Source: Gemmatimonadaceae bacterium
Lineage (GTDB): Bacteria > Gemmatimonadota > Gemmatimonadetes > Gemmatimonadales > Gemmatimonadaceae
Direction of reading: 5' to 3'
Length of the DNA stretch: 64,000 nucleotides
Assembly (NCBI GenBank): GCA_037721215.1
Contig: JBBJNV010000007.1
Span: forward strand, 62,001-126,000
How positions within the stretch are numbered: position 1 is the first letter of the stretch; every line of letters starts with the position of its first letter. Under the pieces are notes generated by a model. That model saw only the letters and a list, made by a program, of their open reading frames with translations. It was not told the origin of the DNA and ran no database searches. This document shows, piece after piece, positions 1 through 64,000 of this stretch. A program made the translations under genes and the position numbers.

Positions 1-1
1 G

Positions 2-175
2 TGGAAAGGAGTAGATACCGGGCTTATCGACGGATTTCTGGTAAATGGCAGCACTGCGGTGATGCGGGCTTTCGGCTGGGTAGGATCGCGGGTGCAGACG
101 GGCGCTGTTGGTACGTATGCCTGGGTGTTAGTCGCCGGCGTGCTGGTTGTGCTGGGCGCCGTCACTTTCCGCTGA
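2..175 (+). CDS. nuoL: NADH-quinone oxidoreductase subunit L, C-terminal end (partial)
   Basis: Frame 2 is open from the window edge to TGA at 173-175 and encodes the last 57 residues of a membrane protein. It reads VDTGLIDGFLVN, then a polar stretch, then a closing hydrophobic helix (YAWVLVAGVLVVLGAV) ending in TFR. This matches the end of NuoL, the distal proton-pumping antiporter-like subunit of complex I, and the next two genes are nuoM and nuoN in the standard order. The 5' part lies outside the window. The assignment rests mainly on synteny, because the surviving piece is short. Confidence 0.85.
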   Translation, partial: WKGVDTGLIDGFLVNGSTAVMRAFGWVGSRVQTGAVGTYAWVLVAGVLVVLGAVTFR

Positions 176-181
176 ATCCAC

Positions 182-1786
182 ATGGAAGAAATGCTCAGGT
201 CGCTCGGCTACAACTCATGGGTTTTGCCCGCTTTGCTTCTGATTCCGCTCGCAGGCGCAGCGTTGTTGCTGGCGCTTTCGTCCGCGTCACGAAACGGGGG
301 CGAGGATTCGAACCGCACTGCCCGACGCGTTGCGTTGGGGGTTTTCACGGTGGAGTTTCTGGTTTCGCTGGGGCTTTGGTGGTCTTTCGACCCGGCAAAT
401 GGCGGCTGGCAGGCGGCCGTCGACGCCGCCTGGATTCCAATGTGGGGAATCCGGTTTACGCTGGGTCTCGATGGCATCGCGCTGATGATGGTTCTGCTCA
501 CCACTTTCCTGATGCCGCTGACGGTGCTCGGCAGCTGGACGAGCGTCAAGACGAAGGTACACTCGTTCTTTGCTCTCATGCTGGTGCTCACGAGCGGCAT
601 GCTCGGTGTGTTCATGGCGCGCGATTTGTTTCTCTTCTACGTGATGTGGGAAGTGATGCTGGTGCCGATGTATTTCATCATCGGCATCTGGGGTGGGGAA
701 CGGCGAATCTACGCAAGCCTCAAGTTTTTCATCTATACGATGCTGCCGTCGCTGCTCATGCTGGTAGCCATTCTCTACCTAGGCATTCACGCCGGTAACG
801 AGACGACTGGCACGCCGAACTTCAGTTACGACAACATCCTTGCGAATCCAGTCGTCAATCCGGTTGCTGCGCTCTGGCTTTTTGGCGCATTCTTCGCGGC
901 GTTCGCGGTAAAGGTCCCGATGTTTCCATTCCACACGTGGCTGCCCGATGCGCACGTCGAGGCGCCGACGGCGGGGTCTGTCATTCTCGCCGCGATCATG
1001 CTCAAGATGGGCACGTTCGGGTTTCTTCGATTTGCGCTGCCACTGTTTCCGGGTGCGGCGATGCATCCCACTGTGCGGACGGTGATTGTGACGCTGGCCG
1101 TGATCGGTATTGTTTATGGAGCGCTGGTAGCAATGGTACAGCCCGACTTCAAAAAGCTTGTTGCCTATTCCTCCGTCAGCCACCTGGGCTTTGTCATGCT
1201 CGGTATTTTCGCGCTCACGCTGCAGAGCGTGCAGGGCTCGCTGATGATCATGATCAGCCATGGCATTTCAACCGGCGCCTTGTTTTTGCTCATCGGCATG
1301 ATCTACGAGCGCAAACATTCCCGGCAGATCGAGTCGTATGGAGGGATAGCGCGGGTAGTCCCCATTTTCGCGGCCCTGCTGACCCTCGTGGCATTGAGCA
1401 GCATCGGTTTGCCGGGTACGAACGGCTTCATCGGCGAGTTCCTGGTGCTCATCGGTTCCTTCAAGCCGTTCCCCATATTCACGATCGTCGCAACGACGGG
1501 GGTGATCTTCGCGGCTGTGTACCTGCTCTGGGCCCTCCAGCGGATCTTGTTCAATCCACTCGACCGGAAAGAGAATGAGAGAATCCCTGATCTGAACTGG
1601 CGGGAGATTGGACTGATGACGCCTCTTGTCGTCGTGATCATCTGGCTTGGCGTCTATCCGGCTCCAGTGCTTCGACGGATGGAGATGGCGGCCCAGAGTC
1701 TGGTCACACAAGTCGAGCGGGGAGCGAATTCGCTTCAGTCGGGCAGGCCGGTGCTGGCAGCGGGCGCAGGGGAGTCATCACCATGA
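182..1786 (+). CDS. nuoM: NADH-quinone oxidoreductase subunit M
   Basis: Encodes 534 residues with about 14 hydrophobic segments, the usual size for NuoM, one of three antiporter-like proton-pumping subunits in the membrane arm of complex I. The family core is visible around residues 240-270 (KVPMFPFHTWLPDAHVEAPT), with the helix carrying the essential lysine, and KKLVAYSSVSHLG follows near residue 325. ATG at 182 lies six bases after the nuoL stop. The stop overlaps the nuoN start (ATGA), so the subunits are translationally coupled. It would move protons while electrons pass from NADH to a quinone, probably menaquinone given the mqn genes at 16-19 kb. Confidence 0.97.
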   Translation: MEEMLRSLGYNSWVLPALLLIPLAGAALLLALSSASRNGGEDSNRTARRVALGVFTVEFLVSLGLWWSFDPANGGWQAAVDAAWIPMWGIRFTLGLDGIALMMVLLTTFLMPLTVLGSWTSVKTKVHSFFALMLVLTSGMLGVFMARDLFLFYVMWEVMLVPMYFIIGIWGGERRIYASLKFFIYTMLPSLLMLVAILYLGIHAGNETTGTPNFSYDNILANPVVNPVAALWLFGAFFAAFAVKVPMFPFHTWLPDAHVEAPTAGSVILAAIMLKMGTFGFLRFALPLFPGAAMHPTVRTVIVTLAVIGIVYGALVAMVQPDFKKLVAYSSVSHLGFVMLGIFALTLQSVQGSLMIMISHGISTGALFLLIGMIYERKHSRQIESYGGIARVVPIFAALLTLVALSSIGLPGTNGFIGEFLVLIGSFKPFPIFTIVATTGVIFAAVYLLWALQRILFNPLDRKENERIPDLNWREIGLMTPLVVVIIWLGVYPAPVLRRMEMAAQSLVTQVERGANSLQSGRPVLAAGAGESSP

Positions 1787-3321
1787 CGCTCGACCTCTCG
1801 ATCCCGTCGCATCTAATGACGGCGTTTGCGCCCGACATCCTGCTTATGGGCGGGGCGATGATCCTGCTGCTCTGGTCCGCGTGGCGCCCTGAAAGTGAAC
1901 GACATCAGCGGAACGTTGGAGTTGCTGCGATCGTTCTCTGCGTAACGGTGATCATCACCATCGGCTTCTACATAGCGCGTGCCGACACCGTTTCCAGCGG
2001 AATCATTGCCGCTGACAATTTTCGGTGGACGGCCGACATCGTCTTCCTCCTCGCGACGATCGGCACGATCGCGCTGTCGATGGACTACAACGCGCGAGCC
2101 GGTATTGCCGCCGCAGAATCGCACGTCCTGGTGCTGTTCGCGACGGCGGGAATGATGACCCTGGCAGCCGCGCGGGATCTGATGATCGTGTTTCTGGGGA
2201 TTGAGATCATGTCCGTCGCAGTGTACGTCCTCGCTGGTCTGAATCGCCGCAGTGCGCGATCGGCTGAAGGAGCGCTCAAGTATTTCCTGCTTGGCGCATT
2301 CTCGACGGCGTTCCTGCTTTACGGCATCGCACTTATCTACGGAGCGACAGGGACGACGAATCTTGGATTGATCGGAACGCGGGTAGCGGCGCTCGACCTG
2401 GGCGGCAATTCACTTCTGATCGTCGGCATCGCCCTCCTGCTGATTGGTTTCGGTTTCAAGGTCGCAATCGCGCCGTTTCACATGTGGGCTCCCGATGTCT
2501 ATGAGGGAGCCCCAACGCCGATTACCGCATACATGGCGGCAGCAGTGAAAGCGGCGGCATTTGCCGGGTTCCTGCGCGTCTGGCTGGAAGGATTTTCCAC
2601 GGTGTCGTCGGTCTGGCACGGGCCGGTCTGGTGGCTTGCGGTGGCGACGATGGTCGCTGGCAATCTGATCGCGCTGGCGCAGAAGAACATTAAGCGAATG
2701 CTCGCGTACTCGAGCATTGCGCACGCCGGCTACATCCTCGTCGCGATTGCGATCGGCACGCCCGCCGCAAGTGCTGCGTTCATGTTCTACCTCCTCGCAT
2801 ATACACTCGCGACACTGGGAGCGTTCGGTGTAATAGTGGCGCTCGAACGCCGCGGTGAAACGCAGCTCAACATCGACGATTACTCCGGTCTGTGGTCCGT
2901 GCGTCCGTGGCTCGCAACCGCCATGGCGGTATTCATGCTCGCGCTGCTCGGGTTCCCGATTTTCGGCGGCATTGGTTTCTTTGCCAAATACTGGCTGATT
3001 CAGTCGGCGCTGCAAACCGCCGCGCCCCAGACAAAGCTGGCTGTTATCCTGGTGCTCACCAGCGTCGTATCTGCCGGCTATTATCTCTACGTCGTGATGG
3101 TGATGTTCATGCGTCCCCGTCCAGTCGATGCAGCGACCATACCTGCTCTCGGAAACTGGACGCGCTTCGTTATTGCCGCATCTGCTGTGCTGATTCTTGC
3201 CCTTGGCATCCTTCCGAATTCCGTCATCAGGTGGGCTGAACGCAGCCAGCCCGTAGCTGGTATCGTTCGCACGGCCGACAAGGCAGTCGCGGGCGTGAAC
3301 AGCGCTTCCGTCCCGAGGTAA
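1783..3321 (+). CDS. nuoN: NADH-quinone oxidoreductase subunit N
   Basis: Encodes 512 residues, polytopic, the third antiporter-like subunit of complex I. The conserved core KVAIAPFHMWAPDVYEGAP lies near residues 226-244 and IKRMLAYSSIAHAGY near 304-318. ATG at 1783 overlaps the nuoM stop by four bases. It is the last nuo gene. The next gene starts six bases after the stop and belongs to sugar metabolism, so the transcript may continue although the complex I genes end here. Confidence 0.97.
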   Translation: MTLDLSIPSHLMTAFAPDILLMGGAMILLLWSAWRPESERHQRNVGVAAIVLCVTVIITIGFYIARADTVSSGIIAADNFRWTADIVFLLATIGTIALSMDYNARAGIAAAESHVLVLFATAGMMTLAAARDLMIVFLGIEIMSVAVYVLAGLNRRSARSAEGALKYFLLGAFSTAFLLYGIALIYGATGTTNLGLIGTRVAALDLGGNSLLIVGIALLLIGFGFKVAIAPFHMWAPDVYEGAPTPITAYMAAAVKAAAFAGFLRVWLEGFSTVSSVWHGPVWWLAVATMVAGNLIALAQKNIKRMLAYSSIAHAGYILVAIAIGTPAASAAFMFYLLAYTLATLGAFGVIVALERRGETQLNIDDYSGLWSVRPWLATAMAVFMLALLGFPIFGGIGFFAKYWLIQSALQTAAPQTKLAVILVLTSVVSAGYYLYVVMVMFMRPRPVDAATIPALGNWTRFVIAASAVLILALGILPNSVIRWAERSQPVAGIVRTADKAVAGVNSASVPR

Positions 3322-3327
3322 GATCGA

Positions 3328-4692
3328 ATGCTGCAGCGAAACATCTTCCGTGAATACGATATTCGCGGCGTCACCGACACGGATCTCACTCCGGACGTTG
3401 CGAGGCTGGTCGCCAGGGGATACGCAGCTTTTCTGGCGCGTCGCGGAATTTCAGGCGCAATCGCCGTTGGCCGCGATAACCGGCCGAGCGGGAATGCATT
3501 GCATGCCGAGCTCGTGGCAGGCCTGCTCGAGAGCGGGCTGGATGTAGTGGACATCGGGATCGTGCCGACGCCGCTGGCATACTGGGCCCAGCACAAACTG
3601 GATGTCGTTGGAGGCGTTCAGATAACGGGGTCGCACAACCCGCCGGAGTTCAACGGCTTCAAGCTCGGTCTTGAGACGAGGTCGATCTACGGGGCGGATA
3701 TTCAGGCGATCTATGAACTCGCTCTCGCTGGCGAGTTCCCGTCAGGCGCCGGAACGATTCGCAATGAAGACGTCATCGAGCGCTACATCGATGATGTCGC
3801 AGAGCGCATTGGGAGAATCTCGACCCCCATGCATTTCGTGGCTGATTGCGGGAACGGCGCGGGCGCGCTGGTCGCCAGACGCCTGTTCGACCGGCTGGGG
3901 CTGGCGGGCACGATATTGTTTGGAGAAAGCGACGGTACTTTTCCGAACCATCATCCCGATCCGACGGTCCCTGAAAATCTCGAAGACCTGATCGCGGCGG
4001 TGAAGGAAGAGAAAGCCGGGCTCGGAATCGCGTTCGATGGTGATGCGGACCGAATAGGTGTCGTCGACGAGGACGGCGGCATTATCTGGGGAGATCACAT
4101 CCTCATCATGTACGCCCGCGACGTTCTGAAAAGGACGGGGAAGGGACAGCCGATAATCTTCGACGTGAAATGCTCGCAGGCACTGCCGGAAGAGATCGAG
4201 AAAGCTGGCGGTCAGGCCTTGATGTGGAAGACAGGGCATTCGCTGATCGAGGAGAAGATGCATGAGACACATGCTCCGATTGCAGGCGAGATGTCTGGGC
4301 ACATGTTTTTTTCGGAGGGATGGTATGGGTTCGATGATGCGCTTTATGGAGCGGCGCGTTTGCTCAGGATCATCTCCGATAGCGGCTTGAGCGTCCGGGA
4401 AATGATGGCCGATGTGCCACGGTTTATTTCCACACCCGAGTTACGCGTTGTTTGTGCCGACGAGCTCAAGTTCGGAATAGTCGAGAACGCACTCAAGCAT
4501 TTTTCCGCGACTCATGAAGTAATCGACGTCGACGGGGCACGGGTGCTGTTCGGCGACGGCTGGGGCCTGATCCGGGCGTCGAATACGCAGCCGGTGCTCG
4601 TCCTCCGCTTCGAGGCCCGAACCGATGAGGGACTCGCCCTGATCCGGGGCGAGATGGAAAGCTGGCTCAGCGCGCAGGGCGTCAGCGTTTGA
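3328..4692 (+). CDS. Phosphomannomutase/phosphoglucomutase (alpha-D-phosphohexomutase)
   Basis: Encodes 454 residues. It interconverts hexose 6-phosphates and 1-phosphates, feeding nucleotide sugars for envelope glycans. The catalytic phosphoserine loop TGSHNPPEFNG lies near residues 100-110, the magnesium loop DGDADR near 236-241, and the sugar-binding GEMSGH near 320. The N-terminus (IFREYDIRG) is typical of AlgC/ManB enzymes. Specificity for mannose or glucose cannot be read from the sequence. It starts six bases after nuoN, and the following membrane-protein gene begins one base after its stop. Confidence 0.93.
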   Translation: MLQRNIFREYDIRGVTDTDLTPDVARLVARGYAAFLARRGISGAIAVGRDNRPSGNALHAELVAGLLESGLDVVDIGIVPTPLAYWAQHKLDVVGGVQITGSHNPPEFNGFKLGLETRSIYGADIQAIYELALAGEFPSGAGTIRNEDVIERYIDDVAERIGRISTPMHFVADCGNGAGALVARRLFDRLGLAGTILFGESDGTFPNHHPDPTVPENLEDLIAAVKEEKAGLGIAFDGDADRIGVVDEDGGIIWGDHILIMYARDVLKRTGKGQPIIFDVKCSQALPEEIEKAGGQALMWKTGHSLIEEKMHETHAPIAGEMSGHMFFSEGWYGFDDALYGAARLLRIISDSGLSVREMMADVPRFISTPELRVVCADELKFGIVENALKHFSATHEVIDVDGARVLFGDGWGLIRASNTQPVLVLRFEARTDEGLALIRGEMESWLSAQGVSV

Positions 4693-4693
4693 G

Positions 4694-6436
4694 ATGAACC
4701 CCCGCCGGCGGCTCCTCGTCGCGCTCGCAGCCGTCGGACTCGTGCTGCTGGCGGGCCGTATGCTGGCGATGATCTACACTGACTATGCGTGGTACCGGGC
4801 GCCCGGCGCGACGTCGCTGTGGAAGGAGCGGGTTCGCGATATCGCCGTCATCCACCTTGTATCCGCCACCTTTGCGGGGCTCTTTGCGCTGGTGAACTTG
4901 TCCGTCCTGCGGCGTAGCATTGTGTCGCTGGCCTTTCCGCGGCGGCTGGGGAACGTGGAATTTGGTGAGGCGGTCCCGCACCGATACATCGATGGGGTCG
5001 CTTTTTTTCTATCCGGCGCCGTTGCTGTTGCGATGTCGTTTGCCGCACCGCGCTGGCAGGATCTGGCGCTGGTCAGAGCCAGTCCGCGATTCGGCGAGGC
5101 CGACCCATTTTTCCAGATGGATCTCGGTTTCTACGTGGCCTGGATTCCACTAGAGATCGCCGTTTATACGTGGGCTCTCATACTTCTGATCGTTGTCTCC
5201 GCGCTCGTGATAGGGCTTTACGCCCTTACACCAAGTCTGCGGTGGCACGAAGGAGCATTTCACGTCTCAGTCAGGGCGCGTCGCCATCTGACCGTTCTGG
5301 CCTCGCTGCTGCTGGTGACTCTCGCATGGCGATACCGTCTCGACGGGTACGGGCTTCTTATGCACGGCAGTGGTCCAGCAGGTGCGTTTTCATACATCGA
5401 CCACCAGTGGCTGATCCCTGCCTATCTCTCGCTTTCCGTGGGAACCGTCGCCGGGGCCGCACTGGTGCTGGCAAGCGGATGGGCCGGTCAGATCCGCGCA
5501 AGTTTTTTCACAGTCTCCGCAGTGCTAATTTTCTCGGTCACCATTGGCCTTGTATTGCCGTCACTCGTGAGGAGCATCGGCAGTGCCTCGACGACCGGAG
5601 TTCCAGAATCCCCGTACCAGGCGACCCGCGAGATTTTCACCCGCAGGGCCTATGGCCTCCGGGCGCCCGGAGTGTTGTCCCAGCCAGCCGAAAACACGCG
5701 GTTCAGCGTTTTCTCGGATTCCACGCGGGTAGCCGCGCTCGTCGAAGGTGCGCGTTCAGATGCGCTGATATATCCGGGCGCTGTCGGGGCTGCACTGGTG
5801 AAAAACGGCGCGGGTGTGAACTCCCCCGTGCTGGGTAGCGGGCTTCGCCGGCTCGCTCACGCATGGTCGGAGCAGCGACTCGATCTGATGTGGAGCGACC
5901 TGCCGCCGCCGACGCGGATAGTCACCACCCGCGATGTTCGCGAGCGACTGAAACGTCTGACCCCGGTTTTTGATCAGGGCAGCGATGTTACACCCGCGTA
6001 TATCGCAGATACTTTGTTCTGGGTGGTGCAATTGTATTCCGCGTCCGTCAATTATCCGCTCAGCGAGCATCATGTGCTCGCGGGTGAGGAACGCTCATAC
6101 TTCCGCCACGCTGGAACTGGCATGATCAATTCGCGAACTGCCAGGGTGACCGTCGTGCCGGCACCATCGCCGGATCCCATCGCCGCCAGCTGGCGGGCTC
6201 GTTTCCCCGCGGTTTTCCGGTCGGGCTCGCCGGATATCCTGAGTGAGCTATCGCCGGTCCCCACGACACCCTTTGGGCGCACGCTGCCCTCTGGTATCGC
6301 CGGCACCGGAGACTCCGCTTTCCGCGTTGAGGTCAACCGGCTCTACAAGCGAATGCGGGCCACCCTCGCGGCGGGGGATCTCCCCGGATTTGCCGCCGCT
6401 TACGACTCGCTTGGACGGGTGATCGGTCGTGACTGA
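4694..6436 (+). CDS. UPF0182-family membrane protein, unusually short
   Basis: Encodes 580 residues. Seven membrane segments fill about the first 310 residues. Family-like signatures are TDYAWYR near residue 30 and DPFFQMDLGFYV near 138, and the C-terminus (YKRMRATLAAGDLPGFAAAYDSL) resembles the charged helical tail of UPF0182 proteins. Family members are normally about 900-1000 residues with a large extracytoplasmic domain; here only some 200 residues lie between the last membrane helix and the tail. The function of the family is unknown. The reading frame is intact, so this looks like a compact variant and not a decayed gene. Its end overlaps the arcC start by eight bases. Confidence 0.72.
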   Translation: MNPRRRLLVALAAVGLVLLAGRMLAMIYTDYAWYRAPGATSLWKERVRDIAVIHLVSATFAGLFALVNLSVLRRSIVSLAFPRRLGNVEFGEAVPHRYIDGVAFFLSGAVAVAMSFAAPRWQDLALVRASPRFGEADPFFQMDLGFYVAWIPLEIAVYTWALILLIVVSALVIGLYALTPSLRWHEGAFHVSVRARRHLTVLASLLLVTLAWRYRLDGYGLLMHGSGPAGAFSYIDHQWLIPAYLSLSVGTVAGAALVLASGWAGQIRASFFTVSAVLIFSVTIGLVLPSLVRSIGSASTTGVPESPYQATREIFTRRAYGLRAPGVLSQPAENTRFSVFSDSTRVAALVEGARSDALIYPGAVGAALVKNGAGVNSPVLGSGLRRLAHAWSEQRLDLMWSDLPPPTRIVTTRDVRERLKRLTPVFDQGSDVTPAYIADTLFWVVQLYSASVNYPLSEHHVLAGEERSYFRHAGTGMINSRTARVTVVPAPSPDPIAASWRARFPAVFRSGSPDILSELSPVPTTPFGRTLPSGIAGTGDSAFRVEVNRLYKRMRATLAAGDLPGFAAAYDSLGRVIGRD

Positions 6437-7391
6437 ACATTCCGCTCGAAAGACCACACGTACCGCCGTTCTGGCGTTGGGCGGGAACGCTCTTTCTCCG
6501 CCCGGCGAACGGTCGACAATCGCGGATCAGTTCCGGCACACCCGCGAGAGTCTTGGACCGATTGTCGATCTGGCCGCGGAAGGCTGGGATATCTGCGTCG
6601 TCCATGGTAACGGGCCCCAGGTAGGCGATGAGCTAGTTCGCAACGAAGTAGCGCGGCACGAAGTCGCACCCCTGCCGCTCGGGGTACTCGTCGGAAGCAC
6701 CGCTGGCTGGATCGGTTACATGATCCAGCAGTCGATTGAAAACGCGCTGCACAAGGCTGGTGAAAATCGGCGGGTAGCGACTGTTATCACGCAGGTCGAG
6801 GTCGATCGCCGCGATCCGGCGCTCGCCAATCCAACGAAGTTCATTGGACACGCTATCTCCGAATCACGTGCGCAGTCGCTGCTCGATGACGGTCAATCGG
6901 TGAAACGGGACGGCCGCGGGCAATTCCGCCGCGTGGTAGGGAGCCCTCGGCCTGTCACCATCCACGAGCTCGGCATTATCAGCCAGCTCGTGGCGGAGGG
7001 GACAATCGTGATTGCGTGTGGTGGTGGAGGCATCCCCGTATATCGGGACGATGCACGTGGCTTGGAAGGCGTCGATGCGGTAATCGACAAGGATCTCGCG
7101 GCAGCCGTTCTCGCGCGCGAGCTGGGCGCGGAGTTGTTTGTCATCTTGACCGACGTGGACGCAGTCTACACCGGCTGGGGCAAGCCGACCCAGCGGGCGC
7201 TGGGGAAATTGTCTGTTGCTGAAGCAACGCGCCTCGACGAAGAAGGCGCGTTCGGCGAAGGCAGCATGGCGCCCAAGGTACGCGCGGCAATCGACTATGC
7301 CACTCATACCGGAGGCCGCGCCGTGATCACAGAATTGAAGCTCGGCCTGGAAGCCGTGCACGGTCGCGCGGGAACGACCATAGCCCGTTAA
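6429..7391 (+). CDS. arcC: Carbamate kinase
   Basis: Encodes 320 residues from a GTG start inside the end of the previous gene. It catalyses reversible phosphate transfer between carbamoyl phosphate and ADP. Amino-acid kinase motifs are ALGGNAL near residue 16, HGNGPQVG near 60, CGGGGIPV near 197, DKDLAAAV near 218, TDVDAVYTGWG near 238 and GSMAPKV near 278. No arginine deiminase or ornithine carbamoyltransferase gene is nearby, so the usual arc pathway context is missing. Its source of carbamoyl phosphate is not evident here. The call is firm on motifs; the pathway is open. Confidence 0.93.
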   Translation: MTEHSARKTTRTAVLALGGNALSPPGERSTIADQFRHTRESLGPIVDLAAEGWDICVVHGNGPQVGDELVRNEVARHEVAPLPLGVLVGSTAGWIGYMIQQSIENALHKAGENRRVATVITQVEVDRRDPALANPTKFIGHAISESRAQSLLDDGQSVKRDGRGQFRRVVGSPRPVTIHELGIISQLVAEGTIVIACGGGGIPVYRDDARGLEGVDAVIDKDLAAAVLARELGAELFVILTDVDAVYTGWGKPTQRALGKLSVAEATRLDEEGAFGEGSMAPKVRAAIDYATHTGGRAVITELKLGLEAVHGRAGTTIAR

Positions 7392-7419
7392 GTTCCCCCT
7401 GTCTCGATTCAATCATTTT

Positions 7420-7442
7420 CTCCGCGGTTCCGCGGAGCGGAG
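7420..7442 (+). promoter_or_regulatory. Hairpin abutting the sucC ribosome-binding site
   Basis: A perfect 7-bp stem (CTCCGCG, loop GTTC, CGCGGAG) spans 7420-7437. It is followed at 7439-7442 by GGAG, which lies five bases before the TTG start of sucC. The stem ends one base before this Shine-Dalgarno sequence and contains a second GGAG within its 3' arm. No T-tract follows, so it is a poor terminator. It may influence sucC translation or be an mRNA processing structure. Confidence 0.4.
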
Positions 7443-7447
7443 CCTAC

Positions 7448-8590
7448 TTGAACATTCACGAGTATCAGGCGAAGGAAATACTCCGCCAGGCTGGCGTCCC
7501 TATTCCTCCGGGCGAGGTGGCTACCACAGCCGCGGAGGTCGAGCGAATCGCTCGTCAATTTGGTGGAACTGTTGTTGTAAAGGCGCAGGTTCACGCGGGT
7601 GGAAGAGGGAAGGCCGGTGGGGTCAAGCTTGCATCGACACCCGAGGAGGCACGCGAAGTAGCCGAGAAGATTCTGGCGCTGACGATCAAGGGTTTGCCGG
7701 TGGAGAAGGTGCTCGTTACGCCCGCCGCGGAGATTGCCACTGAGGCGTATGTCGGTATCATCGTCGACCGCTCTTCGAAACGCGCGGTATTCATGGTGAG
7801 CCCTGCGGGCGGTATCGACATCGAGGAAGTCGCGGCGAAAACTCCCGACAAAATCATGCGGCGCCCGGTCGATCCGCGGTACGGGCTACGTGGATACGAA
7901 GCCATGGAAATGGGTTTTTTCCTGTACAACGATGTGAAGCAGGCGCGGGCCGCTGCGCAAATCATGCAGCAGTTGTACTCGGCATTCGCGGCGAGCGGCG
8001 CCTCGCTGGCCGAAATCAACCCGCTGGTCACGACCCCTGAAGGTGCCGTCGTTGCGCTCGACGCCAAAATGGTGATCGACGATAATGAGCTGGATCGCCT
8101 GCCGGACATCGCAGCCTTGCGCGATGAATCCTCCGAGGCGGCAAGCGAAGTCGAAGCGCGCAATGCGAACCTCACGTTCATAAAGCTCGACGGAAATGTC
8201 GGCTGCGTTGTGAACGGGGCCGGCCTTGCAATGGCGACGATGGATCTCGTGAAGTATTACGGCGGCGAGCCCGCGAACTTTCTGGACATTGGCGGGTCAT
8301 CCAATCCCGAAAAAGTCGTTAGCGCGTTGCAGATCATCACCTCTGATCCGAACGTGAAGGCAATTCTTTTCAACATTTTCGGCGGAATCACGCGCACCGA
8401 TGACGTTGCCAATGGAATTGTTACCGCCACAAAGCAGAATCCCCTGAAGGTGCCGATCGTCATCCGGCTCACGGGCACCAACGAAGAGATTGCCTTGAAG
8501 ATACTGCAGGATAACGGATTTTCGGCGATGACCGACATGGATGAAGCCGTTCAGAAAGCGGTTGCACTCGCGACAGGAAAAGCGGCGTGA
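7448..8590 (+). CDS. sucC: Succinyl-CoA synthetase (ADP-forming), beta subunit
   Basis: Encodes 380 residues with a TTG start supported by GGAG five bases upstream and by the family N-terminus [11 protein letters not shown]. The ATP-grasp domain occupies about residues 1-235 and the CoA-ligase-type domain the rest ([18 protein letters not shown] near 250, LDIGG near 278). With SucD it makes ATP and succinate from succinyl-CoA in the TCA cycle. The stop overlaps the sucD start (GTGA). Only 56 bp separate it from arcC, and these hold a hairpin. Confidence 0.96.
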
Positions 8591-9453
8591 GCATCTTCAT
8601 CGACAAAGGCACCAGGCTGCTTATTCAGGGAATCACTGGCCGCGATGGATCGTTTCATGCCCGCCAGATGGTCGAGTATGGAACGCAGGTCGTCGGCGGT
8701 GTTACGCCCGGAAAGGGCGGCCAGAAATTCGATTCGGTCGTCCCGATCTTCAACACCGTAAGCGAAGCGGTCAGTCAGACGGGGGCAAACGCGACGGTCA
8801 TTTATGTTCCGCCGATGTTTGCCGCCGACGCGATGATGGAAGCCGCAGATGCGGGAATACCTTTCATCGTCTGTATAACCGAGGGCGTACCCGTCCTCGA
8901 CATGACTCGTGTATACCCATTCGTGAAAGAAAAAGGGGCGCGGCTGCTCGGCCCGAACTGTCCAGGACTGATTTCACCCGGAAAATCAAAAGTTGGAATC
9001 ATTCCTGGACGAATCTGTCAGGCCGGGCATATCGGTCTCGTCAGCCGGTCGGGCACTCTCACCTATGAAGTTGTCTTTCAGATGACACGCGCCAGCATGG
9101 GACAGACGACTTGTGTCGGAATCGGCGGCGACCCGATCAACGGCACCAGTTTCATTGACTGCCTGGCGGCTTTCGAGAGCGATCCGGATACCGAGGCAGT
9201 GGTGATGATTGGCGAAATCGGTGGCACGGATGAGCAGGAAGCTGCTCGTTTTGTGAAAGAGCGGATGACCAAACCGGTGGTGGGATTCATTGCCGGTCAG
9301 ACTGCTCCCCCCGGCCGCCGAATGGGCCACGCCGGTGCCATCATTTCCGGATCGGCCGGTACAGCCGCGGAAAAAATGGAAGCGTTCGAGGAAAATGGAG
9401 TTGGGGTGGCAAAGCGCCCAATTGACGTTGTCGAGCTTCTACGGAAACTATGA
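8587..9453 (+). CDS. sucD: Succinyl-CoA synthetase, alpha subunit
   Basis: Encodes 288 residues from a GTG start overlapping sucC by four bases. The CoA-binding Rossmann domain opens with [14 protein letters not shown]. The phosphorylated histidine lies in [10 protein letters not shown] near residue 247. This subunit carries phosphate from succinyl phosphate to the nucleotide on SucC. The stop overlaps the ndk start (ATGA). The sucC-sucD-ndk order links substrate-level nucleotide phosphorylation with its redistribution. Confidence 0.96.
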
Positions 9454-9905
9454 CCGATAACACAGGAAATACCGAGATGGCTGGAAGCAGAACCCTGACA
9501 ATCATCAAGCCGGACGCATTTGGTTCCGGAAAGGCAGGCAGCATTATCGCCCACCTCGAGAATGCGGGCTTCCGTGTCGTGGCGGCCCGCGTGCTCAGGC
9601 TGACGGACGCGCAGGCGGGCGCGTTCTACGAGGTACATCGCGAGCGACCCTTCTTTGGCTCGCTGACGTCGTTCATGACGTCTGGTACATGTATGCCGAT
9701 CGTTCTCGGCAAGGCAAACGCGGTTGCCAATCTCCGCGAGGCGATCGGCTCGACCGATCCTGCCGAGGCAGCGGACGGAACCGTTCGGAAGCTGTTTGCC
9801 GAGTCAAAGGAGCGAAACGCGATCCACGCGTCAGACTCTGACCAAAACGCCGAACGTGAGTCCCGCTTCTTCTTTTCTGAATCGGAGCTGCTGCAGAACA
9901 GCTGA
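9450..9905 (+). CDS. ndk: Nucleoside diphosphate kinase
   Basis: Encodes 151 residues, close to the family length of about 140. It transfers the gamma phosphate from ATP to other NDPs through a phosphohistidine. [10 protein letters not shown] opens the domain near residue 14 and the catalytic histidine is in NAIHASDS near residue 126. ATG at 9450 overlaps sucD. Another ATG at 9477 (MAGSRTL) would remove nine residues and cannot be excluded. The gene ends in a GC-rich hairpin that may terminate the sucCD-ndk transcript. Confidence 0.95.
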
Positions 9906-9938
9906 GAGCGCCGCGGCCCGCGCGGCCATTCTCTCTTT
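9904..9938 (+). terminator. Probable terminator hairpin after ndk
   Basis: Starting inside the ndk stop codon, GAGAG (9904-9908) can pair with CTCTC (9931-9935). Inside this, GCCGCG can pair with CGCGGC around a five-base loop. A short TTTG follows. The stem is strong but the T-tract is weak, so termination may be partial. The next gene starts about 100 bp further on, which fits a transcription boundary. Confidence 0.45.
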
Positions 9939-10038
9939 GTCGTCTACAGGCTGCGCGGCGTTACACAAGGCCACCAGCCTCGCCGGACTCAGCCACGGCA
10001 CTTTTCCGCCATTGCCGGGGTCGCTAGCTTTAGGCCTT

Positions 10039-10551
10039 ATGCTGTCGTTTGACATCCGTTCTCTGGAGTCGCAGGCAGCGCACGTCGACAGTAATCTCGC
10101 GCCGGACGATTCCGTCTGGGAAGATGGAGACGTGCGTCCCTCGCACCCGATCTACGTAAAGGGTAGACTCTCCGCCGCGGGCTCGTCCCGCTTTTATTTC
10201 AGCGGAAGCTTTCGCGGGGCAGTTGCCGCGCCATGCCGGCGCTGCCTTGCCGACGTGACGGCCGACGTTGCGGAAGAAGCACATTTCATATTCTCATCCG
10301 AAGGTGAGGACAGTCTCGACGATCCGGATGTTTACCCGTTCGATCCGATGGCGCATTCTCTCGATCTGCGCCAAGCGGTTCGGGAAGTATGGCTTCTGGC
10401 GGCGCCGGCATTTCTGCAATGCCGGGAAGACTGCAAAGGCTTGTGCCCCAGCTGTGGCATCGATCTCAACACCTCAACCTGCAATTGCGTTCCGGTATCG
10501 GCAGACAAACGGTGGGATGCGTTACATTCCGTGCGCGACAGACTTACCTGA
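10039..10551 (+). CDS. DUF177 (YceD-family) protein
   Basis: Encodes 170 residues. The middle has CRRCLADV and the C-terminal half has the paired-cysteine pattern CREDCKGLCPSCG near residues 133-145, typical of YceD/DUF177 proteins, which are almost always encoded directly before rpmF. In plants and E. coli this family is linked to 23S rRNA accumulation or processing; the exact role here is inferred. The frame stays open upstream into ndk, but ATG at 10039 gives the family-like start LSFDIRSLE. It heads the rpmF-plsX-fab cluster, its usual place. Confidence 0.88.
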   Translation: MLSFDIRSLESQAAHVDSNLAPDDSVWEDGDVRPSHPIYVKGRLSAAGSSRFYFSGSFRGAVAAPCRRCLADVTADVAEEAHFIFSSEGEDSLDDPDVYPFDPMAHSLDLRQAVREVWLLAAPAFLQCREDCKGLCPSCGIDLNTSTCNCVPVSADKRWDALHSVRDRLT

Positions 10552-10581
10552 AAGCACTACACTCAACTTAGATATCATCCC

Positions 10582-10764
10582 ATGGCTGTACCAAAACGCC
10601 GTACATCGAAACGAAAGAAACGCGCGCGAAACACGCACAAAACCGCTCCCGCCATCGCGATACAGAAATGCCCGCGGTGCCAGAGTATGAAGCGGCCCCA
10701 TCACGTTTGCGACGAGTGCGGTTATTACGATGGAGAACTGCGAGTCGCTCCCAGGGAAGCGTAG
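10582..10764 (+). CDS. rpmF: 50S ribosomal protein L32
   Basis: Encodes 60 residues, very basic at the N-terminus (AVPKRRTSKRKKRARN). A zinc ribbon follows with CPRCQ and CDEC, giving four cysteine ligands near residues 30-46, so this is the zinc-binding form of L32. It lies 30 bp after the DUF177 gene. No clear Shine-Dalgarno sequence is seen. The next gene, plsX, starts three bases after the stop, the classic rpmF-plsX-fab arrangement joining ribosome and lipid production. Confidence 0.96.
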   Translation: MAVPKRRTSKRKKRARNTHKTAPAIAIQKCPRCQSMKRPHHVCDECGYYDGELRVAPREA

Positions 10765-10766
10765 CA

Positions 10767-11807
10767 TTGGCGCGCATCGCGTTGGACGCCATGGGGGGCG
10801 ATTTCGCTCCCCAGGCAACTATCGCCGGAGCGCTCCACGCATTGAATGAGCTCGACGAACGACACGTCGTCCAGCTCGTAGGGCAGACACTTGCGATCGA
10901 ACGCCAGCTCGCCAGCTCACTCAGCGGCGAGCTTGCTCATTTTGCCCATCTCCGCAGCCGCATCCGGCTCGTCGAGGCCTCCGACACGATCGGGATGTCC
11001 GAGAGGCCAACCGCGGCTCTGCGAAAAAAACCGAACAACCCGATGGCGATCGGGATCAGGTTGCAGCTCGACGGTGAATCGGACGCGTTCGTATCTGCCG
11101 GCAACACCGGAGCGCAGATGGCGGTCTCGTCTGTTCTTCTCAAACTGCAGCCGGGCCTTACCCGGCCGGCGATCGCCACTATTTTCCCGACGTCGCTCAA
11201 TCCGATCGTGTTCCTCGATTCAGGGGCGAATGTCGATTGCTCCGCGCATGAACTGGTTCAGTTCGCCTGGCTCGGATCCATTTACGCCGAGCACGTACTC
11301 GGCCGGCAAAATCCGGTAGTCGGGTTGCTGAGCAACGGAGAAGAGGAGGGCAAAGGCAACAGCGTGTGCAAGGAGGCACATTCCCTGTTCCGAACTGCGG
11401 GTTTCAATTTTCATGGAAACGTCGAGGGACGCGATCTCCCTGCTGGATGTACGAGCAGGGGCCCTGTCGATGTTGTTATTTGTGATGGCTTTACGGGCAA
11501 CATTGTGCTGAAGTTCTACGAAGCCGTTACTCCGATGATCGTCGATCTCCTGAGCCGCGGGCCCGGAATCGACCGGGGAAGGCTTGAAGCGGCACTCGGA
11601 CCGCTGGATTCGTCCATGTATGGAGGCGCCCCACTGCTCGGCGTTCAGGGTGTGAGTATCATCTGCCATGGCAACTCCTCGCCACGGGCTATCAAGAACG
11701 CGGTCAAGGTGGCGGTGCGGGCGGTTGAAACCCGGATGAACGAGCATATTGGAGCGCATTTGTCAGCTGCTGGTGGCCTTGCAGCTCAGCAGGATATGGC
11801 ATCGTGA
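10767..11807 (+). CDS. plsX: Phosphate acyltransferase PlsX
   Basis: Encodes 346 residues if started at TTG 10767, which is preceded by AGGGAA at 10753-10758 and begins the family N-terminus RIALDAMGGDFAP. The frame continues further upstream across rpmF, but that part does not resemble PlsX. The enzyme converts acyl-ACP to acyl-phosphate, the donor for PlsY (encoded at 45310-45933). SAGNTGAQMA near residue 110 and DGFTGNIVLK near 238 are characteristic. The stop overlaps the fabH start (GTGA). Confidence 0.94.
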   Translation: MARIALDAMGGDFAPQATIAGALHALNELDERHVVQLVGQTLAIERQLASSLSGELAHFAHLRSRIRLVEASDTIGMSERPTAALRKKPNNPMAIGIRLQLDGESDAFVSAGNTGAQMAVSSVLLKLQPGLTRPAIATIFPTSLNPIVFLDSGANVDCSAHELVQFAWLGSIYAEHVLGRQNPVVGLLSNGEEEGKGNSVCKEAHSLFRTAGFNFHGNVEGRDLPAGCTSRGPVDVVICDGFTGNIVLKFYEAVTPMIVDLLSRGPGIDRGRLEAALGPLDSSMYGGAPLLGVQGVSIICHGNSSPRAIKNAVKVAVRAVETRMNEHIGAHLSAAGGLAAQQDMAS

Positions 11808-12793
11808 AACGGCCGATTGCGGCGGTAATTGGTACAGGGCGCGGTGTGCCGGAGTACGTCATGACGAACCATGACTTTGCGGCAATTGGGGTCGATACCT
11901 CTCATGAGTGGATCGTGGAACGATCCGGGATTGTGGAGCGTCACATCGCCAGAAATGGCGAAACGACCTGTTCGATGGCATCGGATGCGTCGCAAAAGGC
12001 GATGAACCGTGCAGGCATTCAGCCGGGCGAGCTCGACACGATCATCCTGAGCACGGCGACGCCTGACCGGCTGCTTCCCTCGACAGCAGTGGACCTACAG
12101 GCTTCGCTTGGCGCGTCGCGCGCCGCCGCGCTCGACATCGGAGCGGCTTGCTCGGGCTGGCTGTACGGTATGACGGTCGCCGAAGGAATGATTGCCTCCG
12201 GAGTCGCAGAAACCATCCTGGTCGCAGGCTCCGAGAAAATGAGTGCCATCGTCGACTGGAAGGACCGCTCGACGTGCGTGTTGTTTGGTGACGGTGCCGG
12301 CGCGGTGGTATTACAACGCGCCGCAACAGGGAAGGGAATTCTCTCCTCCTTCATGCGCAGCGACGGCCAGCTCGCCGACCTTCTTTACCGGCCAAGCGGC
12401 GGATCGACGAACCAGATGACGGCAGCGATACTCGAGGAACGGAGCCACCTCGTCAAAATGGCCGGCCGCGAGGTCTTCAAGCACGCGGTGAGATCAATGT
12501 CGGAAGCAGCCGATCGTGCGCTCGACGCAGCACGGCTTACGGCTAGTGACATCGATTTGCTGATACCTCACCAGGCCAACATCCGGATTATCGAAGCAAC
12601 CGCAAAGCACTCCCATATTCCGATGGACAAAGTCTACGTGAACGTCGACAGGTATGGAAACACATCGTCCGCATCCATTCCGATTGCGCTGGACGAAGCC
12701 GCTGAGCGCGGACTTATCAGGGAAGGCTCTACAGTTCTGCTCGTTGCCTTTGGAGCCGGATTCACCTGGGCTTCGATGATCATAAGGTTCTGA
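11804..12793 (+). CDS. fabH: 3-oxoacyl-ACP synthase III (KAS III)
   Basis: Encodes 329 residues from a GTG start overlapping plsX. It condenses acetyl-CoA (or a branched primer) with malonyl-ACP to start fatty acid synthesis. The catalytic cysteine is in GAACSGWLYG near residue 115, the histidine in IPHQANIRI near 250 and the asparagine in RYGNTSSASIP near 280. Primer choice cannot be read from the sequence. It sits between plsX and fabD, as in many bacteria. Confidence 0.96.
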   Translation: MKRPIAAVIGTGRGVPEYVMTNHDFAAIGVDTSHEWIVERSGIVERHIARNGETTCSMASDASQKAMNRAGIQPGELDTIILSTATPDRLLPSTAVDLQASLGASRAAALDIGAACSGWLYGMTVAEGMIASGVAETILVAGSEKMSAIVDWKDRSTCVLFGDGAGAVVLQRAATGKGILSSFMRSDGQLADLLYRPSGGSTNQMTAAILEERSHLVKMAGREVFKHAVRSMSEAADRALDAARLTASDIDLLIPHQANIRIIEATAKHSHIPMDKVYVNVDRYGNTSSASIPIALDEAAERGLIREGSTVLLVAFGAGFTWASMIIRF

Positions 12794-12797
12794 CGGA

Positions 12798-13739
12798 ATG
12801 GACATCGTACTCCTATTCCCCGGTCAGGGATCGCAGAAGCCGGGCATGGGCAAGGATCTGTCGGCAGCGTTTCCAGCTGCGCGCGACGTATTCGAGACGG
12901 TCGACGAGGCGCTTGGCATGGCTCTTTCCGATCTTTGTTTTGAAGGCCCCGCTGCAGACCTCACGGCGACGCACAATGCGCAGCCAGCGCTTCTTGCACA
13001 CGGCGCTGCGGTTTGGGCCACCCTCAAAGACGCGCTGGAAGGGCACGTATGCGCGGCTGCGGGTCATTCGCTCGGTGAGCACACCGCTTACCACGCGGCC
13101 GGGTCCACCTCGCTCGGGGATGCCGTGAGGCTCGTACGGAGGCGTGGCGAACTGATGTATGAGGCGGGCCAGAATCGCCCTGGGGCCATGGCAGCCGTAC
13201 TTGGCACATTCACGGATTCAATCGAGTCACTGTGCGAGCTTGCCACCCGAAGCGCGGGACTTGTTGTTCCCGCCAACTACAACACTGCCGAGCAGATTGT
13301 GGTCTCGGGAGAAAGCAGCGGCGTCGACCGCCTGATGGAGATCGCAAAGCTCAACGGCGCGCGCCGGACGGTCCGCTTGCCTGTGAGCGGAGCCTTCCAT
13401 TCGCCGTTAATGGAACCCGCGGCAGAAGGTTTTCGAGAGGCAGTCTGGGCCACCACGTTCGCCGAACCACGTTTCCCTGTCTACTCGAACGTCACCGAGG
13501 CACCGGCAGGCTCATCAGACGACGTTCGCGAGCTGCTGGTGAAACAGCTCACTTCAGCGGTTCGCTGGACGGGTGAGGTGACGAAGATCGCTACGCGTTT
13601 TCCCGATGCGCTGTTTGTGGAGATGGGCCCGGGTAATGTCCTGACTGGCCTGTTGACCCGGATTGTTCCGGGCGCGAAAGGCATGGCCTGCGGGACTGCC
13701 GCGGAAGTCGAAAAGCTCCTCAATCAAATGAGCAAATGA
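12798..13739 (+). CDS. fabD: Malonyl-CoA:ACP transacylase
   Basis: Encodes 313 residues. It loads malonyl groups onto ACP. The N-terminal LFPGQGSQKPGMG, the nucleophile serine in GHSLGEH near residue 92 and the histidine in VSGAFHSPLM near 197 are the expected catalytic elements. It starts four bases after fabH, and its stop overlaps fabG (ATGA). Confidence 0.96.
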   Translation: MDIVLLFPGQGSQKPGMGKDLSAAFPAARDVFETVDEALGMALSDLCFEGPAADLTATHNAQPALLAHGAAVWATLKDALEGHVCAAAGHSLGEHTAYHAAGSTSLGDAVRLVRRRGELMYEAGQNRPGAMAAVLGTFTDSIESLCELATRSAGLVVPANYNTAEQIVVSGESSGVDRLMEIAKLNGARRTVRLPVSGAFHSPLMEPAAEGFREAVWATTFAEPRFPVYSNVTEAPAGSSDDVRELLVKQLTSAVRWTGEVTKIATRFPDALFVEMGPGNVLTGLLTRIVPGAKGMACGTAAEVEKLLNQMSK

Positions 13740-14473
13740 ACATCGATCTCACGGGAAAAGTTGCACTGGTGACCGGCAGCACGAGAGGTATCGGGCGCGC
13801 GATCGCAGCAGCGCTTACCGCAAGCGGGGCGCGCGTTGCGATAGTGGGCCGTGAGAAAGGCAATGCGGAAAGTGTTGCGCTTGAAATCGGCGGCGGCTCG
13901 ATGGGTTTCGGGTGCGATGTAAGCGACACTGCACAGGTCGCGCAGCTTGTCAGCGATGTCGAAAAACAGTTTGGCGCGATTGATATTCTGGTCAACAACG
14001 CCGGGCTTACGCGCGACAACCTGGTGATGCGTCTCAAGGATGATGACTGGAATGCAGTCATGGATGCAAATTTGCGCGGCGCGTTTGCAGCCATACGGGC
14101 CGTAGCCCGCGGAATGATGAAACGTCGCACCGGGCGCATCATCAACATGGCCAGTGTTGTTGGCCTGAACGGCAACAAGGGCCAGGCGAATTATTCCGCC
14201 AGCAAAGCCGGACTGATCGCTTTGACAAAATCGGTCGCGAAGGAACTGGGGTCGAGGAATATCCTCGTCAATGCCATCGCACCGGGGTTCATCGAGACCG
14301 AGATGACTGCTGCAATGACAGCCGAGGCGCGCGGTGCTCTAACCGGCCTGATCCCGCTCGAGCGTCTGGGGAAGGTCGAGGACATTGCCACGGCCGTGGT
14401 GTTTCTTGCGTCGGATCAGGCTTCCTACATAACCGGCCAGGTTGTCGTTATTGACGGCGGAATGGTGATGTAG
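13736..14473 (+). CDS. fabG: 3-oxoacyl-ACP reductase
   Basis: Encodes 245 residues of the short-chain dehydrogenase family. It has the NADPH-binding GSTRGIGRAI near residue 14, NNAG near 87, the catalytic serine in NMASVVG near 139, and the YxxxK pair in NYSASKAG near 152-156. It reduces 3-ketoacyl-ACP in the elongation cycle. The synteny with fabD and acpP makes the FabG role much more likely than another SDR. An 89-bp gap follows before acpP. Confidence 0.95.
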   Translation: MNIDLTGKVALVTGSTRGIGRAIAAALTASGARVAIVGREKGNAESVALEIGGGSMGFGCDVSDTAQVAQLVSDVEKQFGAIDILVNNAGLTRDNLVMRLKDDDWNAVMDANLRGAFAAIRAVARGMMKRRTGRIINMASVVGLNGNKGQANYSASKAGLIALTKSVAKELGSRNILVNAIAPGFIETEMTAAMTAEARGALTGLIPLERLGKVEDIATAVVFLASDQASYITGQVVVIDGGMVM

Positions 14474-14500
14474 AACCGGTCGCATGTGGTGCCCCGTAAC

Positions 14501-14556
14501 TTTCTGCTATCACATCGCTTAACTATATTTCGTGCACCCAACCCACACTGAAGAGG
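14501..14556 (+). promoter_or_regulatory. Possible promoter and RBS for acpP
   Basis: The only sizeable gap within the fab block holds TATATT at 14524-14529, a near-consensus -10 hexamer, with a weak -35 candidate TTTCTG at 14501-14506 (17-bp spacer). AAGAGG at 14551-14556, six bases before the acpP ATG, is a clear Shine-Dalgarno site. A separate promoter would suit the high ACP demand. The -35 is poor, so confidence is limited. Confidence 0.35.
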
Positions 14557-14562
14557 ACGTAA

Positions 14563-14802
14563 ATGGCCGATAACTCGGATAAGGTTAAGGACATCATCGA
14601 GAAGGAACTTGGAGTCGAACGCGAGAAGCTGACGAACGAAGCCAGCTTTATCGAAGATCTCGGTGCCGACAGCCTTGACATTGTCGAGCTCGTCATGGAG
14701 TTCGAGAAGGAGTTCAACATCGACATCCCCGACGAAGATGCCGAAAAGCTCCGTACAGTTGGCGATGCCCTCGGTTATCTGAATAGCAAGATTCCCGCGT
14801 AG
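14563..14802 (+). CDS. acpP: Acyl carrier protein
   Basis: Encodes 79 residues, acidic, four-helix fold. The phosphopantetheine attachment serine lies in [10 protein letters not shown] near residue 37. It carries growing acyl chains for FabH/D/G/F and donates acyl groups to LpxA, LpxD and PlsX, all encoded in this window. It has its own Shine-Dalgarno site and a possible promoter. The fabF ATG follows the stop codon directly. Confidence 0.97.
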
Positions 14803-16047
14803 ATGAAGCGCAGGGTCGTCGTCACGGGCATGGGAGCTGTCACGCCCGTCGGCAACGACGTAGCGACGATGTGGCGCTCCCTGATCGAAGGTCGCTCCGG
14901 AGCGGCGCCAATCACTCACTTCGACGCGAGCATCTTTCCCGTCCGTTTTGCGTGCGAGCTCAAGGGGTTCGATCCGCTTCAATACATGGATCGGAAGGAG
15001 GCAAAACGCGCCGATCATTTCACACAGTATGCGGTTGCATCGGCTAAAATGGCGATGGAAGACGCCGGCTTCGGTGATCGTACGGGCTATGATCCGGAGA
15101 ACACGGGTGTCATCGTCGGCAGTGGCATCGGGGGCCTCAAAATCTTCGAGGAACAGCACGACGTCTACCGGCAGCGTGGCCCATCCAAGATCTCGCCTTT
15201 CTTCATCCCGATGTTCATCGGTGACATTGCCGCTGGAATCGTCTCGATGCAGTTCGGTGCCAAGGGCCCGAACTACGCCACTGTATCCGCATGTGCCACC
15301 AGCGCCCACGCGATTGGCGACTCGTTTCGCACGATCCAGTACGGTGATGCCGACGTAATGATCACCGGCGGCGCGGAGGCTACGGTGACGCCAATGGCCA
15401 TTGGTGGGTTTGCAAACATGAAGGCGCTGTCAGAGAGGAATGACACACCTGAAACTGCGTCGCGTCCGTTTGACGCAACCAGGGATGGGTTCGTCATGGG
15501 TGAGGGCAGCGCAACGGTAATCCTCGAGGAGATGGAGCACGCTCGCCGCCGTGGCGCGCGCATTTATGCCGAGGTCGTTGGATACGGCGCGACGGGCGAT
15601 GCTTATCATCTGACGGCACCAGCCCCCAACGGAGAAGGGGCGCAACGGGCCATGAAGCGTGCGCTCAAGGACGCCGGGATGGGCCCTGAGGATGTTCAGT
15701 ACATCAACGCCCACGGAACGTCCACTCCCGCCCACGACGTGAATGAGACCGCCGCGATCAAGGCAGTGTTCGGCGAGCATGCCGCAGGCGTCAACGTCAG
15801 CTCGACAAAGTCTTGCACCGGTCACATGCTGGGAGCCGCGGGGGCGGTGGAACTTGTGATCGGCGCACTCGCTATAAACGAGGGACTGATACCGCCGACG
15901 ATCAACTATCAAACTCCAGATCCCGACTGCGATCTCAACTACACAACCAACGGTCCGGTCAAACGAGAGGTCAGCGCCGTGCTGAGTAACAGTTTCGGAT
16001 TTGGCGGGCACAACACCACGCTCGTCATAAAGCGCTTCACGGACTAG
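14803..16047 (+). CDS. fabF: 3-oxoacyl-ACP synthase II (KAS II)
   Basis: Encodes 414 residues, full length. It extends acyl-ACP with malonyl-ACP. The catalytic cysteine lies in SACATSAHAIG near residue 163, the histidines in NAHGTSTPAHD near 303 and in STKSCTGHMLGAAGA near 340, followed by SFGFGGHN at the C-terminus. ATG is adjacent to the acpP stop. mqnE begins two bases after the fabF stop, so lipid and menaquinone genes probably share a transcript. Confidence 0.97.
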   Translation: MKRRVVVTGMGAVTPVGNDVATMWRSLIEGRSGAAPITHFDASIFPVRFACELKGFDPLQYMDRKEAKRADHFTQYAVASAKMAMEDAGFGDRTGYDPENTGVIVGSGIGGLKIFEEQHDVYRQRGPSKISPFFIPMFIGDIAAGIVSMQFGAKGPNYATVSACATSAHAIGDSFRTIQYGDADVMITGGAEATVTPMAIGGFANMKALSERNDTPETASRPFDATRDGFVMGEGSATVILEEMEHARRRGARIYAEVVGYGATGDAYHLTAPAPNGEGAQRAMKRALKDAGMGPEDVQYINAHGTSTPAHDVNETAAIKAVFGEHAAGVNVSSTKSCTGHMLGAAGAVELVIGALAINEGLIPPTINYQTPDPDCDLNYTTNGPVKREVSAVLSNSFGFGGHNTTLVIKRFTD

Positions 16048-16049
16048 CG

Positions 16050-17213
16050 ATGCGCCCGGCATCGAGCTTCGATCTTTCCCGCGTGTCTGACATGGCCCTG
16101 AGGGCCGTTGGCGAGAAGGTCATGAGCGGAACCCGCCTCGATACAGCCGACGGTCTGACTCTTTTTCGCTCCCCCGACCTCATTGGTCTTGGATTGCTCG
16201 CTAACCACGTCAATGCGGCGAAACATGGCGATGTGGTCACGTTCGCGGCGAATCAGCATATCAATCCAACGAACGTCTGCTACCTGCGCACCACCTGTGT
16301 TTTCTGTTCGTTCGCCCGTTTGCCGAAGGAAGACGGCGCGTATCATTACACGCTCGATCAGGTGTTCGAGGAAGCTGCCGTCGCCGACAACGGGCTTACG
16401 CGCGAGTTCCACATTGTCGGGGGGCTCGATATGAAGGCGGGACTCGCATACTACAGCGCAATGTTCCGCGGTCTGAAGCTGCGCCACCCCAATGTTCACA
16501 TCAAGGCCCTGACGGCGGTCGAAATCGCGCACATTGCGCGCATCGACAAGCTGCCAATCGAGGAAGTGCTCGTTACGCTCCGCGAAGCCGGGCTGGACAC
16601 ACTCCCGGGTGGCGGGGCGGAGGTGTTCGGGCGCGGCGTGAGAATGGCAATCGCCGACCGGAAGCTTGCCGCCGAAGACTGGATCGCGGTTCATCGCACG
16701 GCGCACAACCTCGGCATCCGCTCCAATTGCACGATGCTGTATGGCCACGTCGAGACGCTTGAAGACCGCGTTGAACACCTGACGATGCTCAGGTCGCTTC
16801 AGGACGAAACCGGGGGGTTTCTCGCGTACATACCGCTGGCCTACCATCCCGACAACAACGAGCTGGGTGCCGAGCTCGGGCGCGAGGGAACTGCGACGAC
16901 CGGTTTTGATGACCTGCGAAATCTCGCCGCGGGGCGATTATTCCTCGACAATTTCGACCATGTCAAAACGCACTGGATCATGGTCACTCAGTTTCTTTCC
17001 CAGACAGCACTGTCATTTGGCGTGAACGATCTCGAAGGCACCGTGGTGCGTGAGAAGATCTACCATGAGGCTGGCGCGCATACGCCGCAGGGAATGACTC
17101 TCGATGACATTCTCACCCTCATTCGGGGAGCTGGCAAGACTCCTGCAGAACGTGATTCGTTCTATAACATTCTGCGAACGTTTCCGCGTTCGGTGACAGC
17201 GGTTGCGGCGTGA
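16050..17213 (+). CDS. mqnE: Aminodeoxyfutalosine synthase (radical SAM)
   Basis: Encodes 387 residues. MqnE joins 3-[(1-carboxyvinyl)oxy]benzoate to the adenosyl part of SAM, the second step of the futalosine menaquinone pathway. NPTNVC precedes the cluster cysteines, LPGGGAEVFG lies near residue 187 and HWIMVTQFLSQTAL near 310. The three cysteines are C77, C83 and C86, i.e. CX5CX2C, whereas MqnE/MqnC enzymes normally have CX3CX2C as in the neighbouring MqnC. Two extra residues (LRTTC) are unambiguous in the DNA. The stop overlaps mqnA (GTGA). Confidence 0.92.
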   Translation: MRPASSFDLSRVSDMALRAVGEKVMSGTRLDTADGLTLFRSPDLIGLGLLANHVNAAKHGDVVTFAANQHINPTNVCYLRTTCVFCSFARLPKEDGAYHYTLDQVFEEAAVADNGLTREFHIVGGLDMKAGLAYYSAMFRGLKLRHPNVHIKALTAVEIAHIARIDKLPIEEVLVTLREAGLDTLPGGGAEVFGRGVRMAIADRKLAAEDWIAVHRTAHNLGIRSNCTMLYGHVETLEDRVEHLTMLRSLQDETGGFLAYIPLAYHPDNNELGAELGREGTATTGFDDLRNLAAGRLFLDNFDHVKTHWIMVTQFLSQTALSFGVNDLEGTVVREKIYHEAGAHTPQGMTLDDILTLIRGAGKTPAERDSFYNILRTFPRSVTAVAA

Positions 17214-18046
17214 AGATGCGTATCGGACGGATTCCCTATATCAACTGCTACCCCGTCTACGGAGCTATCGATCGCGGCATCGTCAAACTTGACGGCACAT
17301 TGCTCGACGGGGTTCCTACTGAGCTGAACGCGCGCATCGCCGCCGGAGAGCTGGATGTCAGCGTAGTATCAGCTGTCGAGTATGCAAGAGAATCGAGCCG
17401 CTATCTGCTGTTGCCCGACCTGGCGATCTCATGCGACGGCCCCGTTCGAAGTGTGATGCTTTTCTCCCGGTTGCCTGCGCGCGATCTCGGTGGGCGCAGG
17501 GTGCTTATCAGTCGCAGCTCGATGACCAGCGTTGCGCTGCTCCAGCTCCTGTTCGAGAATGTCTGGCACACCCAGCCGAATTTCGTTCCGGGCAACGCCG
17601 AGGTAAGCGACCTTGGGGAAATGCAGGGTGGCGATCACGATGCGCGGCTCGTGATCGGCGACGCGGCGCTGTTGCTTGGAAGCGGCGAACGAGCCGCAGG
17701 CTACGACTACGAGTACGATCTCGGACAGATGTGGAAGCGCTGGACAGGATTGCCATTTGTGTTTGCAGTGTGGGTGGCCCGTCGCACGGTGCGTGTAGAG
17801 GCCGCGCTTCAGGTACACTCCGGGCTTATCGCCTCCCGAGACTGGGGACTCGCCAACCTGCGCACACTCGCGGCGCAGGCAGCCACTGCAACCGGCGTCA
17901 GCATGGAACTGTGCAGTGAATACTTCGCCGGTCTCGACTACGGGCTGTCGTATCCCCACCTTGCCGGCCTCACGGAGTTCTACCGACGGCTTGTCGACCG
18001 CGGTCAAATTCCGAACGGCACCCTGGCTTTTCTTCCAGCGGCGTAA
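17210..18046 (+). CDS. mqnA: Chorismate dehydratase
   Basis: Encodes 278 residues. It dehydrates chorismate to 3-enolpyruvylbenzoate, the entry step of the futalosine pathway. It has the periplasmic-binding-like fold of MqnA/MqnD proteins. The N-terminus RIGRIPYINCYPVY and the motif SRSSMTSVALLQLL near residue 100 fit MqnA. GTG 17210 overlaps the mqnE stop; ATG at 17216 is an alternative two codons later. mqnB and mqnD are not in the window. Grouping with mqnE and mqnC supports the call over a generic binding protein. Confidence 0.9.
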   Translation: MKMRIGRIPYINCYPVYGAIDRGIVKLDGTLLDGVPTELNARIAAGELDVSVVSAVEYARESSRYLLLPDLAISCDGPVRSVMLFSRLPARDLGGRRVLISRSSMTSVALLQLLFENVWHTQPNFVPGNAEVSDLGEMQGGDHDARLVIGDAALLLGSGERAAGYDYEYDLGQMWKRWTGLPFVFAVWVARRTVRVEAALQVHSGLIASRDWGLANLRTLAAQAATATGVSMELCSEYFAGLDYGLSYPHLAGLTEFYRRLVDRGQIPNGTLAFLPAA

Positions 18047-18053
18047 GGACGAC

Positions 18054-19085
18054 ATGCGGGATCTCCTCGATTTCTACACGAACGCTCCGCTTCTCGAGCT
18101 GGGAGCAGAGGCTGACCGGGTGCGGCGGTCACTGCACCCGGAAGATGTTGTTTCCTACATCATCGACCGCAATATCAACTACACGAATGTGTGTGTTGCT
18201 GACTGCGGATTCTGCGCATTCTATCGCCGCCCGAAGCACAACGAGGGATATACACTTTCGTTTGAGCAGATCGGGGCGAAGATCGACGAGGCGAAGCTGC
18301 TCGGTGCGGTGCAGATCCTGATTCAGGGTGGCCACAATCCTTACATCCCCTTTCAGTGGTACCTCGATCTTCTTGGGTACATCAAGCGGAATCATCCGAT
18401 TCATATCCACGGATTCAGTCCCAGCGAAGTGGATTTTTTTGCGAAATTGTTCAGGATGGACGCACTGGATGTCATTCGCGAGCTTAGAAGTGCCGGGCTC
18501 GATTCCATCCCCGGCGGTGGTGGTGAGATCCTGGTACAGCGCGTGCGCAACATTGTTGCGCGCAAGAAAGCGGGTGCGGACCGGTGGCTCGAGATCATGG
18601 AGCTTGCCCACGGTGAGGGCATGAAGACTTCAGTCACCATGATGTACGGTATTGGCGAAACTCTGGCTGAGCGAATGGAGCATCTCGAGCGCGTTCGTGA
18701 AGTCCAGAGCAGGACAGGCGGTTTCACCGCGTTCATCTGCTGGCCGCTGCAGCCCGAGAACACGCCGGAGATGTCGCATCAACCCAGAACAGGAGCTGAC
18801 GAGTATCTACGCACGGTCGCGATTTCGCGAATCGTCCTCGACAACGTTCCCAATCTCCAGTCGAGCTGGGTCACAATGGGAATGAAGATCGGTCAGATTG
18901 CGCTTCGGTTTGGATGCAATGATTTCGGATCGCTGATGATTGAGGAAAACGTTGTTTCTGCGGCCAACACGACGCATCGTACCTCGACTGAGGAAATGGA
19001 GCGGTTGATCGCTGACGCGGGATTCACCCCCGCGCGCCGCCGGCAGGATTATTCGCTGATCCAGCCAGCGGAACATGCAGCCTGA
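18054..19085 (+). CDS. mqnC: Cyclic dehypoxanthinyl futalosine synthase (radical SAM)
   Basis: Encodes 343 residues from ATG 18054, eight bases after the mqnA stop; the frame is open further upstream but only as an overlap with mqnA. It cyclises dehypoxanthine futalosine. The cluster motif is canonical: C47, C51 and C54 (CVADCGFC). IQGGHNP near residue 95, SIPGGGGEIL near 150 and SSWVTMGMKIGQIAL near 265 are typical of the family. The ispF start lies ten bases before its stop codon ends. Confidence 0.95.
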   Translation: MRDLLDFYTNAPLLELGAEADRVRRSLHPEDVVSYIIDRNINYTNVCVADCGFCAFYRRPKHNEGYTLSFEQIGAKIDEAKLLGAVQILIQGGHNPYIPFQWYLDLLGYIKRNHPIHIHGFSPSEVDFFAKLFRMDALDVIRELRSAGLDSIPGGGGEILVQRVRNIVARKKAGADRWLEIMELAHGEGMKTSVTMMYGIGETLAERMEHLERVREVQSRTGGFTAFICWPLQPENTPEMSHQPRTGADEYLRTVAISRIVLDNVPNLQSSWVTMGMKIGQIALRFGCNDFGSLMIEENVVSAANTTHRTSTEEMERLIADAGFTPARRRQDYSLIQPAEHAA

Positions 19086-19623
19086 CGAGGCCACTTCCCA
19101 TTCTGTATCTGATACCCGTTCCCCCGTTTCAACAAAATTTCCGCGAACTGGAATCGGATACGATTCGCACCGGTTTATCGCCGGTGGTCCGATCGTTCTC
19201 GGAGGAGTGCGCATTCCCTCGGACGTGCGGTTGGCGGGGCATTCCGACGGTGACGCGATAGCCCACGCGCTCACCGATGCAATTCTGGGTGCGTGCGGCG
19301 ACCGGGACATCGGCACGCTTTTCCCGGATACGGATTTGGCAAACGCCGGACGTGATTCGATCGAGATGCTGGCGGTTGCGGTAGCACGTGCCTCCGACCG
19401 CGGGTTCCTCATCGTAAACGCAGACGTGACGGTGATTGCCGAACGGCCAAAAATCTCGCAGCACCGGGATGCCATTGTCATCGTCCTCGAACGAGTGACG
19501 GGCGCATCGGTGAACGTAAAGGCGAAGACCAACGAAGGAATGGGCTGGATAGGACGCGGTGAGGGGCTTGCTTGCATTGCCGTGGCGACTCTCTTTCCGC
19601 GCGATGGTGGCATACTCGAATGA
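19075..19623 (+). CDS. ispF: 2-C-methyl-D-erythritol 2,4-cyclodiphosphate synthase
   Basis: Encodes 182 residues, about 25 longer than typical because of an extra N-terminal tail before the catalytic domain starts at TGIGYDSHRF (near residue 26). A downstream start is possible. Metal and substrate motifs are GYDSH and GHSDGDAIAHA; TNEGMGWIGRGEG lies near the end. It acts in the MEP isoprenoid pathway, the source of the menaquinone side chain and undecaprenyl phosphate, which fits its place directly after mqnC. Confidence 0.94.
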   Translation: MQPDEATSHSVSDTRSPVSTKFPRTGIGYDSHRFIAGGPIVLGGVRIPSDVRLAGHSDGDAIAHALTDAILGACGDRDIGTLFPDTDLANAGRDSIEMLAVAVARASDRGFLIVNADVTVIAERPKISQHRDAIVIVLERVTGASVNVKAKTNEGMGWIGRGEGLACIAVATLFPRDGGILE

Positions 19624-20234
19624 GCGTAGAGGTCGTCACCGCGTGGCTCAACGGCTTGCCCGTTGGCGCCCTCTATCTCGCTATTTTCTTCATCTCAGCG
19701 GTGGAGAACGTATTTCCGCCGTTCCCCGCGGACGCCGCCGTTGCGTTCGGGAGCTTTCTCGCCGCACGCGGCAAAGCGTCTCCTTACACAACGTTTTTGA
19801 TCGCCTGGCTGGGGAACCTCCTGGGCGCCACTCTCATGTATTTTGTGGGCCGACGGTACGGATCAGGGGCCTTCATGAGCCGGCTGGAACGCTGGGGTGG
19901 TGCAGGGGCCGAAGATCGTCTTCGCGGTCTTTACAGCCGTTATGGGCTCCCGGCGCTGTTTATCAGTCGTTTCCTTCCGGGAGTTCGAGCAATCGTACCT
20001 CCTTTCGCCGGAGCCATGCGTTTGCCCGCATTGCCGGTGGCGCTTTCGATTGCAACGGCCTCCGGAATCTGGTTCGCGTTCGTTACGTGGGTTGCGTTCC
20101 GCGCGGGCTCGAACTGGGAGGTGCTTTACGCGACAATAGTGCGCTACGGAAAAATCGCGGCCATAGCCGGATTTTGCATCGTAGCGGCAATCATCGCGAT
20201 ATACCTTTTTCGCCGCAGGAAGAGAGCGGCTTGA
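19620..20234 (+). CDS. DedA/SNARE-associated family membrane protein
   Basis: Encodes 204 residues from ATG 19620, overlapping ispF (ATGA). The DedA pattern is present: an early re-entrant segment with VENVFPPFPADAAV near residue 28, GNLLGATLMYFVGRRYG near 68, and RFLPGVRAIVPPFAG near 120. Bacterial DedA proteins are membrane proteins linked to undecaprenyl-phosphate or phospholipid translocation, and the family motif F-R-x3-P-G-x-R is matched by SRFLPGVR. Its lipid substrate is unknown. Its position after ispF and mqn genes suits a role with isoprenoid lipids, but this is inference. Confidence 0.87.
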   Translation: MSVEVVTAWLNGLPVGALYLAIFFISAVENVFPPFPADAAVAFGSFLAARGKASPYTTFLIAWLGNLLGATLMYFVGRRYGSGAFMSRLERWGGAGAEDRLRGLYSRYGLPALFISRFLPGVRAIVPPFAGAMRLPALPVALSIATASGIWFAFVTWVAFRAGSNWEVLYATIVRYGKIAAIAGFCIVAAIIAIYLFRRRKRAA

Positions 20235-20238
20235 TCGG

Positions 20239-21159
20239 ATGACATCAGACGGGACCCAAGATCAGTTTGCACGCGCATTTCATCTTGAACGTTTTCAGGA
20301 TTATCTGTCGGTGGAGAAGGGATCGTCGCCCCGGACGAGCGAAGCCTATCTGCGCGATCTGTCGCGTTTTGCCACATTTGCTGCCATCAATGGCGCACCC
20401 GCTCCGGCCGGCGTAACCGCGCGTACGCTCCGCGAGTACGTGTATCATCTCAAGGACCTCGGCCTGGCCCCGGCATCCATTCGGCGGAACGTGTCCGCGG
20501 TGCGCGGCTATTTCCGCTTCATGCTCGACGAGGGCGAGCTGGTGCGTGATCCGAGCGAAAGGCTCGAAACGCCGAAACGATGGAGGACCCTTCCCGATGT
20601 CTTGACAGTTGAAGAAGCAGCCCGGCTCGTTGCAGCACCGTTGGCCGGCGAGCCGCTTGGGTATCGCGACCGCGCGATGCTCGAGCTTGCGTACGGCGCG
20701 GGCCTTCGTGTGTCCGAATGGATAAGCATCGGCCAGCGCGACGTCCTGATGAGTGAGCATCTGGTCAGGGTTTTTGGTAAGGGCTCCAAAGAACGCCTCG
20801 TGCCCATCGGCCGAAGCGCGATCGGCGCTGTAGCGCTGTACATCAGTGAGTTGCGGCCACGTCTAGAACGAGGGAAGGGCAAGGGAATCCTGTTTCTGAA
20901 CGCACGCGGCGATCCGTTGTCGCGAATGGGAGCGTGGAAGATTCTCCGCAAGTACGTGAGCATGGCGGGCATCGAAAAGGCGGTGTCTCCTCACACCCTG
21001 CGGCATTCATTCGCAACGCACCTGCTCGAGGGTGGCGCCGATCTCCGTGCCGTGCAGGAAATGCTCGGCCACGCGGATATATCCACCACCCAGATCTACA
21101 CTCATGTCGATCGCGAATACCTCCGCAGTGTCCATCGGCAATTTCATCCGCGGGCATGA
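20239..21159 (+). CDS. xerD: Tyrosine recombinase XerC/XerD family
   Basis: Encodes 306 residues. A SAM-like N-terminal core-binding domain (about residues 15-95) precedes the catalytic domain with arginine in GAGLRVSEW near 155, GKGSKERLVPIG near 175, HTLRHSFATHLLEGG near 252-266, and HxxxxxxxxY in GHADISTTQIYTHV near 275-288. All R-K-H-R-H-Y residues are present. Xer proteins resolve chromosome dimers at dif. Housekeeping neighbours on both sides and the absence of repeats argue against a phage integrase. Whether it is XerC or XerD cannot be fixed. Confidence 0.88.
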   Translation: MTSDGTQDQFARAFHLERFQDYLSVEKGSSPRTSEAYLRDLSRFATFAAINGAPAPAGVTARTLREYVYHLKDLGLAPASIRRNVSAVRGYFRFMLDEGELVRDPSERLETPKRWRTLPDVLTVEEAARLVAAPLAGEPLGYRDRAMLELAYGAGLRVSEWISIGQRDVLMSEHLVRVFGKGSKERLVPIGRSAIGAVALYISELRPRLERGKGKGILFLNARGDPLSRMGAWKILRKYVSMAGIEKAVSPHTLRHSFATHLLEGGADLRAVQEMLGHADISTTQIYTHVDREYLRSVHRQFHPRA

Positions 21160-21731
21160 TCCTCGTCATCGACAATTACGATTCCTTCACCTATAATCTC
21201 GTCCAGTATCTCGGCGAGCTTGGCGCCGAACCAGTGGTTCGGCGAAATGACGCGATTGGCGTAGAGGAGATTGGTGATCTGACACCTGACGCACTCGTCA
21301 TTTCGCCGGGACCTGGAACTCCCTCTGGTGCCGGAGTTTCACTCGACGCCATCCGGCGCTGGGGAAAGTCGATACCGATCCTGGGCGTCTGTCTGGGTCA
21401 TCAGGCGATTGGCGAGGCGTATGGGGGGAGAGTCGTGCGGTCACCCCAGGTCATGCACGGAAAAACGTCGCAGATCGTGCACACCGGCGGCGGGATCTTC
21501 ACCGGAGTACCGTCGCCCCTGGAAGTCATGCGCTATCATTCGCTCACCGTCGAACGGAAGTCGCTGCCATCCGAGCTCGAAGTGACTGCATGGATCGACG
21601 GTGATCCGTCCGAAATTCACGCGATGCGGCACCGGACTCTTCCCGTATGGGGCGTACAGTTTCATCCCGAGTCGGTCATGACACAGTGCGGTAAGGACAT
21701 TCTGCGCAATTTTCTCGACATCGTCCAATGA
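21156..21731 (+). CDS. pabA: Anthranilate/aminodeoxychorismate synthase glutamine amidotransferase
   Basis: Encodes 191 residues, class I glutaminase. The N-terminal ILVIDNYDSFTYNLVQYL, oxyanion PGPGTP near 48, nucleophile cysteine in GVCLGHQ near 80 and QFHPESV near 168 are present. It supplies ammonia to a TrpE or PabB partner, neither of which is in the window, so it may serve both tryptophan and folate synthesis. ATG 21156 overlaps the recombinase stop. Its own stop overlaps the next gene. Confidence 0.92.
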   Translation: MILVIDNYDSFTYNLVQYLGELGAEPVVRRNDAIGVEEIGDLTPDALVISPGPGTPSGAGVSLDAIRRWGKSIPILGVCLGHQAIGEAYGGRVVRSPQVMHGKTSQIVHTGGGIFTGVPSPLEVMRYHSLTVERKSLPSELEVTAWIDGDPSEIHAMRHRTLPVWGVQFHPESVMTQCGKDILRNFLDIVQ

Positions 21732-23014
21732 ATCTTATATCAGTCTCATGCATACGTGTGATGGCCGCGATGTTTGCCGTTGCGCTGGCGTCATCGGACT
21801 CAGCCGCGCAGGCCACGCCGCCCACCCCTGAGCCGCCCAGTCCGTCAGTCGACACCGGCTATGTAGACTACGACGGAGCCGTATCGTTCCCGCTGGGGAT
21901 CGGCTTCCGGCTGCCGTCCTACAACCGTGTCGACGGGCTGGTAATACCTTGGGGCCCGTTCATAAGTCTGAGCGACGGGAAGGTGAATATCGATCCAACG
22001 CTTACCTATCGGTCGGATATCGGAAAAATCGATCCGTTCGTAAGGGGACATCTCCGCTTGTCCGACCGCGATGAGATCGAGATCGGTGCCGGACGATCGA
22101 CGATAACGAACGACGACTGGATCAGGTCTGATCTGATCAACTCCGCGGCTGTGTTTTTCGTGGGGAGCGATGCGCGTAACTATTTCCGCGCCGATCGTGC
22201 TGTAGCCCGCTACAGCCGGCGCATCACAAGAACCGACTATACCATAACTCCGTCGGTAGGTGCGCTCACCGAAAAAGCGTGGTCGACCGGCTCGCCAATC
22301 GCCCATTCGTCAGCGCCGTTCAGCGTTCTCGGACGAAACGACAGCCTGAAAATGCTGCGACCGAACCCTGCTGTGTCGCGCGGACGTATCTCGTCGGCAC
22401 TTGGCCGCGTTGACGTGGGCTACGAGCGGGATCTCACCACCTTCAATTTCGACACCAGGGTTGAAGCAGGGCTTGACGGGCCTTCGGAAAGCCTTCGATT
22501 CGACACCGTGCGCGGAGGCTTGCCGCAATGCGCTGGCACGCTGGCGTGCACAGGCGTTGTATCCGAGACCGCCGGCAGTTTCACGCAGCTCACTTTTGGC
22601 AGCAAGGCGGGGTTTCCGACTTTCGGCACGCAGCGATTTGCGTTCCGCGGACACGCAGTCGTGACACCCGGCAACGACGCGCCTCCCCAGCGTTTTGCCT
22701 ACCTGGGAGGCGCAGGCACGCTGGCGACCGTAGACCTGCTCGCACTTGGCGGTGACAATCTCGTCTACGTCGAAGGCGAGTACACCATACCTCTCACTCG
22801 CCCGGTGCTTCCATTCGTTGGCTCGCCTATACTGAGCGCCCGGTACGCCGCGGGCGGCGCTGAAGTGGGAGGCATGCCCGACCTGGTCCAGAACATCGGT
22901 GTCGGCATCGGTGTGCGGCTCCTCAAAGCCGAATATCACATCGATCCGAACTATCGGAAAACGAGCTTCTCGAAGAAAAGCGCGTTTTCGCTTGGGGTGT
23001 CGCTCACGCTCTAG
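21728..23014 (+). CDS. Predicted outer-membrane beta-barrel protein of unknown function
   Basis: Encodes 428 residues with a signal peptide (VMAAMFAVALASSDSAAQA, cleavage near residue 28). The rest is rich in alternating polar and hydrophobic strands, aromatic turns and glycine, as in beta-barrels, and the C-terminus is strand-like (SKKSAFSLGVSLTL) but lacks the usual final phenylalanine. No known family is recognised; it has some likeness to surface-antigen/BamA-type barrel domains without POTRA repeats. ATG overlaps the pabA stop. A promoter follows, so it is probably the last gene of its operon. Confidence 0.6.
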   Translation: MNLISVSCIRVMAAMFAVALASSDSAAQATPPTPEPPSPSVDTGYVDYDGAVSFPLGIGFRLPSYNRVDGLVIPWGPFISLSDGKVNIDPTLTYRSDIGKIDPFVRGHLRLSDRDEIEIGAGRSTITNDDWIRSDLINSAAVFFVGSDARNYFRADRAVARYSRRITRTDYTITPSVGALTEKAWSTGSPIAHSSAPFSVLGRNDSLKMLRPNPAVSRGRISSALGRVDVGYERDLTTFNFDTRVEAGLDGPSESLRFDTVRGGLPQCAGTLACTGVVSETAGSFTQLTFGSKAGFPTFGTQRFAFRGHAVVTPGNDAPPQRFAYLGGAGTLATVDLLALGGDNLVYVEGEYTIPLTRPVLPFVGSPILSARYAAGGAEVGGMPDLVQNIGVGIGVRLLKAEYHIDPNYRKTSFSKKSAFSLGVSLTL

Positions 23015-23040
23015 CGCACGCTAGCCCATAGACCGTTTCA

Positions 23041-23069
23041 TTGCTGCAACCCGTTGCCGCGTCTATATT
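23041..23069 (+). promoter_or_regulatory. Sigma-70-like promoter of the kds/lpt operon
   Basis: TTGCTG (23041-23046) and TATATT (23064-23069) are separated by exactly 17 bp, in the 100-bp gap before kdsB. The -10 matches five of six consensus positions and the -35 three. Transcription would start near 23076, leaving a leader of about 40 bases. Confidence 0.55.
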
Positions 23070-23114
23070 TACTGGCGTGACTTTTGCATCGCGCGCCGCG
23101 GGCTGTCGGTACAG

Positions 23115-25543
<2,429 letters not shown>

Positions 25544-26356
25544 ATGAGCCAGCTGTTCCCCGCTGACAGGCTTTTCGTGATCGCAGGGCCGTGCGTCGTC
25601 GAAACCGATACGTTGAACCTTTTGGTCGCCGAGGAGCTCAAACGCTTGAGTTCGAGGGTGCCGGGCGGGATTGTTTTCAAGGCAAGCTTCGACAAAGCCA
25701 ACAGATCCAATCGCGGGGCAGCACGCGGACCTGGCACCGAGGCCGGTCTGGAAGCATTGAAAAAGGTTCGTGATGAAACCGGGCTGCCCGTAATTACCGA
25801 CGTGCACCTACCGGAGCAGTGCCTGGCTGTGGCGGAAGTCGTCGATGCGCTTCAGATCCCGGCCTTCCTGTGCCGGCAGACAGATCTGCTTCAAGCGGCT
25901 GGTGGCACCGGGAAGCCGGTAAATGTCAAGAAAGGGCAGTGGCTTCATCCGGAAGGAATGCTGGGAGCAGTCGACAAGGTTCGCGGATCACAACCACGTG
26001 TGACGGCAGAAATTGCCGTTACCGAGAGAGGAACTTTCTTCGGTTACGGCGACCTTGTCGTCGACATGCGGAGCTTCAGCCGCATGAGAGACGCTACCGG
26101 TGTACCCGTCATCTTCGACGCGACTCACAGCGTTCAGCGTCCGGGTCTGGGAGAAGGCGGGGCCAGCGGTGGCGCCCGGGAGTTCATTCCGACGCTGGCC
26201 CTTGCGGCCGTCGCGGCGGGAGCAAATGGAATATTCATCGAAACCCATCCCGATCCCGCTAGCGCGCCGAGCGACGGAGCGAACATGCTGCCACTGTCTC
26301 AGATTGAATCGCTGCTCGACAAGCTCGTCGCCATTTGGGAAAGCGTCGGGGAATGA
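25544..26356 (+). CDS. kdsA: 3-deoxy-8-phosphooctulonate synthase (Kdo-8-P synthase)
   Basis: Encodes 270 residues. It condenses phosphoenolpyruvate with arabinose 5-phosphate. Motifs are FVIAGPCVVE near residue 8, KASFDKANRS near 44, KKGQWLHPEGM near 129 and FDATHSVQRPG near 192. The asparagine in FDKANRS and FETHPDP near 230 fit the family. Metal dependence was not resolved here. The stop overlaps kdsD (ATGA). Confidence 0.96.
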   Translation: MSQLFPADRLFVIAGPCVVETDTLNLLVAEELKRLSSRVPGGIVFKASFDKANRSNRGAARGPGTEAGLEALKKVRDETGLPVITDVHLPEQCLAVAEVVDALQIPAFLCRQTDLLQAAGGTGKPVNVKKGQWLHPEGMLGAVDKVRGSQPRVTAEIAVTERGTFFGYGDLVVDMRSFSRMRDATGVPVIFDATHSVQRPGLGEGGASGGAREFIPTLALAAVAAGANGIFIETHPDPASAPSDGANMLPLSQIESLLDKLVAIWESVGE

Positions 26357-27321
26357 AGGCAGACGAGATCATAGAGCGGGGGCGCCGCGTCATCCGTATG
26401 GAGCGCGAGGCGCTGGAAGAGAGCGAGAGGCGTATCGACGAGAGTTTCGTTCGCGCTGTCGAGATTCTCGCGCGGTCGACTGGTCGCGCGATTGTATCGG
26501 GGGTTGGGAAGTCGGGTCTCGTCGGCCGGAAAATCGCCGCGACGCTCACTTCCACTGGGACGCCGGCGACATTCCTGCACCCGTCGGAGAGTCTGCACGG
26601 AGATCTTGGAATAGTCGGTTCATCGGACGTGGCGATTCTCATCTCCAAGAGCGGAGAATCCGAGGAGCTGGTTGCGCTGCTCGATCATCTAAAGCGACTT
26701 GGCGTGTGCACCATTGCCATCACCGGCGACCGGCACTCCTCACTCGCGCGTCATACGGACGTATCGCTGGATGCCTGGGTTCGGGAAGAAGCATGCGTTC
26801 ACGATCTCGCTCCAACCACGAGCACAACGGTGGCACTGGCGCTGGGAGATGCCCTCGCTGTTGCGCTGCTCGAGGAGAAGGGATTCAAGGCGGACGACTT
26901 TGCGCGACTTCATCCCGGCGGCGCGCTCGGACGAAAGCTGCTCACAAAGGTTCAGGATGTGATGGTGACAGGTGCGCTCGTGCCTGTGCTTCCGCCAGGC
27001 GCAACGATGCGCGAGGCCGTTGTCCAGCTGGCTGAACGGCGGGGTATCGCGGTGATTGCCGGTGATGACGGCAGTGTTGCTGGAGTCATTACTTCCGGCG
27101 ATCTCACCCGGCTGATGGAGCGCGAGGACAACGTCATGCCTGTATTGGTCAGCAGCGTGATGACTGTGAAACCGGCAATGGCGCGAAATGACGAGCTTGG
27201 GAGTGCCGTTGTGTACAGGATGGAACAGCGCGGTATTATCTCGATGCCTGTAATCGATGAGAGTCGAAAACTGGTGGGAGTGATCCACCTTCATGATCTT
27301 ATGCGTGCGGGCGTCGTATGA
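26353..27321 (+). CDS. kdsD: D-arabinose 5-phosphate isomerase
   Basis: Encodes 322 residues from ATG 26353 in the ATGA overlap with kdsA; an in-frame ATG at 26335 would lie inside kdsA. The SIS domain (residues 1-190) has SGVGKSGLVGRKIAATL near 45 and SKSGESEELVALL near 98, followed by two CBS domains (about 205-320). It makes arabinose 5-phosphate from ribulose 5-phosphate for KdsA. The phosphatase KdsC, often encoded next, is absent. Confidence 0.95.
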   Translation: MKADEIIERGRRVIRMEREALEESERRIDESFVRAVEILARSTGRAIVSGVGKSGLVGRKIAATLTSTGTPATFLHPSESLHGDLGIVGSSDVAILISKSGESEELVALLDHLKRLGVCTIAITGDRHSSLARHTDVSLDAWVREEACVHDLAPTTSTTVALALGDALAVALLEEKGFKADDFARLHPGGALGRKLLTKVQDVMVTGALVPVLPPGATMREAVVQLAERRGIAVIAGDDGSVAGVITSGDLTRLMEREDNVMPVLVSSVMTVKPAMARNDELGSAVVYRMEQRGIISMPVIDESRKLVGVIHLHDLMRAGVV

Positions 27322-27881
27322 AACGACGTATCAGCCATGCCGCGGCTGCTCTCGCCGCTCTGCTCGCGACCGGCCTCTTGGCTTGCGACGAAAGGACACA
27401 GCCCCCTATCAGCCGGCGAACGACGCTGGCTGATTCGGCCGAACAGGTCATGTACGGAGCGCGCTTCAATATCACCGACAAGGGGTTGTCACGCGCCGAG
27501 CTGCTGGCCGATACTGCGTATTTCTTCGATGACAATACCAGAGTGGAGCTACGCGGCGTGGAGACGACATTCTTCACATTGACAGGTGCGCGCGATTCTT
27601 TTCTGACATCGAGGCGGGGAACGTACAACAGCCGCTTCGGGAACATGGTCGCCCGCGACAGCGTCACAGTCATCACGGAGGAAGGTCGCCGCCTGGTGAC
27701 ACCGGAGCTGAAATTCGACCAGCAGCTGAATGAGATTTCGAGCGACAGTGTATTTTCGCTCACCGAACCCGGACGGAGCCTTGAAGGTGTAGGCTTCAAA
27801 TCGGATCCCAATATGCAGAATGTTCGCATCCTCAAAACGAGAAGCGGCAGCACCGGCATGGTCACGCTTCCCGGACAATGA
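27318..27881 (+). CDS. lptC: LPS export protein LptC, predicted lipoprotein form
   Basis: Encodes 187 residues. A signal peptide ends in TGLLAC at residues 18-23, a lipobox-like site, so the protein is probably lipid-anchored whereas E. coli LptC has a transmembrane anchor. The residue after the cysteine is aspartate, the inner-membrane retention signal of Lol sorting in E. coli, which suits a bridge attached to the inner membrane. The remainder is beta-rich (ADTAYFFDDNTRVELRG). It lies directly before lptA and lptB. The family call rests on size, beta pattern and synteny. Confidence 0.8.
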   Translation: MKRRISHAAAALAALLATGLLACDERTQPPISRRTTLADSAEQVMYGARFNITDKGLSRAELLADTAYFFDDNTRVELRGVETTFFTLTGARDSFLTSRRGTYNSRFGNMVARDSVTVITEEGRRLVTPELKFDQQLNEISSDSVFSLTEPGRSLEGVGFKSDPNMQNVRILKTRSGSTGMVTLPGQ

Positions 27882-29374
27882 CGAGAACTGATCGAGCGTT
27901 TGCGTACTGCCTGCAGGCGCGTGTTTCCACGAGCCTGGTATTGGCGGTCACTGGAATGGTGCTGTCAGTGACGACGGCCCCCGTGCTGCACTCCCAGGCG
28001 CCGCGACAGTGCCTCCTGCAGTATGAATCGCCGAGCGGCAATACGCGCACGACCGCCCTCGAGCTGCCAAGCAAGCGGTACAACGTATTTCAGGGGGGCG
28101 GCGTAACATATCGTTGTCAGGGTCAGGACAATACGATTAATGCCGACAGCGCGGAATACTACGGTGATCTTAGTGTCCTCTACCTCGTTGGAAGCGTTCG
28201 GTATAACGAGACAAGGGCCAGAGTCAATTCCGACCGGATGACATACTACCAGCTGGAAGACCGCCTGCATGCAGAGGGAAACGTCGATGTGCGGCTCGAA
28301 AGCGGGACCACCATGCGCGGCCCCAACGCTGATTACTATCGCGTGTCGCCGACGAGGGCGCTGGCGCGGACTGAGGCTTCCGGCAGGCCGCGGATGTCAC
28401 TTGTACAGCGGACCACGGTTGGACAGCCGGGAGAGCCCGTCGACGTCGTGGCAAACCGGATTGTCGCTGAGGGTGATGAGCTTGTCTACGCGTCAGGGCA
28501 AGTTGAGATCAACCGCCCCGACCTCATCGCCAGGGGAGACTCAGCTTTTCTTGACGGCTCGCGGGAGTTTGCGCGCCTGATGATGACACCGTCGATCGAG
28601 AGCAGGCGTGATCGTCCGTTCACGCTGAGCGGCGGAGTGATTGACTTGTTTAGCCGCAACCGCGAGCTGCAGCGCGTCGTTGCCACGCCAAAAGGCCACG
28701 CTCTCAGCCAGGACCTCGAGCTGCTGGCCGATTCCGTCGACCTCAGAATCGATGCCCGTCAGCTTCAGCGTGTGATAGCATGGGGAAAGTCCCGCGCCCG
28801 TGCGCTTTCGCCCGAGCGCGAAATAACGGCTGACTCGATTGATGCTATCATGCCTTCGCAACGCCTTCGCGAAGTTCGGGCAACGGGAGATGCTTACGCC
28901 AATAGCAACACCGACACCATCCGTCTTGCAACGCGTGAACGGGACTGGATCCGCGGTGACACCATTGTTGCGGAGTTTGACAGCATCCCGGCCGCCGACA
29001 CTGCAAGAAGACCGCAGGCGAAGCGCATCGTTTCGACAGGTAATGCAAGATCTTTCTATCAGATCGCCGGCAACACTCCCGGAATTCGGCAGCCGAACAT
29101 CAACTACGTCCGCGGACGGGTGATCACCATACTGTTCGCGGACAAGGCGGTGAACGTCGTCAGCGTTCTAGATCAGGCCAGCGGCCTCTACCTCGAACCG
29201 ACGATCGGGAACGTTCGCGGCGCGCAACCGGACGGACCTTTACCGGCGCGCGACGTCCAGACACCTGCACCCGGCCGCGGCACTCAAACACCTGCACCGG
29301 GTCGCGGCAGCCAGACACCTGCACCGGCTCCGACGCGCACACCCGCGACTCCCATACGCAGGCGCATTCAGTGA
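27878..29374 (+). CDS. lptA: OstA/LptA-like LPS transport protein, long form
   Basis: Encodes 498 residues, more than twice E. coli LptA. A signal segment (about residues 18-40) is followed by repeated beta-jellyroll-type units ([42 protein letters not shown]-like strands) to about residue 450. The last 35 residues are a proline-rich tail built from three 9-residue repeats (QTPAPGRGT type). The extra units could make a longer periplasmic bridge, or this may be an OstA relative combining several Lpt roles. ATGA overlap with lptC and GTGA overlap with lptB. Confidence 0.75.
29258..29335 (+). repeat. Three tandem 27-bp units inside lptA
   Basis: Units begin at 29258, 29285 and 29312 (third unit incomplete). 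Each starts CAGACACCTGCACC or the one-base variant CAAACACC. They encode [18 protein letters not shown] and QTPAPAPT. The array keeps frame, so unit number may vary between strains without breaking the gene. Confidence 0.85.
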
Positions 29375-30591
29375 ATTCGCCGGATCTGCCAGCACGCATT
29401 CTTGAGATCATCCGGAATCTTTCTGGCGATGAACGTTCGATGTCCATCGCCCTGGGCGCAATTATCCGCGAAGCCGATGCCTCGGGCTCAGCGCGTTTTC
29501 ACGACGTCGTCATTCGATATCGCGATGAATTTCTGCGGACGATGCGTGCCGACGGCAAGGACGCCGAGCGTGAGGCGGGACGGCTCGGCCTCGACGAAGT
29601 GCATAGCTACCTGGCGACTTCGATACTGCCTCGTCTCACTGGCGATGGTGTGCTTCTCCAGCCCCCTGACGACCTCGACGCAGAAGGCGCAAGCATCCGT
29701 GTTGCCGAGCCTCTCTGGAGTGAGGTCGGGGCGCACCGCGGCGAGATCGCAGATGGCCTTCGTGATGCCGCTGGCCAGATTGAAATCGAGGCGCCCGGCG
29801 AAACCATTCCTCCGCCGCGCGGGAGCATTCTCGAGGCGCGTGGCCTCGTGAAAAGCTATCGGCGAAGAGCGGTTGTCAACAATGTCGCGCTGAAACTGCA
29901 ACAGGGCGAAATTGTCGGTCTTCTCGGGCCCAACGGCGCGGGGAAGACCACCACGTTCTACATGATCGTCGGGCTCATCGATCCGCAAGCCGGCCGGATT
30001 CTGCTGGACGATCAGGATATAACCGGGATGCCGATGTATAAGCGAGCCCGCAAGGGTATCGGCTATCTGTCACAGGAACCTTCGATATTCAGAAAACTCT
30101 CTGTCGAAGACAACATCCTCGCCATTCTGGAAACGCTTCCGCTGTCAAAGGTCGAGCGTCGCTCCCGGCTCGAAACGCTGCTCGATGAACTGAGCATCAA
30201 GCGGCTCCGGAAGAGCAAGGCCTATACACTATCGGGCGGTGAGCGGCGGAGACTCGAAATAACGCGCGCGCTCGTTACCGATCCGAAGTTCATGATGCTC
30301 GACGAGCCCTTCGCTGGCGTCGATCCCATCGCGGTACACGACATTCAAACCATCGTCGCCGGCCTCCGCCACCGGGGTATCGGGGTGCTGATCAGCGACC
30401 ACAATGTCGAGCAGACACTGGATATCGTCGACCGTGCGTACATTATGTTTGACGGCCAGGTAAAGGTTTCGGGCACCGTCCGAGAGCTGGTGTTCGACGA
30501 CACGGTCGCGGACATCTACCTCGGTCCGACGCTCACCGCGCGACTGCGCGATCGTTTTTCCAATATGCCGTCAGCAGGAGCCGCGCATTGA
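29371..30591 (+). CDS. lptB: LPS export ATPase LptB with a 150-residue N-terminal extension
   Basis: Encodes 406 residues from a GTG start overlapping lptA; standard LptB is about 240. The ABC ATPase starts near residue 153 ([17 protein letters not shown]). Walker A is [11 protein letters not shown] near 188, the Q-loop region YLSQEPS near 233, the signature LSGGERRR near 288, Walker [14 protein letters not shown] near 308 and H-loop ISDHNVEQT near 342. The N-terminal 150 residues are mainly helical and charged ([35 protein letters not shown]), with a winged-helix look, and match no family I recognise. No good internal start would separate them. rpoN follows, overlapping by TTGA. Confidence 0.9.
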
Positions 30592-32054
30592 AGCCCGGAA
30601 TGAGTCAGTCCACACAGCTCAGGCAGGAGCTGAAGATCAACCCGCGGCTGTACCAGGCGATGGACCTGCTCTATATGCCGCTGCTCGACCTGCAGCAACA
30701 CCTCAAACAGGAACTCCTCAACAACCCGTTCCTCGATCTTGTCGACCAGGAAGATGAAGAAGAGGACGATCAAGCCGAGCCGGAAGCACCCGCCGAAAAC
30801 CCGGAGGAGAAAGAACGGGGCGACGAGATCGACTGGGAAGAAATTCTTCTCGACGGATTCGATACTGCCGGGGGGCGACGTGAAGAATACGAAGAGCGCG
30901 AATATTACGAGCCGGTCACGGTAGCGACTCGCGATCTGAGTGACCACCTGCGCGAGCAGGTGAGCCTGCTCGCATTGAATCCCCGCGAGCTTCTGCTCGC
31001 CGACGAGTTGCTGGGCAACATCAATGACGACGGCTATCTCGCCTCCACGATTGAAGATATCGTCAGAGTGCTCAACGAGCTGATCACTCACGCGGCAGAG
31101 GAAAACGATCGTGAGATGGCGGACATCCCGCTCTACACGACGGCCGACGGCGAAGCGATGCTGAAGACGGTGCAGGAACTTGATCCCGCCGGCGTTGGGG
31201 CGCGGGACCTTCGCGAATGCCTGTTGCTTCAGCTCGAGGAAGCCGGCCTCAACCAGTCAGTACCATATCGGCTGGTCCACGATTGCTTCGATGAGCTCAT
31301 CGCTCATCGCTGGAGCGAGATTTCGAAGCGGTTTGGAATCACCGCCACCGACGTGCAGAAAGCTGCTGACGAGATAGCCAAGCTCGATCCGAAACCCGGA
31401 CTGCGTTTCAGGTCGGGCGACGAAAATTATATAATTCCCGATCTCATCGTCGATAAGATCGACGGCCACTATCACATCTTTCTGAATGACGCCAATCTAC
31501 CCCGTCTCAAACTGAGTCGCGCCTACCAGGAGATCGCGCGCGACAAGAAGAAGTTCGAAGGCGAGAACAAGGAATTCATCTCGAACAAGCTCAACTCTGC
31601 GAACTGGATGATCCAGGCCATCGAGCAGCGACGGCAGACCATGCTCAAGGTCATGAACTATATCGTCGACCGTCAGCGGGAGTTCTTCGAGAAGGGTGTA
31701 CAGTTTCTCAAGCCTTTGACTCTTCGCGAGGTCGCTGAAGTGATCAACATGCACGAGTCAACGGTGAGCCGCGTGACGAACGAGAAGTTCGTTCAGACAC
31801 CCCGGGGTGTGCTGGCATTGAAATTCTTTTTTTCCTCAGGGCTCGCAACAACGGACGGTGATGACGTATCCGCACGAGGCATCAAGGCTCAACTCGAAAA
31901 ACTCGTGCAGGATGAGGATCCCAAGCATCCGCTCACAGACCAGGCGATCGTCAACATTCTCCGGGAGGACGGCGTGCAGATCGCGAGACGCACTGTCGCC
32001 AAATACCGCGATCAACTTGGAGTGCTCTCAGCCCGCATGCGCAAACGGATATGA
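30588..32054 (+). CDS. rpoN: RNA polymerase sigma-54 factor
   Basis: Encodes 488 residues. Region I is glutamine/leucine-rich ([22 protein letters not shown] cut short here), region II is acidic (about residues 47-80, many E/D), then the core-binding domain, the HTH ([20 protein letters not shown] near 385) and the RpoN box ARRTVAKYR near 468. It directs transcription from -24/-12 promoters with AAA+ activators. Start TTG 30588 overlaps lptB; ATG 30600 is an alternative. The lptB-rpoN order is common in proteobacteria and is kept here. Confidence 0.96.
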
Positions 32055-33061
32055 CCGCGTTGCAGGTCGATCCTGCCCCGTTTACAGGAGGTACGCCGCT
32101 CACGCCTCGCACCGGTGTGCCGGTCGTCAGCGTACTCGTCCCGGCAAAGGATGAAGCCGATAATCTGTCGCTATTCATGGAACAGGCGGCGGCGACCTTG
32201 GCCAGCGAACCAGGGAAGTACGAGGTGATTGTGGTTGACGACGGTTCCATCGACGGTACCTGGGAGGTACTTCAGTCTCTCGCCGCCCGGTATGCGTTCC
32301 TTCATCCGGCCCGTCACCGCGTGAGGCGCGGAATCGCCGAGTCTCTTCGGACGGGTTACCTGAATGCTCGCGGGTCGATTCTCGTCTTCTATCCGGCCGA
32401 TCTCCAGTATCTGCCTGAAGACATTCCCAGGCTCGTTGCTCCCATCATTGCCGGTGCTTCGGACATGGTGACCGGGTACAAGCAAGGTGAGTACGAGAAA
32501 GCGTTCGTTTCAGGAGTGTACAACAAACTCAGCCGGTCTCTGTTCAATGTCCCGGTTCGCGACCTCAATTCGGTAAAGGCGTATCGGAGGGAAGTGATGG
32601 ACTCTCTGCCCGCACGCCCGGATTGGCACCGCTACATGGTAGTCATGGCCGTCGCACAGGGCTTTTCTGTGACCGAAGTTCCGGTGCCGCTGTACCCCCG
32701 GCACGCGGGCAAATCCAAGTTCGGGCTCTGTAGAATTCCGGTTGGCGTGATCGACATGCTGGCGGTGTGGTTCGAGCTGAGATTTGCCAAAAAGCCGTTG
32801 CTGCTTTTCGGGATGCTTGGCGCCGGACTTTTCCTGATTGGCGTTCTCGCGGGTATTTCAGCGCTGCTATGGCTGATTTTCGCGGATGAAGGGGTGCGGG
32901 CCGTGTGGACGTTGATTCAGAGTTGTCTCATCCTTGGAAGCGTTTTCTTCGCCACTGGCTTCATCGGAGAACTTGTTGCCGCACAACGCGCAGAGACTCG
33001 CGAGCTTCGCGCGCGAATCGAGGAGCTGGCGCAGGGAAGGGACGGAAACCTGACCCGATAG
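32051..33061 (+). CDS. GT2 glycosyltransferase with C-terminal membrane anchor (CsbB/GtrB-like)
   Basis: Encodes 336 residues. GT-A domain: SVLVPAKDEADNL near residue 27 and VDDGSIDGTW near 62. The usual DxD motif position reads YPADLQY near 118, so the first aspartate is replaced by proline. Two membrane helices near 245-275 and 290-315 form the anchor, as in enzymes that load a sugar onto polyprenyl phosphate. ATGA overlap with rpoN. With the following GT4, YbhN-like, YfhO-like and DPM-like genes it forms a probable surface glycosylation cassette. Sugar and acceptor are unknown. Confidence 0.82.
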   Translation: MTALQVDPAPFTGGTPLTPRTGVPVVSVLVPAKDEADNLSLFMEQAAATLASEPGKYEVIVVDDGSIDGTWEVLQSLAARYAFLHPARHRVRRGIAESLRTGYLNARGSILVFYPADLQYLPEDIPRLVAPIIAGASDMVTGYKQGEYEKAFVSGVYNKLSRSLFNVPVRDLNSVKAYRREVMDSLPARPDWHRYMVVMAVAQGFSVTEVPVPLYPRHAGKSKFGLCRIPVGVIDMLAVWFELRFAKKPLLLFGMLGAGLFLIGVLAGISALLWLIFADEGVRAVWTLIQSCLILGSVFFATGFIGELVAAQRAETRELRARIEELAQGRDGNLTR

Positions 33062-33064
33062 CTG

Positions 33065-34228
33065 GTGAGAGTTCTCTTTCTCACCCATTCGTTCCCGCGC
33101 TTTGCCGGCGACGCGGCCGGTTCGTTTCTTCATCGGCTTGCCTCGGCCCTCCGCGACGAGAATGTCGACGTTCACGTCATCGCACCGGCGGCTCCGGGAC
33201 TGAAGGAGTCAGAATCCGTTGACGGCATTCCTGTAGAGCGGTTCCGTTACGCCCCTCACTCGCTCGAAACGCTCGCGTACACCGGCACTATGGCGCAGGA
33301 TGTGGCCGGTTCATGGACCGCGAGACTCGCGCTGCTCGGCTATATGGGCGCCGGTCTGGCGAAGTCGCTGGGCGCGCAGCGCCGATTTGCGCCTGACGTG
33401 ATTCATGCGCACTGGTGGTTCCCGTCAGGGGTACTTGGCGCAGCGGTTTCGCGATATTCGCGCGCGCCGCTGGTGACGACCATGCACGGCACCGATGTCC
33501 GGCTCGCACGGAGCATCCACGTTAGCCAGCCGTTGTTCCGTAACGTGATGCGCCGGTCATCGCGCGTGACAGTTGTGTCGAGCTGGCTGGCCGCGGAAGT
33601 CATCGCGATCGTGCCCGGTATCTCTCCCATTGTTGCGCCGATGCCCATTGCAGCCGAGAAGTTCAGTCCGGGCGGCTTGCGCAAGGTGAGTCGGTTTCTT
33701 TTTGTGGGCCGTCTCAACAGGCAAAAGGGATTGCAACACCTGTTGCACGCAATGGCGCGATTGGATGACAGCGTTGAGCTCGATGTTGTGGGGAACGGAC
33801 CGGACGATCGAGAGTTGAAAGCGTTAGCCGCAGCCAGCGGACTGCACGGCCGAATCACGTGGCACGGGCAACTGAACCAGAGCTTTCTGCAGGCACTTTA
33901 CCGGGCAGCTACAGCGCTCATCGTTCCTTCGATTGACGAGGGGCTCGGCCTGGTTGCCGCTGAAGCATTGATGTGCGAGACGCCGGTAATTGCATTCCGA
34001 TCTGGCGGGTTGACCGATGTTATCGAGCACGAGCGGACCGGGCTTTTAGCTTCCCCGGCTGACCTGGACGAGCTTGTTGCGGCGATGATGCGTATTCTGG
34101 CACGCCCGGCGGAGGCAATCGGTTTTGGGAAAGCGGGCAGGATTGCAGCCAGCGAGTTGTTCCTGCCAGCGCCCGCCGCGCGCCGGTACGCCGCCATCTA
34201 CCGCGATGCTGCCGGGCCGAAGTCTTGA
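33065..34228 (+). CDS. GT4-family glycosyltransferase
   Basis: Encodes 387 residues from a GTG start three bases after the previous stop. GT-B fold: the N-terminal RVLFLTHSFPRFAGDAAGSF, the middle HAHWWFPSG and TTMHGTDV near residues 115-143, FVGRLNRQKGLQHLL near 214, and the EX7E nucleotide-sugar motif in PSIDEGLGLVAAEALMCETPV near 288 (cut at 20). It is cytoplasmic with no membrane helices. It does not show the N-terminus expected of BshA, so it is more likely an exopolysaccharide or LPS-type transferase. The stop overlaps the next gene (TTGA). Confidence 0.85.
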   Translation: MRVLFLTHSFPRFAGDAAGSFLHRLASALRDENVDVHVIAPAAPGLKESESVDGIPVERFRYAPHSLETLAYTGTMAQDVAGSWTARLALLGYMGAGLAKSLGAQRRFAPDVIHAHWWFPSGVLGAAVSRYSRAPLVTTMHGTDVRLARSIHVSQPLFRNVMRRSSRVTVVSSWLAAEVIAIVPGISPIVAPMPIAAEKFSPGGLRKVSRFLFVGRLNRQKGLQHLLHAMARLDDSVELDVVGNGPDDRELKALAAASGLHGRITWHGQLNQSFLQALYRAATALIVPSIDEGLGLVAAEALMCETPVIAFRSGGLTDVIEHERTGLLASPADLDELVAAMMRILARPAEAIGFGKAGRIAASELFLPAPAARRYAAIYRDAAGPKS

Positions 34229-35151
34229 ACCGGAATCAGCGCAACGCCTTTGTTGCAGCGCAGTGGATACTCGCTCTGGCAGTGCTTTGGTTTGCGTGGC
34301 ACTCGCTCCGCGGCCAATGGAGCGAAGCGGCAGGCGGACTCCAGCATCTGCAAATCCGATGGAGCTGGGTTGCGGGCGCGACCGTCATCGTCTTCCTGAC
34401 CTACGCGCTCCTCATCGAGACTTGGCGAAGGCTGCTGGTGGCGTGGTCGGCTGATCTCTCTTTCCGTACAGCCTCTCGCATCTGGTTCATATCGAACCTT
34501 GGCAAGTACATCCCGGGGAAGATCTGGTCGATCGCGGCGATGAGCATGATGGCCCGGGACAATTCGGTTTCTCCGGTGGCGGCGGCCGGATCCTCCATTC
34601 TCATTCAGATCGTAAGCATCGCGGCAGGAATCGGGGTTGTACTCGTGACTGGCGCGCAGGCCGTCGACCGCCCGTGGCTGGCAGCGCTGATCGGCGGGGC
34701 CATGCTGGCCTCCATTGCCGCCACTCCTTATGTATTGCCCGTGATCGTTCGCCGGACGGCGCGGCTCTTCGGAAGGGAAGTGACCGTTCCCGCACTTGGC
34801 AGTGCGACAATCTGGGGCACATTTGCAAGTGCGGCTCTTTCGTGGGTTGCGTACGGAATTGCGTTTCAGTTTTTTGTGCGGGGCGTCCTTGGGGAAGCGG
34901 CTGGCGCGACAACTTCTTACGTCGCAGTTTACGCCGCATCGTACATCATTGGTTTTCTTGCGCTTTTCGCACCGGGCGGTGCTGTAGTGCGCGAGGGAGC
35001 AATGGTCGCTGGCATGCTGCGCCTTGGACTTTCCAGCCAGGCGGATGCACTGACCATCGCAATCGCATCCCGGCTCTGGCTAACCGTCGTCGAGTTGCTG
35101 CCCGGCCTAGCATACCTCGCCATCCGGCGGGGGTCCAGCTCAACCAATTGA
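34225..35151 (+). CDS. YbhN/UPF0104 (lysylphosphatidylglycerol synthase TM-like) membrane protein
   Basis: Encodes 308 residues from a TTG start overlapping the GT4 gene. About eight membrane helices. The family hallmark SNLGKYIPGKIW lies near residue 92 and LFAPGGAVVREGAM near 250. Relatives include the flippase half of MprF and the C-terminal half of archaeal AglD, which is fused to a dolichol-phosphate GT2. Here such GT2 genes lie on both sides, so a role in moving or presenting lipid-linked sugar is plausible but inferred. Confidence 0.82.
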   Translation: MNRNQRNAFVAAQWILALAVLWFAWHSLRGQWSEAAGGLQHLQIRWSWVAGATVIVFLTYALLIETWRRLLVAWSADLSFRTASRIWFISNLGKYIPGKIWSIAAMSMMARDNSVSPVAAAGSSILIQIVSIAAGIGVVLVTGAQAVDRPWLAALIGGAMLASIAATPYVLPVIVRRTARLFGREVTVPALGSATIWGTFASAALSWVAYGIAFQFFVRGVLGEAAGATTSYVAVYAASYIIGFLALFAPGGAVVREGAMVAGMLRLGLSSQADALTIAIASRLWLTVVELLPGLAYLAIRRGSSSTN

Positions 35152-35155
35152 TATA

Positions 35156-37615
35156 ATGGCAGAAACTACCGGCGGCAGTGCGACTATCGCGCAGGATAGC
35201 CCTTCATCGTCATCGGCTCGCAAGCCACCTTCGCGTTCTGACGTGAACGCCGCCGGCACGGCGGAGCCTCGGTGGGGCGGGATCTGGGCAGCGCTGACCT
35301 ACGCCGTCTGCACGATGGTGCTGGCCTATCCTGCACTCGGGGGGAAATTTCTGGCCGGGCCGCACAGCGACCAGTTCATTGCCGGCTACGCGTTCCGCGA
35401 GTTTGGAGCGAGCACGCTGCAGGCACTGGGGCAGTTCCCGCTGTGGAACCCGTATCTGTTCGGCGGCCTCCCATTCGTTGCGGCAATGCACGGCGACATT
35501 TTTTACCCGACTTTTTTGTTGCGGATGTTGATGCCAACCGACGTTGCCATGACGTGGTCATTCATCATCCACATGTTTCTCGCGGGCCTTTTCACTTACC
35601 ACTTCCTGCGCGTAAGCGGATTCGGATTTTTCGGTTCGCTGTTTGGCGGTATCGCCTACATGATGAGCGGTCAACTCGCCTCACTGGTTTCGCCCGGCCA
35701 TGACGGCAAGCTCTATGTAAGCGCACTGTTGCCCCTCTCCCTGTGGATGCTTACCCGCGGACTTCGCGATGGAATGAAATGGAGCTGGGGAGTGCTGGCG
35801 GTTGTCATCGGCCTTGCCGTGCTCAGCCCGCACCCGCAGTTGCTCCAGTACCTCCTTCTCGCGGCAGGCGCCTACTCAATTTTCCTCGCTGTATCGACGG
35901 TGAAACGGGGGTCACTGGAGCGAAGAGATGCGTTCGTCAGGCTCGCACGGGCGCTGGGAGCGGTGATCCTCGGCATGGCGATGGGGGCAATTCAATATCT
36001 CCCGGTGAGAGAGTACGTCGCCTGGTCTCCACGAGCCGGCGGCATCTCAGACTATTCCACCGCAACGTCTTATGCGTGGCCACTGAAGGAAATCTTTGAT
36101 GCGTACCTGCCGCAGTTCACGGGTATGCTCGATGCCTACTGGGGCGAGAACGGTATTCATTTTCACAGCGACTACATCGGGGTGGTAGTGCTCGTCGTTG
36201 CCGGCGCGGCCTTCTCGAAATACCGCCGCGACCCGGCCAGGGGTCAGCTCCTGTTCTGGGGGCTGACTTTTGTCATCTCGACGCTTTGGGCATTCGGTGG
36301 CGACACCCCGTTTTACCGCATTCCGTATGCGCTGGTGCCGGGCACCAGATATTTCCGCGCCCCTGAGACAGTCTTCTTCGTTGGGACCCTCGCTCTGGCT
36401 TTTCTCTCCGCAGCGGGGGTTGAAAGAATTCTGAGCGGGGAAGTGAGCCGCCGCTACGCAGTCGGCTGGCTCGTCTTTTCAGGACTGGTCGTCCTGCTCG
36501 GCTCGACCGGCGCACTGACGGCAATCGCGCAAACGCTGGCCCCCGATGCGGCTGTCGATAGCGTCGACGCGAACTCACTGCAGATGATCCTGGGAGCATG
36601 GCGATCGTTTGCATTCGTGGTAGCCGCCGTCGCGCTAATACTCTACTTCAAGCGGGGAAAGTTCTCGGTACGAGTTGCAGGGTGGGCGTTCGTGGCACTG
36701 GTTGCAGTGGATCTGTGGACCGTGATGCGGCACTACTGGATTTTTTCTCAGCCCGCCGCCACTGTCTACGCCACCGATCCTGCGATCGACCATATCAAGT
36801 CAGAGCGCCAGCCGGTACGTGTGCTAGCCGTTGAATTCGTTCGGTCGGGCCGAGACCCCAACCTGATTGGAGACGGATTGATGATCCACGATATCCGAAC
36901 AGTGCTCGGCTATCATGGCAATCAGCTCGGGCGTTACAACGAGCTGTTGCAGAAGGATCAGGGATATCAGCAGGTTCTCAATCCGAACGTCTGGAAGCTT
37001 CTCAACGTGCGATTCCTCCTTACCAACGTGCCGGATGTGGGATCACAGGTCCCGGGTGCGCAGCTGGTGGTGGGACCGGTGACAGATGCGGCCGGCGTGA
37101 CCGTATTCCTCTATCGGCTTCCGGGAGAAAACCCATATGCCTGGGTCACTCCCGTGATCGTCAAGGCGGAAGATGAAGCGGTAGGCCAGACGATACTCGA
37201 CCCTCGCTTCGATGTCAGACGCGCGGCCCTTTTCGGGCCCGATGTGCCTGTCACGGCGGTAGCGAACCTGGCGGCGCTACCTGAACCGCTGCCAATCTCC
37301 ACCACGGTCACTAGTTACGCCCCCGGAAAGGCGTCAATTCGGCTTTCTGCACCGGCGCCCGCAGGCGCTGCACTCATGATATCCGAGAATTACTACCCTG
37401 GATGGCGGGCTACCGCCGATGGAAAACCCGCTGTGGTCGGCCGCGCTGACTATTCACTGATGGGCGTTCAACTGCCTGTCGGCGCAACAAGTGTAGACCT
37501 GGCATTTCATAGCGAACCCTACGAGCGCGGAAAGCTGATTACATTCGTGGCTCTCGCGTTGGCGCTGGCGTTGACCGTTGCAGGCGTCGTGGCAGAACGG
37601 AGGAAGCGTGGCTGA
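35156..37615 (+). CDS. YfhO-family membrane protein, probable GT-C glycosyltransferase
   Basis: Encodes 819 residues. A short polar N-terminus (1-40) is followed by about a dozen membrane segments (45-520), then a C-terminal soluble domain of about 250 residues (FDVRRAALFGPDVP, ENYYPGWRATADGKP near 745) and a last helix. The first loop has the GT-C-like acidic motif GPHSDQFIAGY and PLWNPYLFGGLPF near residue 100. In Bacillus, YfhO works with the GT2 CsbB to decorate lipoteichoic acid; this organism has no such polymer, so the acceptor must differ. The downstream GT2 overlaps its end. Confidence 0.82.
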   Translation: MAETTGGSATIAQDSPSSSSARKPPSRSDVNAAGTAEPRWGGIWAALTYAVCTMVLAYPALGGKFLAGPHSDQFIAGYAFREFGASTLQALGQFPLWNPYLFGGLPFVAAMHGDIFYPTFLLRMLMPTDVAMTWSFIIHMFLAGLFTYHFLRVSGFGFFGSLFGGIAYMMSGQLASLVSPGHDGKLYVSALLPLSLWMLTRGLRDGMKWSWGVLAVVIGLAVLSPHPQLLQYLLLAAGAYSIFLAVSTVKRGSLERRDAFVRLARALGAVILGMAMGAIQYLPVREYVAWSPRAGGISDYSTATSYAWPLKEIFDAYLPQFTGMLDAYWGENGIHFHSDYIGVVVLVVAGAAFSKYRRDPARGQLLFWGLTFVISTLWAFGGDTPFYRIPYALVPGTRYFRAPETVFFVGTLALAFLSAAGVERILSGEVSRRYAVGWLVFSGLVVLLGSTGALTAIAQTLAPDAAVDSVDANSLQMILGAWRSFAFVVAAVALILYFKRGKFSVRVAGWAFVALVAVDLWTVMRHYWIFSQPAATVYATDPAIDHIKSERQPVRVLAVEFVRSGRDPNLIGDGLMIHDIRTVLGYHGNQLGRYNELLQKDQGYQQVLNPNVWKLLNVRFLLTNVPDVGSQVPGAQLVVGPVTDAAGVTVFLYRLPGENPYAWVTPVIVKAEDEAVGQTILDPRFDVRRAALFGPDVPVTAVANLAALPEPLPISTTVTSYAPGKASIRLSAPAPAGAALMISENYYPGWRATADGKPAVVGRADYSLMGVQLPVGATSVDLAFHSEPYERGKLITFVALALALALTVAGVVAERRKRG

Positions 37616-38330
37616 ACGAGCGCTGGTGATAGTCCCCACATACAATGAAAAGGACAATATCGCGCGTTTGATTCCGGCGGTGCTGTCCCAGAATGCTTCG
37701 ATCGATATCCTTGTCGTTGACGACGGATCTCCCGACGGGACCGGCGCGATCGTCGATTCAGTTGCCGCCTCCGAACCGCGAGTACACTGTCTTCATCGCG
37801 CTGGAAAGATGGGACTGGGAACGGCATACCTGACCGGGTTCAAGTGGGCGTTGGAGCGCGACTACCAGCTGGTGTTCGAGATGGACGCAGACTTTTCTCA
37901 TGCGCCCGAGATGATTCCGCTGTTCCTCAAAGCCATCGAGAGTGCTGATCTGGTGATTGGATCGCGATATCAGAATGGGCAGGTCAATGTAGTGAACTGG
38001 CCCATGAGCCGGCTGTTTCTCAGCTATTCAGCCAACATTTATGCAAGGCGGGTGACGGGGCTTCAGATCTTCGATGCCACCGGTGGTTTCAAATGCTTCC
38101 GGCGGAAAGTCCTTGAGGCAATCGACCTAACTGCCGTGAAATCAAATGGTTATGCCTTTCAGATCGAAATGACGTTCAGGGTCTGGAAAAAGAAATTCCG
38201 CATTGTCGAAATCCCGATCGTCTTCGTCGACCGGACTGAAGGATCAAGCAAGATGTCCAAACAGATTGTCCGTGAGGCCGTCCTGATGGTGTGGCGCCTC
38301 AGGTGGTGGTCGATCGCGGGCCGGGTATGA
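37608..38330 (+). CDS. Polyprenol monophosphomannose synthase-like GT2
   Basis: Encodes 240 residues from GTG 37608, overlapping the YfhO gene by eight bases. Motifs of the DPM1 type are IVPTYNEKDNI near residue 7, VVDDGSPDGTG near 36, MDADFSHAPE near 88, and ATGGFKCFRRK near 160. It has no membrane helices. It would transfer a hexose (mannose by analogy) to undecaprenyl phosphate, creating the donor for the YfhO-like enzyme. The stop overlaps dapF (ATGA). Confidence 0.88.
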   Translation: MAERALVIVPTYNEKDNIARLIPAVLSQNASIDILVVDDGSPDGTGAIVDSVAASEPRVHCLHRAGKMGLGTAYLTGFKWALERDYQLVFEMDADFSHAPEMIPLFLKAIESADLVIGSRYQNGQVNVVNWPMSRLFLSYSANIYARRVTGLQIFDATGGFKCFRRKVLEAIDLTAVKSNGYAFQIEMTFRVWKKKFRIVEIPIVFVDRTEGSSKMSKQIVREAVLMVWRLRWWSIAGRV

Positions 38331-39232
38331 GCAGCGCGCCCCGCCTGGGCAAAGATGCTGATGTGAGCGGTCGCGATTTTTTCAAAATGAGTGGATCCGG
38401 GAATGATTTTGTGTTCCTGGAGGCCCGTCCGGGCAGCGTAGACGGACTCGAAACATCTGTTGCCGTGCGTGCGCTTTGTGCGCGCGGCACGGGCGTGGGC
38501 GCGGACGGCGTTGTATTTCTGCGGGGAAAGTCCAGCAACACTATCGCTATTCGCTACTACAACAGCGACGGCTCGCTCGGCGAACTGTGCGGGAATGCGA
38601 CGCTATGTGCCACGAGACTGGCACACGAGCAGGGGATGGTTGTCGGCGCTGAGCTCGCGATCGAGACGGACTCCGGGGTGGTGAACGCGCGCATGGTGGA
38701 TGGGCTGCCAGAGATCGACCTCGCCCCGGTCACCGAAGTGAACGGGATAGTTACGAGGATCGAACGCCGGCCGGCTGAATCAGCGATGGGATTTGCGCGG
38801 GCGGGCGTTCCCCATGTGGTAATCGTAGTGGACGATCTGGACGCCGTGGATGTGCGTGGACGGGGGTCGCAAATCCGGCGAGATTCTTCGCTTCGGGACG
38901 GTGCTAACGTGAATTTTGTCGCTTCGTCTCCGGGCGGCAGTTGGAGGATGAGAACCTACGAGCGCGGCGTTGAGGGAGAGACGCTCGCATGCGGCACTGG
39001 CGCTGTCGCCGCGGCTATTCTCCTCACCGAATGGGGAATGGCATCGTCACCTGTTACGCTCGAGACGCGCTCGGGGCGAATGCTCGCTGTGACGATACGC
39101 CGGGACGAAGGATCATGGTATCCGTCTCTTCGTGGAAGCGCCGATATCGTTTTCGCGGGACAGCTGCGGGAGGGATTCGAGACCAGCCGTACCCCGGGGT
39201 CACACACTTCAGACAGTGGAGATGCTGGATAA
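38327..39232 (+). CDS. dapF: Diaminopimelate epimerase
   Basis: Encodes 301 residues from ATG 38327. It converts LL- to meso-diaminopimelate for peptidoglycan and lysine. FFKMSGSGNDFVFLE opens the fold near residue 18. The two catalytic cysteines are C88 in ELCGNATLC and C222 in LACGTGAVAA. The first motif differs from the common CGNGxRC form (alanine-threonine-leucine in place of glycine-x-arginine). RYYNSDGS near residue 76 is intact. It is the last biosynthetic gene of the plus-strand run. Confidence 0.9.
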   Translation: MSSAPRLGKDADVSGRDFFKMSGSGNDFVFLEARPGSVDGLETSVAVRALCARGTGVGADGVVFLRGKSSNTIAIRYYNSDGSLGELCGNATLCATRLAHEQGMVVGAELAIETDSGVVNARMVDGLPEIDLAPVTEVNGIVTRIERRPAESAMGFARAGVPHVVIVVDDLDAVDVRGRGSQIRRDSSLRDGANVNFVASSPGGSWRMRTYERGVEGETLACGTGAVAAAILLTEWGMASSPVTLETRSGRMLAVTIRRDEGSWYPSLRGSADIVFAGQLREGFETSRTPGSHTSDSGDAG

Positions 39233-39735
39233 TGATCAACCAGACATTGCTGGGTGAGTTCGATCACGAGATGGAAAACACTCGCCGGATTCTTGAGCGG
39301 GTGCCGATGCATAATGCCTCCTGGAAACCCCATCCAAAGTCATTCAGCCTTGGCCAGCTGGCACTTCATGTCGCCGAGTTGCCTGGTTATGCAACAATGA
39401 CGATTACTCAGCCGGAGCTGGACTTCAATCCTGCAGGCGGAGCGAAGTTCGAGCGTGCGAAGGCGGATACGACGGAGGAGCTTGTCGCTGGCTTCGAGCG
39501 CAGCAGAACGGCTGCCAGGGAGGCGATCGAGGGGGCGTCGGACGCCACATTGATGGAGACGTGGGCGCTCAAGAACGGTGGCAATGTCATCTTCGCAATG
39601 CCAAGGATCGCGGTTCTGAGAGGTTTCGTGATGAACCATATGATCCACCATCGGGGTCAGTTAACCGTGTACCTGAGGCTGAACGACATTGCGTTGCCGG
39701 GTATCTACGGGCCGTCGGCCGACGAACCGATGTAG
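39232..39735 (+). CDS. DinB-family protein
   Basis: Encodes 167 residues from ATG 39232, sharing one base with the dapF stop; the frame is open through dapF but that part is a shadow. A four-helix bundle of the DinB/YfiT type is suggested by LLGEFDHEMENTRRIL, LGQLALHVAELPGY near residue 41 and MNHMIHHRGQLTVYL near 127, which supply the histidine metal ligands. Such proteins include thiol-dependent transferases, among them bacillithiol transferases; bshC lies elsewhere in this window. The substrate is unknown. Confidence 0.82.
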   Translation: MINQTLLGEFDHEMENTRRILERVPMHNASWKPHPKSFSLGQLALHVAELPGYATMTITQPELDFNPAGGAKFERAKADTTEELVAGFERSRTAAREAIEGASDATLMETWALKNGGNVIFAMPRIAVLRGFVMNHMIHHRGQLTVYLRLNDIALPGIYGPSADEPM

Positions 39736-40024
39736 GTGCCGCGATGCGCTTGGCCATAGGATCCTGCCAACAGCGAGCGAAGCCGGCGGTGGTTCGTGCC
39801 GAAGACGTGTCGACGAGTCATCTGACTTGCCACACAGCTAAAGCGTTTTCGACGCCGCATGTCGTAACACAAACAGAACGAACGAGTTATAAGCGGAACA
39901 AATAACCGAAGGATGGCGGTTCTCCACATTCCATCATCAGTTGGAGTTTACATAACATATATTATACGTACTAACCCGCCCCCGGTTTGTGAAGGGGTGG
40001 CGGATTCCCGTCGGCTTACTGGCG
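39736..40024. other. Convergent intergenic region with an AT-rich core
   Basis: These 289 bases separate the converging dinB-like and TPR genes and carry no convincing gene. Positions 39946-39975 are far more AT-rich than the surroundings and include TATATT on the plus strand and a perfect TATAAT on the minus strand (39961-39966), both without good -35 partners. An imperfect hairpin follows at 39976-40003 (CCGCC and CCC pairing with GGGG-T-GGCGG) but has no T-tract in either direction. Confidence 0.6.
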
Positions 40025-40693
40025 TCAGCTCCTCGGCTGCGGAGTTGCCGACATCTCGCCGAGGCGAACGCGCGCTTCGCCAGCCACGACGCTTTTTGAA
40101 TCCTCCGCCAGCGGCGTCCACAAACGCTTGGCATCGGCTGGTTTCCCGGCAAGCTGATACGACCGCGCGGCAAAGGATTGATACCGGTGTCGGTCGGCAT
40201 CGAACCGAGCCGCCGTTGCCGCCTTCTCATATGCAGCGCCAGCCTCCGCGTACTTCTTAAGCTGTTCGTAGCCCGCCGCCATCACAAGGTGAACCGAGGC
40301 GCCAAACTCTTTCGACCCGCTCGCACCGTCCGCCGCCTCGCGCAGCTGATTGACGCCTTCCTGGTACTTGCCCTGTTCGTAGAGCACCCGGGTGAGGAGG
40401 AGCCGGCCCTGGATTGCCCCATCACTTCCCTCATAGCGCGTGACCATTTTTTTCAGGTCAGACTCGGCCAGGGGCAGATTGCCGGAAGAAACGGATCGCT
40501 GGGCGGAATAATAGGCACGCTCAGCCCGCTCGTGCTTCAGATCCTGAGAGCGGTTATAAAACCACAATCCGCCGGTTGCGGCGATGAGGACGACCGCGCC
40601 CAGGGTTAGCCGCTTGTTGTGGAGCTGAAGCCAATCGCTCATCGACTCGGTGCTGCTGGAGCGGGTTTTATATGGAGTTGCAGGTTCGGTCAT
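40025..40693 (-). CDS. Membrane-anchored tetratricopeptide-repeat protein (YfgM-like)
   Basis: Encodes 222 residues. A cytoplasmic N-terminus of about 30 residues precedes one membrane helix (LTLGAVVLIAATGGLWFY, near 30-47), then TPR-like helical pairs (AYYSAQRSVSSGNLPLAESDL, LLLTRVLYEQGKYQEGVNQL, LVMAAGYEQLKKYAEAGAAY). Architecture resembles YfgM/AncA-type periplasmic TPR proteins associated with the Sec translocon, but the sequence alone cannot prove this. ATG is overlapped by the stop of a possible 36-residue upstream ORF. Confidence 0.75.
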   Translation of the reverse strand: MTEPATPYKTRSSSTESMSDWLQLHNKRLTLGAVVLIAATGGLWFYNRSQDLKHERAERAYYSAQRSVSSGNLPLAESDLKKMVTRYEGSDGAIQGRLLLTRVLYEQGKYQEGVNQLREAADGASGSKEFGASVHLVMAAGYEQLKKYAEAGAAYEKAATAARFDADRHRYQSFAARSYQLAGKPADAKRLWTPLAEDSKSVVAGEARVRLGEMSATPQPRS

Positions 40694-40800
40694 CGTCGCG
40701 TTATCTGAGGTTTTTGTCGGGAACTTGCGATCATTCGGGAGACCGCGCCGGCGCCCGAAACTTCAAAAGTCTTTGCACTCGGCTCAATCACGGCTGTCAT
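40690..40800 (-). CDS. Possible small ORF (36 aa) coupled to the TPR gene
   Basis: From ATG at 40800 the frame runs 36 codons and its TGA overlaps the TPR gene ATG (ATGA), the same coupling used by most genes here. A GGAG lies three bases before the start. The peptide begins MTAVIEPSAKTFEV and ends QKPQITRR; it has no membrane segment and no recognised relatives. It could be a leader peptide controlling TPR translation or a chance ORF. Confidence 0.35.
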   Translation of the reverse strand: MTAVIEPSAKTFEVSGAGAVSRMIASSRQKPQITRR

Positions 40801-40902
40801 TGGCTCCAAGGAACATATCGGAGCGCCGTCGGTGTCTCAACTTCACGAGCCAGACCTGAGCTCCGGAGCGGTACCACGAGTGCCTGAAACGTCTTCGGGA
40901 AA

Positions 40903-40976
40903 TGCCCTCGGGGCGACTCGAACGCCCGGCCAACGGTTTAGGAAACCGCTGCTCTATCCACCTGAGCTACGAGGGC
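40903..40976 (-). tRNA. tRNA-Arg (anticodon CCT)
   Basis: The minus strand folds as a complete 74-base cloverleaf. The acceptor stem is GCCCTCG pairing with CGAGGGC, the D-arm is AGCTCAGGTGGATAGAGC, and the anticodon loop is TTCCTAA giving CCT (reads AGG). The T-arm contains GGCGTTCGAGTCGCC and the discriminator base is A. The genomic 3' end is not followed by CCA, so CCA must be added enzymatically. It lies in the same orientation between acyP and the TPR gene. Confidence 0.95.
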
Positions 40977-40980
40977 TCGA

Positions 40981-40993
40981 TTGTTCTGAACAA
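40981..40993. repeat. 13-bp palindrome upstream of tRNA-Arg
   Basis: TTGTTC-T-GAACAA is a perfect dyad starting five bases before the tRNA 5' end (minus strand). It could be a processing element or an operator for the tRNA; nothing else supports either role. Confidence 0.4.
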
Positions 40994-41071
40994 CTCTCAA
41001 TCTTAAACGGTCCCTTCGCGAAATTCCGCGCACGCGCCGCAAGAGTCGTCGCCCATAACGCAATCTGGTCG

Positions 41072-41344
41072 TCATTTTCGCATCGCGAAGGGAAACTCCA
41101 GCTCCCCCGTCACCGGTGCGAGGTCGACAACAGAAACAACGTGGGCACCATCAGGGCCGCTCTGAACCGCCCTCCGAAACTGTGCCAGACTCTCCTCGCC
41201 CCCGCTCGCGGCAATTTCGACACTGCCGTCGGGCCTGTTGGTCACCCAGCCAGCGAGACTGAGCCGCCGCGCCGCAACTCGCACGAACCATCGAAATCCC
41301 ACTCCCTGGACCCTCCCCGACACACGTATATGCGCCTCCGACAT
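41072..41344 (-). CDS. acyP: Acylphosphatase
   Basis: Encodes 90 residues, the usual size. It hydrolyses acyl phosphates. The signature GRVQGVGFRWFVR near residues 10-22 supplies the catalytic arginine, and GWVTNRPDGSVEI near 32-44 the asparagine. It lies three bases after the upstream gene and ends the long minus-strand operon that starts at 48524. plsX/plsY-generated acyl phosphate is a conceivable but unproven substrate. Confidence 0.95.
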   Translation of the reverse strand: MSEAHIRVSGRVQGVGFRWFVRVAARRLSLAGWVTNRPDGSVEIAASGGEESLAQFRRAVQSGPDGAHVVSVVDLAPVTGELEFPFAMRK

Positions 41345-41347
41345 CCT

Positions 41348-41830
41348 TCAGCGCCAAAGCTCGAGCATCGCCGCGAGTGCCGCCGCAACCGCAGCCTCCG
41401 GTGGCGTGCCTCTGAACTGGTCGATCGACAGCTCTCCCGATCGTATCTTCCGCGCGATAGCGTCGAGGGCGAACGCCACTTCGTCGGCGGTTGGATGATT
41501 GGTACCGAGCGTACCGCGAAATCCCCAGGCATCGTGCGCCTCGCTGCTTACCGGAGTCCAGTCTGTCGCAATCCACGCCGCTTCTGCATCGGCCTCGTCC
41601 TGCGGCGCTCCAAGCTGGGCGACATCGCTCCAGTCGTATGACTGCCACGAAGCAAGCGCCCATCCGTCAGCGTCCAGCTCCAGCTCGGCATTGAGCTCCG
41701 GCTCAAGGGCGAACTGGCCCGCGGCAGCCCGATCCTCGAGGAAATCATCGATCGACGGAAGCGAGTCGAGATATCGGTCGATGAGATCGATTTCGCCGCC
41801 GAAAAAGGGTGGATGCAGGCGTAAACCCAT
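41348..41830 (-). CDS. Acidic protein of unknown function
   Basis: Encodes 160 residues from ATG 41830, four bases after the pcm stop. It is strongly acidic (FLEDRAAAGQFALEPELNAELELDADG, cut below 20 in use: ELNAELELDADG) and rich in tryptophan in the middle (ALASWQSYDWSD). The C-terminal third (PTADEVAFALDAIARKIRSG) is probably helical. There is no signal peptide or membrane helix. I do not recognise a family. Tight spacing with pcm and acyP shows it is a real operon member. The frame is open upstream into pcm, but that extension is a shadow. Confidence 0.65.
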   Translation of the reverse strand: MGLRLHPPFFGGEIDLIDRYLDSLPSIDDFLEDRAAAGQFALEPELNAELELDADGWALASWQSYDWSDVAQLGAPQDEADAEAAWIATDWTPVSSEAHDAWGFRGTLGTNHPTADEVAFALDAIARKIRSGELSIDQFRGTPPEAAVAAALAAMLELWR

Positions 41831-41834
41831 GTCG

Positions 41835-42494
41835 CTATTCTTCCCATCCGTGCTTTCCAACCAGAGGCACGAATCGCACGGGCGCAATATCCTCTCTCTC
41901 GAGCTCATCACCCACTCGGGTAAACAGGTTCAGAATCTGCTCATCCCGCTGACCGAGCGGAATCAGCAGCCTGCCCCCTTCCGCGAGCTGCTCGGTGTAC
42001 GCCGCCGGAACCTCAGGAGCAGCTGCACCTACCAGAATCGCATCGAAAGGAGCGAACTGTCTCCAGCCAAGCGTGCCATCCCCGAGCATGAACGAAATAT
42101 TGTTCGCACCCAGCTGACTCAGAACTTCCCGCGCCTTGTCGAGCAACGGCGCTATTCGCTCGATCGTGAAAACCTGCGATGCGAGCCGTGAAAGCAGCGC
42201 GGTCTGATAGCCCGAGCCAGTGCCCACTTCAAGCACTTTTTCAGTGCCCTTCAACCGCAGCAGCTCGAGGTAGCGCGCGTGAATAGACGGTTGCGAGATG
42301 GTCTGACCGTTGCCGATGGGCAACGCGGAATCCTCGTATGCGCGGTGACGCACGCCGGTCGGCACAAACGGATGCCTGGCAACGCCGTCAATCGCGTGCA
42401 GCACCGACAGGTCGCGAATCCCCTGCGACTGCAGCAACTCCACCAGCCGCCGCCTTGCGCCCCTGTACTCCTGAGGTTCTACTGGTCGCGCCAC
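41835..42494 (-). CDS. pcm: Protein-L-isoaspartate O-methyltransferase
   Basis: Encodes 219 residues. It repairs isoaspartyl damage in proteins using SAM. The SAM-binding motif LEVGTGSGYQTALLS lies near residue 88, and the substrate-side DSALPIGNGQTISQP near 55 is family-specific. Its start overlaps the surE stop by 16 bases, a surE-pcm pairing known from many bacteria. Confidence 0.96.
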   Translation of the reverse strand: MARPVEPQEYRGARRRLVELLQSQGIRDLSVLHAIDGVARHPFVPTGVRHRAYEDSALPIGNGQTISQPSIHARYLELLRLKGTEKVLEVGTGSGYQTALLSRLASQVFTIERIAPLLDKAREVLSQLGANNISFMLGDGTLGWRQFAPFDAILVGAAAPEVPAAYTEQLAEGGRLLIPLGQRDEQILNLFTRVGDELEREDIAPVRFVPLVGKHGWEE

Positions 42495-43240
42495 CAGCTT
42501 CCCGGCGTGTCGAGAATCGCGTGATGTGTCAGGTCGAGATGCAGCGGCGTAACCGATATGTAACCCTCTTCAATTGCGCGGAAGTCGGAATTCTCGGGGC
42601 CGGACCACTCGATTGATCCTCCGCCAATCCAGTAGATCGGCCGGCCCCATGGGTCTTCCATCTTCCTTATCGAATCGGAATACACACGCCGCCCAAGGCG
42701 CGTAAGTCGTACTCCCGCGATGTCACTTCCCCGGCGCGGCGGCAGGTTCACGTTCAACAGCGTGTCCCGAGGAAAATCCGGCAGTGTCACGAGGTGCTTG
42801 AGTAACGCAGTAAGCGGTCCGATCTGGTCGTCGAGCATTGAAACGTCCGCTCGCAAATCTCCGCCGGCAAACGAGATCGCGATCGAAGGGATGCCAATGG
42901 AGATTCCCTCCATGGCTGCTGCAACAGTTCCCGAGTAGAGAACATCCTCGCCCATATTCTGGCCATGATTGATGCCGCTCAACACAAAATCGGGACGCTC
43001 CGGCATCAGCGCTGCCACTGCCAGCATCACGCAATCGGTGGGAGTGCCGTCGACCTGCCAGCGACGCTCGCCGCGGGAAACCGGGCGCACGGGATGATGC
43101 AATGTCAGCGAGTGGCTGGTTGCGCTCTGCTCCCGGTCTGGAGCCACGACAGACACTTCGCCAAGCGGTTCTGCTGCCGCGATGAGGCATTCGAGACCCT
43201 TGGCGAGGATTCCATCATCATTGGTGCAGAGCAAACGCAT
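42479..43240 (-). CDS. surE: 5'-nucleotidase/stationary-phase survival protein SurE
   Basis: Encodes 253 residues. The metal site is formed by NDDGI near residue 7, the serine in SATSHSLT near 40, and SGINHGQNMG near 88 with its asparagine. It hydrolyses nucleoside monophosphates and short polyphosphates in other bacteria. It overlaps the upstream GT2 gene by one base and pcm by 16. Confidence 0.96.
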   Translation of the reverse strand: MRLLCTNDDGILAKGLECLIAAAEPLGEVSVVAPDREQSATSHSLTLHHPVRPVSRGERRWQVDGTPTDCVMLAVAALMPERPDFVLSGINHGQNMGEDVLYSGTVAAAMEGISIGIPSIAISFAGGDLRADVSMLDDQIGPLTALLKHLVTLPDFPRDTLLNVNLPPRRGSDIAGVRLTRLGRRVYSDSIRKMEDPWGRPIYWIGGGSIEWSGPENSDFRAIEEGYISVTPLHLDLTHHAILDTPGSWWRDQ

Positions 43241-43956
43241 TACTTCATGTCCGTGATTGAAGAGACGCTCCGCGGCGTGTACTTGCGCAAGGCGCCGCCA
43301 AGATGACGCACGAGTACGCGGATAACGAGCAAGGCGTCGCGAAACTCGCGAAAATAACTTGGCGGTCCGTAGATGGTCGAAATAGGCACGTTCGTAATGG
43401 TGAACCCTGCGCGAGCCGCACGGATGATGAAATCAGTTTCGTATTCATAGCGGTCACCGACGCCCTGTATTTCCTCAATGACCTCGCGCCGGAAGGCGCG
43501 GAACCCGGATTGGCTGTCGCCGACTGCGCCGCCTGACACAAAGCGGGTCGCCACCGTCGACAGAAAGTTCGCAAATCTCCGGCGCCTCGGCATCTGCTCA
43601 CCCTGGAGGTCGCGCGTTCCGATCGCGATGTGGTATTGGCCCAGGGCCGATACCAGCGACCGAGAAAAAGCGGGATCGTGCTGGCCATCCGAATCGATCG
43701 AAAGTACGGCATCGCAATCGTTCTCCAGCGCAACCGCGATGCCTGCGCGCAACGCAGCGCCCTTCCCCCGATTCTGCTCAAATCGAATCGCGCGGTCACA
43801 CACGGAACGCAGCAGCGCTGCCGTACCATCATCGGAGCCGTCATCCACACCTACAATGAACGCGGTCGGTAGTGCCTTCCTGAGCCCGCGCACAACAGTT
43901 ACCAGCGTTTTCTCGGCATTGTATGCGGGCACTATAACCACGATCCGGCGACTCAT
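43240..43956 (-). CDS. GT2-family glycosyltransferase (polyprenyl-phosphate type)
   Basis: Encodes 238 residues. VIVPAYNAEKTL opens the fold near residue 7, VDDGSDDGTAALL lies near 37 and the metal motif IDSDGQHDP near 90. DSQSGFRAFRREV near 150 is typical of DPM1/DPG-like enzymes. No clear membrane anchor is seen. Its position beside merR-like and surE genes gives no hint about the sugar. It overlaps both neighbours. Confidence 0.85.
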   Translation of the reverse strand: MSRRIVVIVPAYNAEKTLVTVVRGLRKALPTAFIVGVDDGSDDGTAALLRSVCDRAIRFEQNRGKGAALRAGIAVALENDCDAVLSIDSDGQHDPAFSRSLVSALGQYHIAIGTRDLQGEQMPRRRRFANFLSTVATRFVSGGAVGDSQSGFRAFRREVIEEIQGVGDRYEYETDFIIRAARAGFTITNVPISTIYGPPSYFREFRDALLVIRVLVRHLGGALRKYTPRSVSSITDMK

Positions 43957-44321
43957 TCCGGGATTTCTTCTCCGTCGAGGATCGCGGCAATTTCCTTGAG
44001 CTCCGCTTCCATTGACTCGATTGTCTGAGCATCCAGCGCGGAGCGAGCAACGGTGCGCAGCTCCCCGCTCTTGCGATACTCATCGATCTTCTGGCGAGCG
44101 CCGTCGATCGTGTATTTCTCAGTGTACAGAAGCTGCCGCACGAGCATGATCAGCTCGATCTCCCGGCGCTGGTAAACACGGTTCCCCGAGCGGTTCTTGG
44201 CGGGGTGCAGGAATCTGAACTGGCTCTCCCAGTAGCGAAGCACATGGGGTTTGAGATCGGTCAGATTACAAACGTCCCCCATCGAGAAAAACTCGCGCAC
44301 CGGTTCAGCGGCGGGCATCAA
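43953..44321 (-). CDS. MerR-family transcriptional regulator
   Basis: Encodes 122 residues. The N-terminal winged helix FSMGDVCNLTDLKPHVLRYWE (residues 12-32, quoted in parts: MGDVCNL, LKPHVLRYWE) and the wing with NRVYQRREIELI are MerR-like. A short coiled helix follows (MEAELKEIAAIL). There are no cysteine clusters in the effector region, so it does not look like a metal sensor. It lies inside an operon, overlapping gpsA and the GT2 gene by four bases each, so it may control envelope genes or itself. Confidence 0.85.
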   Translation of the reverse strand: MMPAAEPVREFFSMGDVCNLTDLKPHVLRYWESQFRFLHPAKNRSGNRVYQRREIELIMLVRQLLYTEKYTIDGARQKIDEYRKSGELRTVARSALDAQTIESMEAELKEIAAILDGEEIPE

Positions 44322-45310
44322 TCAGCTTCCGTCCGGAGCTCGCGGGTCATCAACGAGTGTATCGCATCCCGCGGCTGGTCAGCCTGAAACAATACCCGGT
44401 ACACAGCATCCACGATCGGCATCGCAACCCCCTCGCGCGTGGCTAACGCGTGCGCACTTCGCGTTGTCATCACTCCCTCAGCGACGGTATCCCTTCCGGC
44501 AAGTATTTTCTCCAGTGGCGCCCCTCGCCCTATTTCGACACCGACACTTCTGTTACGGCTCAGCGACCCGGTGCAGGTCAGAACCAGATCGCCAAGACCC
44601 GCAAGACCGGCAAATGTCGACGCTTCCGCGCCAAGTCTGACGCCGAGCCGGGTCATTTCCGCGAGGCCCCGTGTGATCAGGGCCGCGCGGGCGTTGAATC
44701 CCAATCCGAGACCATCGGCAATGCCCGTTGCCACAGCCATCACGTTCTTGAGTGACCCTCCAACCTCAACGCCGGTCACATCGGTGTGAGTGTAAGCCCT
44801 GAATTGCGTCGAGCTGAATACAGTCTGCATCAGCAGGGCATCGGCAGGATCGGTCGCCGCAACCACGACCGCAGTGGGTTGGCGGGCCGCCACTTCGGCG
44901 GCGAAGCTCGGCCCTGAGAGGGCCACCACACGTGTACCCCCCAGTTCCTGCGCAGCAATGTCCGTCATCAGAGATAGCGTGTCCTGTTCGATTCCCTTTG
45001 ACGCCAGCACCAGTGGTGTCGTGGTGCTGATGAACTCGCTCGCATTTTTCAAAATCTCCCGTGTGACGTGTGAGGGAGTCGCAACCGCTATCAGCTCTGC
45101 ACCCTCAAGCGTTTCGCTCAATTCATTGCAGGCCCGGAGTGTATCGGAGAGCTGGCAGCCAGGCAGGAAACGCCGGTTCTGGTGGGACCGATTTATCGTT
45201 TCGACAACATCCCATTCATACGCCCAGATCCGAACTTCATGCCCGTTGCGCGAAAGAAGATCGGCCAGCGCCGTGCCCCAGGCTCCCGCCCCGATCATGG
45301 CGCACCGCAC
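44318..45310 (-). CDS. gpsA: Glycerol-3-phosphate dehydrogenase [NAD(P)+]
   Basis: Encodes 330 residues. The Rossmann motif GAGAWGTALADLL is at the N-terminus, LVLASKGIE near residue 105, and the catalytic lysine in GGSLKNVMAVATG near 185. It makes sn-glycerol 3-phosphate, the acceptor for PlsY, which is encoded directly upstream. The one-base overlap with plsY and the four-base overlap with the merR-like gene indicate coupling. Confidence 0.96.
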   Translation of the reverse strand: MRCAMIGAGAWGTALADLLSRNGHEVRIWAYEWDVVETINRSHQNRRFLPGCQLSDTLRACNELSETLEGAELIAVATPSHVTREILKNASEFISTTTPLVLASKGIEQDTLSLMTDIAAQELGGTRVVALSGPSFAAEVAARQPTAVVVAATDPADALLMQTVFSSTQFRAYTHTDVTGVEVGGSLKNVMAVATGIADGLGLGFNARAALITRGLAEMTRLGVRLGAEASTFAGLAGLGDLVLTCTGSLSRNRSVGVEIGRGAPLEKILAGRDTVAEGVMTTRSAHALATREGVAMPIVDAVYRVLFQADQPRDAIHSLMTRELRTEAD

Positions 45311-45933
45311 TATGTGGTGCCCGCGCCTTTTCCGGCACCGCTACGAATTCGCGGCTCTTCGCCACGGCGCAGGCGCGCGATGTTTGTACGGTGCGCATAA
45401 ACTACCAGCAGGCCGATTGCCAGACTCACAGAAAAAAGCGGACTCGCGACGCCGCGCCAGGCGAGAACGGCCAGCGGAAGCGCGAGCGCTGCTGCAATCG
45501 ATGCAACACTGACAATCCTGGTTAACGCCAGCGTCACAAGAAAAACGCCAAGCGCGATCAAACCAGCGAGCCATGCCAGTCCGAAGAACACGCCACCACC
45601 CGTTGCAACCCCCTTCCCTCCTCGCTTGCCAAGCAGGAATAGGGGAAAGACGTGACCGGCAATTGCCGCTACCCCGAACGCTATTGCCCATAGATCCGGA
45701 CGGGCAGCGCGCGTGACCGGCGGCAACAGCAACACTGGCAGCAATCCCTTCAACGTGTCGCCAAGATACACAACACCTCCGATCGCCGGTCCCAGAACGC
45801 GGACGGCATTTGTTGCACCGAGGTTTCCGGAGCCGTGCTCTCTCAAATCGAGCCCGCGCATTTTGCCGGCGAGTAAGGCGAACGGAATCGAGCCCGCCAG
45901 ATACGCGAGCAGCACCCCTGCGGCCGGATGCAC
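45310..45933 (-). CDS. plsY: Acyl-phosphate:glycerol-3-phosphate acyltransferase
   Basis: Encodes 207 residues with about five membrane helices. The motifs GSIPFALLAGK near residue 15, GSGNLGATNAVRVLG near 36 and GKRGGKGVATGGG near 105 define PlsY. It uses acyl phosphate from PlsX (10767-11807) and glycerol 3-phosphate from GpsA to make lysophosphatidate. ATG directly follows the der stop. Confidence 0.96.
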   Translation of the reverse strand: MHPAAGVLLAYLAGSIPFALLAGKMRGLDLREHGSGNLGATNAVRVLGPAIGGVVYLGDTLKGLLPVLLLPPVTRAARPDLWAIAFGVAAIAGHVFPLFLLGKRGGKGVATGGGVFFGLAWLAGLIALGVFLVTLALTRIVSVASIAAALALPLAVLAWRGVASPLFSVSLAIGLLVVYAHRTNIARLRRGEEPRIRSGAGKGAGTT

Positions 45934-47241
45934 CTAGGCTGATTTCTTCCGCATGACGACGCGGAGCGGACTCCCCATGAATCCCCACGATTCCCGAAAT
46001 CCATTGTGCAGGTAGCGGATGTAATGCTCCTGAACAAGGTCTGGATTGTTTCCAAACACAGCGATCACGGGTGGGGTCGTCTCTACCTGAGTTGCGTAGT
46101 TTAGCTTCACCTCCCGTCCTGCCGCCTGGGGCGGTTGGCGTCGTGCGAGGAGCTCCTCCAGACGGGTGTTGACCTGCGAAGTCGATATCCGCTTCGCACG
46201 CTCTGCCTCTACCTGCAGCACCACTTCGAGAATCTTCGTAACCCGCTGGCCACTGGTGGCCGAGGTGAAAATGAAAGGCACGAACTTGAAGAAGGGCGCT
46301 TTCTCCCCTGCCTCCTTCTGGAACTTGAACGCCGAATTGGTCTCCTTCTCGGCGAGATCCCACTTGTTTACGACCACCATCAGCCCGCGGCCTGCCTCCC
46401 AGGCCAGCGCCGCAATTTTCAGATCCTGATTATGCAGGCCTTCCGTTGCATCGATCACAAGAATGCAGATGTCCGAGCGGTCGATAGCTCTGCGGGAGCG
46501 GAGCGAGGAATAAAATTCGATTCCATCGTCGACGCGCGCCTGGCGTCGCAGCCCCGCTGTGTCAACGAAAATGATGTCGCGGCCATGATATACCATGGGC
46601 GTATCGATCGCATCGCGCGTCGTTCCCGATACGTCGGAAACTACGAGCCGTTCTTCTCCGAGGATGCGGTTTACGATCGATGACTTGCCGACGTTCGGCC
46701 GCCCGATCACAGCCACTCTCAGCGCCTCGGTCGCCTCTTCCACGACCTCCGGGATTCTCTCGACAACGACATCGAGCAGATCTCCCGAATTCTTTCCGTT
46801 AGTCGCTGAAACCGGTACTGGATCACCAGCGCCGAGTGAATAGAACTCGTAGAAGTCGGTCGACTCGGGCACGTCCACCTTGTTGGCGACAAGCACCCAG
46901 GGCTTCTGCGCTTCCCGCAGCAGATCGACGACGCGTGAATCGCTCGGGTGCAGTCCTGCTTTCGCATCGACAACCAGCATCATCAGGTCGGCCTCCCCAA
47001 TCGCTTCGATCACCTGTCGACGGATCTCGACATCCATCGGCACGCGGGGATCATCGGTAAGGCCGCCAGTGTCGACAAGCCAGAACTGACGGCCGTTCCA
47101 GTCAGCCCGCGCGAAGTGGCGGTCACGGGTCGTGCCGGCTTCCTCACTGACAATAGCGCTGTAATCGCCGACAATCCGATTGAAGAGGGCTGATTTTCCG
47201 ACGTTGGGCCGGCCTACGATCGCGACAACGGGAATGTTCAC
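45934..47241 (-). CDS. der: Ribosome biogenesis GTPase Der
   Basis: Encodes 435 residues with two tandem GTPase domains. The first P-loop is GRPNVGKSALFNR near residue 10 with DTGG near 57, the second GRPNVGKSSIVNR near 180 with DTAGL near 227, and NKWD near 290. A C-terminal KH-like domain ends in basic residues. It acts in 50S subunit maturation. Its start overlaps the stop of the DUF512 gene. Confidence 0.97.
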   Translation of the reverse strand: MNIPVVAIVGRPNVGKSALFNRIVGDYSAIVSEEAGTTRDRHFARADWNGRQFWLVDTGGLTDDPRVPMDVEIRRQVIEAIGEADLMMLVVDAKAGLHPSDSRVVDLLREAQKPWVLVANKVDVPESTDFYEFYSLGAGDPVPVSATNGKNSGDLLDVVVERIPEVVEEATEALRVAVIGRPNVGKSSIVNRILGEERLVVSDVSGTTRDAIDTPMVYHGRDIIFVDTAGLRRQARVDDGIEFYSSLRSRRAIDRSDICILVIDATEGLHNQDLKIAALAWEAGRGLMVVVNKWDLAEKETNSAFKFQKEAGEKAPFFKFVPFIFTSATSGQRVTKILEVVLQVEAERAKRISTSQVNTRLEELLARRQPPQAAGREVKLNYATQVETTPPVIAVFGNNPDLVQEHYIRYLHNGFRESWGFMGSPLRVVMRKKSA

Positions 47242-48524
47242 GCTGCGACCGCCAGATGCTGTGTACTCAAAATGTCGATGAAATCGTATGAAGGGAAAAC
47301 CGGCATCGGCAGCCGGTTGCGGAGCTCATCGAAGACGATGTCGTCGAGAAATATTCGGTCCTCGTTGATGGACTCTGCGGGGATGAGCGCAATGTCCAGA
47401 TCACCGCGAGACGCAAGTGCGCGCTCGATATCGGCGCCGACGAGAAGGCCGGCGGTCGTGATCGTCGGGCCAAAAAGCGAGTTTTCGGTCTCGATAATCT
47501 CGAAGGCGGCGCCCGTCGCCAGAGTCAGGTGCTCGACGATGCCGGGCATGATGGACGTCATCGCCATTCCGGTGACGATGCCTATCCGTACGCCATCGAG
47601 CCGCGGAAGCCCAATAAGCCCCAGCCTCACCCGGTCTCTCAGCGACGTTATCGACCCAATTCCGTTTTCAATCTGCGCGAACTCGCCATAGTGGCTTGCA
47701 TCTGGAAGCTCCTGACCAGCGAGCAGATATAGCTCGTCCGATCCGAACACCCAGGTGTCTCCACGTTCCCGCTCCCCGCGCCTGCTCCAGTTTCCGACCT
47801 GTTCCAGAAGTGTTGTGGCGCTGAGGGCGTCCATTCCCTGCCCGCTGTAGAGATGCGAAAACTGCGTCAATCCCACCGGCACCACGGCCGCGGACAGGAC
47901 CGCCTCGCCGAGGTTCCACAAATCGGAAAGGGATTCTTCGAGAACCGCACCATCGTTCAAACCGGGAACCACAACCATCTGACAGTGAAACTGGATGCCG
48001 CCGCGAGCGAGGCGGGTCAGCTGCTCGACGATGTTCGGCACCCGCGGATTGTTCAGTAGAACCTTGCGAGCTTCCCAGTTGGTCGCATGAACAGACACAT
48101 ATAGCGGCGAGAGACGATACTCCAGAATTCGGGCGATGTCCCGATCTTTGACATTGGACAGCGTGGCAAAGTTCCCATACGTGAAGGAGAGCCGATAATC
48201 GTCGTCGCGGATGTAGAGATTCCGCCGCAAGCCCGGGGGCAGGCCTTCAATGAAGCAGAACTCGCATCGATTTGCGCACCGACGCACATTCGGCGGCTCG
48301 AGTGCAACGCCCAGCGATTCACCGTCCGGACGCGCGATCTCGAAGACGATCTCATCGCCGTCCGGTTGCCTGGCCTCGATGACCAACTCATCATCGGCTG
48401 TAAGAAATTCCCAATCGAGAAAGTCGAGCAACGCGCGTCCGTTCACCGACCTGAACTCCGTGCCGGCAACCACTCCGATCTCTTCAGCGATACTGCCTGC
48501 TTCAACCCGCGACACTCGTACCAT
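47238..48524 (-). CDS. DUF512-family radical SAM protein with N-terminal PDZ
   Basis: Encodes 428 residues. A PDZ-like domain (about 1-60) precedes a radical SAM cluster motif C83, C87, C90 (CANRCEFC), then FIEGLPPGLRRNLYIRDDDYR and the DUF512 region (from about residue 220). The function of the family is unknown; it is widespread and often beside der, as here. No Shine-Dalgarno sequence precedes ATG 48524 and the promoter at 48534-48561 would give an almost leaderless mRNA. It is the first gene of a ten-gene operon. Confidence 0.88.
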   Translation of the reverse strand: MVRVSRVEAGSIAEEIGVVAGTEFRSVNGRALLDFLDWEFLTADDELVIEARQPDGDEIVFEIARPDGESLGVALEPPNVRRCANRCEFCFIEGLPPGLRRNLYIRDDDYRLSFTYGNFATLSNVKDRDIARILEYRLSPLYVSVHATNWEARKVLLNNPRVPNIVEQLTRLARGGIQFHCQMVVVPGLNDGAVLEESLSDLWNLGEAVLSAAVVPVGLTQFSHLYSGQGMDALSATTLLEQVGNWSRRGERERGDTWVFGSDELYLLAGQELPDASHYGEFAQIENGIGSITSLRDRVRLGLIGLPRLDGVRIGIVTGMAMTSIMPGIVEHLTLATGAAFEIIETENSLFGPTITTAGLLVGADIERALASRGDLDIALIPAESINEDRIFLDDIVFDELRNRLPMPVFPSYDFIDILSTQHLAVAA

Positions 48525-48533
48525 AGCTAAAGT

Positions 48534-48561
48534 AATTTAGAGACTGCCTCGCGGAAATCAA
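48534..48561 (-). promoter_or_regulatory. Promoter of the DUF512-der-plsY-gpsA operon
   Basis: On the minus strand TTGATT (48561-48556) and TAAATT (48539-48534) are separated by 16 bp, each matching four of six consensus bases. The -10 ends nine bases before the ATG at 48524, so the transcript would begin only two or three bases upstream of the start codon. Confidence 0.45.
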
Positions 48562-48580
48562 GGAAACATCGGTGCTTAGC

Positions 48581-50407
48581 TCATTGCACAGGAGCCGTGG
48601 CCGCAAGGGTTTCCAGCAGCTTGCGGGCCCGTTCCTCGGTAAACCCCAGCACCTTGGCGATCGTCTCCGGCCCCGCATCCCGAACGCCCTGGACGCTGCC
48701 GAATTCCTGAAGGAGGCGGCGGCGTTTCACGGGCCCGATGCCCGGCACTTCGAGCAACGCCGAAGTCACTGTCCGCATAGTTCGCCGCTTTCGGTTATAT
48801 GTGATCGCAAATCGATGCGCTTCGTCTCTGAGCTGCTGCAGCAGCCTCAACGCTGTCGATCTGCGAGACATTCGAATTGAATCCTGCCGTCCCCACACAA
48901 ATACTTCTTCCTCACGCTTCGCGAGACTGATGAGCGGCATGTCTCCGAGACCAAGCGGAACGAGGGCTTCGTGCGCCGCTGACAACTGGCCCTTGCCACC
49001 GTCAATAACAATCAGATCGGGCAAGGTTTTCTCGTCCGTGATTCGCCGCTGGAAGTAACGCGAGACGACTTCCCGCATCGACGCGAAGTCATCCGTTCCC
49101 TCCACAGTTTTCACTTTGAACTTTCGATACTCGGCGCGCTTTGCCCTTCCGTTTTCAAACCAGACCAGAGAGCCGACGGTGTCTGTACCCTGCGCTGTCG
49201 AAATGTCAAAGCATACCATTGCGCGAGGGAGCTTCTGCAACGATAGCTCCCGGCTCAACTCGTAGACCGGATCGGCAGCTCTGGTTCCCGCTTCGTGGTG
49301 GCTTGCGAGGCGCTGCTCTTCCAGGAGGTGTCTGGCATTCTGTTGGGCCAGGTCCACCAGCTCCCGGCGCGGGCCTCGCTGAGGAACATGCACCCGCGTT
49401 TCACCGAGCGTCTGTTCGAGCACCTCGCGGTCGTCAAAATCGAATGGTACGAGGAGATCGCGGGCACGCTCACGGAGGGGCACATAGGTGAGCGCCAGAT
49501 ACGCGGAGAGCGCGGTGGTATCCTCTTCCCCGTCGAGATTTTCCAGAAAGCGATGCTCCCGGGATAGCAGCTTCCCGGAACGGACCCTCAGCAGAGTGAC
49601 ACAAGCGTCGCCGGCGTCCCTGGCGTACCCGATGACATCACGGTCGCCGCCTTCGACCTCGAGCACCACGGTCGGCTCCTCCATCCTTTCAATATGCGCA
49701 AGTGCGTCGCGAAGCTCGCCGGCTCTTTCGAAATCAAGTGACTCCGCTGCGAGCTCCATCCGTTCGCGAACCCGCCGTACGACCTCCCCGGGCTTGCCGT
49801 CGAGGAAAAGAAGCACTTCATCGATCATCGAGCGGTATTCAGGCTGGCTTTGCGCAAGGATGCACGGCGCCTTGCACCTTTTTATGGAGTAGTCGAGACA
49901 CGGCCGCTCGGGCATTTCGCGCGGCATGTCATAGTTGCAGGAACGGACGGTAAAAATGCGCTTGACGACGTTGAGCGCCCGCCGCATCGAACCCACATCA
50001 GTGTACGGCCCAAAGTATCTGGCCCCGTCGTTCTGTAACTGGCGCGTGACGTACACCCTCGGGAAGCTTTCCTGAATCGTGACTTTTATGTACGGATACG
50101 ACTTGTCGTCACGAAGTGCGATGTTGAATCGCGGCCGGTATTCCTTGATCAGATTTGCTTCGAGGATCAACGCGTGGGCTTCAGTCGGGACGACGATCGT
50201 CTCCACGTCAGCAATCTGATTGACGAGGTGTCGCGTTTTTGGGCTGCCCACGTGATCAGAGCCGAAATAGCTTCGAACGCGCGAGCGAAGTTTCTTGGCC
50301 TTGCCCACGTACAACGTGGTTCCGTCTCCCGACTTCCAGAGGTACACGCCGGGGCCGTCAGGCAGGTGTGGCAGTTTCCTCGCGACGCTATCCGGGATCG
50401 ACCTCAT
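48581..50407 (-). CDS. uvrC: Excinuclease ABC subunit C
   Basis: Encodes 608 residues. The GIY-YIG nuclease (DGPGVYLWKSGDG, TLYVGKAKKLRSR) is at residues 17-45, the UVR/UvrB-binding helix lies near 205-235, the RNase H-like nuclease has CFDISTAQGTDTVGS near 395 and VIDGGKGQL near 470, and the paired HhH region ends in LLEVPGIGPVKRRRLL near 560. It makes both incisions in nucleotide excision repair. AAGG touches the ATG directly, so no spaced ribosome-binding site exists. It seems to be a single-gene unit. Confidence 0.96.
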   Translation of the reverse strand: MRSIPDSVARKLPHLPDGPGVYLWKSGDGTTLYVGKAKKLRSRVRSYFGSDHVGSPKTRHLVNQIADVETIVVPTEAHALILEANLIKEYRPRFNIALRDDKSYPYIKVTIQESFPRVYVTRQLQNDGARYFGPYTDVGSMRRALNVVKRIFTVRSCNYDMPREMPERPCLDYSIKRCKAPCILAQSQPEYRSMIDEVLLFLDGKPGEVVRRVRERMELAAESLDFERAGELRDALAHIERMEEPTVVLEVEGGDRDVIGYARDAGDACVTLLRVRSGKLLSREHRFLENLDGEEDTTALSAYLALTYVPLRERARDLLVPFDFDDREVLEQTLGETRVHVPQRGPRRELVDLAQQNARHLLEEQRLASHHEAGTRAADPVYELSRELSLQKLPRAMVCFDISTAQGTDTVGSLVWFENGRAKRAEYRKFKVKTVEGTDDFASMREVVSRYFQRRITDEKTLPDLIVIDGGKGQLSAAHEALVPLGLGDMPLISLAKREEEVFVWGRQDSIRMSRRSTALRLLQQLRDEAHRFAITYNRKRRTMRTVTSALLEVPGIGPVKRRRLLQEFGSVQGVRDAGPETIAKVLGFTEERARKLLETLAATAPVQ

Positions 50408-50412
50408 CCTTA

Positions 50413-50418
50413 ATTATA
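50413..50418 (-). promoter_or_regulatory. Perfect -10 box giving a probable leaderless uvrC mRNA
   Basis: TATAAT on the minus strand (50418-50413) lies only five bases before the uvrC ATG at 50407. A transcript starting six or seven bases after the box would begin at the start codon itself. No convincing -35 hexamer and no extended -10 are present. Confidence 0.5.
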
Positions 50419-50451
50419 CCTTCAGTGGCGAGCGCCGTTCGGTGCTCCCGT

Positions 50452-52020
50452 CTACAGCTTGCGGCGGATTCGCCCGGTAAGTGACACTGCCTCAGGTACA
50501 CCTATGAGGGTAGTGATCAACAGATAGGAAAGGCCATAGGATGTAAGAATCACGAGTGCTATCCATACCGTGTGGCGGCCGTCCAGGCCGAGCTTGAAGC
50601 CCCATCCGATGGCGGCGGACGCGAGGGCTGCCAGCCAGAGTTTTATCGTGAATGCGGCCGGTATGGACGTTTTTCCAATCCGCCTGGTCATCTCCCGGCG
50701 GAGAAGATAGAATTCGGCCCAGCCGGATATGCCGGACGCCGCCGTGAGGAAGGCGACCCCCCAGCGCGGATTCAGTCCAAGCCATCCTGGAAGGTAAAGG
50801 GCAGCGATGTATCCAAGCACGCAATTGAGAGTCACCCGAACAACCGCGTACCGAAGCGGCGTGCGTGTATCCCGCAAAGCATAAAAGGTCGATGAGTAAA
50901 GGCGGCCCCAGGTTGAAGCAAGCAGGCCGATTGTCGATCCGGCAAGAATCTGCCATATCCAGACGCTGTCGCTGCGCGTGAACCGCCCCGACTCGTAAAG
51001 CGCTGCCGAGACGACGTCGCCGAGGGCGAGAAAAGCTATCACGGACGGGATTATGAAAAACGCAATTCGCTCGAGGCCACCATCGAGTCTGCCGCGAAGA
51101 TACGTCGAAATTTCCTCCATGGTCCCGGTGGCGCTCGCCATCATTGGAAGCTCTGCCGCTGACACTGCCATGCCGAAGAGGCTGACCGGAAGGGTGTAAA
51201 GCACCTGTGCATAAGCGAGGGTAGCGACCGCGCCCGTCGGCAGCCAGCTCGCAATGAAGGAATCGATGAACGCGGATATCTGCACGACGCCACGTCCCAC
51301 GAAGGTCGGCAGAAATGTGCGAGACACGTTTTGGAAGCTCTCACTTCGAAAGTTCAGGCTGGGCCGAAGTCGTCTTACCAGTCTGAGAACGAACGGAATC
51401 TGAACGCCGAACTGCAAAGCGCTTCCCACCACCGACGCCCAGGCAAGGATCTGGGCGAGACGCGGCAGCGCGGTTCCGGCGCCGTACCAGAGCAGCGTCC
51501 CGATCATCACCAGATTCCACATTACCGGAGCTGTATAGCTCACGAAAAACCTGCGATGGCTGTTGAGAATTCCCAGACACCACGCAGAAAACACGAGCAA
51601 CCCCGCCCCGGGGAAAAAAATCCTCGTCAATTGAACAGTGAGCTCGCGCTTTTCGCCGCTGAAGCCGGGGGCGATTGTACCGACGAGGGCCGGCGCTAGC
51701 AGCACTCCTGTCAGAACAAGGACAGCCGAAACGAGCGCCAGAGCTGCGATCACAGTTCCGGCCAGCCTGCCCGCCTCTTCTTCCTTCTCGCGTGCTATCA
51801 GCCCTGCATACTCCGGAATGAAGGACGCCGACAGCACACCTTCGCCAAACATATTCTGGAGAAAATTCGGTATCCTGAAGGCCGCATTGAATGCATCGGC
51901 GGCGATCGACGTACCGAAGTAGTAGGCAAAGACTTTTTGACGGACGAGGCCGGCAATACGGCTCAGAAAAATGCCTGCGCCGACGAGAAACGCAGCGCTG
52001 CGGGATCGGTCGGCGCTCAT
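50452..52020 (-). CDS. murJ: Lipid II flippase MurJ
   Basis: Encodes 522 residues with about 14 membrane helices. The family motifs SRIAGLVRQKVFAYYFG near residue 20, DAFNAAFRIPNFLQNMFGEG near 42, and ASFIPEYAG near 64 are clear. It flips lipid II for peptidoglycan assembly. ATG overlaps the bshC stop by four bases. Last gene of the 52-64 kb superoperon; uvrC follows 44 bp later with its own -10 box. Confidence 0.95.
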   Translation of the reverse strand: MSADRSRSAAFLVGAGIFLSRIAGLVRQKVFAYYFGTSIAADAFNAAFRIPNFLQNMFGEGVLSASFIPEYAGLIAREKEEEAGRLAGTVIAALALVSAVLVLTGVLLAPALVGTIAPGFSGEKRELTVQLTRIFFPGAGLLVFSAWCLGILNSHRRFFVSYTAPVMWNLVMIGTLLWYGAGTALPRLAQILAWASVVGSALQFGVQIPFVLRLVRRLRPSLNFRSESFQNVSRTFLPTFVGRGVVQISAFIDSFIASWLPTGAVATLAYAQVLYTLPVSLFGMAVSAAELPMMASATGTMEEISTYLRGRLDGGLERIAFFIIPSVIAFLALGDVVSAALYESGRFTRSDSVWIWQILAGSTIGLLASTWGRLYSSTFYALRDTRTPLRYAVVRVTLNCVLGYIAALYLPGWLGLNPRWGVAFLTAASGISGWAEFYLLRREMTRRIGKTSIPAAFTIKLWLAALASAAIGWGFKLGLDGRHTVWIALVILTSYGLSYLLITTLIGVPEAVSLTGRIRRKL

Positions 52021-53549
52021 GCCAGAGCGATCGCGTGCGGCTCGATCTCCCGCATTACCTCATGAATCAGTGTCTCCCCGTGCCGCGCGAGCAGCGGGAC
52101 GATGTTGAGTGATCGCTCCTGAACAGCGTCGAGTGGAAAAAGTGCAGCCCTGGCCGAGGCAACGTCGGTCAGATCGGCATTGCCACGTCGTTTTACGGCG
52201 GCGGCATACCGGCGCTCGAGTCGATCGATCTGTCGCGCAACGTTGTGCCTGAGCCCCTGGACAACCCGCGACGGTACCAGCCCTGACCCTTCAGCGGCAA
52301 CGATCGCATCGGCAGCTGATTGTATGGACTCCCTTATATTATCCAGGCTGCTCCTGAGCTCTGGTGGCAGCGACGCGCGCGCCATTTTTGTTGTCGCCGC
52401 GTGCGGGTCGCGCAGATCATCGATCGACAGGCCATGTTTTTCGAGAATGCGATCTATCCGTGGCTCGACGACCATCCCGGCCCATCGGGGAACGACGAGC
52501 GGTACCGGAGTATCCAGTGCCTCTGCAACCGCGGATATCTGAGCGAAGTAGGCGATCTCCGCCGGTCCGCCTACATACGCAACTGTCGGGATGATGGAGC
52601 GCTCGACGATAGGCCTCAGCAGTACGTTGGGTCCGAGATTGCGCAGGTCTGTTGCCGTGGCCGCGGCGTCTGCCGCGCGTGTCGTCACGCGGTTCCGGTT
52701 GCCATCCTTCTCTCGGAACACCAGGCTCCTGCCCTTTACCTGCCTGACTTGAACCGAGTGTCCAGCAGAAGTCAGTTCAGCAGTCCGTGATTCCAGCGCT
52801 GATTCCACTGCGGTCGCCAGTCTCAATGCATCACGAACCACCGGCAAGGCAGCGGCTTTTGTTGCAGGGTGAGAAGCATCGACGACTGCGATTCCCAACG
52901 GGCTGAGGATCGACCTCAGCAGTGATAAATATGCGCCCCCAAGGGTCTGCGCCGGCGAATAGGCGCGACGTACGATGTCGAGAATGCCCGCGTGCGGTGC
53001 TGAGCCTGATGCGCTCGCCAGTTGGGCGAGCTGCTCGCTGACATCCCCGAGGGGCATCTCGCTGAGGGTGCTCCCGGTTTCAGGGAGCGTGTCGATGCCA
53101 ATTCTGAAAGCATGGTCGTGCAATGCAACGGCTGTCGACGCTGCCTCGAGGAAATCCGAGTCATCGGTTCCTGCCCAGAATATCGGAACGATCGCGCGGC
53201 CAGTCAGCGATTCGAGGTGATCGGCAAGAGCCAGGGCGGAGAGCGCCTTCCACCAGGTATACAGCGGCCCTCCGAACAGACCCGGCTGTTGTCCGGTCGT
53301 TACCGCAAACCCTGATTCCGCGGCGCGCTCGAGCCTTTGTGCAGCGACGCCTGTTGCACTCATCGCCGGCGCGATCGCCGATAGCCAGTCTCTGCCGACC
53401 AGCGACGCCCGCATCTCCTCGCCACGCCGTGTCCACTCGCGAGCGCCCGACGGACGCCTCACGTACCATTCGCTCACACCAACGCCGCTGATGGCCGGCT
53501 CTGTAAGCAACGTTCCGCGCAAGGGAGTGGAGACGACCCGGACACTCAC
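52017..53549 (-). CDS. bshC: BshC, putative bacillithiol synthase (cysteine-adding enzyme)
   Basis: Encodes 510 residues. The signature FAVTTGQQPGLFGGPLYTWWK (residues 80-100; core TGQQPGLFGGPLYT) and IPIFWAGTDDSDFLE-like VPIFWAGTDDSDF near 119 are typical of BshC, which adds cysteine to glucosaminyl-malate. A coiled region lies near 430-460. bshA and bshB are not in the window. ATG overlaps the stop of an upstream methyltransferase (ATGA), suggesting a shared thiol pathway. Confidence 0.92.
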   Translation of the reverse strand: MSVRVVSTPLRGTLLTEPAISGVGVSEWYVRRPSGAREWTRRGEEMRASLVGRDWLSAIAPAMSATGVAAQRLERAAESGFAVTTGQQPGLFGGPLYTWWKALSALALADHLESLTGRAIVPIFWAGTDDSDFLEAASTAVALHDHAFRIGIDTLPETGSTLSEMPLGDVSEQLAQLASASGSAPHAGILDIVRRAYSPAQTLGGAYLSLLRSILSPLGIAVVDASHPATKAAALPVVRDALRLATAVESALESRTAELTSAGHSVQVRQVKGRSLVFREKDGNRNRVTTRAADAAATATDLRNLGPNVLLRPIVERSIIPTVAYVGGPAEIAYFAQISAVAEALDTPVPLVVPRWAGMVVEPRIDRILEKHGLSIDDLRDPHAATTKMARASLPPELRSSLDNIRESIQSAADAIVAAEGSGLVPSRVVQGLRHNVARQIDRLERRYAAAVKRRGNADLTDVASARAALFPLDAVQERSLNIVPLLARHGETLIHEVMREIEPHAIALA

Positions 53550-54265
53550 TGGCGTTTACCGAAAATGATCACGCGTGGCGAATGACGCTGTAGCGGCGCG
53601 GCCATGTAGTCGCCATGACAACCGGTCACTTCGAAACCGGAGTCTGTCATCATGCGCGTCAGTTCTTCCGGCGTGAAAAGCCTGACGCGCTCTACGAATT
53701 TCCGCGCTTCGCCGCGGATTCTGATTGTCTTGACGACATAGCGCCCATCGTCGGTGATCTCCCTCGTCTGCTCGACGATCTTCCCATCGATGACTCGCTC
53801 ATCATATGGCACCAGATTGGTACGCACGCGCCCGGCGTTCAGAAAATCGATGACGAACGTACCGCCGTCGGCCGTCACTCTCGCTACTTCATCGAATACG
53901 AGACGGTGTTCCGCATCGGTCTCGAAATAACCGAAGCTGGTGAACAGATTGACGACGAGGTCGAAAGCACCGTTTGCAAACGGGAGAACCCGCATGTCCC
54001 CCCGTACGAACGAAGCGGGTGATTCTTCCTGTTTCGCAAGCCTCAGCAGAACTTCGGAAAGGTCGATGCCGAGGGTCCACCACCGGTCGGCAAGGGAGCG
54101 TGCGTGCCGTCCCGCGCCACACGCAACGTCCAATACCCGGTCTACCTCACGGCCGGCGACCGAGCGTTCGATGAGCTCGATTGCGTGCTCCGCTTCGGCT
54201 TCATCCCGATGCGGGTACAGCGCCACATAGTCCTCGCCGAACCATGATTCGAACCACTCAGACAT
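53546..54265 (-). CDS. SAM-dependent methyltransferase, candidate bacillithiol N-methyltransferase
   Basis: Encodes 239 residues, class I fold. Motif I is VLDVACGAGRHARSLAD near residue 43, the acidic loop GIDLSEVLL near 66, and FDLVVNLFTSFGYFE near 102, followed by the strand region FVIDFLNAGRVRTN. It resembles small-molecule methyltransferases. It overlaps bshC by four bases. In Chlorobium a methyltransferase (NmbA) makes N-methyl-bacillithiol, so the same role is a reasonable inference here; direct homology could not be tested. Confidence 0.8.
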   Translation of the reverse strand: MSEWFESWFGEDYVALYPHRDEAEAEHAIELIERSVAGREVDRVLDVACGAGRHARSLADRWWTLGIDLSEVLLRLAKQEESPASFVRGDMRVLPFANGAFDLVVNLFTSFGYFETDAEHRLVFDEVARVTADGGTFVIDFLNAGRVRTNLVPYDERVIDGKIVEQTREITDDGRYVVKTIRIRGEARKFVERVRLFTPEELTRMMTDSGFEVTGCHGDYMAAPLQRHSPRVIIFGKRQ

Positions 54266-54274
54266 CCGCGGCGT

Positions 54275-54736
54275 TCACTTGTGGTAAGGTTCTCCCCTGA
54301 TGATCGATCCTGCGCGATACAGCTGTTCGGCAAGGACCAGCCGCGCCAGTTCGTGCGCAAGCGTCCATGGCGCAAGCGACAACTTCGAGACCGACCGGCT
54401 GACCAGCGTATCCGGCAGCCCGAACGCGCCGCCGATTACGAAACCGATATCGCGCTCGGATTGGCGCTCGTTCATCAGCCATGAGGCGAAGGCTTCTGAC
54501 GTCATCGGTTGTCCGGCCGCATCGCATGCGACGACCCTGGTACCTGCAACGCGTTCCGCGAGCCGCTTTCCTTCGCGCTCGCGAACGACATCGGGTGAAA
54601 TTCCTGCCGCGCGCTCCTCCCGGACCTCATGGAATTCAAGCGGCCAATACCGCGCCGCCCGAGTTTCATATTCGTGAATCGCGGTCCCAAGGGCCGCATT
54701 TCGCGGTTTCCCAACCACCGCAACGACCATCCGCAT
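54275..54736 (-). CDS. rlmH: 23S rRNA pseudouridine-1915 N3-methyltransferase
   Basis: Encodes 153 residues, the usual RlmH length. The frame is open upstream, but ATG 54736 (TGATG overlap with the gdhA stop) gives the family N-terminus. SPOUT-fold features are FVIGGAFGLPD near residue 102 and the C-terminus SLAPWTLAHELARLVLAEQL followed by YRAGSIIRGEPYHK. It methylates pseudouridine 1915 in helix 69 of 23S rRNA. Confidence 0.96.
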   Translation of the reverse strand: MRMVVAVVGKPRNAALGTAIHEYETRAARYWPLEFHEVREERAAGISPDVVREREGKRLAERVAGTRVVACDAAGQPMTSEAFASWLMNERQSERDIGFVIGGAFGLPDTLVSRSVSKLSLAPWTLAHELARLVLAEQLYRAGSIIRGEPYHK

Positions 54737-56043
54737 CAGGCGTATACGCCACGCAACCGGTGTACAGTCGCGACCCGATTGATGGCAAGCATATAAGCAG
54801 CCGTGCGCATGTTCACCCGATGCTCCTTCGACAAGTCCAGGACTGCCTGAAAACTGTTGACCATGATATCCCCGAGACGGTCGTTGACCAGCTGTTCCGT
54901 CCAGAAATACCCACCTCGGTCCTGCACCCACTCGAAGTATGATACCGTCACGCCGCCGGCATTGGCGAGGATGTCCGGGATCACGAAAACGCCGTTCTCT
55001 TCGAGAATGGAATCCGCGCCGGCGGTCGTCGGCCCGTTCGCGCCTTCGCAGATTATCCGGGCACGGATGCCGCCGGCGTTCTTTGCAGTGATCACATTCT
55101 CGAGCGCGGCGGGCAGCAGCACGTCGACATCGAGGGCGAGCAGGTCAGCCCCGCTGATCGTCTCGCCCCTGCCATAACCCTCGAGTGTGCGGTGAATGGC
55201 CGTGTAGGCGATCGCGTCGTCGATGTCGATTCCATTCGCATCGTGAATGGCAACTGAGCGATCGCTTATTGCGACTATCCTGCAGCCCTCTCGCTGCAGC
55301 AATTTTGCCGCGACCGAGCCGACGTTGCCGAATCCCTGGACAGCTACCGTCGTCCCGGCTATCGGCATGCCGAGATGCTCGAGCGCCTGCCTGGTGACGA
55401 TCATGCACCCCCGGCCCGTCGCCTCCCGCCGTCCCAGGGAGCCACCCATCTCCACTGGCTTGCCGGTCACAACAGCCGTGACCGTATGACCGACATGCAT
55501 GGAATATGTATCCATGATCCATGCCATGACCCGCTCGTTGGTATTGACGTCCGGAGCAGGAACATCCGAGTCCGGCCCGAGCACCTGAATGATGCCGGCC
55601 GTGTAGCGCCGCGTGAGGCGCTCCAGCTCCGCAATGCTCATCGTGTCCGGATCGCACACGACACCACCCTTCGCGCCGCCAAAAGGAATGTTTACCACCG
55701 CGCACTTCCAGGTCATCCAGGCGGCGAGCGCTTTCACCTCTTCAAGCGTCACCTGCCTGTCGAACCGGATGCCGCCCTTGGCCGGTCCGCGAGACGTGTT
55801 GTAAAGAACCCGGTAGCCTGTGAAAACCTCCACTTCACCATTGTCCATCATGACCGGAACCGAGACAATGATCTGTTTTTCAGGGTGCCTCAGAACGCGA
55901 TAGAGCCCGGGCTCGAGGTTGAGCAGTTCCGCCGCCTTGTCGAACCGGAGCATCATCGCTTCGAACGGATTCTCCTCATTGAGAAACGTTTCCTTGTCGG
56001 GTCCTACAATCGTTCTCGTGGGTGTGCGGCGATCAATGAGCAT
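54736..56043 (-). CDS. gdhA: Glutamate dehydrogenase (Glu/Leu/Phe/Val family)
   Basis: Encodes 435 residues. The dinucleotide fold has [17 protein letters not shown] near residue 215; substrate lysines lie in PAKGGIRFD near 90 and [19 protein letters not shown] near 108-126. It interconverts glutamate and 2-oxoglutarate/ammonia. It lies 25 bp after lpxK without a clear promoter or Shine-Dalgarno site, so it may be part of the envelope superoperon. Cofactor preference is not determined. Confidence 0.93.
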
Positions 56044-56068
56044 GTAGTAAGCGCTTCAGATACCTGGT

Positions 56069-57085
56069 TCATGGACGGAGCGCAGGATTGAAGCGCTCCA
56101 GCAGAGCGTCGATTGCGGCATTGCCGCTCTCGACTTCAAGTGACTGCGAAACATACCATAAAGGGGGTGCATCGGCAGGCCAGAGCGAGTTGAGTTTCAC
56201 TGCATCCTTGAGAGTGCAAACCGCGATATCGACACGCTCATCACGCAGGATGATTCTGGAGATATCGGCGGGCGAGAACGCGTGATGGTCGGCGAATATC
56301 CGGGCAACAACTGCCGCTCCGAGCGCTTCGATCTGCTGAATGAACGCGCGCGGATTCCCAACAGCAACGATGGCCAGGACTCGCTTGCCGTTGAGATGGG
56401 AGAGAGGCAATGTGTCTGTGTCACTGCCAGGGCGAACCAGCTGCGCCAGAACCAGTCTCACCACCGCTTGCCGGATCATCGGTGCGGCGCCAGCGATCGC
56501 GGCAGACACGGCGTCTCGTTGAGCATCAGTTGCCGTCTTGCGGGTGATGATCGCGATTGCCGCTCTGCGTATCGCAGAGATGGGTTCCCGCCACGGTCCG
56601 GCGGGCAGCAGCCGGATGGATCCCGTCCATTGGTCCGCGCTCACCAGCACTACATCTATATCCCGCGCTGCACGGCGATGTTGAAACGCATCGTCGAGCA
56701 CAGCGACGTTGGCGCCCGCCAACGCTGCTTCCCTGATCCCTGCAACTCTGTCGCGGTTGATGATCACGGGGATGTGCTTGTTTATCCGGGCGTGCACCAG
56801 CGGCTCGTCTCCTCCGTACCCACGAAGAACAATCGCCGGCGTCATGCCCTGACGCGACAGCCGGGCGGCAATCCATGCACTGACTGGTGTTTTTCCCGTT
56901 CCCCCGACCGTCAGATTGCCGACACTGATGGATGGAATCGGAGACCGACGGGCACGCATGACACCGGCGTCGTACAGAGCTCCACGCAAAGCAACGATCC
57001 CCTGGTACGCGCGCGCAGCAGGCGCCAGCGCAATACGGGCGACGCGATCACGCGGTCGCTTGCCGGCCCACAGCTTGTCGATCAT
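56069..57085 (-). CDS. lpxK: Tetraacyldisaccharide 4'-kinase
   Basis: Encodes 338 residues. The P-loop region VGNLTVGGTGKTPVSAWIA lies near residues 55-73, RGYGGDEP near 88 and NVAVLDDAFQHRR near 127. It phosphorylates the lipid A disaccharide made by LpxB at position 4'. The start overlaps the DUF374 acyltransferase gene by four bases. Confidence 0.95.
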   Translation of the reverse strand: MIDKLWAGKRPRDRVARIALAPAARAYQGIVALRGALYDAGVMRARRSPIPSISVGNLTVGGTGKTPVSAWIAARLSRQGMTPAIVLRGYGGDEPLVHARINKHIPVIINRDRVAGIREAALAGANVAVLDDAFQHRRAARDIDVVLVSADQWTGSIRLLPAGPWREPISAIRRAAIAIITRKTATDAQRDAVSAAIAGAAPMIRQAVVRLVLAQLVRPGSDTDTLPLSHLNGKRVLAIVAVGNPRAFIQQIEALGAAVVARIFADHHAFSPADISRIILRDERVDIAVCTLKDAVKLNSLWPADAPPLWYVSQSLEVESGNAAIDALLERFNPALRP

Positions 57086-57735
57086 GCGCTGGCGCGACGA
57101 ACAGTGTCAGCCATTAGCGCCTCAAAATCCGCCGACTGCGCGGCCGCCTTCCGCGCGGTGTCGGCTTCAACACGAGCCGGCGCACCGTAGGAAACAGTCA
57201 CCGTCGCGAAGGGTTTCGGTATCATGAATCCGTCCCAGCTGGAAAGTTTCCACGCTCTGCTGGCGTGTGCCGCAACGGGAAGCAGCGGCGCGCCGGTACG
57301 CTGGGCTGCAACAAGTGCACCCGGGGCGAACTGGTGGGCCGGGCCCCTTGGCCCGTCAGGCGTCACCGCGACTTCATTGCCCGCATCGAGCGCTCGAACA
57401 AGCGCCAGCAACGCGCGACCGCCACCACGTGTCGTGGAACCGCGAATGAGATTATAACCGATCGACTGCGCGATCCGGGCGATCAATTCGCCATCGCTGT
57501 GCTCGCTCACCAGAATAGCGACGTGCTGGTGGCGATGATGCCAGATGAGCGGCAGCAGGTGTCCATGCCACAAAGAGAAGATAAAGGGCGTCTTCGACAG
57601 TCTGAGACTCACCAGGTGATCGCCACCGGTTATTCGATAGCGCCACGTCGACGCAAGCGCCCGGAGGACACCGCTGCCTGCAACCACCGACAGCCGCAGA
57701 TTCAATGACTTGTCCGCGTTGGCTGCAGTCTTCAC
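57082..57735 (-). CDS. DUF374 lysophospholipid-acyltransferase-like protein (possible late lipid A acyltransferase)
   Basis: Encodes 217 residues. The motifs FSLWHGHLLPLIW near residue 52, LVSEHSDGELIARIAQSIGY near 75, IRGSTTRGGGRALL near 97 and AVTPDGPRGP near 121 are those of DUF374. To my knowledge LpxJ, a secondary lipid A acyltransferase in epsilonproteobacteria, belongs to this family. Its position between lpxB and lpxK strongly suggests it acts on lipid A. No LpxL/LpxM-type gene is in the window. Confidence 0.82.
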   Translation of the reverse strand: MKTAANADKSLNLRLSVVAGSGVLRALASTWRYRITGGDHLVSLRLSKTPFIFSLWHGHLLPLIWHHRHQHVAILVSEHSDGELIARIAQSIGYNLIRGSTTRGGGRALLALVRALDAGNEVAVTPDGPRGPAHQFAPGALVAAQRTGAPLLPVAAHASRAWKLSSWDGFMIPKPFATVTVSYGAPARVEADTARKAAAQSADFEALMADTVRRASA

Positions 57736-58841
57736 CCGGCAAGCTCGCTTGCCATCACCGCAACACGCGCCGCGGCACCGGGAGTGCCAAGCTTTCCGCG
57801 CACCTCGGCCAGCCCAGCCAGAACGCGAGCACGTTCCGCATCGTCCGGTTTGAGCAGACGCTCGAGCTCACGGGCGACGGGCACCGGCTGAAGTGCATCC
57901 TGCACAAACTCTCTTGCCACTTCGCGGCCCGCAACAACGTTGACCAGTCCAATGTGTGGAATCGTGACCATCCATCTGGCAAGCAGGTACGATACGCCGC
58001 TCGTCCGGTAGGCAACCACCAGCGGACAGTCAGCGAGTGCCGCTTCGAGCGTCGTCGTCCCGCTCTTGCACAAGGCTGCGTCGGCAGCACGTAACACCGT
58101 AAAGGAGGCGGAATGCACGAGCCTGAATGGGCACTCCGATGCGGTCAGCTGGATGGACGGCGCGACGCTTACGATTACCTGAAGCGATGGGATCATCCGC
58201 ACTGCCTCCTTCGCGGCATCGACGAAATCGGAAATGTGGCGTTCAATTTCCTGCTGCCGGCTTCCAGGAAAAAGGGCCAGTACGGGAGAACCGGCCGACA
58301 GTCCGAGCGAGGCTCTGGCGTCGGACCTGGATGGCATCCCGCCGGCCCTGTCAAGCAAAGGATGCCCGACGAACGTTGCGTCAATTCCCGCTCCGCGCAA
58401 CAACGGTTCTTCAAAAGGTAGAATCACCGCCGCCCTGGTGACGACTTTCGCGAGCTTCGGCAGTCGGTTCCCACCCCAGGCCCATACCTGTGGAGTGATG
58501 TAATACAGCACAGGCACGTTGGCGTCAGTGGCCGCGCGGGCGACCTTCATGTTGAAGCCCGGGTAATCGACGACGATTACAGCCGCGACGTTACCCGTAG
58601 CCAGCCTGGTCCGAATTATCTCGAGCAGCACATAGTGCCGGGGAATGTGCCGAATCACTTCGGTGAAGCCCATCAGCCCGGTCTCGAATCGATCGAACAG
58701 CTTGACGCCGGCCTGCTCCATCAGCGGGCCGCCAAACCCCGTCAGCTCCAGGTCGGGTCGCAACTGCCTGAGTTCCGTCGCGACTCCAGCCGCGTGGATG
58801 TCCCCGGACGCTTCGCCGGCGACGAACAGAATTTCAGGCAC
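57732..58841 (-). CDS. lpxB: Lipid-A-disaccharide synthase
   Basis: Encodes 369 residues when started at GTG 58841, which gives the family N-terminus PEILFVAGEASGDIHAA; an ATG 27 codons upstream lies inside the previous gene and is unlikely. GFGGPLMEQAGVKL near residue 32, YYITPQVWAW near 115 and LFPGSRQQEIERH near 190 are LpxB motifs. It joins UDP-2,3-diacylglucosamine to lipid X. It overlaps the upstream oxidoreductase gene by eight bases. Confidence 0.95.
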   Translation of the reverse strand: MPEILFVAGEASGDIHAAGVATELRQLRPDLELTGFGGPLMEQAGVKLFDRFETGLMGFTEVIRHIPRHYVLLEIIRTRLATGNVAAVIVVDYPGFNMKVARAATDANVPVLYYITPQVWAWGGNRLPKLAKVVTRAAVILPFEEPLLRGAGIDATFVGHPLLDRAGGMPSRSDARASLGLSAGSPVLALFPGSRQQEIERHISDFVDAAKEAVRMIPSLQVIVSVAPSIQLTASECPFRLVHSASFTVLRAADAALCKSGTTTLEAALADCPLVVAYRTSGVSYLLARWMVTIPHIGLVNVVAGREVAREFVQDALQPVPVARELERLLKPDDAERARVLAGLAEVRGKLGTPGAAARVAVMASELAG

Positions 58842-59838
58842 GGGCTGGCAGAGCTTCTCCCGTAAAAGCAGGGCCCGTTCGTTCGATCTCTGCAACGATT
58901 CGCAATGCAACCGCAAGTGCACGACGGCCGTCGTCGCCCGTTACGACAACCGGGCCATCTCCGCGAATTGCTGCAACGAAACTCTCGAACTCGAGTTTCA
59001 GCGGCTCTCCTTCCGGGGCGGTGAGGGATATTCTATCGACGAAGTCAGTGATGTCGACCGGCCCCGCGGGTGGGCGCATCGCAAGAGCCTTTTCTTTCAA
59101 TCGAAAGAAATCGCCTGTGCCGGCCGCAAGATCCAGCGATATGTACCCGCTTTCCTGGAATATCCTGATCTTGCGCACCCTGTCGCGTGAGATTCGGCTC
59201 GACGTGATGTTGGCAACGGCACCTGATGAAAAAGTGACACGGGCGTTCGCAATGTCGAGCATTGGCGTGAGCACAGGCACACCCACTGCTGCGATCTCTT
59301 CAGCAGTGTCTCCCACGAGAGTCAGCACCAGGTCTATGTCGTGGATCATCAGGTCGAGGACGACGGCCACGTCCGAGCCACGGACGCTGAACAGCGCAAG
59401 ACGTTCGCTTTCTATGAAGCGCGGCCGCGACACGTATGGAAGCGCCGCGCGAACCGCACGGTTGAAGCGTTCGACGTGGCCCGTCTGCACCAGGCAGCCA
59501 TTGACGTGCGCAAGTCTCAACAATTCATCGGCCTCCGCAAGCGTCGCCGCGATCGGCTTTTCGATAAAGACATGCTTGCCCGCCATGAGCGCGTCACGCG
59601 CAACCGCGAAATGTGCCGGAGTTGGAACGACGACGGTCACCGCATCCACCTGGCCGATCAGCGTCGCCATGTCGCGATGACGAACCACTCCGAGTTCCGC
59701 GCTTACAAGGTCTGCGCGTTCGTCAGTGGCTTCCACAAAACCAGCCAGCTTCACGCCCTCCATGTCGCGCAATATCCGGATGTGATGATACCCGAGACTT
59801 CCGGCACCAATAACGCCGATGCGTACTGGAAAACTCAA
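58834..59838 (-). CDS. Gfo/Idh/MocA oxidoreductase, GnnA-like candidate
   Basis: Encodes 334 residues. The Rossmann motif IGVIGAGSLGYHHIR is at the N-terminus, the catalytic EKP motif in HVFIEKPIAATL near residue 94, GHVERFNRA near 120 and DLMIHDIDL near 162. In Acidithiobacillus, gnnA (UDP-GlcNAc 3-oxidase of this family) lies between lpxA and lpxB and works with the aminotransferase GnnB to give 3-amino lipid A. The position is identical here, but no gnnB is present in the window. It overlaps lpxA by four bases. Confidence 0.82.
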   Translation of the reverse strand: MSFPVRIGVIGAGSLGYHHIRILRDMEGVKLAGFVEATDERADLVSAELGVVRHRDMATLIGQVDAVTVVVPTPAHFAVARDALMAGKHVFIEKPIAATLAEADELLRLAHVNGCLVQTGHVERFNRAVRAALPYVSRPRFIESERLALFSVRGSDVAVVLDLMIHDIDLVLTLVGDTAEEIAAVGVPVLTPMLDIANARVTFSSGAVANITSSRISRDRVRKIRIFQESGYISLDLAAGTGDFFRLKEKALAMRPPAGPVDITDFVDRISLTAPEGEPLKLEFESFVAAIRGDGPVVVTGDDGRRALAVALRIVAEIERTGPAFTGEALPARA

Positions 59839-60614
59839 ACCACGACTCCGCGCTCGCTTGCCTCGACAAACGCCATCAGCTCTCTGACTTCCGGGAAGTG
59901 CTCGAGTTCAGTTTCTGCCTGCTGCATCGCCTGACTGAGGTTCAGGTCGGATCGGAAAAACAGCCGGTACGCACGTTTCAGCTCGCGCACGACTTCATCC
60001 GGGAATCCGTTTCTTTGCAGTCCGACGCTGTTGAGACCGTACAGCCGCACCGGATTTCCAACCGCTTTCAGAAACGGCGGGATGTCTTTCGACACGCGCG
60101 AGCACCCGCCAATGAAGCTGTTGCGACCAACCCGGACAAACTGGTGCACCGCTGAAAGCCCGGAGACCGTTGCTTTCTCGTCGATTACTACGTGCCCGGC
60201 GAGCTGAACGCCGTTTGCGAGAATCACTCCGTTGCCCACCTGGCAATCGTGCGCAAGGTGCACGTACGACATGAGCAGACAGCCACTGCCGACAACAGTC
60301 CTGAACGAATGCGAAGTCCCGCGATTCACCGTCGAATACTCGCGGATGACTGTGTCGTTGCCGATCTCGACGAAAGTTTTTTCGCCGCCGTACTTGAGAT
60401 CCTGCGGCGCCCCGCCGAGAACAGTGCCCACCCCGACCTTGACGTTTGAGCCGAGCTTTACATCGCGCTCGAGCGTAACCCGCGGCGCGAGATGACAGTT
60501 ATCGCCAATCTCACACCCCTCTCCCACAATCGTGAATGGTCCGATCTCCACCCCTGCACCGATCTGAGCGTCATCAGCGACAATTGCAGAGCGATGAATC
60601 TCCGCGCGTTTCAT
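59835..60614 (-). CDS. lpxA: UDP-N-acetylglucosamine O-acyltransferase
   Basis: Encodes 259 residues with a left-handed beta-helix of hexapeptide repeats followed by a helical C-terminus. The catalytic histidine lies in VHLAHDCQVGN near residue 120, and GGAPQDLKYGGE near 69 and VHQFVRVG near 156 match LpxA. It attaches the first 3-hydroxyacyl chain to UDP-GlcNAc or its 3-amino analogue; the adjacent GnnA-like gene makes the second option worth testing. Overlaps both neighbours. Confidence 0.95.
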   Translation of the reverse strand: MKRAEIHRSAIVADDAQIGAGVEIGPFTIVGEGCEIGDNCHLAPRVTLERDVKLGSNVKVGVGTVLGGAPQDLKYGGEKTFVEIGNDTVIREYSTVNRGTSHSFRTVVGSGCLLMSYVHLAHDCQVGNGVILANGVQLAGHVVIDEKATVSGLSAVHQFVRVGRNSFIGGCSRVSKDIPPFLKAVGNPVRLYGLNSVGLQRNGFPDEVVRELKRAYRLFFRSDLNLSQAMQQAETELEHFPEVRELMAFVEASERGVVV

Positions 60615-61924
60615 CGGTCTCTGACCATGGCGGCCATATCAGCTTCAGCCACCACTTCCCCATCCACCTTCCCCACACCGCGCATCTTGCATACCTTGCC
60701 GCGTATCTGGACAATCTCAAGCTCGAAAATGATCTGATCGCCGGGCTTCACTGGCTTTCTGAACTTGACGTTGTCGAGCGACATGAAATACACGACCTTC
60801 GCGTCCAGGTCGTCGAGCGAACCCATGAGCAGCATTCCGCCGACCTGAGCCATTGCTTCGATTATCAACACTCCCGGCATGATCGGATGCCCCGGAAAGT
60901 GCCCCTGAAAAAAAGGCTCGTTGATCGTGACGTTCTTCAGCCCCACAATGCGTTTGTTATGCTCGATCTCGAGGATCCGATCCACCAGTAGGAACGGGTA
61001 ACGATGAGCGAGGACCTTCATGATGTCTTCGATTGCGTAAACCATGTCACCTCTGCCAGACTTCTGCCGGTTCCGAAGGGCGGCACCGCCGGACTGCAAA
61101 GTACCAGTCCGCATCAGTTCCCGCAGTAGCGTTACCGTGCCGCGATGACTTGGCCTGGTAGCAATAATTTTCGCACTGATTCGCGCTCCCGCGAGTGCGA
61201 GGTCCCCCACACAGTCCATCATCTTGTGTCTGACGAACTCATCGCGCCAGCGCAGCGGACCGCTTACCACATTGTCGTCATCGAGCACGATCGCATTCTC
61301 CAGCGACGCGCCCTGGATCAGGCCCTTCCCACGCAGTGATTCCACCTCACTTAGAAAGCCGAACGTCCGGGCCCTGGACAACTCTGTCGAAAAAGTGTCT
61401 CTGGTGATCTCGAGCCGCATCGTCTGGCGACCGATTTTCGGATGTGGAAACTCGATTGTAACATCGAGCTCGAGGCCGGACGCCGGCTGCGCGTCATATA
61501 TGGATTCCCCATCGATGATCCGAACCGGCTCCGCGATAATGAGATAGTCGGGTTCCCCCCCGATGTCAGCGAGCCCGACGCTCTGGAGCGCCGCGAAGAA
61601 AGACGCCGCGCTACCATCAACAATCGGTGGCTCCGGCCCGTCCATCGTGATGATGAGGTCGTCGATTCCCGATGCGGCAACCGCGGCGAGCACATGTTCA
61701 ACAGTGTGGACAGTATTTGCGCCGCGTCCGAGCTGCGTCCGCCGCTCACTCGCGGAGACCTGAGCCAGCCGCGCGGGTATCTCCGGCGCACCCTCGATGT
61801 CCGTACGCTGAATGACGATCCCAGCTCCCGATGCAGCCGGGCAAAAGGAGAGCCTGCACGGCTGCCCGAGATGCAGCCCAATGCCTTCGACGGTGGCAGG
61901 TGCCGCAACAGTAAAGCGGCTCAC
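60611..61924 (-). CDS. lpxC-fabZ: Bifunctional UDP-3-O-acyl-GlcNAc deacetylase / 3-hydroxyacyl-ACP dehydratase (LpxC-FabZ fusion)
   Basis: Encodes 437 residues. The LpxC half (1-285) has zinc ligands in [10 protein letters not shown] near residue 75 and [13 protein letters not shown] near 232. The FabZ half (from about 292, [19 protein letters not shown]) has the catalytic histidine in [11 protein letters not shown] near 342 and glutamate in [10 protein letters not shown] near 356. One chain commits hydroxyacyl groups to lipid A while the other dehydrates hydroxyacyl-ACP for phospholipids, putting both branches at 1:1. Such fusions are known in Bacteroidetes-type bacteria. Confidence 0.96.
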
Positions 61925-62991
61925 TCTCTCTCACTTTCCTCGAGCATTCGCTCGATCCGTTTGAGCACGCCAGAAAGTCTAAAGAGGGCGCCCGATGCGC
62001 GAAGCGATTCACGATGAGGCCGCGCCGGATAACCAGACCAGATTTCACCTGCCGGCACGTCGCCGAAGACTCCCGCTTGTGCGGCGATCTGCGCGCCTTT
62101 CCCAATAGTCACATGGCCGGAAACACCGGCTTGCCCGGCAATCACGCATCCGTCTTCGATACGCACCGACCCCGCAATGCCCGCTTGCGCCATTATCAGA
62201 CAAAGTCTGCCAACGCGCACATTGTGCGCGATCTGCACCAGATTGTCGATCTTCGTGCCGTCTCCGATCACCGTATCGTCAATGCTTCCACGATCGATGG
62301 TGGTGTTTGCACCAACCTCAACATCGTTGCCTACCACGCACCGCCCCACATGCGGGATTCGTGCGTGTGCCCCATCGGCAAACACATAGCCGAACCCGTC
62401 GGCGCCAATCCGCGCTCCGGAGTGGATCACCACGCGCTCCCCCAACTCGGCGCCAGAGTACAGAGTCGCCCCCGGCAGCAACCTCGAGCCGGTGCCGATC
62501 ATTACGCGATCACCGACGACACAATGGGCTCCGATCCACACTCCGTCGCCTACAACGGCGTGCTCACCAATTACAACGTATTCGTCGAGTGATACGCCTT
62601 CACCTAGTTTGACTCCGCGGCCAATTCGGGCGGTTGCATGTATACCCGGACGCTTGTTGAGCGCGGGATACAGTCTCGGCAGCAGACAAAGCAAGGCCTG
62701 GTGTGGATTTTCGACCACGATGCGCGATGGTGTGGGACCGGGAGCGTCGGCGAGCGATGGGGTGACGAGAACGATCCCCGCACGAGTGCTCGCGAATTCC
62801 CGGGTGTAGCGAAGGTGCGCAAAGAAGCCAAGCTGCGAAGGCCCAGCCCGGTCCAGAGCCGCAATGCTATCGACAATTGTATCGGGCGCACCCCTGAGTT
62901 CACCGCTTACCAGGCCTGCAACGACATCAGCGGTGAGCGTGCTGGCACGCTCACCGCTGAGAGATTTTGCGCTCGTTACCGCCAGCGTCAC
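61921..62991 (-). CDS. lpxD: UDP-3-O-acylglucosamine N-acyltransferase
   Basis: Encodes 356 residues. An N-terminal uridine-binding domain (about 1-105, [15 protein letters not shown]) is followed by a left-handed beta-helix ([38 protein letters not shown]) with the catalytic histidine region [21 protein letters not shown] near 255. It adds the amide-linked acyl chain to the LpxC product. It overlaps skp and lpxC-fabZ by four bases each. Confidence 0.95.
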
Positions 62992-63593
62992 CGACCCGGT
63001 GGTCGTGACACTCCTGCTGGCTGAGGGGTAAGCGATCGGGCAGCTGTGGGCTTGGGAGCCGCTTTCACTCTGGCAAGCACCTTTGACGTAAGATCGAGCT
63101 GTTTGTCAGCCGCGAGTATTACGCCACTCTGGGTAGCCACATCGAAAATGATCGCATAGCCATCCTCGGCTCGCACCTGCTCGATGATCTTCTGGATGTT
63201 CTCCATTATCGGCCGCACGAGTTCTGCCTGGCGCGTCTGCATCTGCTGGTCGAGTTGCTGCGCACGAGTGCGGTAACTGGTTTCACGATCCTGAATAACC
63301 TTGGCCCGCGACACGCGCGTCACACTGTCAAGGCGACCTGCTTCCTTGTCGAACGTCGCCGCCATCGTCTGCAGCGAGTCGCTCATTCGCTGGAGCTGTG
63401 CCTGATAGGCGGTCACTTCGCCCTTGAAGCGCGTTTCAGCCTCCGCCCGTCCTGGCGCTTCCGAGAGGATCTGGGCCGAGTTGATCCATCCAATCTTTGC
63501 CGGCGATTGGGCGAAGGCCGAACCGGTCACGGCTGCACCGGCAATGAGTGCGAACGTCGCCGCACGAAACAAACCACGCATGAAGAACTCCAA
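62988..63593 (-). CDS. skp: OmpH/Skp-family periplasmic chaperone
   Basis: Encodes 201 residues. A signal peptide ([20 protein letters not shown], cleavage near residue 28) is followed by [16 protein letters not shown] and a long coiled-coil (about 55-140) rich in Q, E and R, as in Skp, which holds unfolded outer-membrane proteins. The tail is proline-rich ([15 protein letters not shown]). ATG 63593 lies two bases after the bamA stop; an internal ATG four codons on is also possible. bamA-skp-lpxD is the classic envelope order. Confidence 0.9.
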
Positions 63594-63595
63594 TG

Positions 63596-64000
63596 TTAGA
63601 AGAACTGTCCAAGTTTGAAATGCAGCTTCCAGCCTGGAGCCGGGCGACCGGCAGTGTCCAGACGATCGAATCCATACCCTAGATCGATGCCGATCGGTCC
63701 AAGCGGGCTCACCAATGCCGCCCCAAATCCCGCACCGCGGAACAGCCGCGTAGGATTGAATTCGCGCGGATGATTCCAGACGTTTCCACCTTCGAAGAAA
63801 GTATTGACGTAAAGCGACTGATTGACCCTCAGCCCGAGCTCGGCCGTTCCGGTGAAGAATGCGTTACCGAACGACTCGCGCCGCGCGCCACCGCCCGAGC
63901 CCCCCTCAGTAGAAGGATCAAACCCTTGCGGCGTGATCGAAAATTCATCGTAGCCGCGCAACGCCTCGCCATACTGCGTCCCGCCGAGCGAGAACGACTG
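63596..64000 (-). CDS. bamA: Outer-membrane assembly factor BamA, C-terminal part (partial)
   Basis: The frame is open to the right window edge and encodes the last 134 residues. These are strands of the BamA barrel: SLGGTQYGEALRGYDEF, LRVNQSLYVNTFFEGGNVW and GPIGIDLGYGFDRL. The protein ends in phenylalanine (KLHFKLGQFF), the beta-signal recognised by the Bam complex. Upstream POTRA domains are outside the window. It heads, within this window, the minus-strand envelope operon. Confidence 0.92.
   Translation of the reverse strand, partial: QSFSLGGTQYGEALRGYDEFSITPQGFDPSTEGGSGGGARRESFGNAFFTGTAELGLRVNQSLYVNTFFEGGNVWNHPREFNPTRLFRGAGFGAALVSPLGPIGIDLGYGFDRLDTAGRPAPGWKLHFKLGQFF

Follow-up and report, generated by a model that had tools for sequence, protein, structure and literature searches.

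In the stretch of Gemmatimonadaceae DNA analysed here (the window, 64,000 nucleotides), the gene directly upstream of bshC is very probably nmbA, whose product would use SAM to N-methylate bacillithiol (BSH) on its cysteine, yielding N-methyl-bacillithiol as a working low-molecular-weight thiol. We put the probability of this reading at about 0.88; it rests on sequence orthology, a full pathway, a conserved gene pairing and conserved signature residues, and the substrate and product are those that we infer for the window enzyme. The presence of NmbA in Gemmatimonadota has already been published (2025).

The methyltransferase and its match to NmbA

The gene (positions 53546..54265, minus strand) runs from an ATG start to a TGA stop and encodes a class I SAM methyltransferase of 239 residues (Pfam Methyltransf_25, 65 bits), for which an AlphaFold2 model has a mean pLDDT of 91.8. 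Its top sequence match in the PDB is NmbA of Chlorobaculum tepidum (CtNmbA; CT1040, PDB 9RI2) at 1.4e-37, the runner-up being at 2.4e-19. When residues 15–259 of CtNmbA are searched against the source genome, the window gene is found at 1.5e-37 and the runner-up at 8.0e-20; the reverse search used the Chlorobiales genome of L038 as a stand-in for that of C. tepidum (its NmbA is 95% identical to CtNmbA) and returned the NmbA locus first at 1.1e-39, with a runner-up at 7.2e-12. The two proteins are thus bidirectional best hits, the reverse direction running through the L038 genome, and a bidirectional best hit with CT1040 at E < 1e-30 is how NmbA is defined in PMC6282198. The thresholds used in PMC12719100 are an E-value of 1e-20, coverage above 80%, identity above 25% and a similar length; our match has 1.4e-37, spans residues 3–236 of 239 and is 39% identical over 231, in a database different from that of the paper. 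NCBIfam matches to other named methyltransferase equivalogs all fall below their cut-offs (the best, a daptide methyltransferase, scores 54.2 bits against 175), so no other named equivalog fits the protein.

The resemblance to the C. tepidum enzyme spans the full length of the sequence, and motif I reads VLDVACGAG in the window protein and VLDIAxGxG for NmbA in the consulted portion of PMC12719100. The two share signature residues and a genome carrying bshA to bshC. The crystallised protein has 266 residues, 27 more than the window protein, and the window gene lies beside bshC, a pairing that none of 11 Chlorobiales/Chlorobiaceae loci (L038–L048) shows within at most 5 kb on each side. Published activity on BSH is described, in the part of PMC12719100 consulted, for CtNmbA and for a Paenibacillus NmbA. 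A Paenibacillus cellulosilyticus homologue, standing in here for the proven PpNmbA, is 40% identical to the window protein over 99% and likewise keeps 37 of 39 signature positions; unlike the window gene, it has no bsh gene that we could find within 4 kb.

In a comparison of folds, the Z ranking does not set NmbA apart from other structures; structure is not counted as support. Ranked by Z, 9RI2 comes tenth of 50 (24.9, with 26.6 for the first), and the Foldseek sequence-plus-structure score places it first with a poor rmsd (8.4). The NmbA crystal has a tight Cap-domain basket, and excerpts of PMC12719100 state that AlphaFold models of NmbA deviate from the crystal in this domain.

Signature residues and a mutase-linked paralogue

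We defined 39 signature positions as alignment columns at least 90% conserved among 38 reference sequences, and 37 of them are kept in the window protein; the test left out 8 of 137 rows as exact duplicates. The three comparison sets keep 24–26 (18 rows), 24–30 (8 rows) and 10–20 (5 rows) of the 39, and six Holophagaceae/KSB1 rows, handled as a separate set, keep 35–37. Three residues of the window protein, R20, K179 and E192, match residues invariant across the reference and window families, and their equivalents are seen in none of the 18 rows and none of the 8 rows of the first two comparison sets, and in 0, 0 and 1 of the 5 rows of the third. The reference set was retrieved by patterns on two motifs, and the signature columns inside those motifs are therefore biased towards it.

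The same genome encodes a second full-length relative, 34% identical to the window protein, between the two halves of a methylmalonyl-CoA mutase (G000 C24:74268-75005). It raises an alternative that we consider very unlikely, although the AU result given below speaks for it, in which the window enzyme is NmbA-like but methylates some other small amine, the genuine BSH methylase being the mutase-linked paralogue. This paralogue is 30–32% identical to CtNmbA and its top PDB match is also 9RI2 (2e-20), but its match to CtNmbA is far weaker (8.0e-20, against 1.5e-37 for the window protein), it keeps 25 signature positions rather than 37 and has none of the three diagnostic residues (R, K and E), and it lies inside the mutase gene pair away from the bsh genes.

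A first tree, made in quick mode, contained 103 rows plus CtNmbA (104), taken from 138 methyltransferase ORF matches by removing 2 weak side matches and 33 redundant loci. Five long outgroup rows came from the source genome, and as two of these fell inside the ingroup, the tree was rebuilt without all five; the second tree has 78 rows, with 26 further rows dropped including these outgroups, and a third adds one P. cellulosilyticus row (79). In the second and third trees, the branch that separates NmbA from the mutase-linked paralogue puts the window family with NmbA, with bootstrap/SH-aLRT values of 92/93 and 84/94 respectively, and the split of NmbA from the outgroup is starred in neither. 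In an AU test, a single clade of bshC-linked and mutase-linked rows was not rejected (p = 0.116). The constraint comprised 33 bshC-linked rows (without L077 and L106), nine mutase-linked rows, and L071, L101 and L110, which the tree placed among the bshC-linked rows, a grouping chosen after the tree had been viewed.

The initial annotation had proposed an NmbA-type enzyme, to be checked by alignment and phylogeny, and this identity is supported: CtNmbA is the top PDB match, best hits are reciprocal, the signature residues are kept and the other pathway genes are in the genome, and neither alignment nor tree places the protein in a clearly different family, with the AU p-value given above for the alternative grouping.

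Pairing of nmbA with bshC

The downstream gene, bshC (52017..53549, minus strand), has a GTG start and encodes the 510-residue cysteine-adding enzyme of the final bacillithiol step (PF10079, PF24850), which scores 273.5 bits against TIGR03998 with a curated cut-off of 265.8. Both genes are as the initial annotation located and classified them, and they do overlap by four bases (53546..53549, minus strand) as it reported, although the overlap reads GTGA and not ATGA, since bshC starts with GTG. An ATGA overlap is present at the next junction (52017–52020), between bshC and murJ, the lipid II flippase gene (50452..52020, minus strand; PF03023) that is the conserved downstream neighbour. We infer that nmbA and bshC may be translationally coupled through their overlap. 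Four-base overlaps are found at 4 of 9 junctions inspected in this co-directional run, and any TGA stop that follows an A, G or T will supply a start codon in the overlapping frame; the overlap alone is for these reasons weak evidence. Of the non-identical nmbA/bshC homologous pairs, 40 of 51 would allow a start at −4. Conservation of the gene pair, unlike the overlap, goes beyond chance.

Among 116 Gemmatimonadota genomes with nmbA, 97 give coordinates from which adjacency can be read, and nmbA lies directly upstream of bshC on the same strand in 96 of these; in the single exception (G220) the two genes are on separate contigs. The remaining 19 are 18 genomes for which the coordinates of both genes were not among the matches listed and G067, which gave no bshC match; bshC is present in 115 of the 116. 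One of 117 matches in the phylum (G105; 8.4e-33, 36%), probably of the paralogue type, was excluded from these counts. Conversely, nmbA is missing from 171 of the 286 Gemmatimonadota genomes with bshC.

It is very unlikely that the adjacency is a relic of fixed gene order and that the methyltransferase has no part in thiol metabolism, acting instead on a target such as RNA or a lipid precursor, as the products of rlmH and murJ do. The order gdh-rlmH-nmbA-bshC-murJ-uvrC is kept whole in many Gemmatimonadota, and the short overlaps along the run are consistent with such a view. In the window, rlmH for the 23S rRNA pseudouridine methyltransferase (54275..54736, minus strand; PF02590, 137 bits) is the conserved upstream neighbour, 9 bases from nmbA, and the gdh-like Glu/Leu/Phe/Val dehydrogenase gene upstream of it (54736..56043, minus strand; PF00208, PF02812) and uvrC downstream of murJ (48581..50407, minus strand; PF08459) are conserved neighbours outside the pathway. 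However, among the loci examined the nmbA-bshC pairing recurs in Fibrobacterota, Planctomycetota and Lentisphaerota, and by a weaker match in Acidobacteriota, these phyla coming from the best 80 of 412 matches in the pattern scan and forming no census. No rlmH or murJ was found in the examined stretch around these pairs, and three of the loci (L077, L091, L106) have the complete order nmbA-bshC-bshB-bshA. The near-constant presence of bshC in Gemmatimonadota genomes with nmbA also argues against a relic, as does the fact that the nearest proven relative of the window enzyme methylates BSH.

A word search of the main texts of PMC12719100, PMC6282198 and PMC6336425 found no mention of nmbA-bshC linkage, nor of paralogues in the first two, and the retrieved excerpts of PMC6336425, PMC11406998, PMC7278568 and PMC2922099 contain nothing on the link. 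The single mention of 'cluster' in the main text of PMC6336425 concerns other genes.

The pathway and its implications

The source genome contains bshA (TIGR03999, 536.6 bits) and bshB1 (TIGR04001, 232.3 bits), both above the curated cut-offs, so that bshA, bshB and bshC, which membership of NmbA asks of a genome, are all present, together with a YpdA-type reductase and a BrxA/B-type bacilliredoxin. A DinB-type protein (39232..39735, plus strand), of a fold that according to the initial annotation includes bacillithiol transferases, is real (PF05163, 37.3 bits, cut-off 23), but its Pfam matches are at superfamily level only; no NCBIfam model matched the protein and it therefore adds little.

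We propose that BshA, BshB1 and BshC would make bacillithiol, that NmbA would then transfer a methyl group from SAM to its cysteine nitrogen, and that the resulting N-methyl-bacillithiol would be the working low-molecular-weight thiol of the cell, with coupling to bshC coordinating the enzymes that make and methylate BSH. Methylation of cysteine or another precursor ahead of BshC, which would then join N-methylcysteine to GlcN-Mal, would give the identical final product and suit the close linkage to the cysteine-adding enzyme, but is extremely improbable given that CtNmbA acts on free BSH in vitro (excerpts of PMC12719100) and that, according to excerpts of PMC6282198, N-methylcysteine has never been seen in C. 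tepidum and the nmbA mutant of that species accumulates BSH.

We tentatively suggest, at somewhat below even odds, that in Gemmatimonadota nmbA acts as a fourth pathway gene that can be switched in or out of an otherwise fixed locus, rlmH-[nmbA]-bshC-murJ, and that the phylum therefore offers a natural series of related genomes, some making N-methyl-bacillithiol and others plain bacillithiol; coupling to bshC would then imply methylation of essentially the entire BSH pool during synthesis.

A lenient similarity search in Gemmatimonadota could count the mutase-linked paralogue as NmbA; it is a warning for such searches, which should require the signature residues or bshC linkage. The window enzyme most likely methylates bacillithiol, and is of a known kind. 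The pairing in several phyla provides independent genomic support for the role of NmbA beyond the species tested. The role of bacillithiol N-methylation is stated as unknown in the consulted part of PMC6282198, and the fixed pairing facilitates study of its effect, with related genomes that carry the same locus with and without nmbA in which that effect could be tested.

Identity of the methyltransferase

Within the window the methyltransferase gene (53546–54265, minus strand, 239 aa, TGA stop) is part of a co-directional minus-strand run, lpxB–DUF374–lpxK–gdh–rlmH–methyltransferase–bshC–murJ–uvrC–radical-SAM/DUF512, with bshC at 52017–53549 (minus strand, 510 aa, GTG start). The initial annotation had coupled the two genes through a four-base ATGA overlap; the overlap is there, but its sequence is GTGA, and ATGA is found at the bshC/murJ junction. 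Four-base overlaps occur at four of the nine junctions in the run, so this one alone carries little weight.

Among all PDB sequences the top match of the methyltransferase is CtNmbA, the Chlorobaculum tepidum bacillithiol N-methyltransferase (9RI2; 1.4e-37, with the runner-up at 2.4e-19), and CtNmbA searched against the whole source genome returns the window gene first (1.5e-37, 39%) and a contig-24 gene second (8.0e-20, 30%). For the reciprocal search we chose a Chlorobiales genome encoding an NmbA with 95% identity to CtNmbA; that NmbA is the top match of the window protein (1.1e-39; next, 7.2e-12). We also defined a signature of 39 positions that are at least 90% conserved in 38 reference sequences without bshC linkage (CtNmbA, Chlorobiota, Bacteroidota, Ignavibacteriota and a few others), and the window protein keeps 37 of them. 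Together with the reciprocal best matches with CtNmbA-type genes, this supports the proposal that the methyltransferase is of the NmbA type. It would also be called NmbA by the criteria of PMC6282198 and PMC12719100, applied here to databases that differ from those of the two studies.

An AlphaFold2 model of the window protein (20 aligned sequences, mean pLDDT 91.8) ranks 9RI2 first in Foldseek, at an rmsd of 8.4, and tenth of 50 by Z in a fold comparison (24.9 vs 26.6 for the top). According to PMC12719100, AlphaFold misplaces the Cap strands of NmbA, and structure comparison is therefore neither for nor against NmbA identity.

Signature residues and a mutase-linked paralogue

The contig-24 gene (74268–75005) is flanked by the two halves of methylmalonyl-CoA mutase, the catalytic one on one side and the B12-binding one on the other. 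Similar mutase-linked NmbA-like methyltransferases occur in many genomes of Gemmatimonadaceae; for 17 further members retrieved, both mutase halves flank the gene in 13, and every one of the 17 shows at least one half. The paralogue is 30–32% identical to CtNmbA and could pass lenient NmbA thresholds.

Counted by group, the signature is kept at 34–39 positions in 49 window-type sequences (nearly all from Gemmatimonadota and bshC-linked; L013 and L079 end before bshC, and L088 has no phylum), at 34–36 in five bshC-linked sequences from other phyla, and at 37 in a Paenibacillus homologue from a plasmid record. Counts are 24–26 in 18 mutase-linked paralogues, 24–30 in eight further relatives and 10–20 in five other methyltransferases of the source genome. 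CtNmbA R33, K198 and E214, which correspond to window R20, K179 and E192, are invariant in the reference, window-type and other-phyla bshC-linked sets and all present in the Paenibacillus homologue; each equivalent is absent from all 18 paralogues and all eight further relatives, and they occur in 0, 0 and 1 of the five other methyltransferases respectively. R20, K179 and E192 may hold the substrate.

In a careful 78-row tree a split (support 92/93; 84/94 after adding the Paenibacillus row) separates the window family, together with CtNmbA, from the mutase-linked family and seven others. Forcing the bshC-linked clade together with the mutase-linked family is 15.7 log units worse and is not rejected (AU p = 0.116), so the tree agrees with NmbA orthology of the window family without proving it. 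A methyltransferase-family relative on a Euryarchaeota-titled contig (L107:716–1615) is sister to the mutase-linked family (99/90, 78-row tree).

Bacillithiol genes and the nmbA–bshC pairing

Pathway genes were searched in one genome, the source genome (45 contigs, 96.6% complete). BshA (536.6 bits, curated cut-off 273.7), BshB1 (232.3, 182.5) and BshC all score above their curated cut-offs, as do a bacillithiol disulfide reductase of the YpdA type (380 bits against 339.9) and a bacilliredoxin of the BrxA/BrxB type (205 against 100). Contig 35 carries the genuine bshA; a BshA-like glycosyltransferase in the window (33395–34210, plus strand) reaches 110 bits vs the cut-off of 273.7. The DinB-fold protein at 39232–39735 (plus strand) has a marginal match to PF04978, mycothiol S-transferase (28.0 bits, cut-off 27).

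Across phyla we compared 80 named loci, the best 80 of 412, and bshC is also present at 28 of these: 22 of the 23 placed in Gemmatimonadota (the other, L079, ends shortly past nmbA) and 6 of the 57 others. Those six are from Lentisphaerota (L077), Fibrobacterota (L091, L102), Planctomycetota (L106), Acidobacteriota (L096) and a locus without a phylum in its title that has rlmH upstream (L088); the bshC-linked loci beyond Gemmatimonadota come from metagenome-assembled genomes. L096 is a weak case, since its partial bshC matches no NCBIfam model at 1e-30. The order nmbA–bshC–bshB–bshA is found at L077:886–4949, L091:4932–9539 and L106:4980–9153, where BshB1 and BshA exceed the curated cut-offs and BshC, at 203–242 bits, is below its cut-off of 265.8. 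From gene content these are apparently complete N-methyl-bacillithiol gene clusters.

Within Gemmatimonadota, by manual tally, nmbA (E < 1e-60) is present in 34 of 61 close genomes, counting the source genome. In 33 of them the next gene downstream, in the same orientation, is a bshC match, and the 34th (G018) is cut by a contig end. A further 25 close genomes have bshC without nmbA and two have neither. Among 298 Gemmatimonadota genomes, nmbA is found in 116 and bshC in 286; bshC accompanies nmbA in 115 of the 116 and is alone in 171 genomes, and the two are adjacent on one strand in 96 of 97 genomes with both coordinates listed.

NmbA in Gemmatimonadota is already stated in PMC12719100. In the NmbA and bacillithiol-methylation literature searched, we found no description of the nmbA–bshC linkage, the four-gene clusters, the look-alike paralogue or the on/off pattern of nmbA at a fixed locus. 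That pattern is seen at the nmbA-less loci L148–L152, all five of those retrieved, which have bshC and then murJ immediately after rlmH, indicating that the surrounding gene order stays the same whether or not nmbA is there.
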